Shown here piece by piece: positions 1-64,000 of a stretch of 64,000 nt of DNA (positions are counted from its first letter, which is position 1; the number at the start of each line of letters is the position of its first letter). The notes below the pieces were generated by a model that ran no database searches, was not told where the DNA came from, and saw only the letters and a program-made list of their open reading frames with translations. This stretch comes from Bolinopsis microptera. Taxonomy: Eukaryota > Ctenophora > Tentaculata > Lobata > Bolinopsidae. Location of the stretch: the NCBI RefSeq assembly GCF_026151205.1, contig NC_087080.1, positions 15,941,337-16,005,336 on the forward strand, in the 5' to 3' direction. The translations under genes were made by a program, and so were the position numbers.

Positions 1-890
1 ACTTGATAATCTTAGAGAATTCTGAAATGCAATGGTACTTGAACAATCATCAGCTACACTCACAAGAATTTTAAAAGCGATATCTTATGACCTGGGTGAA
101 TGGTAAAATATACAACTTTGATTTTTACAAAAATTTCAATTTTGCTTCTTTTGACCTTGTTTGGTCTGTAACTTCGTCATCTATATTTTAATTATAAAAT
201 CCTTTGAAGGACTTCTTGTACGGAGTGTAAGTAATGTTCAGGAAAAAAAATCTGCCAAAAAACGGTATAAACGACTGAAATATCGGTATAACAGTGACAG
301 ACTTCTCAAAATTTTCAAAATTTTCGAAAAAGAAAATATTTATTTTTTCGAAAGTGCGGTTCCTCAAAAATAATTTTTAATGTGTCAAATCTTATTGTTT
401 TAATGTATACTTTCTTAATATGAAGTTACAGCCTGTTCGGGACATAAAAGCTTTTTGTATATGTCCCCTTTATAATAATAATAAATAATAAATACAACAT
501 TTATAAACCGCCTTATAGCTAAATCATATAACTTGATATAATTTAATCCTGGAGATAAACTCCAGTGCTTTCTAAAGCGGCTCTTACATTAACTGAGCTT
601 AGTTTAATTGAAAATTAGACATGACAAGTTCATTTTACCTATGTAAATGCAAAATCAATCAAATGCTAGAGAAAAGAAGTATGTTTTAAGTTTGGTCTTG
701 AAAGATATAACTGACTCAGCTGATCTTATGTCGTATGGCAAGGAATTAAAAACTTTAACTGCACAGTGACTAAAAGCTTTCTCTGTGTTTACCTGGTGTT
801 CACCTGGTTACAGCCACAGATTCTTGCTTATTTTAAAATTATATCTGAATGCAATGTAGTCACTCTGTCTTATTCATGGTGAAACCAAAT
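1..890. other. No gene recognised
   Basis: AT-rich sequence without a convincing coding region. A 70-codon open frame at 161-373 has no family resemblance and is lysine/phenylalanine rich, as expected from AT-rich DNA. A 19-base word at 46-64 recurs at 33218-33236, directly before the DNAJ-like exon, so it is probably part of a dispersed repeat. Confidence 0.5.
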
Positions 891-1480
891 TCTTTCAGAG
901 GCAATGAAGTCAGGATACAAGACACTCCTGTCTTAGCTCATATGTGTACCGTATAATCAATGAAACATGTCCAAAGCATTTTATCGGGAAATTCTCGTAT
1001 ATTTCTGGTGGATCACGTGAGGCAGAAAACTGCAATCTTTATACTCCTAAATCAAGATCTCACAAGGAGTTTAACTATCTAGGAACTAAGGCCTGGAACA
1101 TATTACCAAAGTCCCTTAGAGAGTGTGACGACGTTAAGAAATTTTATAAGTTATACAAAGAAACTCTTATGAATATGGTGCTAACTGATGAGAATTACCA
1201 AGGGGATAACTCTTACGATAAATTCATGATCCCACCCAACACTAGCCAATGTATCTAGGCAGTTATGTTATTTCGGTTAAGTTATCTCAGTACATAAGTG
1301 AATCCAATCTATCCCCTGCAATCAAAGTATTTCCATGCCTATTAAGCAATTACAGGAAATTAGGAACATCAGTGGAAAGGTGCACTGTCAATCATTATTG
1401 CTCCATACCTCCAGTCCTCCTGTTATGTGCAATTCTCACTGCTATGTATGCTCCTCATTTGTATCAATTATATTGATGCT
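891..1480 (+). pseudogene. 3' fragment of a CR1/L2-like LINE ORF2
   Basis: The frame at 944-1258 ends in the pattern seen at the very C-terminus of CR1/L2/Jockey-type LINE polyproteins: a short basic stretch (YTPKSRSHKEF), then LGTKAWNILPKSLRE, then F-K-LYKETL. In these families this tail follows the reverse transcriptase and has no known catalytic residues. No polymerase, endonuclease or ORF1 is present upstream, so this is a 5'-truncated copy, the usual product of incomplete target-primed reverse transcription. The sequence after the stop is probably its 3' UTR. The element is distinct from the intact LINE at 2.1-8.3 kb. Confidence 0.55.
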
Positions 1481-1530
1481 ACATTGTTATTGAATATGAA
1501 ATAATTTTCAACCGTATTAATTTATTAACT

Positions 1531-1650
1531 TATTGTAAATAGCAAGTTTGACAAAGGGATTACGTTTATTTTACCCGGAGTTCGTTTAAGTTTAGTATTG
1601 TAAATAGTTAATTTGACGAAGGGAATACGTCTATTTTACCCTGAGTTATG
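1531..1650. repeat. Two-copy tandem duplication, period 65 bp
   Basis: A segment beginning TATTGTAAATAG and ending near TTACCC.GAGTT is repeated directly at 1531 and 1596 with a few substitutions. It sits between LINE fragments; no function is visible. A short (TTTA)n tract follows at about 1855-1876. Confidence 0.75.
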
Positions 1651-2254
1651 TTTTAGTTCAATCTTGACACAATTTTAAAATTATAATTTAATTATTTTAT
1701 ATATATGTATTGTCCATAACTAGGGTGGCCTGCTAACAGAACCATGATCTACCTTGATTCATCCTTCAGCACAGAGAAAAGCTCCTTTTTTTATACATTA
1801 TGATTACAGAGGATCTGATATTTAGATATATATTGCTGTGCTGTAAAAATTGACTTTATTTATTTATTTATTTATTTTCTGAGATTAATTCCAGCTGCCT
1901 GACAATACTTGATGGAAGTCTTTGCATTAGCTGCTGGTGTTTATCCTTGTAAAACTTCTCATTTTCTGTCTTGATGTTCAGTTTCACTTCGTCTATCTCC
2001 CCTTGGTTGATTTTTAGGGTATTCTCTTGATTTATGATGGAATCTGCAAGCTGTGCAGCCATTTGCACAGAGTTTTGATTTCCTCCATTTCATCATTTCC
2101 TCCATTCATCATTTCCTCCATTTACACTAAATGTTTTGTTGCTGCTGATAGTGATAGTAATCTGATAAGCTGATAACGCGCGGCCTGACCTGCCTTTTAG
2201 CCACGTCTTGTTAACCAGTTTACATCCTACACCTACTTTTACACCCTCTATACC

Positions 2255-4063
2255 ATGTCTTCTGAGCCTAGTTCGAGTCCTACTAACCTAAGCTTGATCC
2301 CCTCGAGTCCTCTGGAGTCCCACAGCCCTACCTCTAGTTCGAGTACCACGACGCAGAGCGACACATCTGAAAAGGGGTTGCTGGGCAGTGGTGCCCCCAC
2401 CACTGCCGCAGATCAAAAACACTGCTCGGCAAACCCTCAAGCTGAAGGTAAGATAAACGTCGAAAATCACAGTACGCAGACAGAGTTTGTTGGTTTTTGG
2501 GTACCTACTTTTACGCCAGAAACTTGCCTCGAGCTACTGCCGTCACTTACACCGGACCAACTTTATCGTGAATCTTTAAGTGCCGGACTCTGTAAATCTA
2601 CAAACAAAACGCTACGAAAACCATACATGACAGCAAAGCTAAATCTAGACTCTAGATACTATGATCATCTTATCAGAAATCCAACTGATAAGCAGACTAT
2701 ACACGGTAATCTAACCTCCGATTTTTGCATGCTGCTGGAAAAAGCCGAACAGACGCTTGACGAATACAAGGAGGTGATAAGGAGCTCTAGTTCTCTCGTC
2801 GCTAGGAACTCTACTCCCAACACTACTTCGGATCCCTCAACCTCCGTCACAGGTTCGCCAGCCGGACACGAGGAAGTACTAGAAGCTACTCCGGTAAGAA
2901 GTTTGCGATCAAAGTTTGAGTTTGAAACGCATAATGTTTGTGATGGACTGGACTTTCAACGCATAGGATCACGTGACGTCTCTTACTTCGGCTCCAGTAA
3001 ATACAGTTACGGCAGTATTACCCATCGCGCTAAGGCCTACCCACCATCTGATCACGCTGTAAATAAGATACTAGACTGTATAGCTGACGAACTAGACGAT
3101 CCCACCTTCAATAGGGATAACGTTACTTGCATGGTCACTAGATACCAGACAGGCTCAGACTCTATCCCGTTTCACTCTGATAATGAAACAGGCTTAACGG
3201 GTGAAATCATCACTGCCAGCTTTGGGGCCACTCGCACCTTAACTTTCCGTAACATAGTCACTGATGAGCGACGTGAACACGAACTAAGGAATGGCACAGT
3301 GTACGCAATGACCACAGAGTCTCAGTTTTTCTGGGAGCATGCGATACACCCCGAACCTGGCGTCACCTCGTGTCGTGTGTCAGTGACCTTTAGACGCATA
3401 GACAAGCCCATGCGCACGCACATTCCTAAAATCCATGAACCGTCAATAGCACCATCCGACCCCCTGAGACCCTCCAAACAGACTGTCCTATACCTTACTG
3501 ACTCTATGATACGTAACACCCCATCATCTTTCCCCTCTAACTTTCGTGTCATAAAGCGTGACATGTACCAACTCACGGACTTAATGAAGTTTGAAAATTT
3601 TTTTGAAAACTGCGATTATGTGATTATATCTTCCGGTATTAATGATTTGTCGAGATATGACCATAGAAGCTATACACTTTCCCGTGAAATTAGGGACAAT
3701 TTTAACTACTTGTTTGCTAGATACCCAAAAACAGTGTTTGTTTTCAACTCCCTTCTTAGAACGAGATTTGCATGGTTAAATAAGGAGGTTGATTTGTTTA
3801 ACCGCTGCATGTTTGACTTTAGTCTGATCGAAAATCGTAACTTTTGGTTTTTCGACTCCCACCATATTTGTAGTGTGATATTTAACAAAGGGTTTGAGAT
3901 TTTAGATAGATCTGGAAATGGGATTCACATTACTCAGCTGCCCAAGAGTGAGATAGCTAACTGTCTGGTGACCGGTGTTCAAAAACTCTCTATGCGAAGC
4001 GAGAAAGTTCGAAAGCACTGGCCATTAAGGCGGGAGTTTGTCTCGCTCTTGCCTGGTAACTAA
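2255..4063 (+). CDS. LINE ORF1: AlkB-like 2OG-Fe(II) oxygenase plus SGNH-hydrolase-like domain
   Basis: The protein is 602 aa. Residues 1-60 are Ser/Thr/Pro-rich and probably disordered; 80-210 are unrecognised. Residues about 225-385 match AlkB: metal ligands H307-x-D309 (PFHSDNE) and H362 (FFWEHAIH), then R374 and R380 in CRVSVTFR, the six-residue arginine spacing that binds 2-oxoglutarate in AlkB. Residues about 410-585 look like an SGNH hydrolase: block I D416-S417 (YLTDSM), block III G461-x-N463-D464 (SSGINDLS), block V H558 (GNGIH). The usual block V aspartate (DxxH) is replaced by N555, so the triad acid may be missing or supplied elsewhere. AlkB enzymes oxidatively remove N-alkyl groups from nucleic acids; here the natural substrate could be the element's own RNA or cDNA (inference). 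The first ATG of the long frame is used as the start. Confidence 0.9.
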   Translation: MSSEPSSSPTNLSLIPSSPLESHSPTSSSSTTTQSDTSEKGLLGSGAPTTAADQKHCSANPQAEGKINVENHSTQTEFVGFWVPTFTPETCLELLPSLTPDQLYRESLSAGLCKSTNKTLRKPYMTAKLNLDSRYYDHLIRNPTDKQTIHGNLTSDFCMLLEKAEQTLDEYKEVIRSSSSLVARNSTPNTTSDPSTSVTGSPAGHEEVLEATPVRSLRSKFEFETHNVCDGLDFQRIGSRDVSYFGSSKYSYGSITHRAKAYPPSDHAVNKILDCIADELDDPTFNRDNVTCMVTRYQTGSDSIPFHSDNETGLTGEIITASFGATRTLTFRNIVTDERREHELRNGTVYAMTTESQFFWEHAIHPEPGVTSCRVSVTFRRIDKPMRTHIPKIHEPSIAPSDPLRPSKQTVLYLTDSMIRNTPSSFPSNFRVIKRDMYQLTDLMKFENFFENCDYVIISSGINDLSRYDHRSYTLSREIRDNFNYLFARYPKTVFVFNSLLRTRFAWLNKEVDLFNRCMFDFSLIENRNFWFFDSHHICSVIFNKGFEILDRSGNGIHITQLPKSEIANCLVTGVQKLSMRSEKVRKHWPLRREFVSLLPGN

Positions 4064-4579
4064 CGGTTAAATACAAACTCTCAAAGCCGTACCCCAGCCT
4101 ACTACTTATACTTGCCGCGCCAAAATTTTCACAAAATTTTTACAAAATCTTTAAGGGATTATAGCTTACATCTTATGGTTATAATGAAAACCCTCGCATA
4201 AAAATATATAGTCATGCCCGTGCTCTTATCAGCTTATCGTAAGTTACTAGAATTCTTGCCCGAGTTTTTTAAACACTTTAGAATAGTTCTGAAATCAGTA
4301 CCGCTATCGTAATATTGTAATATTGTAGACTACGTTACGATTCTATCTACACACAGAGCTGTATAGTTCTTGATAGGTAGGTCTAACAAGTTTTCTTTTT
4401 CTTCTTTACGCTTTCTCAGCACACAGTTTATTCCTCATTCATTCACACGCACACACATTAGCATTTTATACATATTCTTAAACTGTACAAGCTATTCTAT
4501 ACACCATACTATACACTCTTATCTATTTAATATCTTACTTAATTATTCACAGATATCTGGTATTTACACATCTTGAACA

Positions 4580-7500
4580 ATGGTTGAACCTAGTTTCAAA
4601 TCACAATGCTCAAGTTGCTTCGGGTGGTCTTATGCTCCTAGAAATGTTTTCATTTGTCATGTATGTGACAAACCAGTTCATAAAAAATGCCTCAAAGATT
4701 ATCTTGGTTGTATTACATGCTGTCTAAACCTAATACCTGGCTATAGAGTAACTTCCTACGAACTTAATGATAATTACAATACAATAACCCCCACTTTTAA
4801 CCCCTATATTCGTTCTCACGTACTGAATCAAATAGGCGAACTTACTGATGAAATAGATTCCAGCGAAATCGATCTCAACAATTGTATATCGGAGATATTG
4901 GTTAGCTGTAAGTACCAACACCCTGATAATATCAAGACCCCTAGCAATCGCGAATTTAAGATACTTTCGTTAAACGTTAGATCACTCGTGAAGAATATCT
5001 CAAATTTTAGAGAAGAAATGGAAACATTCTCCAAATTTGACCTCATCTGCCTCAATGAAACCAACTGTAAAATTTCTAATCTTCCTAATGGTCTGAACGA
5101 CATTGAAATCGAACAGTTTTACGAGCCCTTTATCAAAGAACCTGCACGTAAATCTGGAAAAGGAGGTGGTCTTGCGCTCTATGTTAACAAACGCGTTTGT
5201 GATTACGATAAAATACAGGAACTCGAACTCAATCTGAGTCCAGAAGAAGTTACTTGCGGAGAATTTCAATTGCTTAAAATCAACAATTTTAAAAACGGAA
5301 ATAAGACAAAAATCATCGTAAATTTCTACCGCTCGCCATCCACAAGCCCTAAAAAATTCCTTGAAAAGTTTGAAAACGTGCTCAGGGGTCTTGATAGACA
5401 CTCCAGAAAGCAGATAGTCTTCCTGGGTGATGCAAATATTGATCTTATAAAATACGATACCGACGCTTACAGCCAGGATCTTATAAGCTTACTAGAAAAA
5501 TATGGGTTTGCCCAGACTGTCTCCAAGCCTACCAGGGTAACTGACCACAGTGCAACGCTTATCGATCACGTGTATACTAATCACGTGACCAACGTTATTA
5601 GTTGTAATGTCGTGACGTTGGATATGTCAGATCATCTCGCGGTTAGCACGACCATTAGTTTAGGAGCCACACCTAGTTTGAACGAGCGATTCCGTAGTCA
5701 ACGTGTAAAGAACAACAACACTAGCTTGAAATTAGAGGCCCGTGTATTTAACGAAGCTAATCATGCTAAATTCAAAGAGCTTATTGTAAGTGAGACCTGG
5801 GATGATGCTACCTCCTCAACGTGCGCTGATGAACAATACAATTCCATCTATGAAACGTACATGAAACACTACAATACTGCATACCCCCTGAAGCGCGACA
5901 GTTCGAGAAGAAAATTCGAAAGAGCTGACCCAAAGCCTTGGATCTTACCCTGGCTTGAGGCGGCATGCAACCGCAAGAAGTTACTTTTTTTTGAAAAAAC
6001 TATAAATCCATCACAAAAAAACTGCGACGCGTATGATAAAATGAAAAAGTTTTGTCACAAACATGTGAATCTAGCCAAAGAAAAGTACTATAAAAAAATG
6101 TTTGACAAATACCAAAACTGCTCTAAAAGTCAATGGAAAATTATCAATGGCCTCCTGAACCGTAACAGAAAAAAGTTCGGACACACCCGTCTGAAGGACG
6201 ACGATGGCACGATTATAAGCTCCGATCTGGCAGTCGCTGAGAAATTTAACGGCTACTTCTCCGGTATTGCAGCCAGTATCAAGAGGCAAATCGCTGCCCG
6301 TCGAACCTTTGACCCAGGTGGTTTCAAGCATTTTCTTAAGGCTTCGTGTAGTAACTCGATGTTTCTTAAGCCTACATCACACGGTGAAGTCCAAAAGATA
6401 ATATCAGGGCTTAAGAACAAGCCCACACTCGATTGTAAAATTGAGCCATTGAAAATTGCAAACAGCTGCGAAAACTTTACCAGGGCACTAGCTAATGTCA
6501 TTAACTGTTCGTTCTCCAGTGGTACCTTCCCAAATGCTCTAAAAACTGCGAAAGTCGTTCCTATCCACAAAGGTGGTTCAAAATTGGAAGTAGCTAATTA
6601 TAGGCCGATCTCTCTTTTGGGATCATTCTCGAAAATTTATGAGAAACTTATGCATGCTCGTGTTTTAGAATTTTTAGATAAGAACGATTCTCTTTTCGAA
6701 AATCAATACGGATTTCGGCCAGGAAGATCGTGCGAACATGCACTGCTCAATGCCCAAAATTCTATACTACACTCTCTGAATAAGAAACAAATTTCCCTAC
6801 TGCTCCTGCTCGATTACAGTAAAGCCTTTGACGTGCTTGATCATGAGACCTTGCTTAAGAAGCTTGACCATTATGGGATCAGGGGAGTCGCGCACGAATG
6901 GTTTAGATCTTACCTTTGTAATCGATCTCAATACGTAACTTTAAACGGAACTTGCTCTTCTAGCATGCCCATAGTTTACGGCGTACCTCAGGGTAGCATT
7001 TTAGGACCTCTCTTATTTGTAATTTATATAAACGACCTACCTGGAATTAGTGATTTTGCAAAGTTCATCCTTTATGCCGACGACGCAAACATATTAATTA
7101 GTGGAACCACCCTAGAAGAAATACAATTAAAAGCTAATCAGCTAATTTCACGTCTTGTAGATTGGGTAGGTGTTAATGGACTATCTTTAAATGTAAAAAA
7201 GACGTGTTACATGATTTTCACTAGAAAAAGAATCGACTTCAGCGGCTTTAATTTGTCCATTGACAACACTGTAATCGAACGTAAGACTGAAGCAAGATTT
7301 TTAGGAGTGATCCTAGACGAAAAGCTCACTTGGCAAAAACACATTACGGCCGTTAGAATAAAGATGGGTCGCTACCTCGGAGTTATGTATAAGCTAAAGC
7401 ACCTTCTACCTATCAAAGCCCGCCTAAACATTTTCCAAAGCCTTATCCAATCCCATCTAAATTTCTGTTCTTTAGTGTGGGGATTTGCCTCAAAATGTCA

Positions 7501-8062
7501 CATTGAATCTCTGTTCACCAAGCAAAAGCAGGGAATTAGAGCTGTTATGTCAGGATATGTAAATTATAGATATAAAGACGGCAATCCCCCGGAGCACACA
7601 AAAAGTGCGTTTAGATTGCATAATATCCTAACAGTCCATAGCGTCATTGTAAAAAACGCTCTTATTCTACTACACAAAGTAAGGAACATGCCAAGCCTTC
7701 TCCCTAAATCCATCAAAGAACTTTTCCCTCACGATATTCCCACCTATAATTCCACATACGAACATAACCTTTCTTGGTTCACAACTTACAACGGCCCAAC
7801 ATTTAGAAATACTCTTTTCTTCAAAGGACCCATGCTCTCTATTACAAAGCAAAGTAAGGATATAACTATTCCAAGTTCTACCTTTTCAATTGAAATCTTT
7901 AAAAATTCAGCTAAGCGCGAACTCCTCAAGCTGCAAAGCTCAGGAGACGATGAAAATTGGCCAAATTTCTTACTTTATAGTATACCTGGGCTAAGAAAGT
8001 CTCAAAGAGAAGGGCGCTCGCAAATAGACTACAGCACCGAGTTAGTAAGCGACAACGCGTAA
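4580..8062 (+). CDS. LINE ORF2: C4HC3 zinc module, APE endonuclease, reverse transcriptase
   Basis: The protein is 1160 aa. The N-terminus has eight evenly placed ligands, C10, C13, C26, C29, H34, C37, C44 and C47, a PHD-like C4HC3 order but with only six residues in the last loop. The APE-type endonuclease spans about 127-355: LSLNVRSL (N132), LICLNET (E160), FLGDANIDL, the LIDHVYT motif and the terminal S350-D351-H352. The reverse transcriptase spans about 630-890: NYRPISLL, YGFRPGRS, LLLDYSKAFD, GVPQGSILGP and the catalytic YADD at 832-835. The C-terminal thumb region ends with a typical CR1/L2 tail. All catalytic residues are present and the frame is intact. It nicks target DNA and copies the element RNA at the nick. 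How it is translated downstream of ORF1 across a 516-base gap is not evident. Confidence 0.95.
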   Translation: MVEPSFKSQCSSCFGWSYAPRNVFICHVCDKPVHKKCLKDYLGCITCCLNLIPGYRVTSYELNDNYNTITPTFNPYIRSHVLNQIGELTDEIDSSEIDLNNCISEILVSCKYQHPDNIKTPSNREFKILSLNVRSLVKNISNFREEMETFSKFDLICLNETNCKISNLPNGLNDIEIEQFYEPFIKEPARKSGKGGGLALYVNKRVCDYDKIQELELNLSPEEVTCGEFQLLKINNFKNGNKTKIIVNFYRSPSTSPKKFLEKFENVLRGLDRHSRKQIVFLGDANIDLIKYDTDAYSQDLISLLEKYGFAQTVSKPTRVTDHSATLIDHVYTNHVTNVISCNVVTLDMSDHLAVSTTISLGATPSLNERFRSQRVKNNNTSLKLEARVFNEANHAKFKELIVSETWDDATSSTCADEQYNSIYETYMKHYNTAYPLKRDSSRRKFERADPKPWILPWLEAACNRKKLLFFEKTINPSQKNCDAYDKMKKFCHKHVNLAKEKYYKKMFDKYQNCSKSQWKIINGLLNRNRKKFGHTRLKDDDGTIISSDLAVAEKFNGYFSGIAASIKRQIAARRTFDPGGFKHFLKASCSNSMFLKPTSHGEVQKIISGLKNKPTLDCKIEPLKIANSCENFTRALANVINCSFSSGTFPNALKTAKVVPIHKGGSKLEVANYRPISLLGSFSKIYEKLMHARVLEFLDKNDSLFENQYGFRPGRSCEHALLNAQNSILHSLNKKQISLLLLLDYSKAFDVLDHETLLKKLDHYGIRGVAHEWFRSYLCNRSQYVTLNGTCSSSMPIVYGVPQGSILGPLLFVIYINDLPGISDFAKFILYADDANILISGTTLEEIQLKANQLISRLVDWVGVNGLSLNVKKTCYMIFTRKRIDFSGFNLSIDNTVIERKTEARFLGVILDEKLTWQKHITAVRIKMGRYLGVMYKLKHLLPIKARLNIFQSLIQSHLNFCSLVWGFASKCHIESLFTKQKQGIRAVMSGYVNYRYKDGNPPEHTKSAFRLHNILTVHSVIVKNALILLHKVRNMPSLLPKSIKELFPHDIPTYNSTYEHNLSWFTTYNGPTFRNTLFFKGPMLSITKQSKDITIPSSTFSIEIFKNSAKRELLKLQSSGDDENWPNFLLYSIPGLRKSQREGRSQIDYSTELVSDNA

Positions 8063-8342
8063 AGAAAGATCACTCGCGACAAATGACTATGATCTTTTAT
8101 CAACAACATATCATTTTAATTTCACTGCCATTATGCAATGCCGAATTTACATCTGCCGCGCAAAACTTTTTATCTATTATTATTAAATAGTAATTAGCAT
8201 GTTTACAAATTGCGACTTCAACCAGTTTTGCAGACCGTTAGTTATATAGTACTTTTAGTAGGGCATTTATTTTAATATATTTATTTTACATTATTATATT
8301 TTAGTGTGACTTCTATAATTTCATTTATGTAATAACCATTGA
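8063..8342 (+). other. Probable 3' UTR of the intact LINE
   Basis: AT-rich, non-coding sequence following the ORF2 stop. It contains AATAAA near 8345 at the junction with the next fragment. No poly(A) tract or clear 3' microsatellite was seen. Confidence 0.5.
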
Positions 8343-8672
8343 TCAATAAATTGCGGCACACGCCAACCTCCACCGTGGGGTTTCAAAACAAAAATTCCTT
8401 CTGTGAGTCACAGCAACGTTACCCATGTTCATACCACCAAATCTGGCTGGAAGACAGAGTATTTCTCGCACATCATCATCAACAAAGTTTTTTCCAATGA
8501 TTGCTGGTATGAATTCCTTTTGTATAACATGCTCTAAAGTCCTGAACAGATGACTGATGTTAGGGGTGGTCCTCATCACGTATAACCTTTTTTTTACACG
8601 CCATAAAGATATGCACAATAGGCTAACTGCGGTTCTGCTCCTGCAATTCAGGCTAGTTCCTTCATGGGTCAT
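8343..8672 (-). pseudogene. C-terminal fragment of a retrotransposon reverse-transcriptase polyprotein
   Basis: A 109-codon minus-strand frame contains the sequence order RTTPNISHLFRTLEHVIQ, FIPAIIG, REILCLPARFGGMNMGN. This resembles the region downstream of the reverse transcriptase in a widespread class of invertebrate retroelements (a pattern like RTxP...LE..I...IPA..G......LP.R.GG). I recognise it only as a family pattern and cannot assign the clade. No polymerase motifs are present, so it is a fragment, opposite in orientation to the LINE it abuts. Confidence 0.5.
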
Positions 8673-11070
8673 TACATTTATATAAACCCTTTAAAACCAT
8701 CCCAGCTCTATACTAGCTATAGTATTTTAGAAATTTGTCCATGTCCCGGAAACATTATATTCTCACTTAAAACGTTTTATAAAATCATAAGAGACAAAAA
8801 TACAATTTACTGTTTAAGAACTGACGAAATGAATCGATCAAAAGCACAGCGAATATATTCAGATAGGGCGCCACAATTTCCAATTTTGGTGTATTTTGCC
8901 CAAAAACATGGATTCAATATCAAAATGTTTCTTTTGTGCCTGCAGTATATTTTAATTTGTACAATAAACAAATTCAATCTGGTCGCGCGCAGCATGGCAA
9001 TATCCAATTTTGTGTATTTTAACCATAATCGTGGATTCATTATCAAAAATTTGTCACTTTTGCGCCTGCCGTATATTTGATGTAACCACATCACTAATTT
9101 CACGCCACGCGCGCCGCGCATTGCCTGAAACTACCTACGTCAGTATAGTAGGTAAAAGGTTAGTTGAAGCTGTATATTTTAAAACTTGATTAAATATGTT
9201 ACACCAAGCAAATTGCTAATCCACCGTGTTTTAGATTGCATTAATTGACGATGTCAATTCATGGCAGCTCGGCGCGGCACAGTAGCGCATCTCGCCGATC
9301 TAGTGCGGCACAGTAACGCATCGCGCTACAAATATTGCAGTCCTAACCGAGTTTAGTTTGGTCGCGCGCAGCACTTTTCAAATTCGAGTACGTTATCAGA
9401 ATACTTAAAAATCGATGCCAAAGTGTCTGATATACGCCTTTTATGACATTTACTCCATTGATAAGGTTAATTAAATCAATAAAATGTAAAATAACTATTT
9501 AATTAATCAACCATAAACAAATCCAATCTGGTCGCGCGCAGCAATGTCAAATTATTTTATTTTTTGGTGAAAAAACGTAAATGAAATTTACATCTTAAGC
9601 ATAAAATGTAAAATTTTTGTCCTAAATCATATTTTGACAATCATTAAAATACATTAACACAACCTAAATATGCATTTTGTCCAAAAATTGTTCCAGCGAT
9701 ATAATAATTAATAGATCGCAATCGCTGCAGTTTTAAAACTGAAACGGGTTAGGCAACGCACTTTTTAACGCGTTCTCGCTGAAACCACGATATTTTAAAA
9801 AAAGATCTCAAAAAAATTTGCACGTACTTGTAGCGCTTTGAAAGTTATGCAGAACTAACTTTTAAAACGGGTTAAGCTAACCGACCAATCCAGATTCCCT
9901 TCCACTTCCAGTATTGCCAGACGATGCCTGGCATGTCACGCGCAGCGTGGCCTGGCCCCTCTTCGTAGGCATGCGCCGTGCGGTCTCTGGTCTCGAAACG
10001 AAATAATTCCAGTCTTGTGAAAAGCCTGGAATGCCCAAAAATTCTTCAAAGCCCAAAATAATTGTTTCAATGTTCAATTGCAAAATTTTCAACTTTTGTT
10101 TGGATGATTTCAAAAAAATATATATGTCTGAATGTTTTTAACAGTTCATACAACATTGCATGTTCAGTTGAAAAATTTGTGATTGGACATTGGAGTTCAG
10201 CGCAGCGTCGCGTCTACGATCACGCGCGCAGTGCAACCCCAAAAATGAACGCCGATTTTTAAATTATGCCGGAAACTACGTCAACGTTAACCATGCGTTG
10301 CTTGGCCCATTTGATTTATCACAGGTAAGTGCGCAATTCGCGGAACGCGCGCAAGAGCTTTGCAAGAGCGCCTTGCAAGAGAGCCTTGCAAAAGCGCGCA
10401 AAAGCCTTGCAACGTAAGGTTACGTCAACGTGGGTTAAGGAGGTGCACCTGAAACTACGAGTTTTAGGTAAAAATGTAATATGAATATGATTGCGATACT
10501 GTGTACTGTACTGTAAGTGTGATGCGCGGATGCCTGGTCCCGTCTAATGAAATAAAATTTCATTAGACAATAGACGGGATGAAAACTTTTGGCTGTCAAA
10601 ACAGCGTACTACATTGACGGATGTTACTCGTCTAAATTTCTTCGAAGTAGCGCGCGCTGCGTTCTTCTCGAAATGTTACTGGCCCGATGGCAAGTGCTAC
10701 GAAGTAGCGCGCGCCGGGCCAGACCATTAACAATGGTCAACGTACTACATGACAGAGACACCACGTACTATAGAAGCGCGTACTCGTAGAGGGATAATCC
10801 CCCTAAATCTATAACGCGGCCCGGTCCCCCCTGTACACTGTACAACGTGTGTTTTAGCCAAACATTTTCATCCCAAGCGTTCAGATAAGCTAAATTTTTG
10901 CCCGAAAATTGGCTTTTTCCGTGTCAATTTGCTAGTTTGTTTTGACTAAAATGTATCCAAACTGTCTGATCTTGCAAATAAATCATGTCATCTGTTGGGG
11001 AAACGTTTAGAACTACGAAACAAACGTCAAAAGGGGTTGACTAAACCATAAACGTTGATTACTAGGTTAA
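8673..11070. other. Non-coding repeat-rich region with GCGCGC-containing motifs
   Basis: No supported gene. A roughly 80-base segment starting TCCAATTTTG is repeated at 8879 and 9003 (spacing 124). A GGTCGCGCGCAGCA word occurs at three sites (near 8980, 9360 and 9530), twice within a longer shared context. GCGCGC clusters recur at 10210-10400 and 10650-10710. These look like pieces of old dispersed repeats. Short open frames across here show no family resemblance. Confidence 0.45.
10542..10568. repeat. Perfect 12-bp inverted repeat, 3-bp loop
   Basis: GTCTAATGAAAT, AAA, ATTTCATTAGAC. It lies in non-coding DNA and looks like a chance or relic palindrome; no terminator function is expected in this context. 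Confidence 0.6.
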
Positions 11071-11159
11071 GCAGTGATTTATGAAACCCCATTTATAACG
11101 CGGTCCCCCTGTAACTGTAAGTGTACAACGCGGTTTTTTCGGCCGAAAATTTTCAAAAC

Positions 11160-11600
11160 CAAGGTCATGACTCTGAACATGGAAGATCAAGCGGGAGATC
11201 TTCAGAATCGCACGGGAGAAGCCATAGAAAACGTTGAAGACTTCATTTACCTTGGCTCTTGGGTAGACGGCACAGAGCGGGACATCAAAGTTAGAAAAGC
11301 CAAGGCCTGGGCAGCCTTACACAGGCTACAAAACATTTGGAAATCCAAACTCTCTAAAAGCCTTAAGGTCAGATTGTTCATTGCGGCTTGTGAGTCAGTG
11401 CTGCTGTACGGCTCAGAAACATGGACATTGCATGACAAAGGCTCAAGAGAAAAGTTTGGATGGGACATATACCAAGATGCTACGCATGGTGCTGGGTGTC
11501 ACATGGAAGGACAAGGTCAGCAATGCTGTCCTGTACGGCAAGTTACCAAGGCTGAAGGCTTTCAAACAATATCGGAACTAGCTCAGACTTAGTAGTACTT
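11160..11600 (+). pseudogene. 3' fragment of an RTE-like LINE reverse transcriptase
   Basis: The frame from about 11160 contains the post-RT pattern of RTE-type LINEs: KTKVMTLN, then VEDFIYLGSWV, DIKVRKAKAWAALHRL, IWKSKLS, and VLLYGSETWTL. A frameshift near 11450 moves the following LDGTYTKMLRMVLG region to another frame (11381-11581). The YxDD core and endonuclease are absent, so it is 5'-truncated. The short TAG microsatellite directly after it is consistent with the simple-repeat tails of RTE elements. Confidence 0.7.
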
Positions 11601-11635
11601 AGTAGTACTTAGTAGTAGTAGTAGTAGTAGTAGTA
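11588..11635 (+). repeat. (TAG)n microsatellite at LINE 3' end
   Basis: Two TAGTACT units followed by about nine TAG units sit immediately downstream of the RTE-like fragment and probably represent its 3' tail. Sequences on both sides (AAAATTTTCAAAACC before the LINE, ATTTTCATCCCAAAAACC after it) resemble each other, hinting that the LINE landed inside an older repeat. Confidence 0.6.
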
Positions 11636-12266
11636 TTTTCATCCCAAAAACCGCGTTATACTGTATTAATACAATACATATTACATATGGAACACGTTGT
11701 AGGTTTACAACCTACCAGGACGCGCGCCGAGTTGGACTCGTCGACGGTCCAATATATGAAACAGATATTTTACGAGTATTGTTATTAACCACGGTACCAA
11801 TTTAGTCAGGTGTTAGTTGCAAGTAATAATCACCTCTCCCATGTCCATGGTATGTAGTACTTTATTTCCTCCAAGAAATTATTTATTTAGAGCTCCTTTC
11901 GACTTGGCTAGAACTATACATGGGAGGCCCCGGTTATATCAAGAGAGTCCGTTTCGGAAGGTTCTGAACCCACGATTGAGCATCTTAAAACTTTTGTTTT
12001 ATGGAAATTATAGTTTTGCTAGAATTCAGAGTTTCATGTTACTTCTTATTTATTTTAATGCGGTTAGTGATTATAATTCAGACTTTCAATTTTGGTGGGT
12101 TGACACAAATTGAAACGACAATATAGAACAAAATATAGAACAACTAATGGTAGTATAATTAATGAGCGAAAACCTTCTTAAATTGAAAGATGATTATATA
12201 ACAATGGAAGTAACCTTTTTATACTATACTAATTAATTGACACGGTAGAAATTCTTCTCATAACTA

Positions 12267-13325
12267 CAGGGTGGGCCAAAAGTCAGTGGGCATACGGTGA
12301 CCTTAATAGCTCCGCCGTGTTTTATATTTGAGAGCTGTTGCTTTGCAGATGGCATACTGTACTTACTGGTTCGAGGATTCCGTTGTCAAGATTTGAAAAT
12401 TCGAATATTTTAGACCACGCCCATTCAATATTAAAACACCTATATTGTTTTCTCTGAATATGCTGAACACCTAATTTTTTGAGAGACGGTAGATTATTAA
12501 ATGTTGCATATGATCTGAAAACATGAGGCAAAACGGATTAGAAATGACGAAGTTATCAAGCATTTTCTGTATCTCGTTAACAAAATTGACTGGGTGATTA
12601 TGTGACACCGTGACACGACACCTTAATTGGGCACCCTAAACAATCTTACTATATATAAAGCGAGACGATATATATATATATCCGTACCATTTTACTGACA
12701 CCACGACATCAACTTTAACACGACTTTCCGCAAAAACCGTAAAAGATATACAACTTAAACTTTTTTGACTGATTCAAATGCTCTAATGGTCTTCAAATCA
12801 GCATGAAAAAATAAAAAATTGACCAAGGAATAATAATTTTAGTGCCCAAAATGTGGACCCCCAAGTGGTGTCAAAAACGCGAATTAAATAGGTAATAATT
12901 AGTTTAGTCTCTTGAGTCTTGACACCACTTTAGACGGGTTCCTGCTAGTTCCCATAATGTTTAACGGGGTCACCTAATCACGTGATTAGGTAAACCAATC
13001 ACCTGATCCCACGTAATGAATAAAGTCGTTATTCTTCGTATCTCGGTCATCTGAGAAGCTACAGTTCTAATTTTTTGAGGACAAACGTAATTCGCATGGC
13101 CAAACACAATTCAATGAAATTTAGCTCGATCCGACATCTCAACTATCAAATAAATGCAAAAATGAACCTTCATTTGAAAAAAATGAACTCGAATATTTTT
13201 CGATTTGACAAATTTCTCGAACCAGTAGTGGTAGTAAGTCATACCAGAAAGAATTATTTCAATTGGGCACTCAGTGACTGAGCTATTAAGGCCAACGTAT
13301 GCCCACTGACTTTTGGCCCACCCTG
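12267..13325. mobile_element. Non-autonomous Tc1/mariner-like element with 46-bp inverted termini
   Basis: The left end CAGGGTGGGCCAAAAGTCAG and its continuation to AATAGCTC are mirrored at the right end with two mismatches over about 46 bases. Both ends are flanked by TA, the target duplication of the Tc1/mariner/IS630 group. The 1,059-bp interior has no recognisable transposase; the longest frames (about 68 codons) are not family-like, so it must be mobilised in trans. Confidence 0.85.
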
Positions 13326-13348
13326 TATTTAAAGGAACTATCTTGGTC

Positions 13349-14519
13349 CAGGGGTGTAGGAATGATTTTCTTCATGGAGGGGCCAAATTCTAAATATTTT
13401 TTGGCGCTTCGTGCCACAGTCTAAATTTTTTGGCGCTTCGCGCCAATGCCTGAATTTCGAGGGTAAGGAAAAAAGGAAATTGCAGCATGTGCGGTATCGC
13501 GATTTTTCACGTTTGCCGCGACAAATCGCGATTTTTCAGATCCTGGCCTCACGACAAATCGCGATTTTTTCAGTTCTCCGCGTCAAATTGCGCATTTTCC
13601 TTTAAATCTGAGGACCAAATTCGCGTATTTTCCTTCATATCTGTGGGCCAAATATCACGTTTTCTATAATTAGTATATGAAACCAATCAGTATCACATCC
13701 ACAACCTTCCGAATGTAGGTATACGGACTTCAAAAAACCGAAAAAATATTTTCGGCTCAGAATGATCAGGGTAGCATGAAACATGAACAAAAGTAATTTC
13801 CAGAAAAACTTTGAAAAATTTTTACTTAGAAAATTTTCGTTCCGAGTCATTCTCGATACGTACCTCTGAAAGCAGAGCTCCCGCTTCTGAGCTCGTTGCG
13901 AAGGGGAGGCCTGCCTTCCGAGATTGCATTACAAAGGGGAACCCTCGAGTCCAAAATCGTATATCGAACTTCGAAAACCGAAAAAAATATTTTCGGCTCA
14001 GAATGATCAGGGTAGCATGAAACATGAACAAAAGTAGTTTCCAAGAAAACTTTGAAAATTTTTGACATAGAAAATGTTCAGTCCGAGTCATTCTCGATAC
14101 GTACCTCTGAAAGCAGAGCTCCCGCTTCTGAGCTCGTATTGCGAAGGGGAGGCCTGCCTTCCGAGATCGCATGACAAAGGGGAACCCACGAGTCCAAAAT
14201 CGTATATCGAAGGGTAGGTGCGGACTTCGAAAACCGAAAAAAATATTTTCGGCTCAGAATGATCAGGGTAGCATGAAACATGAACAAAAGTAGTTTCCAA
14301 GAAAACTTTGAAAATTTTTGACTTAGAAAATTTTTGACTTAGAAAATTTTTGACTTAAAAATTTTTTGACTTCACTTACAAATTTTCGGGAAAAAATTTT
14401 TTTCCCAAAAATTTTTAGAAACCTAAACTAAAAAGTTGGCCCTTTTTGGCCCCTTGCCCAGATTTCATGGGGGGGGGGGGGGCGATGGCCCCCCTGCCCC
14501 CCCGCTTCCTACACCCCTG
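13349..14519. mobile_element. Non-autonomous hAT-like element with 8-bp target duplication
   Basis: The element starts CAGGGGTGTAGGAA and ends with the inverse. It is flanked by identical 8-bp copies of TCTTGGTC at 13341-13348 and 14520-14527. An 8-bp duplication with CAGGG..-type termini points to the hAT superfamily. No transposase frame is present. The interior is made of tandem repeats and ends in a G/C homopolymer block near 14470-14500. It lies only 23 bases from the Tc1/mariner-like element. Confidence 0.85.
13729..14335. repeat. Tandem repeat of 240-256 bp inside the hAT-like element
   Basis: A unit that begins near CCGAAAAAATATTTTCGG and contains AGCATGAAACATGAACAAAAG and CTCTGAAAGCAGAGCTCC recurs at 13729, 13969 and 14225 (two full copies plus a partial third). 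Each copy contains its own hairpin-prone palindrome (CTCTGAAAGCAGAG). The several overlapping minus-strand frames here are repeats of one another and not genes. Confidence 0.8.
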
Positions 14520-14527
14520 TCTTGGTC

Positions 14528-17270
14528 TCTAAGTATATGCTGGTGCAATCACCTTATGATAAGTCTCTCTCTTAGAAATAGTGTAGGAGGGCTGGAATAT
14601 CACACCTCTTTAACTGAGTCTCACCGTCAACAGTTTGACTGTCACGAATGGTCTGAAAGCAATATCTTTTAACTATGGCAATAGAAACAATTTATTACGT
14701 AACCAACGGGAAAACTACTTTAATCCTGCACTCGTAAACATTAATATAAAAGAAATATCAAGTCTTACAGCTCTATCACCCAATACTTAATCAACTTAAT
14801 TATTAAGACAACTACTATTTTATGCGGACGTTATAACTGAACTAAGTACCTCGGTTGACGAAGGAGAATCAATTATTCTAGCAGGTATCGGAAAGGCAGC
14901 ACGGTTTGAGCAGGAATGTTCGGGTCTCTCTACCTGGGAACGGAAACGTAAGTTTGTACAAAGTATATAATTTTGAGAGCACGGAACTACGATTACCAAA
15001 TATATTCTTAAACCTACTTATGTAAAAACTAATGGAAAAGGAATTTACCTCGAGAACAACTTCAATCCGTATAATGGTCCTACAAGTGAGAAGGAGATCG
15101 GGAATCTTATCGTCGTTAGCTTACTTCTACCCGGAAACCTTGGATAAAAAGTAATCAAAGAATCGTGCAAATTACTCTTAAGAGGATTTAAGATGGCAGA
15201 ACGTTAGGCAATTATGAAGGATAATTTATCTATGATAAATGGAATATTAATTATTTGGAGGAGGTATTATATGTATCTTCTGCTGATCAAGTTGCACTTA
15301 CTTAATAGTCACTGTTCTTTAATGTACAGGGGAATCTATTCGATGTGACGGATCGGATCCACTGCAACCTGGTAAGAATTTACTTTCAGTGTACTGCATA
15401 GAATTTATATGCCTAGAGGGTACGTGAATAAACACTAGAAACATTGTAAATATAAATTTCACGTCAGACTCTTTTAATAAGAAACAAAATACTAATTTAA
15501 ACGGCGAACAGTAATTTAAAGCAAGGAACTTACTGAATACTTATGACTGGAAAGGTTAAAGCACCCGGGCGGAACCGGCTTACTGGACTCTGTTTACAAG
15601 CACGTTGCACTGACACAACCTAACATACTGCCCTGACGTGAGAAAGACATCGGTCCTTCGATCGTTCTCCGTTATATATCCCTGAATTTCCCAGAGTCCC
15701 AGAGTCTGCCGTTCCAGCCTTTTTTAAGGAACGCCAGTATTGTTCATCAAGATCGAGATTGCTCATCATGATCGGTATTGCTCCTCATTGTTTAAACTCC
15801 GCGGCTAATCATTCCTCGTCACGCTTCGTCTTGTGATAGGCTGGTCTGGTGCTCCTAATTAAACCCCTCCATAAGTCCGTGGTAACTCATCAGCCGTGTC
15901 GAATGATTTGATAGTTTTCTCACAGAAAGTATCCTTTTGTTAATTAAACGTCACAGTATATTCCATTTCTGGTATACTTCTATCGTTAACAAATTTACTA
16001 TCTATCTTCTATGGAAATGGTTATTAACTATAAGCCTAAGTCATTTAACTCTTTTAAAGGAAGATTGAAATTAATATAGAATTTCGAGGTTCCTTACAAG
16101 TATCACCCGTTACGGAACACGGGGATCACGAAACCCTGTGCGAAATTGTTCTTCCTACTCAAATCATGGCAGAAAAACCTGAGTTTAGATTTTTCTATTT
16201 TGTACTCGAAGATTATAATTTTTGCTTTGAAAATTGTGTAGGCCTTGAAAATGAAATGTCTACATAGCAGTAGAGAAGCAATGAGGCCACTAATATACCA
16301 AAAACAATCTCCTACAGTTTCCGTTCAATCAGTCACTCTCAACTGTGTGATTAAGAATTGTGATAAAGTTCTTAAAATTTCTCTGTAAAATATTTCCTTG
16401 TGTTTAAAGTGTATCATGTGAGTTATATTCTGTATTGTGATTGTAATTTCAAAAGCAATGTCTGGTATGTAAGCACTTCCTGAAAGTTTCGTCCAAATCG
16501 GACATTGCAATCATGAGTAAATTACCAATAAATTGCAATAGAAACACTCAAATTTGTCCATAATTCCTGCTGTTTCACTATTCCATATTCCAAAATTAGT
16601 CCTCTCGGACCAGCTAACCCCCGACATCAATATCTTTCGGACCAACTTATTCCGGCCAACAAACTCCCGGACCTTCTAACTCCGGAAAATTTAGACTTCG
16701 GAAAAATGACCAAATCAACGGTTTCTGGAAGGTCCGGAGTTGGAAGTTTCACTGTAGTGCTTCAGCTTTCCCAAGCAAGTGAGTAATAGCAAATAGGTGT
16801 CTCAGTTGCATAGTTTGTACCTCAAGTACCTCAAAAAATTTCCTCAAGTGCCCCAGACGAGTGCCCCAAGTGCCCCAGACGAGTGCCCCAAGTGCCCCAG
16901 TGCCCCAACAGTGTAATAGGGTTGTCTGACTAGATGAGGCATTAGGATTATGATATATAATAATTGCATGAGAGTAAAATTGATCCATGGATCTGATAAC
17001 AAGAGACGTTGAAATATGATCGGTGAATCAGACAGTTGATTAGCCAGCCAAACGATAAGATCTATCGTGTAATCATTCGATCAATTAACTATGCAGCTTG
17101 AGAGGATGCTTCCTTAAACATTGTTTAAGGTGCTAACTGTCGAAATGCTGTTTGAAGATGATGTGATGACGAGGAGTATAAAAGGTCATAGTTTATTTCA
17201 AAAGATTATCCGTCTTTAGTCGCTTGTTACTTAATTATCTATAAACGTTTAAAACATGTCAATATCATAT
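14528..17270. other. Long stretch without a recognised gene; one Tc1/pogo-like terminus
   Basis: No coding signal seen. At 16715-16754 the sequence ends in the inverse of CAGTGAAACTTCCAACTCC followed by TA, resembling a pogo/Tigger-type right terminus; I did not find the matching left end. At 16829-16910 there is a short minisatellite based on AGTGCCCCA/CGAGTGCCCCA, related to the TGTGCCCCAAG arrays at 38.5 and 42.5 kb. Confidence 0.45.
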
Positions 17271-17272
17271 TT

Positions 17273-17522
17273 TAACGGCTTAGTGGCTCAGTTGGTTAAT
17301 CCAGGCCTGGTATTGCTTGAGGTACCAGGTTCAATTCCCGACTCTGTCACTAGCCGTGGTGTGAGCGTCGTCGACGCTCAGCTAAGGATCCTGAGTGGTC
17401 TATGCAGCCCCCCGGTCCACTCAGCCAAATACTCGAGAAATCGGGTGTGAGGGTTAAATGAGGAGATGCCCATTGCAGCAAAGTCTCGGGCGAATAAAGT
17501 ATGGTACACACTACCTTAACCT
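17273..17522 (+). mobile_element. tRNA-derived SINE
   Basis: The head carries an RNA polymerase III A box (TGGCTCAGTTGG, 17284-17295) and B box (GGTTCAATTCC, 17328-17338) at tRNA-like spacing. A non-tRNA body of about 170 bases follows, ending near ACACACTACCTTAACCTT. The head cannot fold as a functional tRNA beyond the box regions, so it is a SINE, not a tRNA gene. It would depend on a LINE in trans. Confidence 0.75.
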
Positions 17523-17622
17523 TCACTGGCCTAATGTATAATTGAATCCTTCGGCTTCCTGTAATTGGCTGGTTACACACTTGTGTAACAATGTGGCTGT
17601 TGGAATGTCCGAAGTAAAATAA

Positions 17623-18776
17623 GTGTTGAGATTTAAAAAAAATGCGATACATGTTATGAGAATATTAGCATTGAAGGAAGAACTTGCCGGAAGCACTGTG
17701 TCCATAGATTCTGCTACTGATAATTCTAAGATTGCGTATGAGGAACAGTTGCCCTATAGGCCTATATGCAAGCGTAGGATCTCTAGCCTGCATATGATTA
17801 ATCTAGTGACAGGAGAAGATCTTTCCCGTTGTGAATCGGTTTACAGCCCTATTACAGACGGTCAGTGTACTCCTCCTATGGACGATCTAGAAGATTCTTG
17901 GTCTCCTATACTGGCAGTAACCCCGTCCGTTATAGATGCGGAATTGCAAGCGTAAAATAATTTGATTTTAAATATGACCTTCTCATTTCACTATGCAATT
18001 ATAATCAGCCAAGAAGATGTTTATGTTTATTAATTTCATATTTTTTTAGGCTGCTATCTTTGAAAGATGGTTTATATTGGATACAACAGACGAGGATGAT
18101 GTGGCATCATCCACGATGCAGCTACCGGAGACCGAAGAGGACTTTAGTCCTCTCCTAACCACTAACCAGTACCATGATCGTGCCTGAGCCAGTCGCTAAA
18201 GAGGCTTTAGATCAAGACATGGAAGGATATGAAGCTATGGAAGCACAGTTTCATTTCGGATTCAAAGAGGACTCCTCTAATGAAAGCTTGTCTAGATTTT
18301 CAATTGATTTAGCAGTTGTGAGTGTTGATGGCATCAACCTATCATCGAGGTCCATTCTCAAAGAAATGTCAATCAGATTGGAGGACGAGAATTCCTATAG
18401 ACATTTCGTGTTCAACAAACCCGCGGATCTGGAGATGACAGCCAAGGACAAAAAGACGGAAAGCTTTGCAAAGAGGATTCTAGGAGCAGCTGGTATTAAC
18501 GACTTTGCAGCTGGTTCCCTAGATTATTACTCCCATATAGGAATCCTTTACTCACTGGCAGATTTTAGAATATATTGTGCGGGACATGTGGCACATAAGT
18601 TCCTGACAAATATCCTCCCATATGCAAATATTTATGATATCCAGGAGATATCAACCCATACGTTCCCGAAAGAACTACCCACAGCCTGGTGTGGAATCTC
18701 TCACAACCCTCGATACTGTAGTTTAGCAAAGTTGTGGAACATAGTGCACTTTGTGCATAACGTGTTGGAGAAGTAG
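17623..18776 (+). pseudogene. Unrecognised two-exon gene remnant
   Basis: Exon 1 (from about 17623 to 17951) is followed by GTAAAA and, after about 98 bases, by a T-rich acceptor ending TTTTTTTAG at 18049. Exon 2 then reads on in one frame (AAIFERWFILDTTDEDD...) to a stop near 18187, while the better-looking remainder (18174-18776, about 200 aa) is in the next frame, so at least one frameshift is present. The 200-aa part contains FSIDLAVVSVDG, YRHFVFNKP, KDKKTESFAKRILG and a C-terminal YCSLAKLWNIV stretch. It is vaguely reminiscent of transposon-linked exonuclease-like proteins of invertebrates, but the acidic catalytic residues cannot be assigned. I treat it as unassigned and decayed. Confidence 0.45.
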
Positions 18777-18929
18777 ACACTTTAATTATGATATTTTATT
18801 GGTTATTTATGATATTGTATATTTTGATTTAGTTATTTACCTTACATGTTTGTATTTCTTGTCACACAATAAAACAAAAATGTCAGAAACTGTTGTTAAA
18901 AGAAACAGTTTAGAAAACTCCTAATTAAT

Positions 18930-20170
18930 AAGCGGCCTTTATGCACTTTAAAATTTAATCTGAAAGGGGAGTCTGCAGAGGTACTTGCAAGTGCCTTTAG
19001 TTCGGTGTTTGTTAACGAGCCACTCGGCCCATTACCTAGAAGTTATAGTAAGAATACTAATAGTATATCTGATATTGTTATTACCTTTGATAAGGTTAAA
19101 AAGGAACTATTAAAGCCTAATATTTTTAAAAGCACTGGCCCAGATGGGCATCATCCAAAGCTGCTTAAGTCCCTAGCTGGAGATGCTAGTTTTGTAACCG
19201 CTCTTACTAAATTATTTAGTGCCTGTAGTGATACTGGAAATCTTCCGGAGATATGGAAGTCGGCATCTGTAGTTGCACTTTTTAAAAAGGGCTCTAAGTC
19301 TGACCCTCTTAACTATAGACCAGTTTCTCTTATTTGTATTCTTTGTAAAGTTTATGAACAGTTTGTTAAATCCCATGTGTTAGAATTTTTAGAAGACCGT
19401 ATTTCAAAGGACCAACATGGGTTTGTTAAAGGAAAATCTTGTTTGTCAAATCTTTTGGAGACTTTCGACACTATACTTAATTTAATAGATGAAGGTGCTC
19501 CTGTGGACTTATTTTATTTTGATTTTAGTAAAGCTTTCGATTCTGTTCCCCATTATCGCTTGATTAACAAGCTAGAGAGTCTAGGGATAACTGGTAAAGT
19601 TTTAGATGTAATTACAGATTTTATCTCAAATAGAACTATGAGAGTGTGTGTAGAAGGTGAAACTTCAGAGTGGAAGATTGTATGGTCAGGAGTTCCCCAG
19701 GGATCAGTCCTTGGACTATTACTATTTGTGTTATTTATTAATGATTTACCAGATAACATTAAAAGTAAAGTTAAAATATTTGCTGATGATCTTAAGCTTA
19801 TAGCTAATGCCTCCGAGCATGAAACTATAGTTAATGATCTGAACGAAATAGAGATGTGGGAGAGTAAATGGCTTTTAAAGTTTAATCCTACTAAGTGTTC
19901 GGTAATGCATTTAGATGTTAACGATAACCCAAGATCAAGTTATTCTCTTAATGGAGTTACATTGGCAGAATCTGTACAGGAAAAAGATTTGGGAGTTATA
20001 ACCCATATAATAACTCTCTGCTTTGGAATGAACAGATTAAGGCTTCAATATCTAAAGCCAACAGAATGATATGTTGGATTGTTAGAAATCTGATTATCAG
20101 GGAAAAATCTGTGATGATATCCATTTACAAAGCTTTGATAAGACCCCATTTAGAGTATTGTGTTCAACTG
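18930..20170 (+). pseudogene. CR1-like LINE ORF2, upstream half (reverse transcriptase)
   Basis: The frame 19005-20069 holds the RT in order: STGPDGHHPKLL, ALFKKGS, NYRPVSLI, HGFVKGKSC, YFDFSKAFDSVPH, GVPQGSVLG and the catalytic FADD (FADDLKLIA). Coding similarity to the second CR1-like copy extends upstream to 18970 (EVLASAFSSVFVNEP). The endonuclease is missing. A frameshift near 20040 moves the thumb (SKANRMICWIV..., YKALIRPHLEYCVQ) to the frame ending at 20170. There the element is broken by an RTE-like insertion and resumes at 25624. The copy is therefore 5'-truncated, frameshifted and interrupted. Confidence 0.85.
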
Positions 20171-20396
20171 TTCCTGAAGATTGGTTGGCAACTTGGTCGT
20201 TTAGCTCCGGACAGTCTATGCAACGTCTATGCAACGTCCATGCAACAACAAAAGAACCGTCTATGCAACGTCTATGCAACGTCCCTGCACAATGAACACT
20301 CTATGCACACTCCCTGCACGGTCAGTCTATGCAACGTCTATGCAACGTCTATGCAACGTCTACGCAACGTCCCTGCACAGTACCATATGAACACCG

Positions 20397-22770
20397 GCTA
20401 CTAGCCGGCTAGTAGCCACTTTTGTAATAACAGCTCCTCAACTTCACATTACCAACCGGCTACTAACCGGCACTTGAAAAGTGGTCACTAGCCGGCTACT
20501 AACCGGCTACTAGCCGGCTAGTGACCACAAAGTGGCTACTAACTGGCTACTAAGCGGTCACTAGCCGGCTATTAGCCGAGCTCTAAAGCAGACCTACTAG
20601 TAGCCGGTTCCAAACCGGCTACTAGCCGGCACTTAGAAAGCGGTCACTAGCCGGCTACTAACCGGCTACTAACCGGCTAGTAACCACCAAGTGGCTACTA
20701 ACCGGCTACTAACCGGTCACTAGCCGGCTCTTAAGCGGACCTACTAGCCGGCACTTGAAAAGCGGTCGCTAGCCGGCTACTAACCGGCTACTAACCGGCT
20801 AGTAACCACCAAGTGGCTACTAACCGGCTACTAACCGGTCACTAGCCGGCTATTAGCCGAGCTCTAAAGCAGACCTACTAGTAGCCGGTTCCAAACCGGC
20901 TACTAGCCGGCACTTAGAAAGCGGTCACTAGCCGGCTACTAACCGGCTACTAACCGGCTAGTAACCACCAAGTGGCTACTAACCGGCTACTAACCGGTCA
21001 CTAGCCGGCTCTTAAGCGGACCTACTAGTAGCCGGTTCCAAACCGGCTACTAGCCGGCACTTAGAAAGCGGTCACTAGCCGGCTACTAACCGGCTACTAA
21101 CCGGCTAGTAACCACCAAGTGGCTACTAACCGGCTACTAACCGGTCACTAGCCGGCTCTTAAGCGGACCTACTAGCCGACACTCGAAAAGCGGTCGCTAG
21201 CCGGCTGCTAACCGGCTACTAACCGGCTAGTAACCACCAAGTGGCTACTAACCGGTCACTAGCCGGCTCTAAAGCGGACCTTCTAGTTCCAAACCGGCTA
21301 CTAGCCGACACTTGAAAAGCGGTCACTAGCCGGCTACCAACCGGCTACTAACCGGCTAGTAACCACCAAGTGGCTACTAACCGGCTACTAACCGGTCACT
21401 AGCCGGCTCTTAAGCGGACCTACTAGCCGACACTCGAAAAGCGGTCGCTAGCCGGCTGCTAACCGGCTACTAACCGGCTAGTAACCACCAAGTGGCTACT
21501 AACCGGTCACTAGCCGGCTCTAAAGCGGACCTTCTAGTTCCAAACCGACTACTAGCCGACACTTGAAAAGCGGTCACTAGCCGGCTACTAACCGGCTACT
21601 AACCGGCTAGTAACCACCAAGTGGCTACTAACCGGTCACTAGCCGGCTCTAAAGCGGACCTTCTAGTTCCAAACCGGCTACTAGCCGACACTTGAAAAGC
21701 GGTCACTAGCCGGCTACTAACCGGCTACTAACCAAGTCACTAGACCACCAAGTGGCTACTAACCGGTCACTAGCCGGCTCTAAAGCGGACCTTCTAGTTC
21801 CAAACCGGCTACTAGCCGACACTTGAAAAGCGGTCACTAGCCGGCTACTAACCGGCTACTAACCGGCTAGTAACCACCAAGTGGCTACTAACCGGCTACT
21901 AACCGGTCACTAGCCGGCTCTTAAGCGGACCTACTAGTAGCCGGTTCCAAACCGGCTACTAGCCGGCACTTAGAAAGCGGTCACTAGCCGGCTACTAACC
22001 GGCTACTAACCGGCTAGTAACCACCAAGTGGCTACTAACCGGCTACTAACCGGTCACTAGCCGGCTCTTAAGCGGACCTACTAGCCGACACTCGAAAAGC
22101 GGTCGCTAGCCGGCTGCTAACCGGCTACTAACCGGCTAGTAACCACCAAGTGGCTACTAACCGGTCACTAGCCGGCTCTAAAGCGGACCTTCTAGTTCCA
22201 AACCGGCTACTAGCCGACACTTGAAAATCGGTCACTAGCCGGCTACTAACCGGCTACTAACCGGCTAGTAACCACCAAGTGGCTACTAACCGGCTACTAA
22301 CCGGTCACTAGCCGGCTCTTAAGCGGACCTACTAGCCGACACTCGAAAAGCGGTCGCTAGCCGGCTGCTAACCGGCTACTAACCGGCTAGTAACCATCAA
22401 GTGGCTACTAACCGGTCACTAGCCGGCTCTAAAGCGGACCTTCTAGTTCCAAACCGGCTACTAGCCGACACTTGAAAAGCGGTCACTAGCCGGCTACTAA
22501 CCGGCTACTAACCAAGTCACTAGACCACCAAGTGGCTACTAACCGGTCACTAGCCGGCTCTAAAGCGGACCTTCTAGTTCCAAACCGGCTACTAGCCGAC
22601 ACTTGAAAAGCGGTCACTAGCCGGCTGGTGGGTACTAGCTGGTTAGTAGCCGGCTACTAACCGGCTACTAACCAGCTAGTACCCACCAAGTGGCTACTAA
22701 CCGGCTACTAACCGGCTACTAACCGGCTAGTACTAACCTGCTCTAGGCGACTCTAAATCAGACCGGCTAT
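20397..22770. repeat. CCGGCTA-rich tandem array, left arm
   Basis: Higher-order units of about 120-155 bp are built from CCGGCTACTAA and CCGGCTAGTAA words, each unit carrying AACCACCAAGTGGCTAC and a GGTCACTAGCCGGCT segment. There are roughly 17-18 units. Unit subtypes (ending in TTCTAGTTCCAAACC or CTACTAGCCGACACTCG) alternate in blocks, which indicates expansion by multi-unit duplication. Confidence 0.9.
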
Positions 22771-22898
22771 AATTCATTATTGCCAAATAAACAAATTATT
22801 TGAAACAAATTATTTGAAACACGTTATTTGAAAGTAAGTTCCAAAATCGATTACAACATTTTTATGAAAAATAAAAAAATACTGAAAACTGATTACAT

Positions 22899-23428
22899 TC
22901 AATTTCTTCGTGGTGGAGGAGCAGTGTAATTGTTTTTGGGCGCTAGGACGACGCCTTGGGTACAAAGGGTCCTAAGAGTGGCAAGATTACGGTTGCAGAT
23001 CTCGTTTGCGAAGGTGTAAACACTAGGAAGTCTGACGTCTCGTAGTTGCAGCAGTGCGTGTTGGACACCTGGTAGGTCAAATTTTGCTGCTTCAGCGATA
23101 CATCGCTTTCTTGAGAAGTGACTCCGAGAAATGTGTATCTGCTCCAGAGCGGCAGACTTTGAGAGACCAGAGTTGACTAGCTGCACAACGGCGTCGTATT
23201 CCGCTATAACCCCGTCTAAAGAAAATATCCGCCTCGTTCTGCGACCAGTAGGCAGAGCAGCAGCATTGGGAGCAGGTTGCTGATCAGTAGCAGGTTGGTG
23301 TCCAGGAGCAGCTTGCTGAGCAGGAGGTTGAGGAGAATTGGGAGCAGGTTGTTGATCAGTAACAGGTTGCTGTGCAGGAGCAGGTTGAGGAGCTGGAGGT
23401 TGAGGAGCTGGAGGTTGAGGAGCTGGCC
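22899..23428 (-). CDS. Small HTH protein with P/Q-rich N-terminus, centre of the palindromic element
   Basis: The minus-strand frame is open from 23428 to the stop at 22899. It begins with a Pro/Gln/Ala-rich stretch of about 65 residues, then GRRTRRIFSLDG, then a helical region (AEYDAVVQLVNSGLSKSAAL, HISRSHFSRKRCIAEAAKFDLP) laid out as a three-helix HTH with the recognition helix at ISRSHF. A conserved C-terminal part (ICNRNLATLRTL, LAPKNNY) follows. It aligns with the protein at 45631-46026 over its whole length. No ATG precedes the P/Q region inside the unique centre, so the start may lie on a spliced exon; an internal Met is at 23186. A DNA-binding role, perhaps on the element's own repeats, is inference. 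The C-terminal codons lie in the inverted arm and are therefore mirrored on the other side. Confidence 0.7.
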
Positions 23429-23689
23429 CAAAAACAATTACACTGCTCCTCCACCACGAAGAAATTGAATGTAATCAGTTTTCAGTATTTTTTAATTTTT
23501 CATAAAAATGTTGTAATCGATTTTGGAACTTACTTTCAAATAACGTGTTTCAAATAACTTGTTTCAAATAATTCATTTCAATAATTTGTTTCAAATAACA
23601 AGTTTCAAATAACAAGTTTCAAATAATTTGTTTCAAATAATTTGTTTATTTGGCAATAATGAATTATAGCCGGTCTGATTTAGAGTCGC

Positions 23690-24350
23690 CTAGAGCAGGT
23701 TAGTACTAGCCGGTTAGTAGCCGGTTAGTAGCCGGTTAGTAGCCACTTGGTGGTTACTAGCCGGTTAGTAGCCGGTTAGTAGCCGGCTAGTGACCGCTTT
23801 CTAAGTGCCGGCTAGTAGCCGGTTTGGAACCGGCTACTAGTAGGTCTGCTTTAGAGCTCGGCTAATAGCCGGCTAGTGACCGGTTAGTAGCCGGTTAGTA
23901 GCCACTTGGTGGTTACTAGCCGGTTAGTAGCCGGTTAGTAGCCGGCGAATGACCGCTTTTCAAGTGCCGGCTAGTAGCCGGTTTAGAACCGGCTACTAAT
24001 AGGTCTGCTTTAGAGCCGGCTAGTGACCGGTTAGTAGCCGGTTAGTAGCCACTTGGTGGTTACTAGCCGGTTAGTAGCCGGTTAGTAGCCGGCTAGTGAC
24101 CGCTTTTCAAGTGCCGGCTAGTAGCCGGTTTAGAACCGGCTACTAATAGGTCTGCTTTAGAGCTCGGCTAATAGCCGGCTAGTGACCGCTTAGTAGCCGG
24201 TTAGTAGCCACTTTGTGGTCACTAGCCGGCTAGTAGCCGGTTAGTAGCCGGCTAGTGACCACTTTTCAAGTGCCGGTTAGTAGCCGGTTGTTAATGTGTA
24301 GTCGAGGAGCTGTTATTACAAAAGTGGCTACTAGCCGGCTAGTAGCCGGC
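23690..24350. repeat. CCGGTTAGTAG tandem array, right arm (inverted, shorter)
   Basis: This is the reverse complement of the left-arm array with only about four or five higher-order units. The same landmark words occur in inverse (AGCCACTTGGTGGTTACT, CTTTTCAAGTGCCGGCTAG). Confidence 0.9.
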
Positions 24351-24551
24351 TAGTAGCCGGTGTTCATATGGTACTGTGCAGGGACGTTGCATAGACGTTG
24401 CATAGACGTTGCATAGACTGACCGTGCAGGGAGTGTGCATAGAGTGTTCATTGTGCAGGGACGTTGCATAGACGTTGCATAGACGGTTCTTTTGTTGTTG
24501 CACGGACGTTGCATAGACGTTGCATAGACTGTCCGGAGCTAAACGACCAAC

Positions 24552-25583
24552 TTGGTTAATGGGGAGCTGACAGACTGGTTTGATGTTAACTCAGGCACAG
24601 GTCAGGGTGACATTCAAGCACGTCCTGTCTTTAATTTCTGCCTAAACATTTCTGCATTTCTGGCTGAGACCAACAAGATCATCAGTCAAGGCGCAGTGCT
24701 GCAGAAAGAGATGAAGACGGTCGAGGAAAAGGTCATTCTGGACACCGATTATGCTGATGACATGGCTATTATGGACAACTCAGGGGAAGGCCTACAGGAA
24801 TCAACTGATCTATTAGTTCATTACAGCTCCTACGCTGGGCTCAGAATAAATGCAAAGAAGACCCAATGCATGGCTGTAAGCAAGTGCGCCTCCCAGCGAC
24901 CTTTCATCAAGGATGATTGTATTGAGCTGTCGGTTGAGGGTGAACCCGTCGAGCAGGTTAGCAACTTTGTCTACCTGGGTGCAACTATCAGTGGGGATGG
25001 GACAATCAGCAGAGACCTGGATGTCCGTATCCAGAAGGCTAATGGCGCCTTTCATCAGCTCTGGAACATTTGGAATAGCAGAACTATAAAGACTCCAACC
25101 AAGATCAGGATCTATAGGGCTGCTGTCCTCACCATCTTGTTGTATGGAGCTGAAGTCTGGAACACCGCCAAAAAGCAGATGAAACGTTTCGAGGTTTTCC
25201 ATCAAACCTCCTTGAGAAGGATCCTTAGGATTGAATGGTTCTTTTATGTGACAAACGACGAAGTTCTTAAAAGGGCTGGCATCAAGTCAGTTGAGACTTT
25301 CATCAGTGCTGCCAGGCTACGTTGGTATGGACATGTAGTTAGAATGCCAGACTCTAGACTACCGAGGTTTCTGTTGAACTGGAAGCCAAATTATGGAAAG
25401 AGGTCAAGGGGCAGACCCCGTAAGAACTGGAAGTCCTGCGTACTCGAAGATGCTGCTAAGTTTACAGGTGTTGAAAACATCGACAACGACACAACAGAAG
25501 CTTTGGCTACCAACCGAGTACAGTGGAGACATATGTTACGCCGCCAACGCGATGTGTGTGATGCAGGCCACTCCAACGACTAG
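24552..25583 (+). pseudogene. RTE-like LINE reverse transcriptase, 5'-truncated
   Basis: The 343-codon frame starts inside the palm domain: VNSGTGQGD, then YADDMAIMD (catalytic YADD), then the thumb region VSNFVYLGATISGDG, ILLYGAEVWN, and the RTE-type C-terminus ARLRWYGHVVRMPDSRLPR with the basic KRSRGRPRKNW segment. The frame is open to its natural stop. The endonuclease and N-terminal RT motifs are missing because the copy is 5'-truncated; the 24-base stub left of the palindrome is the only upstream remainder. Confidence 0.85.
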
Positions 25584-25623
25584 GAGGAGACCTTACCATG
25601 TAACATGTATGTATGTTCAATTG

Positions 25624-26052
25624 TGGAGTCCAGTTGCGGCTCATGGAAGTTGGGGGATCATCTTGGAGCTGGAGAGCGTCCAGAGGCGGTTTACCCGTCT
25701 GATTGACGAGGTGGGTACTCTTCCATACAGTCGTCGACTGGAAATCCTCAATTTAACAACGCTGGCAGAGCGGCGAATACGTGGGGACCTCATTGAATCT
25801 TTTAAAATGATAAGTGGTTTGGCCAATTACGGAGCTGGTTTGTTCAGTATGAGCAGATCTGGTCTTAATGTGGTATCAAACAGTAGATGCAGTAAAAGTA
25901 GCAGTAAAATGAAGAAAGTCCACAGTTCTTTTCTTCCGGAGAGGGTGAGACCATATTGGAACAAACTCCCCTCGGATATCAAGAATTGTGGGACTGTGTT
26001 AAGTTTTAAAATAAGATTAGAGGCTTTCAAAAAAGAGACTTTTTTTATTTGA
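25624..26052 (+). pseudogene. CR1-like LINE ORF2, downstream end
   Basis: This resumes the frame left at 20170. It reads VQLWSPVAAHGSWGIILEL, then ESVQRRFTRLID, LTTLAERRIRGDLIESFK and the C-terminal SSFLPERVRPYWNKLPSDIK, ending in FKKETFFI. The same C-terminus appears in the second CR1-like copy (31.74-31.95 kb). The AT-rich stretch to about 26230, with AATAAACTTGATTA, is probably the 3' UTR. Confidence 0.85.
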
Positions 26053-26229
26053 AAATTCAATTAATCATTATATATATAATTCAAGCGTTACATTTCAGCC
26101 ATGCAAAGTTACAATGACATATTTTGATATACTAAATGATAAATGGTACTGCAATATAAGTTGCTTAATGTTTGGCCGGATGACAACTAACAAGAAAAAT
26201 AAACTTGATTATATAATAATTAATTCGGC

Positions 26230-26869
26230 TGAACCAACACATAGCAAGAGCCACATTAACGTTGGGGCCGTCTAAAATAGTAGTGGAAAGTATGTAAATT
26301 AGATTCATTTTAACTTGGTTGTTTAGGCCAATATATTAAAGATAATTTTAAAACTTTAGTAGATATATTTTTGATGATGTGTGATGATGTTTGTGTCATT
26401 ATATTTTGATTTGATTTATCATTTGAAATGATATTAAAACATTACAAATGATGTAAAAAGTATCATATTCATCGTGCACCCCCTACTCTATATCCACAGT
26501 TATTCACCATGGATTTGTTTGTAAATTTTTGGATTTAGATTATTTCGATGTAATGGGTCCAAGTTACTGCGGACATAGTTCACTATGTGTTTACCGTGTT
26601 TGGGTGCCCATCATATTTTACAGATGGGGGCGATATTTTGAACGATTCTATTTTATATTCATCTATTGCTGTACTCTGTAAAATTTGAAAAGTATTTAAT
26701 AAAAAAAAAAAAGATAAACAGATGCAGTTTAAGTTATAATTAACTGAAATACGTAACATAGAAATTATAAAATAATTTTAATTTTATGAAATCTTAGAAT
26801 AGTTAATTCCATGCGAAATATTATAAGCCTCTTAGAACAGTTTTAACTTTTTAAGTTCCTGTGAACAGA
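26230..26869. other. AT-rich non-coding interval
   Basis: No gene or element recognised. It contains an A-tract at about 26701-26712. A short direct repeat of (A/C)GAACAGATGT-like units follows at about 26862-26900. Confidence 0.5.
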
Positions 26870-28298
26870 TGTGAACAGATACGAACAGATGTAAACAGAT
26901 GCCATCTTACCATCAGCTTCATGAATCTTGCAACTATATAATTTACTTCGTAATCGTACAAACTCTGAGCCATACTTGCCCGCAAATTCATCCTTCATTA
27001 AACTGCATTGTTAGTTAAACTGAACAAATAATGTTCCTTGGGATAATTGCTAGTGTCAAAGTGACGTCTCATATCCTTGAAATCTTTATGCAAATCTGGA
27101 GTTTCAACCCAATAAAGTAAACTATCTGTATCCGTAAAACATAGTTTAATGTCACTATATTTAACCTTGAGAACATCATACCAGAATCTATACATTAACA
27201 ACTTTGACATATCCAGAATAGCAGCCCCTAAGTAAATCGGCTTATCTAAAGTTATTGTGGGTTTTACCATTTCCAGTCCAACTAACTCTGGTGAAAATAT
27301 CGTGAACCTCTTGAATCCAGGTTTGCTAGTCTGGAACTGATGCTGCTTTCCGTTCTCTAGCAATATATTGTTTACCCTCTTCCTAACAGATGCCATACTC
27401 TTGCCGAAGAACGAGTTGTTGAGTAGTTTGTAGAAGTATTTTCCGAACTGTGAAGTAGCAGCCTGTCGTTTAGCGGTGTTAAAATCAATATATTTCTTTA
27501 ACCAATCCGTCTGTTCAAACTCTAGTACCCTATGAATCTTATCGCAGACACCACCAATAGACAATGTAAAGCGGCAATGTGAATCTTATGCTTTAACTTT
27601 GGAAACAAATTAGATGCAAGCTTCTTTTGAAGAGCAGCAAAGTAAAACCCTCTTCTATTCATTGCTTTACGAGTAGCATCCGATACCATACCGTCCTCTA
27701 TCACCAGAGATTCAGGGAAAGGAGGGAGATCATTGAATCTGTCATGGTCTTCAGGATTCGTATGAACGTCACACTCGATGAAGGCTCCCTTATCCCTGTC
27801 GGGGTTCCAGGCCGCGATGTCGCTGACCGTAAGAAGTTTATCCTGCCACTTGAACTTCGAAGCAAGCAGTTTCTGACACATTGCCCATCCGTAGAGGTTG
27901 TTTGCATGAATGTATCCGAGGTAGCTTTCAGGTAATTCAGGATTGTAATCTGGGAGATGATGGTTATTTGCCTTTGCATACCGATGCGTGATTGTACTGA
28001 TTCCTCCTCGAATAGCCTGCTCAATGAAAGTATACATACCAGGATCACTGAATAATTCTAACTCGACTTTAGTAAATTTTAAGCCTGCATCCCACGTAAG
28101 ACTTGGAGCGGTATAATAATGAACAGGATCTAAATTATAAAATGATAAACATTCTGTCCTATACTGATGCAGCACCAAATCCAGGAGAACAACGTCAGAG
28201 GAAATGTAGAGGTGAACCATTTCATTGAGACTCTTCAGATCGAACTCCTTCCAGACTTTCTGTGCGTGAAGTAGTAACGGTAGCAGGACAACTTCCAT
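26870..28298 (-). pseudogene. Protein-primed type B DNA polymerase remnant (Polinton/Maverick-like)
   Basis: The upstream frame (28298 to 27522) reads from the end of the exonuclease domain into the palm: the YHxxDxxLL-type region is followed by NLDPVHYYTAPSLTWDA and the Polinton/adenovirus-like HANNLYGWAM motif. The next frame (27564 to 26998) carries GKYFYKLLNNSFFGKS and the catalytic FTDTDSLLYWV motif. The two frames overlap and are out of register, so there is a frameshift around 27522-27564. A further break near 26998 puts the conserved C-terminal KDEFAGKYGSEF region in a third frame. The N-terminal exonuclease is absent, as are integrase, protease, capsid and ATPase genes nearby. This is a dead fragment of a large DNA transposon/virus-like element. 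Confidence 0.85.
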
Positions 28299-28415
28299 TC
28301 CTCGCGTGGTATAGGTTACATCTGTAACTAATGTTGTTTTTCTGTTCCGATCGTTGCTGAAATAAGTTGTCTTCGGGAACGATCATGGGCTTCCCCCGGG
28401 ATGTGGTTAGAACTT

Positions 28416-28553
28416 TTAGAAGGATCGTGCATGGGGCGGGATAAGGATGTTGTCCAGGTTGATGTAAGCTTCTAGGGGTAGAGGTTGGATACTAGATGGG
28501 GATAGACTAGGTAGGGATATGGGAATTGGATTGAAAAGTTCGTAGTATTCCAT
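28416..28553 (-). CDS. Short ORF sharing its N-terminus with the 50.6 and 59.6 kb repeats
   Basis: The frame begins MEYYELFNPIPIS. The duplicated segments at 50.6 and 59.6 kb encode MEFYDLFNPIPIS, and DNA similarity extends about 60 bases upstream of the start (ATCATCATTCGACCAT). In the latter copies the sequence runs into CCAG|GTGAGATA, a good splice donor. This suggests a first coding exon of a repeated gene, here next to the polymerase remnant. The function is unknown. Confidence 0.45.
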   Translation of the reverse strand: MEYYELFNPIPISLPSLSPSSIQPLPLEAYINLDNILIPPHARSF

Positions 28554-28867
28554 TGCTATAGTTGTGAAGTGTAGATGGTCGAATGATGATGTCTCCTGTC
28601 GTCTGTTGAAAGTTATATAGTATCGATAACGAGATATGTCATACAGTACGTATGATATTGCAACATTTGAGATCATGTCAAAAGTTATGGCAGCTCTTGG
28701 TGTTATGGACCCCCATCAGCCTGTATCAGATGTATTTTTAATTAAAATTAGCCTAACCTTTAATTTAATTAGAATTAACCCAATTACAATACATTACACT
28801 AGTTTAGTTATATTTTCGATTATACGATATTTCTATGACAGTTATACATTTTACTTAAATTTACTTA

Positions 28868-30512
28868 AACCTCCCATTATTCCTGCAGTCGCTGCAGTCG
28901 CTCCACCACCTCCCATTATTCCTGCAGTGGTGGAGCGACTGCAGGAATAATGGGAGGTGGTGGAGAGACTGCAGGGACTGTAGGAATAATGGGAGGTGGT
29001 GGAGCGACTGCAGGAATAATGGGAGGTGGTGGAGCGACTGCAGGGACTGTAGGAATAATGGGAGGTGGTGGAGCGACTGCAGGAATAATGGAAGGCGGTG
29101 GAGCGACTGCAGGAATAATGGGAGGTGGTGGAGCGACTGCAGGGACTGCAGGAATAATGGGAGGTGGTGGAGCGACTGCAGGGACTGCAGGAATAATGGA
29201 AGGCGGTGGAGCGACTGCAGGGACTGTAGGAATAATGGGAGGTGGTGGAGCGACTGCAGGAATAATGGGAGGTGGTGGAGCGACTGCAGGGACTGTAGGA
29301 ATAATGGGAGGCGGTGGAGCGACTGCAGGAATAATGGGAGGTGGTGGAGCGACTGCAGGGACTGTAGGAATAATGGGAGGTGGTGGAGCGACTGCAGGAA
29401 TAATGGAAGGCGGTGGAGCGACTGCAGGGACTGCAGGAATAATGGAAGGCGGTGGAGCGACTGCAGGGACTGTAGGAATAATGGGAGGTGGTGGAGCGAC
29501 TGCAGGAATAATGGGAGGTGGTGGAGCGACTGCAGGGACTGTAGGAATAATGGGAGGTGGTGGAGCGACTGCAGGAATAATGGGAGGTGGTGGAGCGACT
29601 GCAGGGACTGCAGGAATAATGGGAGGTGGTGGAGCGACTGCAGGAATAATGGAAGGTGGTGGAGCGACTGCAGGGACTGTAGGAATAATGGGAGGTGGTG
29701 GAGCGACTGCAGGAATAATGGAAGGCGGTGGAGCGACTGCAGGGACTGCAGGAATAATGGAAGGCGGTGGAGCGACTGCAGGGACTGTAGGAATAATGGG
29801 AGGTGGTGGAGCGACTGCAGGAATAATGGGAGGTGGTGGAGCGACTGCAGGGACTGTAGGAATAATGGGAGGTGGTGGAGCGACTGCAGGAATAATGGAA
29901 GGCGGTGGAGCGACTGCAGGGACTGCAGGAATAATGGAAGGCGGTGGAGCGACTGCAGGGACTGTAGGAATAATGGGAGGTGGTGGAGCGACTGCAGGAA
30001 TAATGGGAGGTGGTGGAGCGACTGCAGGGACTGTAGGAATAATGGGAGGTGGTGGAGCGACTGCAGGAATAATGGGAGGTGGTGGAGCGACTGCAGGGAC
30101 TGTAGGAATAATGGGAGGTGGTGGAGCGACTGCAGGAATAATGGAAGGCGGTGGAGCGACTGCAGGGACTGCAGGAATAATGGAAGGCGGTGGAGCGACT
30201 GCAGGGACTGTAGGAATAATGGGAGGTGGTGGAGCGACTGCAGGAATAATGGGAGGTGGTGGAGCGACTGCAGGGACTGTAGGAATAATGGGAGGTGGTG
30301 GAGCGACTGCAGGAATAATGGGAGGTGGTGGAGCGACTGCAGGAACTGCAGGAATAATGGGAGGTGGTGGAGCGACTGCAGGGACTGTAGGAATAATGGG
30401 AGGCGGTGGAGCGACTGCAGGGACTGCAGGAATAATGGAAGGCGGTGGAGCGACTGCAGGGACTGCAGGAATAATGGAAGGCGGTGGAGCGACTGCAGGG
30501 ACTGCAGGAATA
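28868..30512. repeat. Minisatellite with 30- and 39-bp units
   Basis: The 30-bp unit GGAATAATGGGAGGTGGTGG plus AGCGACTGCA alternates with a 39-bp form that adds GGGACTGTA or GGGACTGCA. The array is about 1.6 kb. Because both unit lengths are multiples of three, one plus-strand frame (28950-30554, Gly/Ala/Thr-rich) and one minus-strand frame (30549-28861, Leu/His/Ser-rich) stay open end to end. The left edge (28868-28920) is an inverted partial copy, making a local palindrome. I regard the ORFs as by-products of the repeat. Confidence 0.9.
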
Positions 30513-30676
30513 TTAGGTCGTGCAATTTTAGGTCAGAAACAGTCATCAAAATGAGTTAATAAGAAGGTCGATTTCTCGGTTATTTTTGAGCTTTCGTTCA
30601 GAAAATAATTCGGGGCCTTCAAAGGGGGGTAACAAGAAAGCGTTACAAGTGTTACAAGCCTTCTATAATACAAAAT

Positions 30677-30800
30677 GTGTATCATCTCTTCAACCCGCTG
30701 AACATGTGCTTACCCTAAAAATGTAAACAAATGTGTTTCACCTCCTCAACCCGCTGAACATGTGCTTACTATTAAAGTAAACAAATGTGTTTCACCTCCC
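30677..30800. repeat. Tandem duplication, 54-56 bp period
   Basis: A segment containing CAACCCGCTGAACATGTGC and flanked by GTGT..TCA.CTC starts at 30677 and 30733, with a third start at 30787. Non-coding. Confidence 0.75.
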
Positions 30801-31949
30801 CACCAGTATCCACATCTATAGTTCTACAAATAATAATGTTCAAGAAATGTGGACTGAACTTCATGGTAAACTGGAGACTGTTGCCGCTGTTGTTCCAGCT
30901 GGTTCTGTTTACCTCGACAACAGGCCTGTCAAGTTGTCATGAAAATCAACTGCACTTAAGAGGATGAGAAAGAATAAGGACAAAGCATGGGTGAGTTTGA
31001 TAGAAACCCATCTGATATTAATTTTAGTTATGCTAATAGCAAGCTACATATTTTAAAAGTAGCTGAAGTTACAGCTAAAGTTAACTATGAAAAGAAGATA
31101 ACATCTAATTTAAAGATAAATAGTAAGTCTTTTTAGTCTTATTTACGTAATAAAAGGCAAGTTAAATCAAGTGTGATTTCTTTGAATAGGGGAGATGATA
31201 CGCGTACAGACAGTTCTGCTGAGTCTGCTGAGGTACTTGCAAGTGCTTTCAGCTCAGTGTTTGTAAACGAACCACCTGGCCCTCTGCCAAAAAATGATAC
31301 TTTGGATTATAATAAAGATGTTATTGATGATTTACAAGTTAGTAGAGCTGATATCAAGAAGCAACTTTTAAACGTTAATATTTTTAAGAGTTCAGGTCCA
31401 GATGGAGTCCATCCAAAGTTGGAAAATCTTTGGCTTATGACGACAATTTTGTCGAAGCAGTAACTAAGTTGTTTCAGAAGTGTTTAGGAACAGGTTGTTT
31501 ACCCACAGTGTGGAGCACCCTGGGTCTTTCCCTGTGTCTACATGCTTCTGACCTCCAATGACACCGACATCTACCTGGAGGGCTTCACATTCCTTAAATC
31601 CCTTTACGACTTCGCTCCACAGACCATCATGGTAGACTTCGAGATGGCGCTTCGGAATTCCCTCTCTCAAGGCTTTCCCTCAGCAGTGGTGGACGGTTGC
31701 TACTTCCACTTCTGCCAGGCAGTCCTGAGATGCGGGAGTATGAGAAAGATTAGGAATCTCCAAAGTTCATTTCTTCCAGAGCGAGTTATTCCTTACTGGA
31801 ATAAACTCCCTCCAGATGTTAAGAACTCGGTGACTGTTTCAAGTTTTAAGATTAAATTAGAAGGGTTTAAGAAAGATATGATTTATAAGGATATTTCTAA
31901 TGATTTACATTTTTGGAATGTTTCAAATGAAGTATTAGGGAAAATTTGA
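30800..31949 (+). pseudogene. Second CR1-like LINE copy, internally deleted and invaded
   Basis: It starts within the linker between endonuclease and RT (NVQEMWTELHGKLE, then VYLDNRP) and shows in-frame stops near 30940 and 31130. It continues through AESAEVLASAFSSVFVNEP, SGPDGVHPK and GCLPTVWS, then stops abruptly at about 31518. After a foreign MULE segment it resumes at about 31738 with the extreme C-terminus (SSFLPERVIPYWNKLPPDVK). The RT palm with its FADD motif is absent, so the MULE piece replaces roughly 1.5 kb and is not a simple insertion. The family is the same as the copy at 18.9-26.0 kb. Confidence 0.8.
31518..31737 (+). pseudogene. MULE transposase fragment inside the CR1-like copy
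   Basis: The frame at 31542-31730 reads TFLKSLYDFAPQTIMVDFEMALRNSL, then FPSAVVDGCYFHFCQAVLR. The DFE (second catalytic Asp context) and the GCxFHFCQAV block are diagnostic of MULE-type transposases of the Mutator superfamily. Only about 70 codons remain. It is related to, but different from, the MULE copies at 37.5 and 41.5 kb. Confidence 0.75.
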
Positions 31950-31979
31950 CCTAGCTATGCTAGTAATAAAGAGAAGCAT

Positions 31980-33237
31980 AACGATTATCTTTATTTCCAC
32001 CCTTTTGTGGCAAAAAAAACGATTTATAAATCTTTATACCACTGGGAAGTATGAATAGGGTTATCATTTGGGGATGCTTTTTGAATTTATTTGAAATGTT
32101 TTTGAAATTTCTTTAAATAATTTTGTAGTTAATAATTTATTAATTTTGGTGGTAAGATATTTATATTTTTCCATATAGTGATTTGATACTTTGTAGACGT
32201 GTGTGACAGGGACAAAAGGATTTCGCGATTATTTTGGCCAAATTTCGCGGTACCGCGAAATTTAACAGGCTATACATTAAACTACACATAAAATTTGTCG
32301 CGGAGAATGGGAAATTTCGCGATTTCGTACATGCCGCGAAATCCTTTTGTCCCTGGTGTGTGATGATGTTATGTCATAGTTTTTACTTTACTCTACTTTT
32401 TTCTCATTTAAATAAAGAAATATAAAATATTAGCTGGGAATCAATCTCTGTTACATATTAATGTTTTTGAAGTAATGAAGTATATTGAAACCTTTCCCAA
32501 TTCTGTCGCACTTATTATATACAAATTATTTCACATTTATAGATTTATTGCAGGACCTTTCAAGTTCTTTCGACTCTCTAACGAAAAATCTTGTCAACAG
32601 TGGTCTTGATAATCTAAAATATACTAAAGAATGTATAATGTAACGATTGGGGCTACTGAATAAATGAGATAACCATCTCACCCCATTCCTTTACCAAGCT
32701 CCGTTGAGTTATTTTATTATTAACTGACAAAGCTGTCAGAATCTTTATACGAATAATATTTTCATATAAAGATTAATCAATCAGTAATTTAGCTTATGAC
32801 AAGAGATATTGGCAGAAATTACAATAAAGTTTTTGATATACTTAGGCGTTGTTTTTAACTATCCATTGTTTAGAACTTTCATTTAATAATAATATAAAAG
32901 CTATTAAAATCTTCAAGCAATTTGTACAAAATTTATACAAGGGGGGACTCTTGTGTTCGAGCTAGAAAATTATTTAAGACAATTTGTCTTCTAAAATCAC
33001 CTATTTGGTACTAAAAGATTCGTCTTCTCAAGCTGATTACGATTCTGTAAAAATTATTTCAAACAAAACGGATACTTTGTGAGTTATAGGCATTTTAAGC
33101 CTTAAATCTGCCATGTTTGGCCCTTTTTACGATGAATTTTACTAAGTCGTTTGAGGCCACATTTAATACCTTAAAACTCAAAATTGAGAGAAATCCTGTT
33201 CCAAAAAGTTGGATATGATCATCAGCTACACTCACAG
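31980..33237. other. AT-rich interval containing one MITE; otherwise no gene
   Basis: Apart from the 149-bp MITE at 32207, only AT-rich sequence is visible. It includes the probable 3' UTR of the CR1-like copy up to about 32080 and non-coding sequence before the DNAJ-like exon. Confidence 0.5.
32207..32355. mobile_element. 149-bp hAT-type MITE with perfect 21-bp termini and 8-bp target duplication
   Basis: The termini start CAGGGACAAAAGGATTTCGC and are exact inverses over 21 bases. GTGTGTGA flanks both sides (32199-32206 and 32356-32363). The 8-bp duplication and CAGGG start match hAT. The interior is built from further GCGAAAT/ATTTCGC words, so it can fold on itself. Confidence 0.9.
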
Positions 33238-33690
33238 GAGATCAAGAAAGCTTACAGAAAATCAGCACTGAAATTTCATCCTGACAAAAATAAAAATCCT
33301 GGAGAAGAGGATAAATTTAAAGAAATCGCTGAGGCATTCGAAGTGAGGCTCTTACCGTGGTGGATACAGTTATTTCGATTTTTCACTTCAGAATATGTAT
33401 TTTAAATTAACCTAGATATTGTCTGTTCCTGAATTTTATCTGATGTCACGTGATAATTGGAAGTAATTAACCAATTAACCTAATTAAACCATGCTCCAGG
33501 TATTAAGTGATCCGGATAAGAAGGAGACGTGTGACAGGTATGGGGAGGAGGGATTGAAGGGAGGTATGGGAGGAGGACCTGGTCCCGGAGGCGCTAATAA
33601 CTTTCACAACTATCAGTTTCACGGCGATCCTTTTGCTACTTTCTCTTCTTTCTTTGGAGATGAAGACCCTTTCAAAGACTTGCCATTCTG
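33238..33690 (+). pseudogene. DNAJB-type (Hsp40 class II) gene fragment with one intron
   Basis: Exon A (33238-33342) encodes helix II-III of a J domain: [20 protein letters not shown] with the HPD motif, then [11 protein letters not shown] canonical donor (GTGAGG) starts a 157-bp intron (33343-33499) ending CTCCAG. Exon B resumes in phase with VLSDPDKKETCDRYGEEGLKG, a Gly-rich stretch and FHGDPFATFSSFFGDEDPF, closely matching the G/F region of DNAJB1/4/5-like co-chaperones, which stimulate Hsp70 ATPase. The first J-domain helix is not encoded upstream (the exon begins at an acceptor) and the C-terminal peptide-binding domains are replaced by the coiled-coil module. It is therefore either a captured gene fragment or the remains of a rearranged gene. 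Confidence 0.85.
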
Positions 33691-33739
33691 TTACGACAGG
33701 AGACGTAACACGAGACCAGAAATTCCATATCGAACAACT

Positions 33740-34655
33740 TCACAGACTGCTACGGAATATGCAGGATGACAAACTGCACAACAAGGTTTCCCTTCAACTA
33801 AGGAAAGGCGTAATAAAACCATGATTAGAAACGGGTACCAGACACCCACCGACCGACGTCGTACTAGAATTAGGAATCAAAACAATTTACTTATTAAAGT
33901 AATATTTTCCCCAGCTAAAAAATTAAGAAATATTAGATACACTAACCCTAAACCTCAATCAAACCATATTTAGCTCCAACGTTTCGCACTTCTCGTTGGT
34001 CAATGCCATTACCGCCATTTTGCTCCACACTAGATGCATATACCTGCTCACCGTTGTAGCATTCCATGCTTTTGTAATAATGTGTACTAATATATTTAGT
34101 CTTGTAGTAGTTTTAGGATTGAACGTTATTTGCTATAAAGTTTGTCGTCGTATGAACTAATTTTCGCTGAATCACATGAGTACAAACTCGACCGGTACAG
34201 CAGTCTTCAGACTGAGATTCAAGCAAATGTTATAATGCTGCGGTTGAAGCTGCGACGAGAATTGTTTTTTATGCAGGATGATAAACTCCACAACAAGGTT
34301 TCCCAGTTTCAGATGAAACTGGAGATACTAAAAGAGATCACCGGAAAGAACGATTATATCAGAGAGGAACTAAGGAAAGGCGTAATAAAACCGGCAAGAG
34401 AATGAGGAGTGATAGTGAACCTCTTAACGCTCCCAAACGTGCCAGACGTTGAATTTGAGTGTTTTTGTATATTTATGTTTATGAATGATATTAAATTGTT
34501 AGCTCATTATGTCACTTCTCTAGCAAACCCAAATTATCTATTCGACGTCACAAACTACGGCCAGGGCCGCAAACTTACCCCTCTACCATACCAGATTATA
34601 ATTCTGTGTTTTATTTTGTAATAACATCCCCATTATAAGTTTTTTAGTTAAGGTA
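33740..34655 (+). pseudogene. Coiled-coil module, copy A (with internal duplication)
   Basis: At 33740-33824 the frame reads QLHRLLRNMQDDKLHNKVS and then jumps to LRKGVIKP, missing the middle of the module. From 33824 a second stretch, shared with 39369-40183 and 43402-43854, ends in a complete module at 34142-34405: a 40-residue lead, then MQDDKLHNKVSQFQMKLEI, LKEITGKNDYI and RKGVIKPARE. The heptad-like Leu/Ile spacing suggests a coiled coil. A potential acceptor (TTTTTTATGCAG) directly precedes DDKLHN. The same module is spliced in the 62.4-63.0 kb gene. Function unknown. Confidence 0.55.
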
Positions 34656-35161
34656 TTTTACCAAAACCCATAATCATGGGTAGAGTGGACCGCTGCCAGT
34701 GTCTCTCTTTCCCAAACAAAAGGAAATGATATTAATTTGATTGACCGTTCTCAAATGCAAAATGATACCGAGAATGAAATCGGTCGCTCGCTTTTCCCAT
34801 TCATTCACGGCTTACGAATTGTAATAATTTTCGATTGATTACATGTCAATCAGATGCTGTAAAAATCTCTTTGGGTTGCGTTCGGGTCGATACCTAGTAT
34901 TTCGGGGTAAGGGTGGTAGTTATCACTTATTGCATTAGCTGAAGTTTATTGAATCTTTATTGCCGAGTACAGCTGCCTTTGGGTAGTTCTTCTTAATCTA
35001 TTACAATTGTAAATGAATGGGAAAAGCGAGCGACCGATTTCCTTCTCGGTATCATTTTGCATTTGAGAACGGTCAATCAAATTAATATCATTTCCTTTTG
35101 TTTGGGAAAGAGAGACACTGGCAGCGGTCCACTCTACCCATGATTATGGGTTTTGGTAAAA
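34656..35161. mobile_element. 506-bp MITE with 150-bp inverted repeats and TA target duplication
   Basis: The left terminus TTTTACCAAAACCCATAATC and about 150 following bases are mirrored at the right end (35009-35161) with only a couple of mismatches. TA flanks both sides. Long near-perfect inverted repeats around a central spacer of about 200 bases are typical of foldback-style Tc1/mariner MITEs. No coding capacity. Confidence 0.88.
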
Positions 35162-36757
35162 TATCATCTCTTTTTGATTATAATGTCAGGGTACTTTATA
35201 AAGTCGAAATATAAACTGATATCTTCATTATAATAAGGAGGAAGTTTCAACGATTTCGAAATTTTTCCTTTAAAAACATTTCCTTGTGTTTAGGTAAGCA
35301 TATCGGTCCATCACTGACTGAATATACCACTTAATACTCATTCAAGTTGACATTAAATTCATATATAATGACATTAAACTGTCGTGGCAAAGCAGAATTT
35401 GTTGGAAATCACGAATGAGCAAAATTCTCACCTTTCGCACGTGCAAACTTTGAGCGGACGTTGCATGCGCATCCAATATTGAATCGCCGTAAATTTTTGC
35501 ATGTAATTGTTTTATATATAGCTTGATAAGCATGCAAAGTTTCAAAGTATTTCAAGAAGAACTGTAATCACAACGGCACTCTAAAGTTGACAGAAAATGA
35601 CGAAAACAGCAATTTTCAGTGATTTTAGCAATTTTCTATCAATTTGGGCGTGTCCCCACGTGTGCAACTTTTCGATTTTCAACTTTAAAACTAGCCTAAT
35701 GCACAATTTATACCTATAGGAAGCAGAACTGAGCTCCACAACCCAAGGCATGGCCCAACACCAAAGAATACTAAATCGCAAAATTGACGTTTTTATAAAA
35801 TAATTCTTCAAAAAAGCACAAACTTCAATGACAAATATCTTTATGAAGGAGCAAGCTAGAAAAACTTTCCGGTAGATTTTCAGAATGCTTGAACAATTAT
35901 CTAAGCTGAAAATTTCCTCAGATTTTGAATAAAATTACTCCTTAATGGGTTAAAATTAATTTTAAAAGTTATTACTTTGTCAAAAATCAAGTTTTAAAAA
36001 CGGTTAACTTGATGTTAACGTCATCAAGGGGTGTTTATGACGTCAAATAAATTTTTTATACAATGTAAACTAAAGTGTAAACAATTATTTGCAAGACCTG
36101 TGGTCGGAAATGGCTGTATCTTTTATACTTTAGAATCTATGGACACTTAAATACAGGCTACAATTGACTGGCAAAGCGTCTATCCCTGAATATATATGTA
36201 TATCTATCTGTATATGTCCCGACAATCTGTCGTAAAACAGGGGTTCTAGAAAACCCATTTCCCGATGCTCCTGAAACCTGAAACTTTTTTTGCAGTCAAT
36301 TTGGTCAACGTCTAGACGCCCTGAAAAATTTCAGATCTCTAACTCAATTTTAACATGATTTTTAGGACACCTGAATATGGCGATTTTGGGTTTTTTTACC
36401 GAATTTCGTATAACAGTGCTGGCGAGTATTTTATGCAAATTTCTTAAAAATCTGAACATAACTATTTTTTATTCCTGTCATCTTTGACATCAAATTAGAA
36501 TGTTTTGAACTAAAAATAAATCTGCTGAACGACTTCCGATGAGTCTTAATGCCTGGAAAACTCCTGCCGGAGGCGGCGGCCTTCGGCCGCCGCCTCCGGC
36601 CGCCGCCTCCGGCCGGAGTGCACGCTTCGCGTGCACGAAAGAGGCTTGTAACGTGTACCAAAGGGGGTATAATAGTAAAAGGGGTATAATAGTAAATGGG
36701 GAACATAGTATACCCACAATAAATGCAACGGTCGTGCTTGCCAGCACTGTGATAAGT
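35162..36757. other. Non-coding interval with two strong GC-rich hairpins
   Basis: No gene recognised. At 36567-36599 there is a perfect 15-bp inverted repeat, CCGGAGGCGGCGGCC, around a TTC loop. At 36618-36636 there is a perfect 8-bp repeat, GTGCACGC, also around TTC. These stand out sharply from the AT-rich surroundings. The several overlapping frames here come from the GC-rich block. Confidence 0.7.
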
Positions 36758-37329
36758 AGGATGTAACACCCTCAGCAGTCAGCAACCAAGGTTCTTCTAC
36801 CCCTTCAAACCCCTTCGCCAGGTCTGGGATCTCCAACGACGATGCTTGGATCCGCAAATCTGACCCTTTGAAGAACCCCTTCTTGGATTTTTCTACTACT
36901 ACTCTACTAAAACTAAAAACCTTTCGCCAGGTCTGGGATCTCCAAAGAAAGACCTAATAAAAGACCTAAAAAAGAAAGAATTATATTTTACTAACTAACA
37001 TATTTTCAGGTAGCACATTTAAAAAACCCTCATCAACACCGGGAGTACGCTTTAAAGTTTATAGCTCATGCTTCAAATATAGGGAGGCGGCCAAGCCTCA
37101 ACCATAATCAATTATTTGAAGAGTAAGCGGATCAATTATAAAAAGTTAAAGATGCTAGGGAATGACGGTACCAACACGCTTACTGGATACAATGTAAGAA
37201 TTTAACGTTAGAAAAAAACGATTTTGTGATCAAACGGTTAAAGGATCACTTTTTTATGATAATATAACAAAAGATACAATACCTAATTTGTAATCTTTAC
37301 GGGAGGGTGCTTTAAGACATATACAGGAA

Positions 37330-37890
37330 ATGCTTGGAAAGCCCTGCTTTCTTACGGTGTGTTTACTGCACTTGGTGGAGTTACCACTTCGTGGATTGTT
37401 CTGTGAGCTAGATAATGTAAAAGAAGGTAAATTGAACACTGTCGGAGCACTCAAACTGGATTGCAGATGGAACGTTCTGTATCACCGAAGATTTGTCCTA
37501 GATCCTACACCATCCATTCAGTTGTAGATAATAAGTGTGTCCCATTGGTATATATTTTAAGTGGTGACAAGAAAGGGGACAACTATGAATTTGTTTTAAA
37601 TGTGATTAAGCATTATTTTTACCAGCACTGTCCAGTAGACACTGGTACTATTATGATTGATTTTGAGAAAGCTGTAATGATAAATGAATGCGATTCAGAA
37701 CAGTTTGCCAGGATGGGACGTTAGCAATTGCTACTTCCACCTCTGTCAAGCTGTTCAAAAGAACATAAATAAAACTATTAAGAAGATGTATTTTGAAGAT
37801 AAACTGTTTGCCAAAGCTGCAAGGCTTATTGTGTTTCTTGCTTTTGTTCCATTGGCTGATGTCGAGGAAGTATCATATATAATACTATAA
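37330..37890 (+). pseudogene. MULE transposase fragment, copy 1 (frameshifted)
   Basis: Encodes YTIHSVVDNKCVPLVYILSG, then TGTIMIDFEKAV, where an 8-base insertion (extra ATAAATGA) breaks the frame, and then in the next frame VSNCYFHLCQAVQKN and FLAFVPLADV. The sequence immediately upstream encodes LTVCLLHLVELPLRGLF, a motif reminiscent of a widespread transposon-linked family in invertebrates. Copy 2 lacks the insertion. Confidence 0.8.
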
Positions 37891-38518
37891 TATATAATAA
37901 TAATAATATATACTAGACAAACTTGCCTAAGCTAATGTCTATTATAGTTAATTATTTCGAGAAGACTGTCATTGTGGACAGTATTGACCGTCGAAATATA
38001 AAGCTGCTACATAAAGTTGTTCCTGTAGTGAGGAGGAGGACGACCATCTCATTGGATGTTGGGAGCTACTTTTGTAAGTAGTCTCGATAAGGTCGGACTA
38101 AAGGAAAAGCAGGTTAATCACGTGAATTTAAAGATAATATGATTTATTTGTGTGAATAATACCCTAAAGCGACAATTACGTTTACCTTTAAGCATTTTTA
38201 CATTTTTTAGCACTTGAGACAATTATTGGCAATTACATCTGTAAGCTGAGTCTCGTTTTTGTAAAAACTGCCCAGTATCGGCTCTCCGTGTTTTAGGTGC
38301 CATGCAGGCAGGAAATGTCCCAATCTGCTTCAATTTGTAACAGGAAATTAGCTGAGCTGAGAACTCTGCATGAGCTGCAGGAACGGTTCTCAGACCGAAA
38401 AGACAGCATTAGTTAGAATGTATAATTTTATTAATTTATTAGTTGTTTAATTATTTAATTGGTATTCAGGAATTAGGTCATTTTTAAGTTAGTTAAAAAT
38501 TACGTATAAGTTGTTACT

Positions 38519-38990
38519 TCAAGTGTGTCCCGATTGGTCCCCAACTTTATCTGCCCCAAGTGTTCCCCAAGTGTGCCCCAAGTAACTTTGTCCCCAAAGG
38601 TGCCCCAATAGTGTGTTAAGTTTACAAAAACTGTGCTTCAGGTCATTTTTTGCCTCAACTGTGCCCCAAGTGTGGCCCAAGTGTTCCCCACGTGTGCCCC
38701 AGCTGTGCCCCATCTGCATCTGCCCAAAGTGTGCCCCAACACTTGGGGCACACTTGGGGCATACTTGGGGCACACTTGGGGCTCACTTGGGGCACACTTG
38801 GGGCACACTTGGGGCACACTTGGGGCACATTTGGGGCACACTTGGGGCAAATGCAGCTGGGGCACACCTGGGGCAAAAAAATGACTTGAAGTAAACTAAA
38901 CACACTTGAGGCACACTTGGGGCACAGCTGGGGCAAAAATTCACTTGGGGCACACTTGGGGCAAAAAATGACTAAGGTAAACAATCTTCT
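38519..38990. repeat. Foldback minisatellite of TGTGCCCCAAG units, copy 1
   Basis: The left half is made of CCCCAAGTGTG units, the right half of the inverse CTTGGGGCACA units. The switch lies at about 38740. Flanking words are also mirrored (TCATTTTTTGCC and GGCAAAAAAATGA), so the block can form one long hairpin. The 11-bp unit is not a multiple of three, which gives several shadow frames with Trp-Gly-Thr repeats; none is a gene. Confidence 0.9.
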
Positions 38991-39176
38991 GGTGAGCACC
39001 ATTCACAAGGTGTTGCAGGGGTGCAGCACCTCTTCAGAATGGATGACGTTCAACGACGGGTGCATTTTTTAGAATATTTATATTGTTGTAAAATTATTAT
39101 ATCGCATGCAACATTTTATTATTATATTGCATGTGTCATTTTATTATTATATTGCATGTGAAATTTTATTATTTAA

Positions 39177-39374
39177 AGAGGAATTGTTACGAGCCGCTTG
39201 TACCGTAAGCCACAGCAGAAGGACATCACACTTCACAAAAACTACTGTCACCAGGAATCTGTGAAGACTAACACCGTGATAAACCTTTACAAAGAAGCGG
39301 ACAAGATCTCGTCCGGACCCAGGACCTCAGGAAAGAGAACATCCATTCAGTATTTTAGACCGTCTCATGATTAG
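39177..39374 (+). pseudogene. Penelope-like RT-tail fragment, copy 1
   Basis: The short frame reads SRLYRKPQQKDITLHKNYCH, then ESVKTNTVINLYKEADKIS. The order Y-RKP-T/Q-D-LH...H...VK.N.I..LY..A resembles the segment after the catalytic motif in Penelope-like reverse transcriptases. No YxDD or GIY-YIG region is present. The identical frame occurs at 43210-43407. The assignment rests on this pattern only. Confidence 0.4.
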
Positions 39375-40183
39375 AAACGGGTACCAGACACCCACAAATA
39401 ACCGACGTCGTAGCAAAATTAGGAATCAAAACAATTCACTTATTAAAGTAATATTTTCCCCAGCTAAAAAATTAAGAAATATTAGGTACACTAACCCTAA
39501 ACCTCAATCAAACCATATTCAGCTCCAACGTTTCGCACTTCTCGTTGGTCAATGCCATTACCGCCATTTTGCTCCACACTAGATACATATACCTGCTCAC
39601 CGTTGTAGCATTCCATGCTTTTTAATAATGTGTACTAATATATTTAGTCTTGTAGTAGTTTTAGGATTGAACGTTATTTGCTATAAAGTTTGTCGTCGTA
39701 TGAACTAATTTTCGCTGAATCACATGAGTACAAACTCGACCGGTACAGCAGTCTTCAGACTGAGATTCAAGCAAATGTTATAATGCTGCGGTTGAAGCTG
39801 CGACGAGAATTGTTTTTTATGCAGGATGATAAACTCCACAACAAGGTTTCCCAGTTTCAGATGAAACTGGAGATACTAAAAGAGATCACCGGAAAGAACG
39901 ATTATATCAGAGAGGAACTAAGGAAAGGCGTAATAAAACCGGCAAGAGAATGAGAAGTGATAGTGAACCTCTTAACGCTCCCAAACGTGCCAGACGTTGA
40001 ATTTGAGTGTTTTTGTATATTTATGTTTATGAATGATATTAAATTGTTAGCTCATTATGTCACTTCTCTAGCAAACCCAGATTATCTATTCGACGTCAAT
40101 AACTACGGCTAGGGCCGCAAACTTACCCTCTACCATACCAGATTATAATTCTGTGTTTTATTTTGTAATAACATCCCCATTAT
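39375..40183 (+). pseudogene. Coiled-coil module, copy B
   Basis: Shares 33824-34655 almost base for base. The complete module frame at 39690-39953 is identical in protein to copy A (lead, MQDDKLHNKVSQFQMKLEI, RKGVIKPARE). It is interrupted downstream by the 596-bp MITE and then joins copy 2 of the 3.05 kb unit. Confidence 0.7.
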
Positions 40184-40779
40184 TAGGGGGTGCACCATAA
40201 AAATAAACTTGCTCGAATTTTTAAAATTTTTGTACCTTTGTTTTCTAGAGACTGTGAGAATTTTCACAATACCAAATTTGTCATACCTTTTTGGAAAAAT
40301 CAGTGAGTTTCGCCTAGGTGCCATATTTGATGGTGCGCGGCTTTTGGAGCAAAATTAGCTGTAAAAGTCGCGTAATTTGACCAAATTTGACCAAATTCGT
40401 TGATTTTTGTCTTATTATTTGGATATATCTTCAGTTCCTTGAATGAGATCATTCTGAAAATTGGCGACGACCTTCCAATAGGGCTTTTACAACTGTCCGA
40501 AAAATTTGGTGTATATCGGAGTTGATATAGTGATAAAAATGGGGCAAAATACGCTGCTTTTAGCTGTAACATAATGTCTGATGGTTGGATATGCTTTAAA
40601 CTTTTCGGACACTTTCCTTGTAAGTCTATGAGTAAAATTACTAATTTTCGTTGGAATCGGAGGTCGGGAAGGGTACTTAATATCTATTTGTTTGAAGAAA
40701 ATTGTGCTGGCCGAAATTAGCGCTAAAAAACCATCCTACAGTCGGCACGCGCGGCTCACTGTCGATGGCGCACTACCTA
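40184..40779. mobile_element. 596-bp MITE with 7-bp target duplication and empty-site evidence
   Basis: CCATTAT flanks both ends (40177-40183 and 40780-40786). The paralogous module at 34630 carries the uninterrupted site ACATCCCCATTATAAG, so insertion and duplication are proven within the window. The termini TAGGGGGTGCACCAT and the inverse of the right end, TAGGTAGTGCGCCAT, match imperfectly over about 15 bases. No coding capacity. The superfamily is uncertain from a 7-bp duplication alone. Confidence 0.88.
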
Positions 40780-41382
40780 CCATTATAAGTTTTTTAGTTA
40801 AGGTATAAGAAGGATGTAACACCCTCAGCAGTCAGCAACCAAGGTTCTTCTACCCCTTCAAACCCCTTCGCCAGGTCTGGGATCTCCAACGACGATGCTT
40901 GGATCCGCAAATCTGACCCTTTGAAGAACCCCTTCTTGGATTTTTCTACTACTACTCTACTAAAACTAAAAACCTTTCGCCAGGTCTGGGATCTCCAAAG
41001 AAAGACCTAATAAAAGACCTAAAAAAGAAAGAATTATATTTTACTAACTAACATATTTTCAGGTAGCACATTTAAAAAACCCTCATCAACACCGGGAGTA
41101 CGCTTTAAAGTTTATAGCTCATGCTTCAAATATAGGGAGGCGGCCAAGCCTCAACCATAATCAATTATTTGAAGAGTAAGCGGATCAATTATAAAAAGTT
41201 AAAGATGCTAGGGAATGACGGTACCAACACGCTTACTGGATACAATGTAAGAATTTAACGTTAGAAAAAAACGATTTTGTGATCAAACGGTTAAAGGATC
41301 ACTTTTTTATGATAATATAACAAAAGATACAATACCTAATTTGTAATCTTTACAGGAGGGTGCTTTAGGACATATACAGGAA

Positions 41383-41954
41383 ATGCTTGGAAAGCCCTGC
41401 TTTCTTACGGTGTGTTTACTGCACTTGGTGGAGTTACCACTTCGTGGATTGTTCTGTGAGCTAGATAATGTAAAAGAAGGTAAATTGAACACTGTCGGAG
41501 CACTCAAACTGGATTGCAGATGGAACGTTCTGTATCACCGAAGATTTGTCCTAGATCCTACACCATCCATTCAGTTGTAGATAATAAGTGTGTCCCATTG
41601 GTATATATTTTAAGTGGTGACAAGAAAGGGGACAACTATGAATTTGTTTTAAATGTGATTAAGCATTATTTTTACCAGCACTGTCCAGTAGACACTGGTA
41701 CTATTATGATTGATTTTGAGAAAGCTGTAATGAATGCGATTCAGAACAGTTTGCCAGGATGGGACGTTAGCAATTGCTACTTCCACTTCTGTCAAGCTGT
41801 TCAAAAGAACATAAATAAAACTATTAAGAAGATGTATTTTGAAGATAAACTGTTTGCCAAAGCTGCAAGGTTTATTGTGTTTCTTGCTTTTGTTCCAGTG
41901 GCTGATGTCGAGGAAGTATCATATGTAATACTCTATTCAGACAAACTAAGCTAA
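41383..41954 (+). CDS. MULE transposase fragment, copy 2 (open)
   Basis: The 146-codon frame 41514-41954 is uninterrupted: YTIHSVVDNKCVPLVYILSG, DTGTIMIDFEKAVMNAIQN, WDVSNCYFHFCQAVQKN and IVFLAFVPVADV. These are the DDE-region blocks of MULE/Mutator transposases, including the DFE acidic residues. An exon-like stretch before it (41358-41480, after an acceptor TTTACAG) encodes LTVCLLHLVELPLRGLF. The zinc finger, the first catalytic Asp region and the C-terminus are not convincingly present, so it is partial and probably inactive, though less damaged than copy 1. Confidence 0.75.
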
Positions 41955-42540
41955 TAGTAATGTCTATAGTTAATTATTTTGAGAAGACTGTCATTGTGGA
42001 CAGTATTGACCGTCGAAATATAAAGCTGCTACATAAAGTTGTTCCTGTAGTGAGGAGGAGGACGACCATCTCATTGGATGTTGGGAGCTACTTTTGTAAG
42101 TAGTCTCGATAAGGTCGGACTAAAGGAAAAGCAGGTTTATCACGTGAATTTAAAGATAATATGATTTATTTGTGTGAATAATACCCTAAAGCGACAATTA
42201 CGTTTACCTTTAAGCATTTTTACATTTTTTAGCACTTGAGACAATTATTGGCAATTACATCTGTAAGCTGAGTCTCGTTTTTGTAAAAACTGCCCAGTAT
42301 CGGCTCTCCGTGTTTTAGGTGCCATGCAGGCAGGAAATGTCCCAATCTGCTTCAATTTGTAACAGGAAATTAGCTGAGCTGAGAACTCTGCATGAGCTGC
42401 AGGAACGGTTCTCAGACCGAAAAGACAGCATTAGATAGAATGTATAATTTTATTAATGTATTAGTTGTTTAATTATTTAATTGGTATTCAGGAATTAGGT
42501 CATTTTTAAGTTAGTTAAAAATTACGTATAAGTTGTTACT

Positions 42541-43023
42541 TCAAGTGTGTCCCGATTGGTCCCCAACTTTATCTGCCCCAAGTGTTCCCCAAGTGTGCCC
42601 CAAGTAACTTTGTCCCCAAAGGTGCCCCAATAGTGTGTTAAGTTTACAAAAACTGTGCTTCAGGTCATTTTTTGCCTCAACTGTGCCCCAAGTGTGGCCC
42701 AAGTGTTCCCCACGTGTGCCCCAGCTGTGCCCCATCTGCATCTGCCCAAAGTGTGCCCCAACACTTGGGGCACACTTGGGGCATACTTGGGGCACACTTG
42801 GGGCACACTTGGGGCACACTTGGGGCACACTTGGGGCACACTTGGGGCACACTTGGGGCACATTTGGGGCACACTTGGGGCAAATGCAGCTGGGGCACAC
42901 CTGGGGCAAAAAAATGACTTGAAGTAAACTAAACACACTTGAGGCACACTTGGGGCACAGCTGGGGCAAAAATTCACTTGGGGCACACTTGGGGCAAAAA
43001 ATGACTAAGGTAAACAATCTTCT
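42541..43023. repeat. Foldback minisatellite of TGTGCCCCAAG units, copy 2
   Basis: Same structure as the array at 38519, with exactly one extra 11-bp unit (alignment offset changes from 4022 to 4033 across the right half) and a few substitutions. Confidence 0.9.
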
Positions 43024-43209
43024 GGTGAGCACCATTCACAAGGTGTTGCAGGGGTGCAGCACCTCTTCAGAATGGATGACGTTCAACGACGGGCGCATTT
43101 TTTAGAATATTTATATTGTTGTAAAATTATTATATCGCATGCAACATTTTATTATTATATTGCATGTGTCATTTTATTATTATATTGCATGTTAAATTTT
43201 ATTATTTAA

Positions 43210-43407
43210 AGAGGAATTGTTACGAGCCGCTTGTACCGTAAGCCACAGCAGAAGGACATCACACTTCACAAAAACTACTGTCACCAGGAATCTGTGAAGA
43301 CTAACACCGTGATAAACCTTTACAAAGAAGCGGACAAGATCTCGTCCGGACCCAGGACCTCAGGAAAGAGAACATCCATTCAGTATTTTAGACCGTCTCA
43401 TGATTAG
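43210..43407 (+). pseudogene. Penelope-like RT-tail fragment, copy 2
   Basis: Same short frame as 39177-39374 (RLYRKPQQKDITLH, TNTVINLYKEADK). The sequence after its stop differs slightly from copy 1 (a few extra bases near 43440). Confidence 0.4.
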
Positions 43408-43854
43408 AAACGGGTACCAGACACCCACCGACAGACGTCGTACTCGTAGCAGAATTAGGAATCAAAACAATTCACTTATTAAAGTAACATTTTCCCCAGC
43501 TAGAAAATTAAGAAATATTAGGTACACTAACCCTAAACCTCAATCAAACCATATTCAGCTCCAACGTTTCGCACTTCTCGTTGGTCAATGCCATTACCGC
43601 CATTTTGCTCCACACTAGATACATATACCTGCTCACCGTTGTAGCATTCCATGCTTATGTGATCATGTGTACTAATATATTTAGTCTTGTAGTAGTTTTA
43701 GGATTGAACGTTATTTGCTATAAAGTTTGTCGTCGTATGAACTAATTTTCGCTGAATCACATGAGTACAAACTCGACCGGTACAGCAGTCTTCAGACTGA
43801 GATTCAAGCAAATGTTATAATGCTGCGGTTGAAGCTGCGACGAGAATTGTTTTT

Positions 43855-44537
43855 GAAAAGAAGTGAGCTGACTAGAAGCTAGTACGGGATAGTGGGAAAG
43901 TCCTAAAGTCGAAAGTCCTAAATGGATCTACTTGTTATCAACTAGGGAGAAGTGGAAAAGGAGTGGGAGTTCAGGAAGGTTGGAGCTTGAGAGTTCACTT
44001 GACATTTGGAGGTACCATTAACGTTACCTCGTCGCCAATTGCGAGCTCTAATGGGTCTCCTCGACTCCTCATATAAATTATTATTATTATATTTATCCTA
44101 TATAATTATGATTATTTATTTCGGTACATGATCAGACTCCACCGCGGAGTAAAAAATTAAAAAATCGCAAATCTGAATTCTGACCCTTCAACAACCCATT
44201 CTTAGGTTATTCTACTCCTAAAGTCATAAGATGATATATTATATTATATTACATCTCTAAGTTTACTAGCCATTGCCTTCACTTATAGGAACAATGACCT
44301 GTCCCTAGGAGCTGCTGTCGCGTGTTATCACTAAGAACTCCTTCACCAGCTCTAGGATCTCCAACGAAGATCATTGGGTCGGCAACTCTGACCCATTCAA
44401 CAACCCCTTTATAGCGTCTACTCCTAAGAACCCCTTCGCCATGAGTTCTGTCCTTTCGAAAATCGAAATTCCCCATTCCAATTTTCTCTTTCAACACGTA
44501 CAGTTAAAATAAGGCCTAATGTACCAATGGGGACTGA
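43855..44537. other. Non-coding; degenerate copy of a dispersed repeat
   Basis: No gene. At about 44320-44450 the sequence repeats, in diverged form, the CCCTTCGCCAGGTCTGGGATC and TCTGACCCTTC.A.AACCCC words found at 36780-36950 and 40830-41000. This suggests an older copy of the start of the 3.05 kb unit. Confidence 0.45.
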
Positions 44538-45062
44538 TTTCATATATTTGAGCGTTATGTCTGGAAACAATCAAACAACAAACGGCCGCGGAGAATTTCG
44601 GAAACCTCCCAAGAGGAAGAAAAAGAACCGGAAGTCACTCCCGAAGAAGAGACTCTACTCCTCGACGAGGAGGAGGATGGCGAGGAGAAGGAGGAAGAGG
44701 GTGAAATGATAGAAAGGAAGAGGAGGAAAACAGAAACCGAAGGTGACCGTGAAACTGAAGATAGAATTGACGATAAAGGACTGACTCCAGTGGACGAAGT
44801 GAGGGTGGAGGATATGGAAACAGAGGAGCCCAAGGAGACTGCTGTGACACAGAAACTTCCCCGGACAAAAAGATGGGCAGAGACCACGGCCCGCCGTAAC
44901 CAGAAATCAAAGGGTCGCAGGAACCAAAGGAGGGAAGCAGATAAAGCTGAACGGGAAAGCCGCCGCAGTGAACCAGGAAATGGCGAACAGCGGCCGAGCC
45001 CCCAACAAAACCTCATCACCTCACAAGACCGATGTAGAACTGATGCCGCTGATCTGTGTTAG
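44538..45062 (+). CDS. Highly charged ORF of unknown function
   Basis: The 174-codon frame is open from just after a TGA at 44535. It starts without an ATG (first Met at 44706), so it may be an exon or a fragment. The N-terminal part is acidic (runs of Glu around EEEDGEEKEEEGE), the middle mixed, the C-terminal part basic (RRNQKSKGRRNQRREADKAE). No domain recognised. Low-complexity charged proteins of this type are often nuclear or nucleic-acid-associated (inference). It lies 570 bp upstream of the HTH gene in the same orientation. Confidence 0.4.
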   Translation, partial: FHIFERYVWKQSNNKRPRRISETSQEEEKEPEVTPEEETLLLDEEEDGEEKEEEGEMIERKRRKTETEGDRETEDRIDDKGLTPVDEVRVEDMETEEPKETAVTQKLPRTKRWAETTARRNQKSKGRRNQRREADKAERESRRSEPGNGEQRPSPQQNLITSQDRCRTDAADLC

Positions 45063-45630
45063 TAAAGTGTGGAGAAGAATTTTCGAGAGGTTGACTGTCG
45101 CACGTGTGGTCAGCAGTTATCTGCAAAACGTGTTCCAAATAAAGTGCTGTTTTTTGCACATGGGGGTCAATTGAAACAAAAATACGATTTAGAATTGGCA
45201 GATACTGCTGCCACTGGCCCAAATTTCTGGCCCAAATTTCTAATTTCGCACTTTCTACGACTAAAATGTTTGTACGGAAATTTGAACTAAAAATAATAAT
45301 ATGCGAGATAATATTCAAAAATTATGTATTGCGTAGTAAATGTTATTATTAAACGGAAAAGAGATGTTAATGTAACACTGAAAGACCTACTACTCTTATT
45401 TTAGTGGAGGAAGACTTACCGTGCTCATCTAGCACACCTCTCATGCCCCGGAGCGAGGAAAGTGAGCAATATTTAATTTCTTAAATCTTACTTTCATTTT
45501 GTCTTTAAGCTGAAGCTTAGATGTTTATTTATAAGATGTTAATATAAAAGCCGTTAAGGACGAGAGTTTGATTTTCCCAATACCTTAAGTCCTGTCACTG
45601 TTAGAGGAACATTTTGTACGTGACTGGAAA

Positions 45631-46026
45631 TTGAACATTATTGAAAACAGCGATCTTAGAACTCTTCTCAAGAAAGGTCCCACCGGTCCTGTTCCAGCCC
45701 CTTATCCTGGTTCGAGCCGCACCTTCACCATCGACGGAGAAGTTTCAAAGTACGACAGGATCCTGGCACGTGTCCGGAATGGTGCTACGAAGAAGGAGGC
45801 ACTCGCTGCAGAGGGGATATCTGAGTCCTTTTTCGGCAGGAAGCGCTGCATAGCAGAGGCAGCGAGGACTGACCTACCTTCTCTCCGACATGGACTCCTC
45901 CAGCTGATTAATCCCACACTTAAAAACCTTCTACCAGTGGCCAGGGACATCTGTAACCGGAACCTTTCTGTGCTTCGCACACTCCACGCTTCAGGAGAAG
46001 CACTCCCTCCCAAGAAGATATACTGA
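45631..46026 (+). CDS. Small HTH protein, RKRCIAEAA family
   Basis: The frame is 131 codons. After a Pro-rich start (GPTGPVPAPYPGSS) it has RTFTIDGEVSKYDRIL, then VRNGATKKEALAAEGIS, ESFFGRKRCIAEAARTDLP, and a C-terminal half with LLQL, DICNRNLSVLRTL and ALPPKKIY. The helix-turn-helix is predicted at TKKEALAAEG-ISESFFGRK. It matches the protein in the centre of the palindromic element along its length, with different N-terminal tails. The listed start is the first codon of the open frame (ATT); no ATG lies upstream in frame, so an upstream exon is likely. A DNA-binding role is inferred from fold layout only. Confidence 0.65.
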   Translation: MNIIENSDLRTLLKKGPTGPVPAPYPGSSRTFTIDGEVSKYDRILARVRNGATKKEALAAEGISESFFGRKRCIAEAARTDLPSLRHGLLQLINPTLKNLLPVARDICNRNLSVLRTLHASGEALPPKKIY

Positions 46027-47172
46027 TTTATTTTGTAGTTACAGTAATACTTATAGTTTTTAATGGTTATGAAATGTTCCGATTGATACTTTGATAATAT
46101 AATATTGCTTACCTATTGAATTTATTAGATACATTATGAACAGATCAATCGTAGTTTTCAATTGCTCGTTAATAAATAAATAATATAAACAAAGTTAAAA
46201 TTGTGTCTCTGAAAATTATATTGCTCATACATATAGTTTAATACTGTCACCAATATAAGTAATATAAATAATTATATCTATCATCATATTGTAATAAATA
46301 ATATCATAATAATAAATGATATCTATCTAGTGCCCCAGGTGGTTTTGCCCGAAATGTGCCCGAGATGTGCCCGAGGTGTGCCCGAGGTGTGCCCGAGGTG
46401 TGCCCCAGGTGGTGATATATAAACATTATCGTTTTGGCGCACATTTACATTAAACTGAACATGGGTGCAAATATAAATGTGTTATAAAGCTGTACAAATA
46501 TGGATTAAAAACAACGACCTTAAACTTTATGAAATGAAAACTAACTATTTAGCATTATAATTTTAACGGTAAGAAAGTGATTGAAATTAGTGAAATCACG
46601 ATGAAAATAATTTGTTTGAATGAATGTTCAATAATTTCAATTAAGTTCTTACCTAGTTCTTTCTTTTTCTTCTAGAATTTATTTTATTCTTATCTTCTCT
46701 TTTATTTTATTTTATATTTTTAATCATTTTTTTCTTTTTTATTGTTTTAACATATGCATATTTTTCTTTTCATGAATATTTAGGATACATCACAAGCAAC
46801 AAAGGAAATTTCTCAACTTGTTTGGAACTCTGATATCAACACAAATATCATTAACTTACATACATTTTTTTCCCTACTCTTGCCGAAGGAAAAGATAGAT
46901 TGGAATTGGAATTGGAATCGGAATTGGATACTTTGGACTCGAACAGGGTTTGTACTCCTACTTGTACATATACCCCCTACAACGAACCCGATGATGTCAT
47001 AACTATCACATTTCTCCTGATCCTGTTCTTGATTTCACATGTGGTCCTGGAAGTGAAACAGACCCAAATGTTCCTGGTCCTGCTCTTCAAATCGTGGAAT
47101 GGAAGGGAACACTAATACTGAACGAAACTTTAACACGACAACCATCGATCAGACCGGACACTACATATATAA
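46027..47172. other. AT-rich interval; short GTGCCCGAG minisatellite
   Basis: No gene recognised. At about 46332-46420 there is a minisatellite of GATGTGCCCGAG-type units, related in sequence to the TGTGCCCCAAG arrays. A pyrimidine-rich stretch lies at 46660-46770 and a short GGAATT repeat at about 46900-46925. Confidence 0.5.
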
Positions 47173-47355
47173 CTTACCACTCTACAAAGGTTTACAAGGT
47201 TTATAAAAAATAGCTTGTTTCGGTGCAAAGCAGTATGGAGTAGGGCTAAGCCAGCAAAGAATAATAACTTCTTGGTTGTTAGCTATAAAAATAAGTTTGT
47301 AGAAGATGTAGGACTCAATAAGCTGTTGAAAACTCATGGACCTTTGACCACTTAG
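47173..47355 (+). CDS. Short unrecognised ORF
   Basis: A 60-codon frame with a protein-like stretch (RAKPAKNNNFLVVSYKNK, then FVEDVGLNKLLKTHGPL). It has no ATG near its start and is possibly a fragment of a retroelement protein, but I cannot name a family. Confidence 0.25.
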   Translation, partial: LTTLQRFTRFIKNSLFRCKAVWSRAKPAKNNNFLVVSYKNKFVEDVGLNKLLKTHGPLTT

Positions 47356-47455
47356 CCGTAGTGCAGCAATGCCTAGTGTTTCCTAAAAATATCCTAAAAC
47401 AATCCGTTCCAGTCTTGTCAATTATACCGCCAGACACACGAAGCCAATCATGATC

Positions 47456-48720
47456 CTAATAGTAACAGGAGTGGAAGGATATACTGGGATCCACGGGAAT
47501 TAGAAATCCCGAACAGAGGGTGATTACAGCAGCACAAAAGTTTTGCAGGAACCACCAGGAGTGGAAGGATATACAGGGATCCACGGGAATTAGAAATCCC
47601 GAACAGAGGGTGATTACAGCAGCACAAAACTTTTGCAGGAACCGCCAGGAGTGGAAGGATATACTGGGATCCACGGGAATTAGAAATCCCGAACAGAGGG
47701 TGATTACAGCAGCACAAAACTTTTGCAGGAACCGCCAGGAGTGGAAGGATATACTGGGATCCACGGGAATTAGAAATCCCGAACAGAGGGTGATTACAGC
47801 AGCACAAAACTTTTGCAGGAACCACCAGGAGTGGAAGGATATACTAGGATCCACGGGAATTAGAAATCCCGAACAGAGGGTGATTACAGCAGCACAAAAG
47901 TTTTGCAGGAACCGCCAGGAGTGGAAGGATATACTGGGATCCACGGGAATTAGAAATCCCGAACAGAGGGTGATTACAGCAGCACAAAACTTTTGCAGGA
48001 ACCGCCAGGAGTGGAAGGATATACTGGGATCCACGGGAATTAGAAATCCCGAACAGAGGGTGATTACAGCAGCACAAAAGTTTTGCAGGAACCGCCAGGA
48101 GTGGAAGGATATACTGGGATCCACGGGAATTAGAAATCCCGAACAGAGGGTGATTACAGCAGCACAAAACGTTTGCACGAACCGCCAGGAGTGGAAGGAT
48201 ATACTGGGATCCACGGGAATTAGAAATCCCGAACAGAGGGTGATTACAGCAGCACAAAACTTTTGCAGGAACCACCAGGAGTGGAAGGATATACTGGGAT
48301 CCACGGGAATTAGAAATCCCGAACAGAGGGTGATTACAGCAGCACAAAACTTTTGCAGGAACCACCAGGAGTGGAAGGATATACTAGGATCCACGGGAAT
48401 AACAAATCCCGAACAGAGGGTGATTACAGCAGCACAAAACTTTTGCAGGAACCACCAGGAGTGGAAGGATATACTGGGATCCACGGGAATTAGAAATCCC
48501 GAACAGAGGGTGATTACAGCAGCACAAAAGTTTTGCAGGAACCACCAGGAGTGGAAGGATATACTAGGATCCACGGGAATTAGAAATCCCGAACAGAGGG
48601 TGATTACAGCAGCACAAAACTTTTGCAGGAACCACCAGGAGTGGAAGGATATACTGGGATCCACGGGAATAACAAATCCCGAACAGAGGGTGATAACAGC
48701 AGCACAAAAGTTTTGCAGTA
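47456..48720 (+). repeat. 90-bp in-frame tandem array (30-residue repeat), about 14 copies
   Basis: The exact 90-bp period gives a plus-strand frame (47520-48941) with the repeat ITAAQNFCRNRQEWKDILGS followed by TGIRNPEQRV. Variation is limited to a few synonymous or conservative sites (N/K before FC, R/H before QEW, RN/TN). The single-copy version of this segment is present once in each 1,086-bp unit downstream, so the array is an expansion of one exon piece. Each copy also carries CTTTTGCAG|GAACC, which looks like a splice acceptor. Two minus-strand frames are open only because the period is a multiple of three. Confidence 0.9.
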
Positions 48721-48941
48721 ATGCCAGGCATATCCTCAACGGCCAGGTAGTAATACTAATAGTTGTAATGATAACAGGTCGAGATTGTCAATCTGTCAAG
48801 ATATCTGCTAAAATTATTTTACCAAATAAGATTTATTCTTATTATAAATCCCTTTTTCTACAGCTCATAGAGCTCCACAACGACACAAACTTTTGTGTGT
48901 CATCGAACCATCGTTTTATGTATTGGAAGCGCCTGATATGA
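47520..48941 (+). CDS. Repeat protein ORF feeding into the F-box-like unit
   Basis: The 473-codon frame consists of about 13.5 repeats (Cys and Trp invariant in FC-RN-QEW), then FCSNARHILNGQ. At 48747 CAG|GTAGTA forms a donor and TTTTTCTACAG ends at about 48863, so an intron of roughly 116 bases probably precedes LIELHNDTNFCVSSNHRF. Read through, the same frame stays open to 48941, which explains the intron being read as protein. Function unknown; the periodic Cys/Trp could support a small repeated fold. The repeats lie directly upstream of the F-box-like ORF and on the same strand. Confidence 0.5.
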   Translation: MITAAQKFCRNHQEWKDIQGSTGIRNPEQRVITAAQNFCRNRQEWKDILGSTGIRNPEQRVITAAQNFCRNRQEWKDILGSTGIRNPEQRVITAAQNFCRNHQEWKDILGSTGIRNPEQRVITAAQKFCRNRQEWKDILGSTGIRNPEQRVITAAQNFCRNRQEWKDILGSTGIRNPEQRVITAAQKFCRNRQEWKDILGSTGIRNPEQRVITAAQNVCTNRQEWKDILGSTGIRNPEQRVITAAQNFCRNHQEWKDILGSTGIRNPEQRVITAAQNFCRNHQEWKDILGSTGITNPEQRVITAAQNFCRNHQEWKDILGSTGIRNPEQRVITAAQKFCRNHQEWKDILGSTGIRNPEQRVITAAQNFCRNHQEWKDILGSTGITNPEQRVITAAQKFCSNARHILNGQVVILIVVMITGRDCQSVKISAKIILPNKIYSYYKSLFLQLIELHNDTNFCVSSNHRFMYWKRLI

Positions 48942-49647
48942 TTAATATTGAGGATTATTTGTTTACACGATGTAGCACATAACAGTATTATAGACTGTGT
49001 AATAAATGATACAGATTTACCGATATCCCCGTTTATTCGCAACTTCGAATTCTTTCTTAACATGTTTATCAGTTACGACATTCTTTACCATGTCCTTGAT
49101 TACCTATGCGATGGACATCTTCTGCCCCTTATGGGGGTTAACAGCCTTTGGATGCAAATGGTGTTGGATCGAGTTACGTTGCTAAAGATGACGTGCAACA
49201 ACTTGCGCGAAATGCTGCAACTGGTTGCAAACTGCAGCAAAGTAACGACTTTGGAGGTGAACTTTACGGCCTGAGAACAAAGACAGAGCATAATATTTCC
49301 TGGAGATGAAGGTCATCAATGATATTATCGATGATAACGTGGACAAGGTCGATTTTAAGTTCAAAAAAGTAGATTCAGCCGTCTTCGGCGTTACAATGAC
49401 GGCGTACGGATCACTGATTTTACAAGGAATATTTATAGTATTTGTTAATGTTATTATCGTTTGGCAATGCTGCCCAGCGTTGGCAATGTTGCCCACCTGG
49501 GCAAAAAAACCCCATGAATATAATAAATCCTAATGAGGATGTCGTAATGTAACTGTAAGTTATAACTTTATTTTCATTTATCTACGTGTATATTATTATT
49601 TTACATTCTGTTGATCTGTACTATTATGAACAATACGTTAAACTTTT
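48721..49647 (+). repeat. Macrosatellite unit a (F-box-like ORF 48948-49274)
   Basis: First unit of the 1,086-bp family. The F-box-like frame reads SYDILYHVLDYLCDGHLLPL, then MGVNSLWMQMVLDRVTLL, NNLREMLQLV and CSKVTTLEV. The pattern D.L..VL.YL...LLPL..V...W is that of an F-box helix pair, followed by leucine-rich segments; F-box proteins link substrates to Skp1-Cullin ubiquitin ligases. A possible acceptor (GTTTATCAG) precedes SYDIL and a donor (GAG|GTGAAC) follows TTLE. A second frame (49306-49533) and AATAAA near 49520 end the unit. The assignment rests on pattern only. Confidence 0.5.
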
Positions 49648-50057
49648 ATGAAGTGTCTTTTATCTGGCTCGTCGTTTGATCTCTTCTTGAGTTCTAAAAC
49701 AAGCTTTTGCAGGAACCGCCAGGAGTGGGTTAACATTCTGTCAGCCATTGGAATAACAAATCCCGAACAGAGGGTGATAACAGCAGCACAAAAGTTTTGC
49801 AGTAATGCCAGGCATATCCTCAACGGCCAGGTAGTAATACTAATAGTTGTAATGATAACAGGTCGAGATTGTCAATTTAATAGATATCTGCTAAAATTAT
49901 TTTACCAAATAAGATTTATTCTTATTATAAATCCCTTTTTCTACAGCTCATAGAGCTCCACAACGACACAAACTTTTGTGTGTCATCGAACCATCGTTTT
50001 ATGTATTGGAAGCGCCTGATATGATTAATATTGAGGATTATTTGTTTACACGATGTA
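49648..50057 (+). repeat. Macrosatellite unit b, truncated
   Basis: Starts like every unit (KCLLSGSSFDLFLSSK, one 30-residue repeat of the WVNILSAIGITNPEQ subtype, intron) but breaks after TTTACACGATGTA at about 50057, before the F-box-like part. Confidence 0.85.
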
Positions 50058-50084
50058 AAAAACTCCAAATCAAAACGGTTGATT

Positions 50085-50908
50085 TTTAATTCCGAATAGT
50101 AGACCTAAGTAGAAATACACTTAAAATAAATAAAACTTAAGTAGGGATAGAATTAAATTTCTTTCCGTCGTTAATTTTATACATTTTTAACAATTTTATT
50201 ACAGAACTGATGAAGACGTAGTTACGTGGAATGATTATTTCAATTCAATAAAGTTTCTAGCCTAAAGTCTGCTTTTTCATTTTGTTCGCAACCTTAAGAG
50301 TCAAAAGATAACTTCTCCAAGAAAAATCAAGTTCAAATGCGACTCATAAATATAGCCCCCTTGAACTATGATAGAATTAAGAGTACGCATAAATAACACC
50401 TAAAAGCAGCATAATCAATAAAAACGTCTATCTTGTCTGTGGGATGATACTTTCTTCCCCTCCAGTTGTCTCCGATGTTTCTCAAATTTAATCATTTATT
50501 TAGTTATTTTATTTGCCGTGGGAATCCTACTTCAGCCTAACAACTGTTGTGTAAATAAGAAGATTGCCATCATAGTCGAGGGACAGAAGACATCATCATT
50601 CGACCATCCTGTATCTACACTTCACAACCATAGAAATGGAATTCTACGATCTCTTCAATCCAATTCCCATATCCCCACCTATAGTATGCCACTTCCTAGT
50701 ATGCCACCAACAGCTCCAGGTGAGATAATATTGTTGATTTATATAATATAGATTGTTTATTCTTTAGTGTAGATTAACTTTATTTTTATATATTTTACTA
50801 AGTGTGAAGGATCACCAATACGTTATTGATATTGTTGAAATATTTAATGATAAATTGATATAATAATAAATGATTGTAATATTTTTATTGAGGCACATGC
50901 CACCCCCA
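50085..50908 (+). repeat. 824-bp segment, copy 1 of 2 (other copy 59050-59873)
   Basis: Identical in layout to 59050-59873 at a constant offset of 8,965. It contains a short exon-like frame (from about 50636: MEFYDLFNPIPIS) ending at CCAG|GTGAGA (donor), and an AT-rich tail. Here its right end, CATGCCACCCC, is joined to a new 90-bp array. Confidence 0.9.
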
Positions 50909-51309
50909 TCGAGGGTGATTACAGCAGCACAAAACTTTTGCAGGAACCACCAGGAGTGGAAGGATATACTGGGATCCACGGGAATAACAAATCCCGAACA
51001 GAGGGTGATTACAGCAGCACAAAAGTTTTGCAGGAACCGCCAGGAGTGGAAGGATATACTGGGATCCACGGGAATTAGAAATCCCGAACAAAGGGTGATT
51101 ACAGCAGCACAAAAGTTTTGCAGGAACCGCCAGGACTGGAAGGATATACTGGGATCCACGGGAATAACAAATCCCGAACAGAGGGTGATTACAGCAGCAC
51201 AAAAGTTTTGCAGGAACCGCCAGGAGTGGAAGGATATACTGGGATCCACGGGAATAACAAATCCCGAACAGAGGGTGATTACAGCAGCACAAAAGTTTTG
51301 CAGTAATGC
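50909..51309 (+). repeat. 90-bp array, four to five copies, inside the macrosatellite
   Basis: Same 30-residue repeat as 47456-48720 (ITAAQKFCRNRQEWKDILGS), with one Asp variant (QDWKDIL). It ends in the standard FCSNARHILNGQ tail and leads straight into unit c. Confidence 0.9.
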
Positions 51310-52234
51310 CAGGCATATCCTCAACGGCCAGGTAGTAATACTAATAGTTGTAATGATAACAGGTCGAGATTGTCAATTTAATAGATATCTGCTAAAATTA
51401 TTTTACCAAATAAGATTTATTCTTATTATAAATCCCTTTTTCTACAGCTCATAGAGCTCCACAACGACACAAACTTTTGTGTGTCATCGAACCATCGTTT
51501 TATGTATTGGAAGCGCCTGATATGATTAATATTGAGGATTATTTGTTTACACGATGTAGCACATAACAGTATTATAGACTGTGTAATAAATGATACAGAT
51601 TTACCGATATCCCCGTTTATTCGCAACTTCGAATTCTTTCTTAACATGTTTATCAGTTACGACATTCTTTACCATGTCCTTGATTACCTATGCGATGGAC
51701 ATCTTCTGCCCCTTATGGGGGTTAACAGCCTTTGGATGCAAATGGTGTTGGATCGAGTTACGTTGCTAAAGATGACGTGCAACAACTTGCGCGAAATGCT
51801 GCAACTGGTTGCAAACTGCAGCAAAGTAACGACTTTGGAGGTGAACTTTACGGCCTGAGAACAAAGACAGAGCATAATATTTCCTGGAGATGAAGGTCAT
51901 CAATGATATTATCGATGATAACGTGGACAAGGTCGATTTTAAGTTCAAAAAAGTAGATTCAGCCGTCTTCGGCGTTACAATGACGGCGTACGGATCACTG
52001 ATTTTACAAGGAATATTTATAGTATTTGTTAATGTTATTATCGTTTGGCAATGCTGCCCAGCGTTGGCAATGTTGCCCACCTGGGCAAAAAAACACCATG
52101 AATATAATAAATCCTAATGAGGATGTCGTAATGTAACTGTAAGTTATAACTTTATTTTCATTTATCTACGTGTATATTATTATTTTACATGATTCTGTTG
52201 ATCTGTACTATTATGAACAATACGTTAAACTTTT
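51310..52234 (+). repeat. Macrosatellite unit c (F-box-like ORF 51532-51858)
   Basis: Same as unit a downstream of the repeat array. The F-box-like protein is unchanged from unit a. The second frame ends AKKHHEYNKS (HH subtype). Confidence 0.88.
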
Positions 52235-53320
52235 ATGAAGTGTCTTTTATCTGGCTCGTCGTTTGATCTCTTCTTGAGTTCTAAAACAAGCTTTTGCAGG
52301 AACCGCCAGGAGTGGAAAGATATACTGGGAGCCACGGGAATTAGTAATCCCTCAGACAGGGTCATTATAGCAGCACAAAGGTTTTGCAGTAATGCCAGGT
52401 ATACCCTCAACGGCCAGGTAGTAATACTAATAGTTGTAATGATAACAGGTCGAGATTGTCAATTTAATAGATATCTGCTAAAATTATTTTACCAAATAAG
52501 ATTTATTCTTATTATAAATCCCTTTTTCTACAGCTCATAGAGCTCCACAACGACACAAACTTTTGTGTGTCATCGAACCATCGTTTTATGTATTGGAAGC
52601 GCCTGATATGATTAATATTGAGGATTATTTGTTTACACGATGTAGCACATAACAGTATTATAGACTGTGTAATAAATGATACAGATTTACCGATATCCCC
52701 GTTTATTCGCAACTTCGAATTCTTTCTTAACATGTTTATCAGTTACGACATTCTTTACCATGTCCTTGATTACCTATGCGATGGACATCTTCTGCCCCTT
52801 ATGGGGGTTAACAGCCTTTGGATGCAAATGGTGTTGGATCGAGTTACGTTGCTAAAGATGACGTGCAACAACTTGCGCGAAATGCTGCAACTGGTTGCAA
52901 ACTGCAGCAAAGTAACGACTTTGGAGGTGAACTTTACGGCCTGAGAACAAAGACAGAGCATAATATTTCCTGGAGATGAAGGTCATCAATGATATTATCG
53001 ATGATAACGTGGACAAGGTCGATTTTAAGTTCAAAAAAGTAGATTCAGCCGTCTTCGGCGTTACAATGACGGCGTACGGATCACTGATTTTACAAGGAAT
53101 ATTTATAGTATTTGTTAATGTTATTATCGTTTGGCAATGCTGCCCAGCGTTGGCAATGTTGCCCACCTGGGCAAAAAAACACCATGAATATAATAAATCC
53201 TAATGAGGATGTCGTAATGTAACTGTAAGTTATAACTTTATTTTCATTTATCTACGTGTATATTATTATTTTACATGATTCTGTTGATCTGTACTATTAT
53301 GAACAATACGTTAAACTTTT
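52235..53320 (+). repeat. Macrosatellite unit d, 1,086 bp (F-box-like ORF 52618-52944)
   Basis: Complete unit with a single 30-residue segment of the divergent subtype WKDILGATGISNPSDRVI. Donor at 52418 and acceptor ending at 52533 define a 116-bp intron. HH subtype in the second frame. Confidence 0.9.
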
Positions 53321-54406
53321 ATGAAGTGTCTTTTATCTGGCTCGTCGTTTGATCTCTTCTTGAGTTCTAAAACAAGCTTTTGCAGGAACCGCCAGGAGTG
53401 GAAAGATATACTGGGAGCCACGGGAATTAGTAATCCCTCAGACAGGGTCATTATAGCAGCACAAAGGTTTTGCAGTAATGCCAGGTATACCCTCAACGGC
53501 CAGGTAGTAATACTAATAGTTGTAATGATAACAGGTCGAGATTGTCAATTTAATAGATATCTGCTAAAATTATTTTACCAAATAAGATTTATTCTTATTA
53601 TAAATCCCTTTTTCTACAGCTCATAGAGCTCCACAACGACACAAACTTTTGTGTGTCATCGAACCATAGTTTTATGTATTGGAAGCGCCTGATATGATTA
53701 ATATTGAGGATTATTTGTTTACACGATGTAGCACATAACAGTATTATAGACTGTGTAATAAATGATACAGATTTACCGATATCCCCGTTTATTCGCAACT
53801 TCGAATTCTTTCTTAACATGTTTATCAGTTACGACATTCTTTACCATGTCCTTGATTACCTATGCGATGGACATCTTCTGCCCCTTATGGGGGTTAACAG
53901 CCTTTGGATGCAAATGGTGTTGGATCGAGTTACGTTGCTAAAGATGACGTGCAACAACTTGCGCGAAATGCTGCAACTGGTTGCAAACTGCAGCAAAGTA
54001 ACGACTTTGGAGGTGAACTTTACGGCCTGAGAACAAAGACAGAGCATAATATTTCCTGGAGATGAAGGTCATCAATGATATTATCGATGATAACGTGGAC
54101 AAGGTCGATTTTAAGTTCAAAAAAGTAGATTCAGCCGTCTTCGGCGTTACAATGACGGCGTACGGATCACTGATTTTACAAGGAATATTTATAGTATTTG
54201 TTAATGTTATTATCGTTTGGCAATGCTGCCCAGCGTTGGCAATGTTGCCCACCTGGGCAAAAAAACACCATGAATATAATAAATCCTAATGAGGATGTCG
54301 TAATGTAACTGTAAGTTATAACTTTATTTTCATTTATCTACGTGTATATTATTATTTTACATGATTCTGTTGATCTGTACTATTATGAACAATACGTTAA
54401 ACTTTT
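53321..54406 (+). repeat. Macrosatellite unit e, 1,086 bp (F-box-like ORF 53704-54030)
   Basis: Same as unit d except for ACCATAGTTTTATG in place of ACCATCGTTTTATG, a marker shared only with unit f. Confidence 0.9.
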
Positions 54407-55492
54407 ATGAAGTGTCTTTTATCTGGCTCGTCGTTTGATCTCTTCTTGAGTTCTAAAACAAGCTTTTGCAGGAACCGCCAGGAGTGGAAAGATATACTGG
54501 GAGCCACGGGAATTAGTAATCCCTCAGACAGGGTCATTATAGCAGCACAAAGGTTTTGCAGTAATGCCAGGTATACCCTCAACGGCCAGGTAGTAATACT
54601 AATAGTTGTAATGATAACAGGTCGAGATTGTCAATTTAATAGATATCTGCTAAAATTATTTTACCAAATAAGATTTATTCTTATTATAAATCCCTTTTTC
54701 TACAGCTCATAGAGCTCCACAACGACACAAACTTTTGTGTGTCATCGAACCATAGTTTTATGTATTGGAAGCGCCTGATATGATTAATATTGAGGATTAT
54801 TTGTTTACACGATGTAGCACATAACAGTATTATAGACTGTGTAATAAATGATACAGATTTACCGATATCCCCGTTTATTCGCAACTTCGAATTCTTTCTT
54901 AACATGTTTATCAGTTACGACATTCTTTACCATGTCCTTGATTACCTATGCGATGGACATCTTCTGCCCCTTATGGGGGTTAACAGCCTTTGGATGCAAA
55001 TGGTGTTGGATCGAGTTACGTTGCTAAAGATGACGTGCAACAACTTGCGCGAAATGCTGCAACTGGTTGCAAACTGCAGCAAAGTAACGACTTTGGAGGT
55101 GAACTTTACGGCCTGAGAACAAAGACAGAGCATAATATTTCCTGGAGATGAAGGTCATCAATGATATTATCGATGATAACGTGGACAAGGTCGATTTTAA
55201 GTTCAAAAAAGTAGATTCAGCCGTCTTCGGCGTTACAATGACGGCCTACGGATCACTGATTTTACAAGGAATCTTTATAGTATTTGTTAATGTTATTATC
55301 GTTTGGCAATGCTGCCCAGCGTTGGCAATGTTGCCCACCTGGGCAAAAAAACACCATGAATATAATAAATCCTAATGAGGATGTCGTAATGTAACTGTAA
55401 GTTATAACTTTATTTTCATTTATCTACGTGTATATTATTATTTTACATGATTCTGTTGATCTGTACTATTATGAACAATACGTTAAACTTTT
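54407..55492 (+). repeat. Macrosatellite unit f, 1,086 bp (F-box-like ORF 54790-55116)
   Basis: Shares the CATAG marker with unit e, and has private changes in the second frame (GGCCTACGG, GGAATCTTTATAG). Confidence 0.9.
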
Positions 55493-56578
55493 ATGAAGTG
55501 TCTTTTATCTGGCTCGTCGTTTGATCTCTTCTTGAGTTCTAAAACAAGCTTTTGCAGGAACCGCCAGGAGTGGAAAGATATACTGGGAGCCACGGGAATT
55601 AGTAATCCCTCAGACAGGGTCATTATAGCAGCACAAAGGTTTTGCAGTAATGCCAGGTATACCCTCAACGGCCAGGTAGTAATACTAATAGTTGTAATGA
55701 TAACAGGTCGAGATTGTCAATTTAATAGATATCTGCTAAAATTATTTTACCAAATAAGATTTATTCTTATTATAAATCCCTTTTTCTACAGCTCATAGAG
55801 CTCCACAACGACACAAACTTTTGTGTGTCATCGAACCATCGTTTTATGTATTGGAAGCGCCTGATATGATTAATATTGAGGATTATTTGTTTACACGATG
55901 TAGCACATAACAGTATTATAGACTGTGTAATAAATGATACAGATTTACCGATATCCCCGTTTATTCGCAACTTCGAATTCTTTCTTAACATGTTTATCAG
56001 TTACGACATTCTTTACCATGTCCTTGATTACCTATGCGATGGACATCTTCTGCCCCTTATGGGGGTTAACAGCCTTTGGATGCAAATGGTGTTGGATCGA
56101 GTTACGTTGCTAAAGATGACGTGCAACAACTTGCGCGAAATGCTGCAACTGGTTGCAAACTGCAGCAAAGTAACGACTTTGGAGGTGAACTTTACGGCCT
56201 GAGAACAAAGACAGAGCATAATATTTCCTGGAGATGAAGGTCATCAATGATATTATCGATGATAACGTGGACAAGGTCGATTTTAAGTTCAAAAAAGTAG
56301 ATTCAGCCGTCTTCGGCGTTACAATGACGGCGTACGGATCACTGATTTTACAAGGAATATTTATAGTATTTGTTAATGTTATTATCGTTTGGCAATGCTG
56401 CCCAGCGTTGGCAATGTTGCCCACCTGGGCAAAAAAACCCCATGAATATAATAAATCCTAATGAGGATGTCGTAATGTAACTGTAAGTTATAACTTTATT
56501 TTCATTTATCTACGTGTATATTATTATTTTACATGATTCTGTTGATCTGTACTATTATGAACAATACGTTAAACTTTT
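55493..56578 (+). repeat. Macrosatellite unit g, 1,086 bp (F-box-like ORF 55876-56202)
   Basis: Divergent-subtype repeat segment as in d-f, but the second frame ends AKKPHEYNKS as in units a, h and i. It is therefore a recombinant between subtypes. Confidence 0.9.
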
Positions 56579-57472
56579 ATGAAGTGTCTTTTATCTGGCT
56601 CGTCGTTTGATCTCTTCTTGAGTTCTAAAACAAGCTTTTGCAGGAACCGCCAGGAGTGGGTTAACATTCTGTCAGCCATTGGAATAACAAATCCCGAACA
56701 GAGGGTGATTACAGCAGCACAAAACTTTTGCAGGAACCGCCAGGAGTGGAAGGATATACTGGGATCCACGGGAATAACAAATCCCGAACAGAGGGTGATT
56801 ACAGCAGCACAAAACTTTTGCAGGAACCACCAGGAGTGGAAGGATATACTGGGATCCACGGGAATTAGAAATCCCGAACAGAGGGTGATTACAGCAGCAC
56901 AAAAGTTTTGCAGTAATGCCAGGCATATCCTCAACGGCCAGGTAGTAATACTAATAGTTGTAATGATAACAGGTCGAGATTGTCAATTTAATAGATATCT
57001 GCTAAAATTATTTTACCAAATAAGATTTATTCTTATTATAAATCCCTTTTTCTACAGCTCACAGAGCTCCACAACGACACAAACTTTTGTGTGTCATCGA
57101 ACGATCGTTTTATGTATTGGAAGCGCCTGATATGATTAATATTGAGGATTATTTGTTTACACGATGTAGCACATAACAGTATTATAGACTGTGTAATAAA
57201 TGATACAGATTTACCGATATCCCCGTTACGGATCACTGATTTTACAAGGAATATTTATAGTATTTGTTAATGTTATTATCGTTTAACAATGTTGCCCAGC
57301 GTTGGCAATGTTGCCCACCTGGGCAAAAAAACCCCATGAATATAATAAATCCTAATGAGGATGTCGTAATGTAACTGTAAGTTATAACTTTATTTTCATT
57401 TATCTACGTGTATATTATTATTTTACATGATTCTGTTGATCTGTACTATTATGAACAATACGTTAAACTTTT
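56579..57472 (+). repeat. Macrosatellite unit h, 894 bp, with two extra 90-bp repeats and a 372-bp deletion
   Basis: Starts with the WVNILSAIGITNPEQ subtype, then two full 90-bp repeats (to FCSNARHILNGQ). The F-box-like region is deleted: ATATCCCCGTT at 57227 jumps directly to ACGGATCACTG. Arithmetic is exact: 1,086 plus 180 minus 372 equals 894. The F-box-like ORF is lost in this unit. Confidence 0.9.
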
Positions 57473-58558
57473 ATGAAGTGTCTTTTATCTGGCTCGTCGT
57501 TTGATCTCTTCTTGAGTTCTAAAACAAGCTTTTGCAGGAACCGCCAGGAGTGGGTTAACATTCTGTCAGCCATTGGAATAACAAATCCCGAACAGAGGGT
57601 GATAACAGCAGCACAAAAGTTTTGCAGTAATGCCAGGCATATCCTCAACGGCCAGGTAGTAATACTAATAGTTGTAATGATAACAGGTCGAGATTGTCAA
57701 TTTAATAGATATCTGCTAAAATTATTTTACCAAATAAGATTTATTCTTATTATAAATCCCTTTTTCTACAGCTCATAGAGCTCCACAACGACACAAACTT
57801 TTGTGTGTCATCGAACCATCGTTTTATGTATTGGAAGCGCCTGATATGATTAATATTGAGGATTATTTGTTTACACGATGTAGCACATAACAGTATTATA
57901 GACTGTGTAATAAATGATACAGATTTACCGATATCCCCGTTTATTCGCAACTTCGAATTCTTTCTTAACATGTTTATCAGTTACGACATTCTTTACCATG
58001 TCCTTGATTACCTATGCGATGGACATCTTCTGCCCCTTATGGGGGTTAACAGCCTTTGGATGCAAATGGTGTTGGATCGAGTTACGTTGCTAAAGATGAC
58101 GTGCAACAACTTGCGCGAAATGCTGCAACTGGTTGCAAACTGCAGCAAAGTAACGACTTTGGAGGTGAACTTTACGGCCTGAGAACAAAGACAGAGCATA
58201 ATATTTCCTGGAGATGAAGGTCATCAATGATATTATCGATGATAACGTGGACAAGGTCGATTTTAAGTTCAAAAAAGTAGATTCAGCCGTCTTCGGCGTT
58301 ACAATGACGGCGTACGGATCACTGATTTTACAAGGAATATTTATAGTATTTGTTAATGTTATTATCGTTTGGCAATGTTGCCCAGCGTTGGCAATGTTGC
58401 CCACCTGGGCAAAAAAACCCCATGAATATAATAAATCCTAATGAGGATGTCGTAATGTAACTGTAAGTTATAACTTTATTTTCATTTATCTACGTGTATA
58501 TTATTATTTTACATGATTCTGTTGATCTGTACTATTATGAACAATACGTTAAACTTTT
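57473..58558 (+). repeat. Macrosatellite unit i, 1,086 bp (F-box-like ORF 57856-58182)
   Basis: Complete unit with the WVNILSAIGITNPEQ subtype; PH subtype in the second frame; one private base (GGCAATGTTGCCC) shared in part with unit h. Confidence 0.9.
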
Positions 58559-58747
58559 ATGAAGTGTCTTTTATCTGGCTCGTCGTTTGATCTCTTCTTG
58601 AGTTCTAAAACAAGCTATTGCAGGAACCGCCAGGAGTGGGTTAACATTCTGTCAGCCATTGGAATAACAAATCCCGAACAGAGGGTGATAACAGCAGCAC
58701 AAAAGTTTTGCAGTAATGCCAGGCATATCCTCAACCGCCAGGTTGTA
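58559..58747 (+). repeat. Macrosatellite unit j, truncated
   Basis: The beginning of a unit up to CTCAACCGCCAGGTTGT, after which the sequence is unrelated. A short scrap of unit 3' flank (TTTATCTACGTGTATATTATT and on to GTTAAAC) follows at 58842-58910, so the end of the array is rearranged. Confidence 0.85.
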
Positions 58748-58953
58748 CGCATTGAATGCACAATAAGGGAGCAGGACTATTGAGCGGAGGACTGTTGAGC
58801 GTAATAACAATTTTGTCCACACTACACACTTTGCCTCCTTTTATTTATCTACGTGTATATTATTATTTTACATTCTGTTGATCTGTACTATTATGAACAA
58901 TACGTTAAACGAGCCTATATTATAACAGAGGAGCCATAATGTAATGAAATACC

Positions 58954-59064
58954 ATGACCAACCCTGGAAGAAAAAGGGCTTCTGTTCAATTAAAGGACAC
59001 TTGCCCCCAGCAGCGACAGCTGCTCACTATAGACGGAGACCTAAAAAACTTTAATTCCGAATAG
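58954..59064 (+). pseudogene. N-terminal fragment of an HTH protein (RKRCIAEAA family)
   Basis: An ATG-initiated 36-codon frame with RKRASVQLKD and QRQLLTIDGDLKNF. The LLTIDGDL..F segment matches RTFTIDGEVSKYD of the 45.6 kb protein and RIFSLDGVIAEYD of the palindrome protein. The frame ends three codons after entering the 824-bp duplicated segment, so the HTH itself was cut off by that junction. Confidence 0.55.
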
Positions 59065-59873
59065 TAGACCTAAGTAGAAATACACTTAAAATAAATAAAA
59101 CTTAAGTAGGGATAGAATTAAATTTCTTTCCGTCGTTAATTTTATACATTTTTAACAATTTTATTACAGAACTGATGAAGACGTAGTTACGTGGAATGAT
59201 TATTTCAATTCAATAAAGTTTCTAGCCTAAAGTCTGCTTTTTCATTTTGTTCGCAACCTTAAGAGTCAAAAGATAACTTCTCCAAGAAAAATCAAGTTCA
59301 AATGCGACTCATAAATATAGCCCCCTTGAACTATGATAGAATTAAGAGTACGCATAAATAACACCTAAAAGCAGCATAATCAATAAAAACGTCTATCTTG
59401 TCTGTGGGATGATACTTTCTTCCCCTCCAGTTGTCTCCGATGTTTCTCAAATTTAATCATTTATTTAGTTATTTTATTTGCCGTGGGAATCCTACTTCAG
59501 CCTAACAACTGTTGTGTAAATAAGAAGATTGCCATCATAGTCGAGGGACAGAAGACATCATCATTCGACCATCCTGTATCTACACTTCACAACCATAGAA
59601 ATGGAATTCTACGATCTCTTCAATCCAATTCCCATATCCCCACCTATAGTATGCCACTTCCTAGTATGCCACCAACAGCTCCAGGTGAGATAATATTGTT
59701 GATTTATATAATATAGATTGTTTATTCTTTAGTGTAGATTAACTTTATTTTTATATATTTTACTAAGTGTGAAGGATCACCAATACGTTATTGATATTGT
59801 TGAAATATTTAATGATAAATTGATATAATAATAAATGATTGTAATATTTTTATTGAGGCACATGCCACCCCAT
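59050..59873 (+). repeat. 824-bp segment, copy 2 of 2
   Basis: Second copy of 50085-50908. It contains the same MEFYDLFNPIPIS exon-like frame with the CCAG|GTGAGA donor (near 59687). To the right it continues into unique sequence (CATCGCGGGTTTACAAAA) in place of the 90-bp array. Confidence 0.9.
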
Positions 59874-60130
59874 CGCGGGTTTACAAAAAAAGAGATTTTA
59901 AAAAAAGTACATACAGGTCCATTGGTCCAATTCGTCGGACACGAGTGAGAAACATAACGATTGACAGAGTGTTGTAAAATTATATTTATACTAATATACC
60001 TGTCTTTTGAGGAATACAGAACTTTTGTTAGCTTGACCATAAACGGGAAATCCCTCTCCTCAGTCCTTACCCAGCGGCGAGGGATATTTGTAACAGTAAA
60101 TTGATCGACTCAACACGCCTCTATGCTTAA

Positions 60131-61277
60131 GGAAACGCCCTGAAGCCTAACACCAAGTACATCCCATGCGAACTGGTCGACGCTCAAGAAGCCCTCTCCG
60201 CCGACCACTTCCAGCCAGCCCACCTCGCAGGGGTCACGCCCCCTACAGCCAGACGTCCCTTCCTGATTCCTGCCTCGCACTCTCCGGACAAATGAGGGAA
60301 GCTGTACTGGACAGAAGACACCCTAGAACGGTAAAGGAAGCGTACACCTTTATGAAAGTTGCTAATAGAACATGGAGACGAAAGCAGAAGATAGCAGAGC
60401 TGATGATACTGCATACATATCTTTTGTTTCAGCTTCAGTTAACCAAAAATGACTGTTACTTATACAAGTTATGGTTCACTAGCTAAGTTAGAATTATTAG
60501 CTATGTACATGAGGATTACCATTACGGGCCATTACCACAGCCGTGTGTTTTGGGATAGACACCATGCGCTTTGTGTTTGGGACCGGAAGATGAGACGTAT
60601 CGCTAGAAAATATGAAGGTCAAAACGTAAATATGATTGATCTTTATTATATACATTATATGATTATTTGCTATTATTGACTTCTAACCATTAAAAATTAT
60701 CAACGAGTTTGTTTGTTGATATTTTATTAATTACATCTTCAAAACATCTCAGGTCAAGGTGACATACTCGATCAACGGAGCTTTTAGGAAGATTCAGAAA
60801 CTGGAGCTCGCCGAACTTGATACATGCGGGCGATGTCACAGCACTATTTTGGCAGAGGATGCCCAGGTAACCATACATTAATAATCTGCTATATATGTGA
60901 TCCTTCAGACTTTTAATGCTTGGGTTTAATATATCGCTATAATAATAACTTTAATATAAAGTAATGATTAGACATAAAATACAATTAATCTAAAAACATT
61001 TCACTTTCAGCAGTTTACATGTGAAGAGTGTGACAAGATTGACGGGGTGGATATGGAGAAGTTCTTCAGCGAACGGGTGTTGATAACAAAGGTCGTCAAT
61101 AATAAGTACACATATCACATGGCGTGCAGTCTGGAATTTACCTTCGACAATCAAACATACCACACGGGGTTGGTATTTGAGAGGGAGCCACTCTACCAAG
61201 AGTTTATGGGTGTGGAGGAGGGGGAAACAAGAATAATAAAGGGATGGAAGAAATTTGCTCAGTTTATGTCTAATTCG
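60131..61277 (+). pseudogene. Multi-exon gene remnant with Cys-pair (zinc-like) motifs
   Basis: Exon-like frame 1 (60131-60341) reads LKPNTKYIPCELVDAQEALS, has an in-frame TGA at 60293, and ends at CTAGAACG|GTAAAG. Exon 2 is 60753-60866 (38 codons, acceptor ATCTCAG, donor CCCAG|GTAACC), ending DTCGRCHSTILAEDAQ. Exon 3 is 61011-61277 (89 codons, acceptor CACTTTCAG, donor TCG|GTATGT), starting QFTCEECDK. Exons 2 and 3 join in phase 0 and bring CxxC-H and CxxC pairs together, a possible zinc site. The rest (FTFDNQTYHTGLVFEREPLY) looks like a folded domain. I do not recognise the family. Good splice sites suggest real exons; the TGA in the first frame may mean it is wrong or decayed. Confidence 0.5.
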
Positions 61278-61560
61278 GTATGTGACTCCATATGCCTGGA
61301 AGAAACTAATGAAGACGAGATTATCGAGGTGATCAGAGATTTTCAAAATGGTAAGGCGAGTGACATACCTATAGTTGTTGTAAAAAAATCGGCAAAGCTC
61401 ATTGCTTGTACCTTGGCTAGGCTTTACAACACATGTATACAAAGTGGTACATTCCCAAGTATTTTTAAATTTGAATCCTACAAAAAGCTAATGAAGATAC
61501 CTATTTCACGACGACAAACGGAATCGTTTAAGAAGAAAGAAGAATGGTCATGGCGACTTT
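61278..61560 (+). pseudogene. LINE reverse-transcriptase N-terminal fragment
   Basis: Directly after the donor at 61278 the sequence encodes TNEDEIIEVIRDFQNGKASD, then VVKKSAKLIACTLARLYNTC and SGTFPSIFK. This is the pre-palm block (I..LK.GKA.G.D...IK......L..LYN.....G.FP..WK) of LINE reverse transcriptases. No catalytic motif follows. Its position just inside the predicted intron fits an insertion into an intron. Confidence 0.65.
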
Positions 61561-61590
61561 AAGAGTTCCTGTATTATACACTATACAGCG

Positions 61591-61719
61591 GAGGCAGATC
61601 TCCTACCACTTATGGGAGTTAGCAGTCTCTGCAGGAGACAGATTGCACTTGAAAGAGTTACAGTTTTGCGTGTGAGGTGCAACAATCTAGAGAGTTTATT
61701 CCGGATTGTTAAGAAGTAG
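61591..61719 (+). pseudogene. F-box-like fragment related to the macrosatellite ORF
   Basis: Reads EADLLPLMGVSSLCRRQI, then ERVTVLRVRCNNLESLFRIV. It aligns with DGHLLPLMGVNSLWMQMV and RVTLLKMTCNNLREML of the 1,086-bp units, including LLPLMGV and RCNNL/TCNNL. It is a diverged single copy lying 3 kb beyond the array and may represent an older relative of the amplified unit. The first F-box helix is missing. Confidence 0.55.
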
Positions 61720-61749
61720 AACACACTGTTAATTTATTATAGTATTAAG

Positions 61750-62410
61750 ATAAAGCAAATGTGAAGATATTACTACGAAATAGATTTATACCAAATTGTC
61801 CATGATATGTACTAACCGTGTTGATGGTTTTAGATTTCGTATGTATATAATATACACCAGCTAGCTGCTAGCACTAACTTCACTAAAGTATATTTATATT
61901 TATAATAGTATAATGTCTGATGCTATCATCTAGCGCCAAAATTTAGTTGGGTATTATTTATACGGTATGTATGTAATTCTGGAGGAATGGAACGTGGATG
62001 ATCGAGTCATTGCTATGGGTTTTGATACGACGAGCTCCAACACTGGAATAAGAAAGGGGGCCTGTACCATTCTTCAAGAGGTTCTCACTATGTATTTATT
62101 TTATTGATTGATTGTGTATATAGTAAAAGATTGGTGATAAATAATTAAATTGTCTTTTCTCAAAACAAATTGTCTTTTCTCAAAGATCCCAATATTTATA
62201 TAGTACAGACAGTATTATTGGACGTTACTTACTTTACTAAAAAGAGAGGATCGTGCATTTTCGTTTGTTTACCGAAAAGCACTTCAACATCGAACTATGG
62301 ACGTATTGGATTTGGACACTGAGATGTATCACCCTAGGTACTTAGACAGTTATTTAAAAGAATTCGCTCGCTGTCAGTGCCCGACAACCCTAATATAATG
62401 GCACTGCCAG
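61750..62410. other. Non-coding interval
   Basis: AT-rich, no gene recognised. A short direct repeat AAATTGTCTTTTCTCAAA occurs at about 62147 and 62168. Confidence 0.5.
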
Positions 62411-63015
62411 TATTATTGGGCGGATGCAGAAGACCACATGACCAAACTCATCAAGGAAACGAAGGTCAGCCTTGGTAAGCTTCTCTCTAAGAACTGCAAA
62501 TATGTTGAAGTGGAATCTCACGCCAGACGAGCTAAAGGTTTCCCACGAAGGGCGAGAAAAGCCACTGCTCTGGAGGTCCGAGCCCGCTGAAAAAATCTCA
62601 CCTTCAGAAAGTATCTGGAAAGGTTTTCTGATTACCAAACAGAGAAAAATCTTTTTTCACTTAGACATTCTCAAAAGAGATTTTCTACATTGTCAACATT
62701 TCTGAGTTTTAAAAATTTTAAATTTCAATGTGATATTAGTTAGGTATTATATATTAGCTAAGATATTATTATTTATATTCATTCTTATTTCATATTTAAT
62801 TGTTTGTAATTATTTCGATTAAAATAGGACAGCTTCATAGACTTTTATGCGACATGGAGGACGACAAGCTCCACAACAAGCACACAGCATTTCAGATGAA
62901 ACTGGAAATACTCAAAGAGATCTCCGGGAAGCACGAGTATATAAAAAGGTATCGTAATGATAAAACTGGAACCGTTAAAAAGAATGAGATTCGAGAAGTG
63001 ATGGTGGACCCCTAA
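62411..63015 (+). CDS. Spliced coiled-coil protein gene (module copy D)
   Basis: Exon 1 (about 62411-62474, acceptor CACTGCCAG) encodes YYWADAEDHMTKLIKETKVS and ends CTTG|GTAAGC. Intron 62475-62827 (353 bp) ends AAAATAG. Exon 2 (62828-63015) continues in phase 1: GQLHRLLCDMEDDKLHNKHT, FQMKLEILKEISGKHEYIK and a divergent C-terminus ending VMVDP. The match of splice phase across the intron supports a real gene. Exon 2 equals the modules at 33.7, 34.1 and 39.7 kb, which lack exon 1. Leu/Ile periodicity suggests a coiled coil. The similarity to those modules continues past the stop to an acceptor-like CTTCTTTAG at about 63143, leading toward the HTH region, so splicing into the HTH exon is possible. 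Function unknown. Confidence 0.55.
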
Positions 63016-63090
63016 ACGAGCAACGCTTCCAAACGTGCCAGACGTTGAATTTGAATGTTTTTGTATACTTAATTTACTTAAGTTTAAATA

Positions 63091-63640
63091 ATGTTATGTT
63101 ATATGATATTCCTTAATTTTAACTCATTGTGTTACTTCTTTAGCATCCGACCACTTTTCCTTCAGCCAACAGAGCGATCAACACCGCGGTGCTGGTCCTG
63201 CGCTATAACACTTCCTGCTCAAGCGACTCCACAGTCCCAGCCTGTATTGCAGTCCCAACCAGCTCCACTGTCTCAGCCAGCCGCATTCTCTCGCAGCGAT
63301 GTTGTGCAGTCTTCGACAGACCTGTACGATTAAGATCCGTCTTACCGTCATGGATCCCCGGGAACGTCACACGATAAAAGGAGCCTTGGCTAAGCATGGA
63401 ATATCAGAGAGGGTCTTCAGACGGCGTCGTTGGATCGGAGAGCTGGCAGTCCTCGACCACCCCCGACTATTGGAACTCCAGGTCCAGCTCCACTATCCCG
63501 GCCAGCCGCCTTCTCACGAAGCGATGTGCAGAGTTCGATAGACTTGTACAATAAGATACGTCTGACCGTAATGTATCCCTGGGAGCGACATCAGTCACGT
63601 TTCATAAAGATACGTACATTACATACCGAATACATTTCCT
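63091..63640 (+). pseudogene. HTH family member with frameshift and tandem exon duplication
   Basis: First a P/Q-rich stretch (PAQATPQSQPVLQSQPAPLS) leads to AAFSRSDVVQSSTDLYD and a stop in that frame. The continuation KIRLTV...IKGALAKHGISERVFRRR and RWIGELAVLDHPRL is one frame over (63299-63541), so there is a frameshift at about 63330. This aligns with YDRIL...KKEALAAEGISESFFGRK and RCIAEAARTDLP of the 45.6 kb protein. From about 63490 the segment (LSRPAAFSRSDVQSSIDLYN, KIRLTVMYPWERH) starts again, a direct duplication of the same exon piece. The P/Q-rich N-terminus parallels that of the palindrome protein. Confidence 0.55.
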
Positions 63641-64000
63641 AGCAAACAAATAATGGATCTTGTGATAGTATAAATAAATCTGTAATTGTTAAGAATAACA
63701 TATAATCGATATTCAATAGTATATTGACATCTAATGTTTGAAGTAGAACACATGCCTAGTGGAAATGGTTAAGTTCTTTCATCTGCTGTCTACACTGTAA
63801 AAGACGAGCTAGTCAAAGTTTGGGAATACGCCGGGTATGGAGACTAACCAGAGTGAGACTCACCGAGCTACAAGAATCAGTACGGAAGAGATTATCAACA
63901 GATCCCTCAACTAACCAAACATTTTAGGAATTGTCCGGAACGTATTTGGAAATATACAGTTTAGTTATTAGTTTTTTATCTTCTTTTATCTTCTTTTATC
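63641..64000. other. Non-coding to window end
   Basis: No gene recognised. The window ends in a short TTTTATCTTC repeat. Confidence 0.5.

Follow-up and report, generated by a model that had tools for sequence, protein, structure and literature searches.

An autonomous LINE with AlkB and SGNH domains in ORF1

The window analysed here (the whole 64-kb stretch of DNA) contains an autonomous, recently active LINE in whose first open reading frame, ORF1, an AlkB domain lies between a predicted coiled coil and an SGNH esterase domain. The addition of AlkB to an already known esterase-type ORF1 appears to be what is new; that the two enzymes form a module used by different transposon classes is the bolder reading. 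A first-pass annotation, made from the sequence alone, had described a LINE ORF1 joining AlkB and SGNH in one intact frame beside an endonuclease/reverse transcriptase (RT) frame, and this architecture is borne out by a profile match, the modelled fold and conserved residues in ORF1, and by matches to PF03372, PF14529 and PF00078 in the neighbouring ORF2. The features of the element are as follows.

2126..8368 (approximate), +: LINE element of ~6.2 kb, delimited by comparing its flanks with those of one copy, L030
2255..4063, +: ORF1, 602 aa, intact open reading frame
2606..2797, +: predicted long helix or coiled coil, residues 118-181 (AlphaFold2 model, DSSP)
2876..3409, +: AlkB domain, residues 208-385 (profile match, fold of the model)
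3173..3181, +: H307-S308-D309, predicted Fe(II) ligands HxD (H and D invariant)
3338..3340, +: H362, predicted third Fe(II) ligand (invariant)
3374..3394, +: R374 ... R380, predicted 2-oxoglutarate (2OG) pair (both invariant)
3473..3994, +: SGNH-hydrolase domain, residues 407-580 (modelled fold, conserved residues)
3503..3505, +: S417, predicted catalytic Ser, block I (Ser in 17/18 alignment rows)
3635..3646, +: G461-I-N463-D464, block III (G, N and D invariant)
3926..3928, +: H558, predicted catalytic His, block V (invariant)
4580..8062, +: ORF2, 1160 aa, intact open reading frame
4607..4696, +: PHD-like zinc-binding stretch, ORF2 N-terminus (weak match, E 0.061)
4964..5644, +: endonuclease domain, ORF2 residues 129-355 (PF14529, E 3e-10; PF03372, E 1.5e-7)
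6566..7312, +: reverse transcriptase domain, ORF2 residues 663-911 (PF00078, RVT_1, E 8.5e-34)

The endonuclease and RT of ORF2, the presence of multiple copies, some of them 5'-truncated, and the common 3' end identify the element as an APE-type non-LTR LINE, with 516 bases between ORF1 and ORF2. The window copy and L030 both begin with ACTAAATGTTTTG... and end with ...CACGCCAACC, and the 5' limit is uncertain in that the two copies abut different short repeats there. These tandem repeats lie at 2078-2123 of the window and at about 1820-1910 of L030, as if, in these two copies, the 5' end of the insertion were tied to repeat formation. No long direct repeat flanking the LINE was found in a repeat search, and no target-site duplication was obvious by eye. 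The modelled helix followed by the SGNH domain is the layout of an esterase-type LINE ORF1, and the helix would form a coiled coil. Domain content (esterase, PHD), rather than placement of the RT, suggests assignment to CR1/L2 (Jockey superfamily); the PHD-like stretch is matched in the related L028 ORF2 at E 7.3e-5, still below the cut-off.

At least seven complete, stop-free copies of ORF1, the window copy included, were found on six contigs at 98-100% identity, along with truncated ones (73 of 894 candidates scored), and at least 40 LINE 3' ends were found at 97-100% (40 of 82 candidates scored), which is the pattern of a young, 5'-truncating LINE. When coordinates were compared by hand (73 of 894 ORF1 and 40 of 6891 ORF2 candidates scored), 21 ORF2 copies of the window family started at residue 1, and 15 of them had the AlkB ORF1 directly upstream; the six copies with no such ORF1 among the matches listed may reflect 5' truncation or the limited number of candidates scored.

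Other features of the window

RT fragments are present at 19005-20069 (RVT_1, E 3e-33, profile positions 3-194) and 24552-25583 (profile positions 115-205, DUF6451), and because they overlap in the profile they are not simply one split gene. Between them lie about 4.4 kb (20.2-24.5 kb), which terminate in long, oppositely oriented arrays of 11-bp units. Two near-identical blocks of TGCCCCAAGTG/ACACTTGGGGC arrays, at 38552-38973 and 42574-43006, lie about 4 kb apart in direct orientation and are possibly the ends of another element. Much-alike 90-bp units (30 codons) occur in tandem and in one orientation within long open frames at 47466-48718, 50911-51303 and 56635-56913, and the Pfam matches at these three places look like artefacts of repetition. 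A 69/246-bp tandem repeat at 28927-30499 has open frames of more than 530 codons on each strand, and a DNA polymerase type B-like fragment at 27522-28298 on the minus strand (PF03175, E 1.1e-4, below the cut-off) is possibly a Polinton remnant.

Fold and conserved residues of the two enzyme domains

The first-pass annotation had named a profile search and structure prediction as checks on its AlkB call. A strong AlkB profile match was obtained, and the AlphaFold2 model shows the AlkB-type double-stranded beta-helix at residues 208-385 and an SGNH alpha/beta fold at residues 407-580. The HxD...H and RxxxxxR residues that it had named (H307, D309, H362, R374 and R380) are all invariant in 19 rows and, together with Y297, in the 18-row alignment, where 19/178 AlkB columns are invariant overall. 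The SGNH block letters are likewise present as S417 (17/18 rows), G461, N463 and H558, and S, G, N and H are invariant in a separate 11-row alignment; a Pfam profile search of the window ORF1 gave no PF13472 match. In the 18-row alignment, mean pairwise identity is 0.43 in AlkB and 0.40 in SGNH, and drops to 0.25-0.27 towards the N-terminus.

Among the matches listed, which also include ALKBH5 and FTO, the closest folds and sequences to the ORF1 AlkB are ALKBH2/3. Human ALKBH2 and ALKBH3 are 22-23% identical to it and are host repair enzymes that, unlike ORF1, have no coil or SGNH domain. Fold and sequence are compatible with several substrates, as the fold family includes m6A erasers, tRNA and other enzymes.

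We considered whether the AlkB fold might serve ORF1p only as a nucleic-acid-binding module without catalysis, an idea that gains from the absence of any other structural RNA-binding domain in the esterase-type ORF1ps covered by the relevant passages of PMC3905857. The predicted Fe and 2OG ligands are conserved far above the average of the domain and stay invariant in rows whose AlkB identity falls to 25%, which makes this use improbable; the domain is also acidic (pI 5.8, net -5), which lends no support to strong general RNA binding.

Selection on ORF1

Pairwise NG86 dN/dS was calculated for nine copies of the window family, six copies of a second family (44-46% identity) and five copies of a third (about 39%). 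In that order, the values for AlkB are 0.33, 0.12 and 0.45 (silent-only versus replacement variable codons 7/6, 11/5 and 2/3), and those for SGNH are 0.36, 0.20 and 0.13. The changes are few and are reused by pairwise counts, and the value of 0.45 rests on 5 variable codons; within these limits both domains are under purifying selection, and the AlkB ratio is not near 1, the outcome that would have told against the initial proposal. For residues 1-209, the values are 2.2, 0.29 and 0.71. Among the nine near-identical window-family copies this part (window 2255-2881) has 13 amino-acid-changing and 2 silent-only variable codons, indicating relaxed constraint or positive selection, unlike both enzyme domains.

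Database homologues

Eighteen homologues of ORF1 were found in the protein database, and 71 more were found with a profile of 11 LINE ORF1s (89 in all). After P0089-P0091, which are without the SGNH Ser, Asn and His, were dropped, the set comprised 87 proteins (the window protein plus 86 homologues), and all eight catalytic letters of both enzymes are kept in 78 of these. Six of the nine exceptions have gaps at one or more catalytic sites, being short, truncated or unaligned there, and three of the six (P0086-P0088) are also without one Arg of the 2OG pair; the others differ by substitution only, in the SGNH His (P0041), the second Arg (P0080) or the first Fe ligand (P0085). Decay of the AlkB residues in all other copies would have told against the first proposal; no such decay is seen in those copies and homologues that were compared, with the proviso that database proteins chosen by similarity favour intact frames.

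A C4HC3-like pattern is present in 47 of the 89 homologues. Species are named for two of the 89, the ctenophore Mnemiopsis leidyi (P0010) and the fungus Pseudovirgaria hyperparasitica (P0089). The Mnemiopsis gene model contains AlkB plus an endonuclease and is annotated as "hypothetical protein", so such ORFs sit unrecognised in public annotation. Scans with short peptide patterns returned no relatives in prokaryote and viral contigs.

Other LINE families and host ALKBH genes

Only one element had been noticed in the first reading of the window; that element is real, but the AlkB and SGNH pair is not confined to it. Further LINE families and Helitrons of the genome carry the pair too, and it is thus a recurrent accessory module rather than a single oddity. 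PHD-like matches were found in the ORF1 of four LINEs (L019, L020, L021 and L024; E 0.0067 to 0.00012, all below the Pfam cut-off), and the nearest solved relative of the PHD part, by the profile of this PHD-type group, is the BPTF PHD (E 1.8e-5). In a third LINE type (L013, L014 and L016), AlkB comes first, followed by the coiled coil and then SGNH, and the RT is very divergent. The AlkB of this type forms a long branch beside the host ALKBH genes in the AlkB tree and may be a separate capture. In a further family, with 63% ORF2s (five copies, four with 1236-aa frames), no upstream AlkB was among the matches listed for any of the five; on inspection of two of these loci, L050 has a complete AlkB-SGNH upstream, and L048 has a partial one that is without the first part of AlkB and whose frame runs on from another RT. 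Upstream of L049, which belongs to the other family at 63%, no AlkB or SGNH was found.

The ALKBH2- and ALKBH3-like genes of the host lie at loci of their own (L001, L025 and L026), and the element AlkBs are not nested among them in the AlkB tree. One branch (100/97) separates the Helitron AlkBs and the LINE AlkBs other than the coil type from the coil-LINEs and the three host genes. All 35 non-host AlkBs can also be placed on one side of a branch with the three host genes on the other (94/69), which is not decisive for one capture versus several. L017, L018 and L023 form a starred group in the AlkB tree and in the tree of 13 RTs alike, as does the coil group; the RT tree pairs the window element with L022, and in the AlkB tree both belong to one starred group of 17 rows; and the members of the PHD group make up a single starred clade by RT and are mixed with Helitrons by AlkB. 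Such agreement between the trees indicates that the AlkB ORF1 was most likely inherited along with its RT over a long divergence and not lately acquired.

We find it scarcely credible that the ORF reflects a chance resemblance, a decayed insert, an assembly artefact or a host ALKBH gene beside a LINE. Nothing spoke in favour of any of these, and they were rejected at the sequence level on the intact ORF in at least seven complete copies on six contigs, on the 86 like homologues and on the host genes, which are separate loci, apart in the tree.

Helitrons with SGNH and AlkB

L009 (3383-10000) runs on into L047 (3-4046), together forming one 3388-aa frame (C10 16874382-16884545) in the order SGNH, linker, AlkB, DUF6570, Helitron_like_N, PIF1 helicase. 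Helitron_like_N (PF14214, E 3.2e-22) and PIF1 (E 3.2e-22) in one protein, with the motifs HLH, YVISY and a Walker A GAGGVGKS, identify it as a Helitron. Its AlkB is matched at E 4.6e-21 and its SGNH part by PF13472 at E 8.3e-6, below the cut-off, with the letters GDS...GTN...H. The SGNH-AlkB linker, as read in L012 and L015, is rich in Ala and Pro, and the order of the two enzymes is the reverse of that in the LINEs. Helitron_like_N was also seen in L010, and DUF6570 in the next frame of L012; L011 (SGNH-AlkB) and L015 (AlkB only) were assigned to Helitrons by near-identical AlkB.

In the AlkB tree, the Helitrons group with the PHD-type LINEs (81/88, not decisive), and grouping them with host genes or with coil-LINEs is in neither case rejected (AU p 0.11 each). 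The Helitrons may have acquired their AlkB part from PHD-type LINEs; SGNH and AlkB in Helitrons and LINEs could be separate captures. A weak search of the protein database, by words from the first 500 residues only, gave no Helitron-type protein at E <= 0.001 among 7994 scored candidates, and a literature search by title and abstract start found no description of SGNH-AlkB Helitrons.

Comparison with known systems

The same kind of literature search, incomplete and excluding preprints and most subscription journals, found no report of a LINE or Helitron with AlkB. Oxygenases in transposons are reportedly discussed in surveys by the Aravind group, and Kapitonov & Jurka 2003 is a reference on the esterase-type ORF1p of CR1/L2-like LINEs. 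Plant RNA viruses carry AlkB domains in their replicases, and structural matches to these were obtained. As in the window LINE, an RNA-based element there has AlkB joined to one of its replication proteins; unlike in the LINE, it sits in viral polyproteins without RT.

In the zebrafish element ZfL2-1, the ORF1p coil dimerises, and the esterase shows both hydrolytic activity and binding to negatively charged phospholipids (PMC3905857). The window ORF1 resembles this CR1/L2-like esterase-type ORF1p in having a coiled coil and then an SGNH esterase, and differs in having AlkB between them; the passages of that account on esterase-type ORF1ps do not mention AlkB, and state that none of the RepBase esterase ORF1ps of that time had a structural RNA-binding domain (PMC3905857). 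In the window ORF1, an ALKBH2/3-like enzyme fills the place of this missing domain. The ZfL2-1 esterase was not among the matches listed for ORF1, which has no bearing either way. PHD fingers are known in ORF1s of CR1/L2-like LINEs, and for the ORF1s of 448 Jockey-superfamily elements the passages concerned name RRM, CTD, CCHC, esterase and PHD, and not AlkB (PMC4120745).

Giant Ty3/gypsy elements of the orchid Phalaenopsis have likewise acquired an enzyme of the AlkB superfamily whose Fe/2OG residues are intact; as described there, they are LTR elements, and the enzyme is encoded by an extra ORF of its own and falls within the ALKBH5 homologues of plants, whereas here it is ALKBH2/3-like, fused to SGNH and present in several LINE lineages (PMC9289625). 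The GDSL esterase ORF3 of bdelloid rotifers is likewise an accessory enzyme common to unrelated retroelement types (LTR elements and Athena), there LTR and Penelope-like elements rather than a LINE plus Helitron (PMC5408684); "AlkB", "dioxygenase" and "oxygenase" do not occur in the main text of that paper.

Proposed function

Catalysis by the ORF1 AlkB, its substrate and its benefit to the element are what we infer here; the first-pass annotation had suggested that the element may repair or demethylate its own RNA or cDNA, or remove methyl marks from host RNA. On balance we favour an active demethylase working on the single-stranded nucleic acid of the element, although the findings would fit RNA, cDNA or host nucleic acid alike. 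Counting against this reading are the acidity of the AlkB domain and the position of the element AlkBs, which do not nest among the ALKBH2/3-like genes of the host. Following the ZfL2-1 precedent, ORF1p would multimerise via the coiled coil and join the element RNA, and the SGNH domain would bind or hydrolyse lipid or ester groups; AlkB, ALKBH2/3-like in fold, would oxidatively strip N-methyl groups from the single-stranded nucleic acid. Groups of the m1A/m3C type block reverse transcription and base pairing. They are our first guess at the substrate because they stop reverse transcription and because the structural neighbours are ALKBH2/3, and with such groups removed more copies would reach full length. 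A single-stranded intermediate, and so the same need as in LINEs, would explain why Helitrons carry the pair.

Rather less likely, AlkB would erase a silencing mark set by the host, either m6A on the RNA of the element or 6mA on its DNA/chromatin, and so let the element escape host control, with the PHD finger of many relatives directing it to chromatin. The orchid Ty3/gypsy ALKBH5-like protein is an m6A RNA demethylase in vitro, according to the part of PMC9289625 concerned; PHD-like fingers occur in related LINE ORF1s and database homologues; and AlkB in a DNA transposon suits a DNA or chromatin mark better than repair of an RNA template. This is countered by the neighbours among the matches listed, which are closest to ALKBH2/3 and not to ALKBH5/FTO, and by the window ORF1, in which a Pfam profile search found no PHD match. 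Some ALKBH enzymes act on protein or lipid, and the repeated pairing with SGNH in LINEs and Helitrons would suit such a target, perhaps with the esterase in membrane handling; as the neighbours by fold and by sequence, ALKBH2/3, work on nucleic acid, we regard this as very improbable.

More tentatively, the AlkB and SGNH pair may be a portable protection or anti-silencing module common to LINE lineages and Helitrons, which are mechanistically unrelated movers. It would be kept since both expose single-stranded nucleic acid (an RNA template or rolling-circle ssDNA), from which N-methyl groups, whether damage or host marks, would need removal before copying.

Implications

The presence of this pair in unrelated transposons suggests a common tool for protecting or unmarking genetic copies. 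If AlkB is active, the retrotransposition particle of the LINE would contain a nucleic-acid demethylase encoded by the element itself, and N-methylation of transposon RNA or DNA, whether it arises as damage or is placed by the host in defence, would be a selectable barrier to transposition. AlkB in ORF1 also bears on a point left open by ZfL2-1, the handling of nucleic acid by esterase-type ORF1ps. One enzyme pair is thereby present in two transposon classes with unrelated mechanisms, and the animal is probably an early-branching one, a ctenophore.
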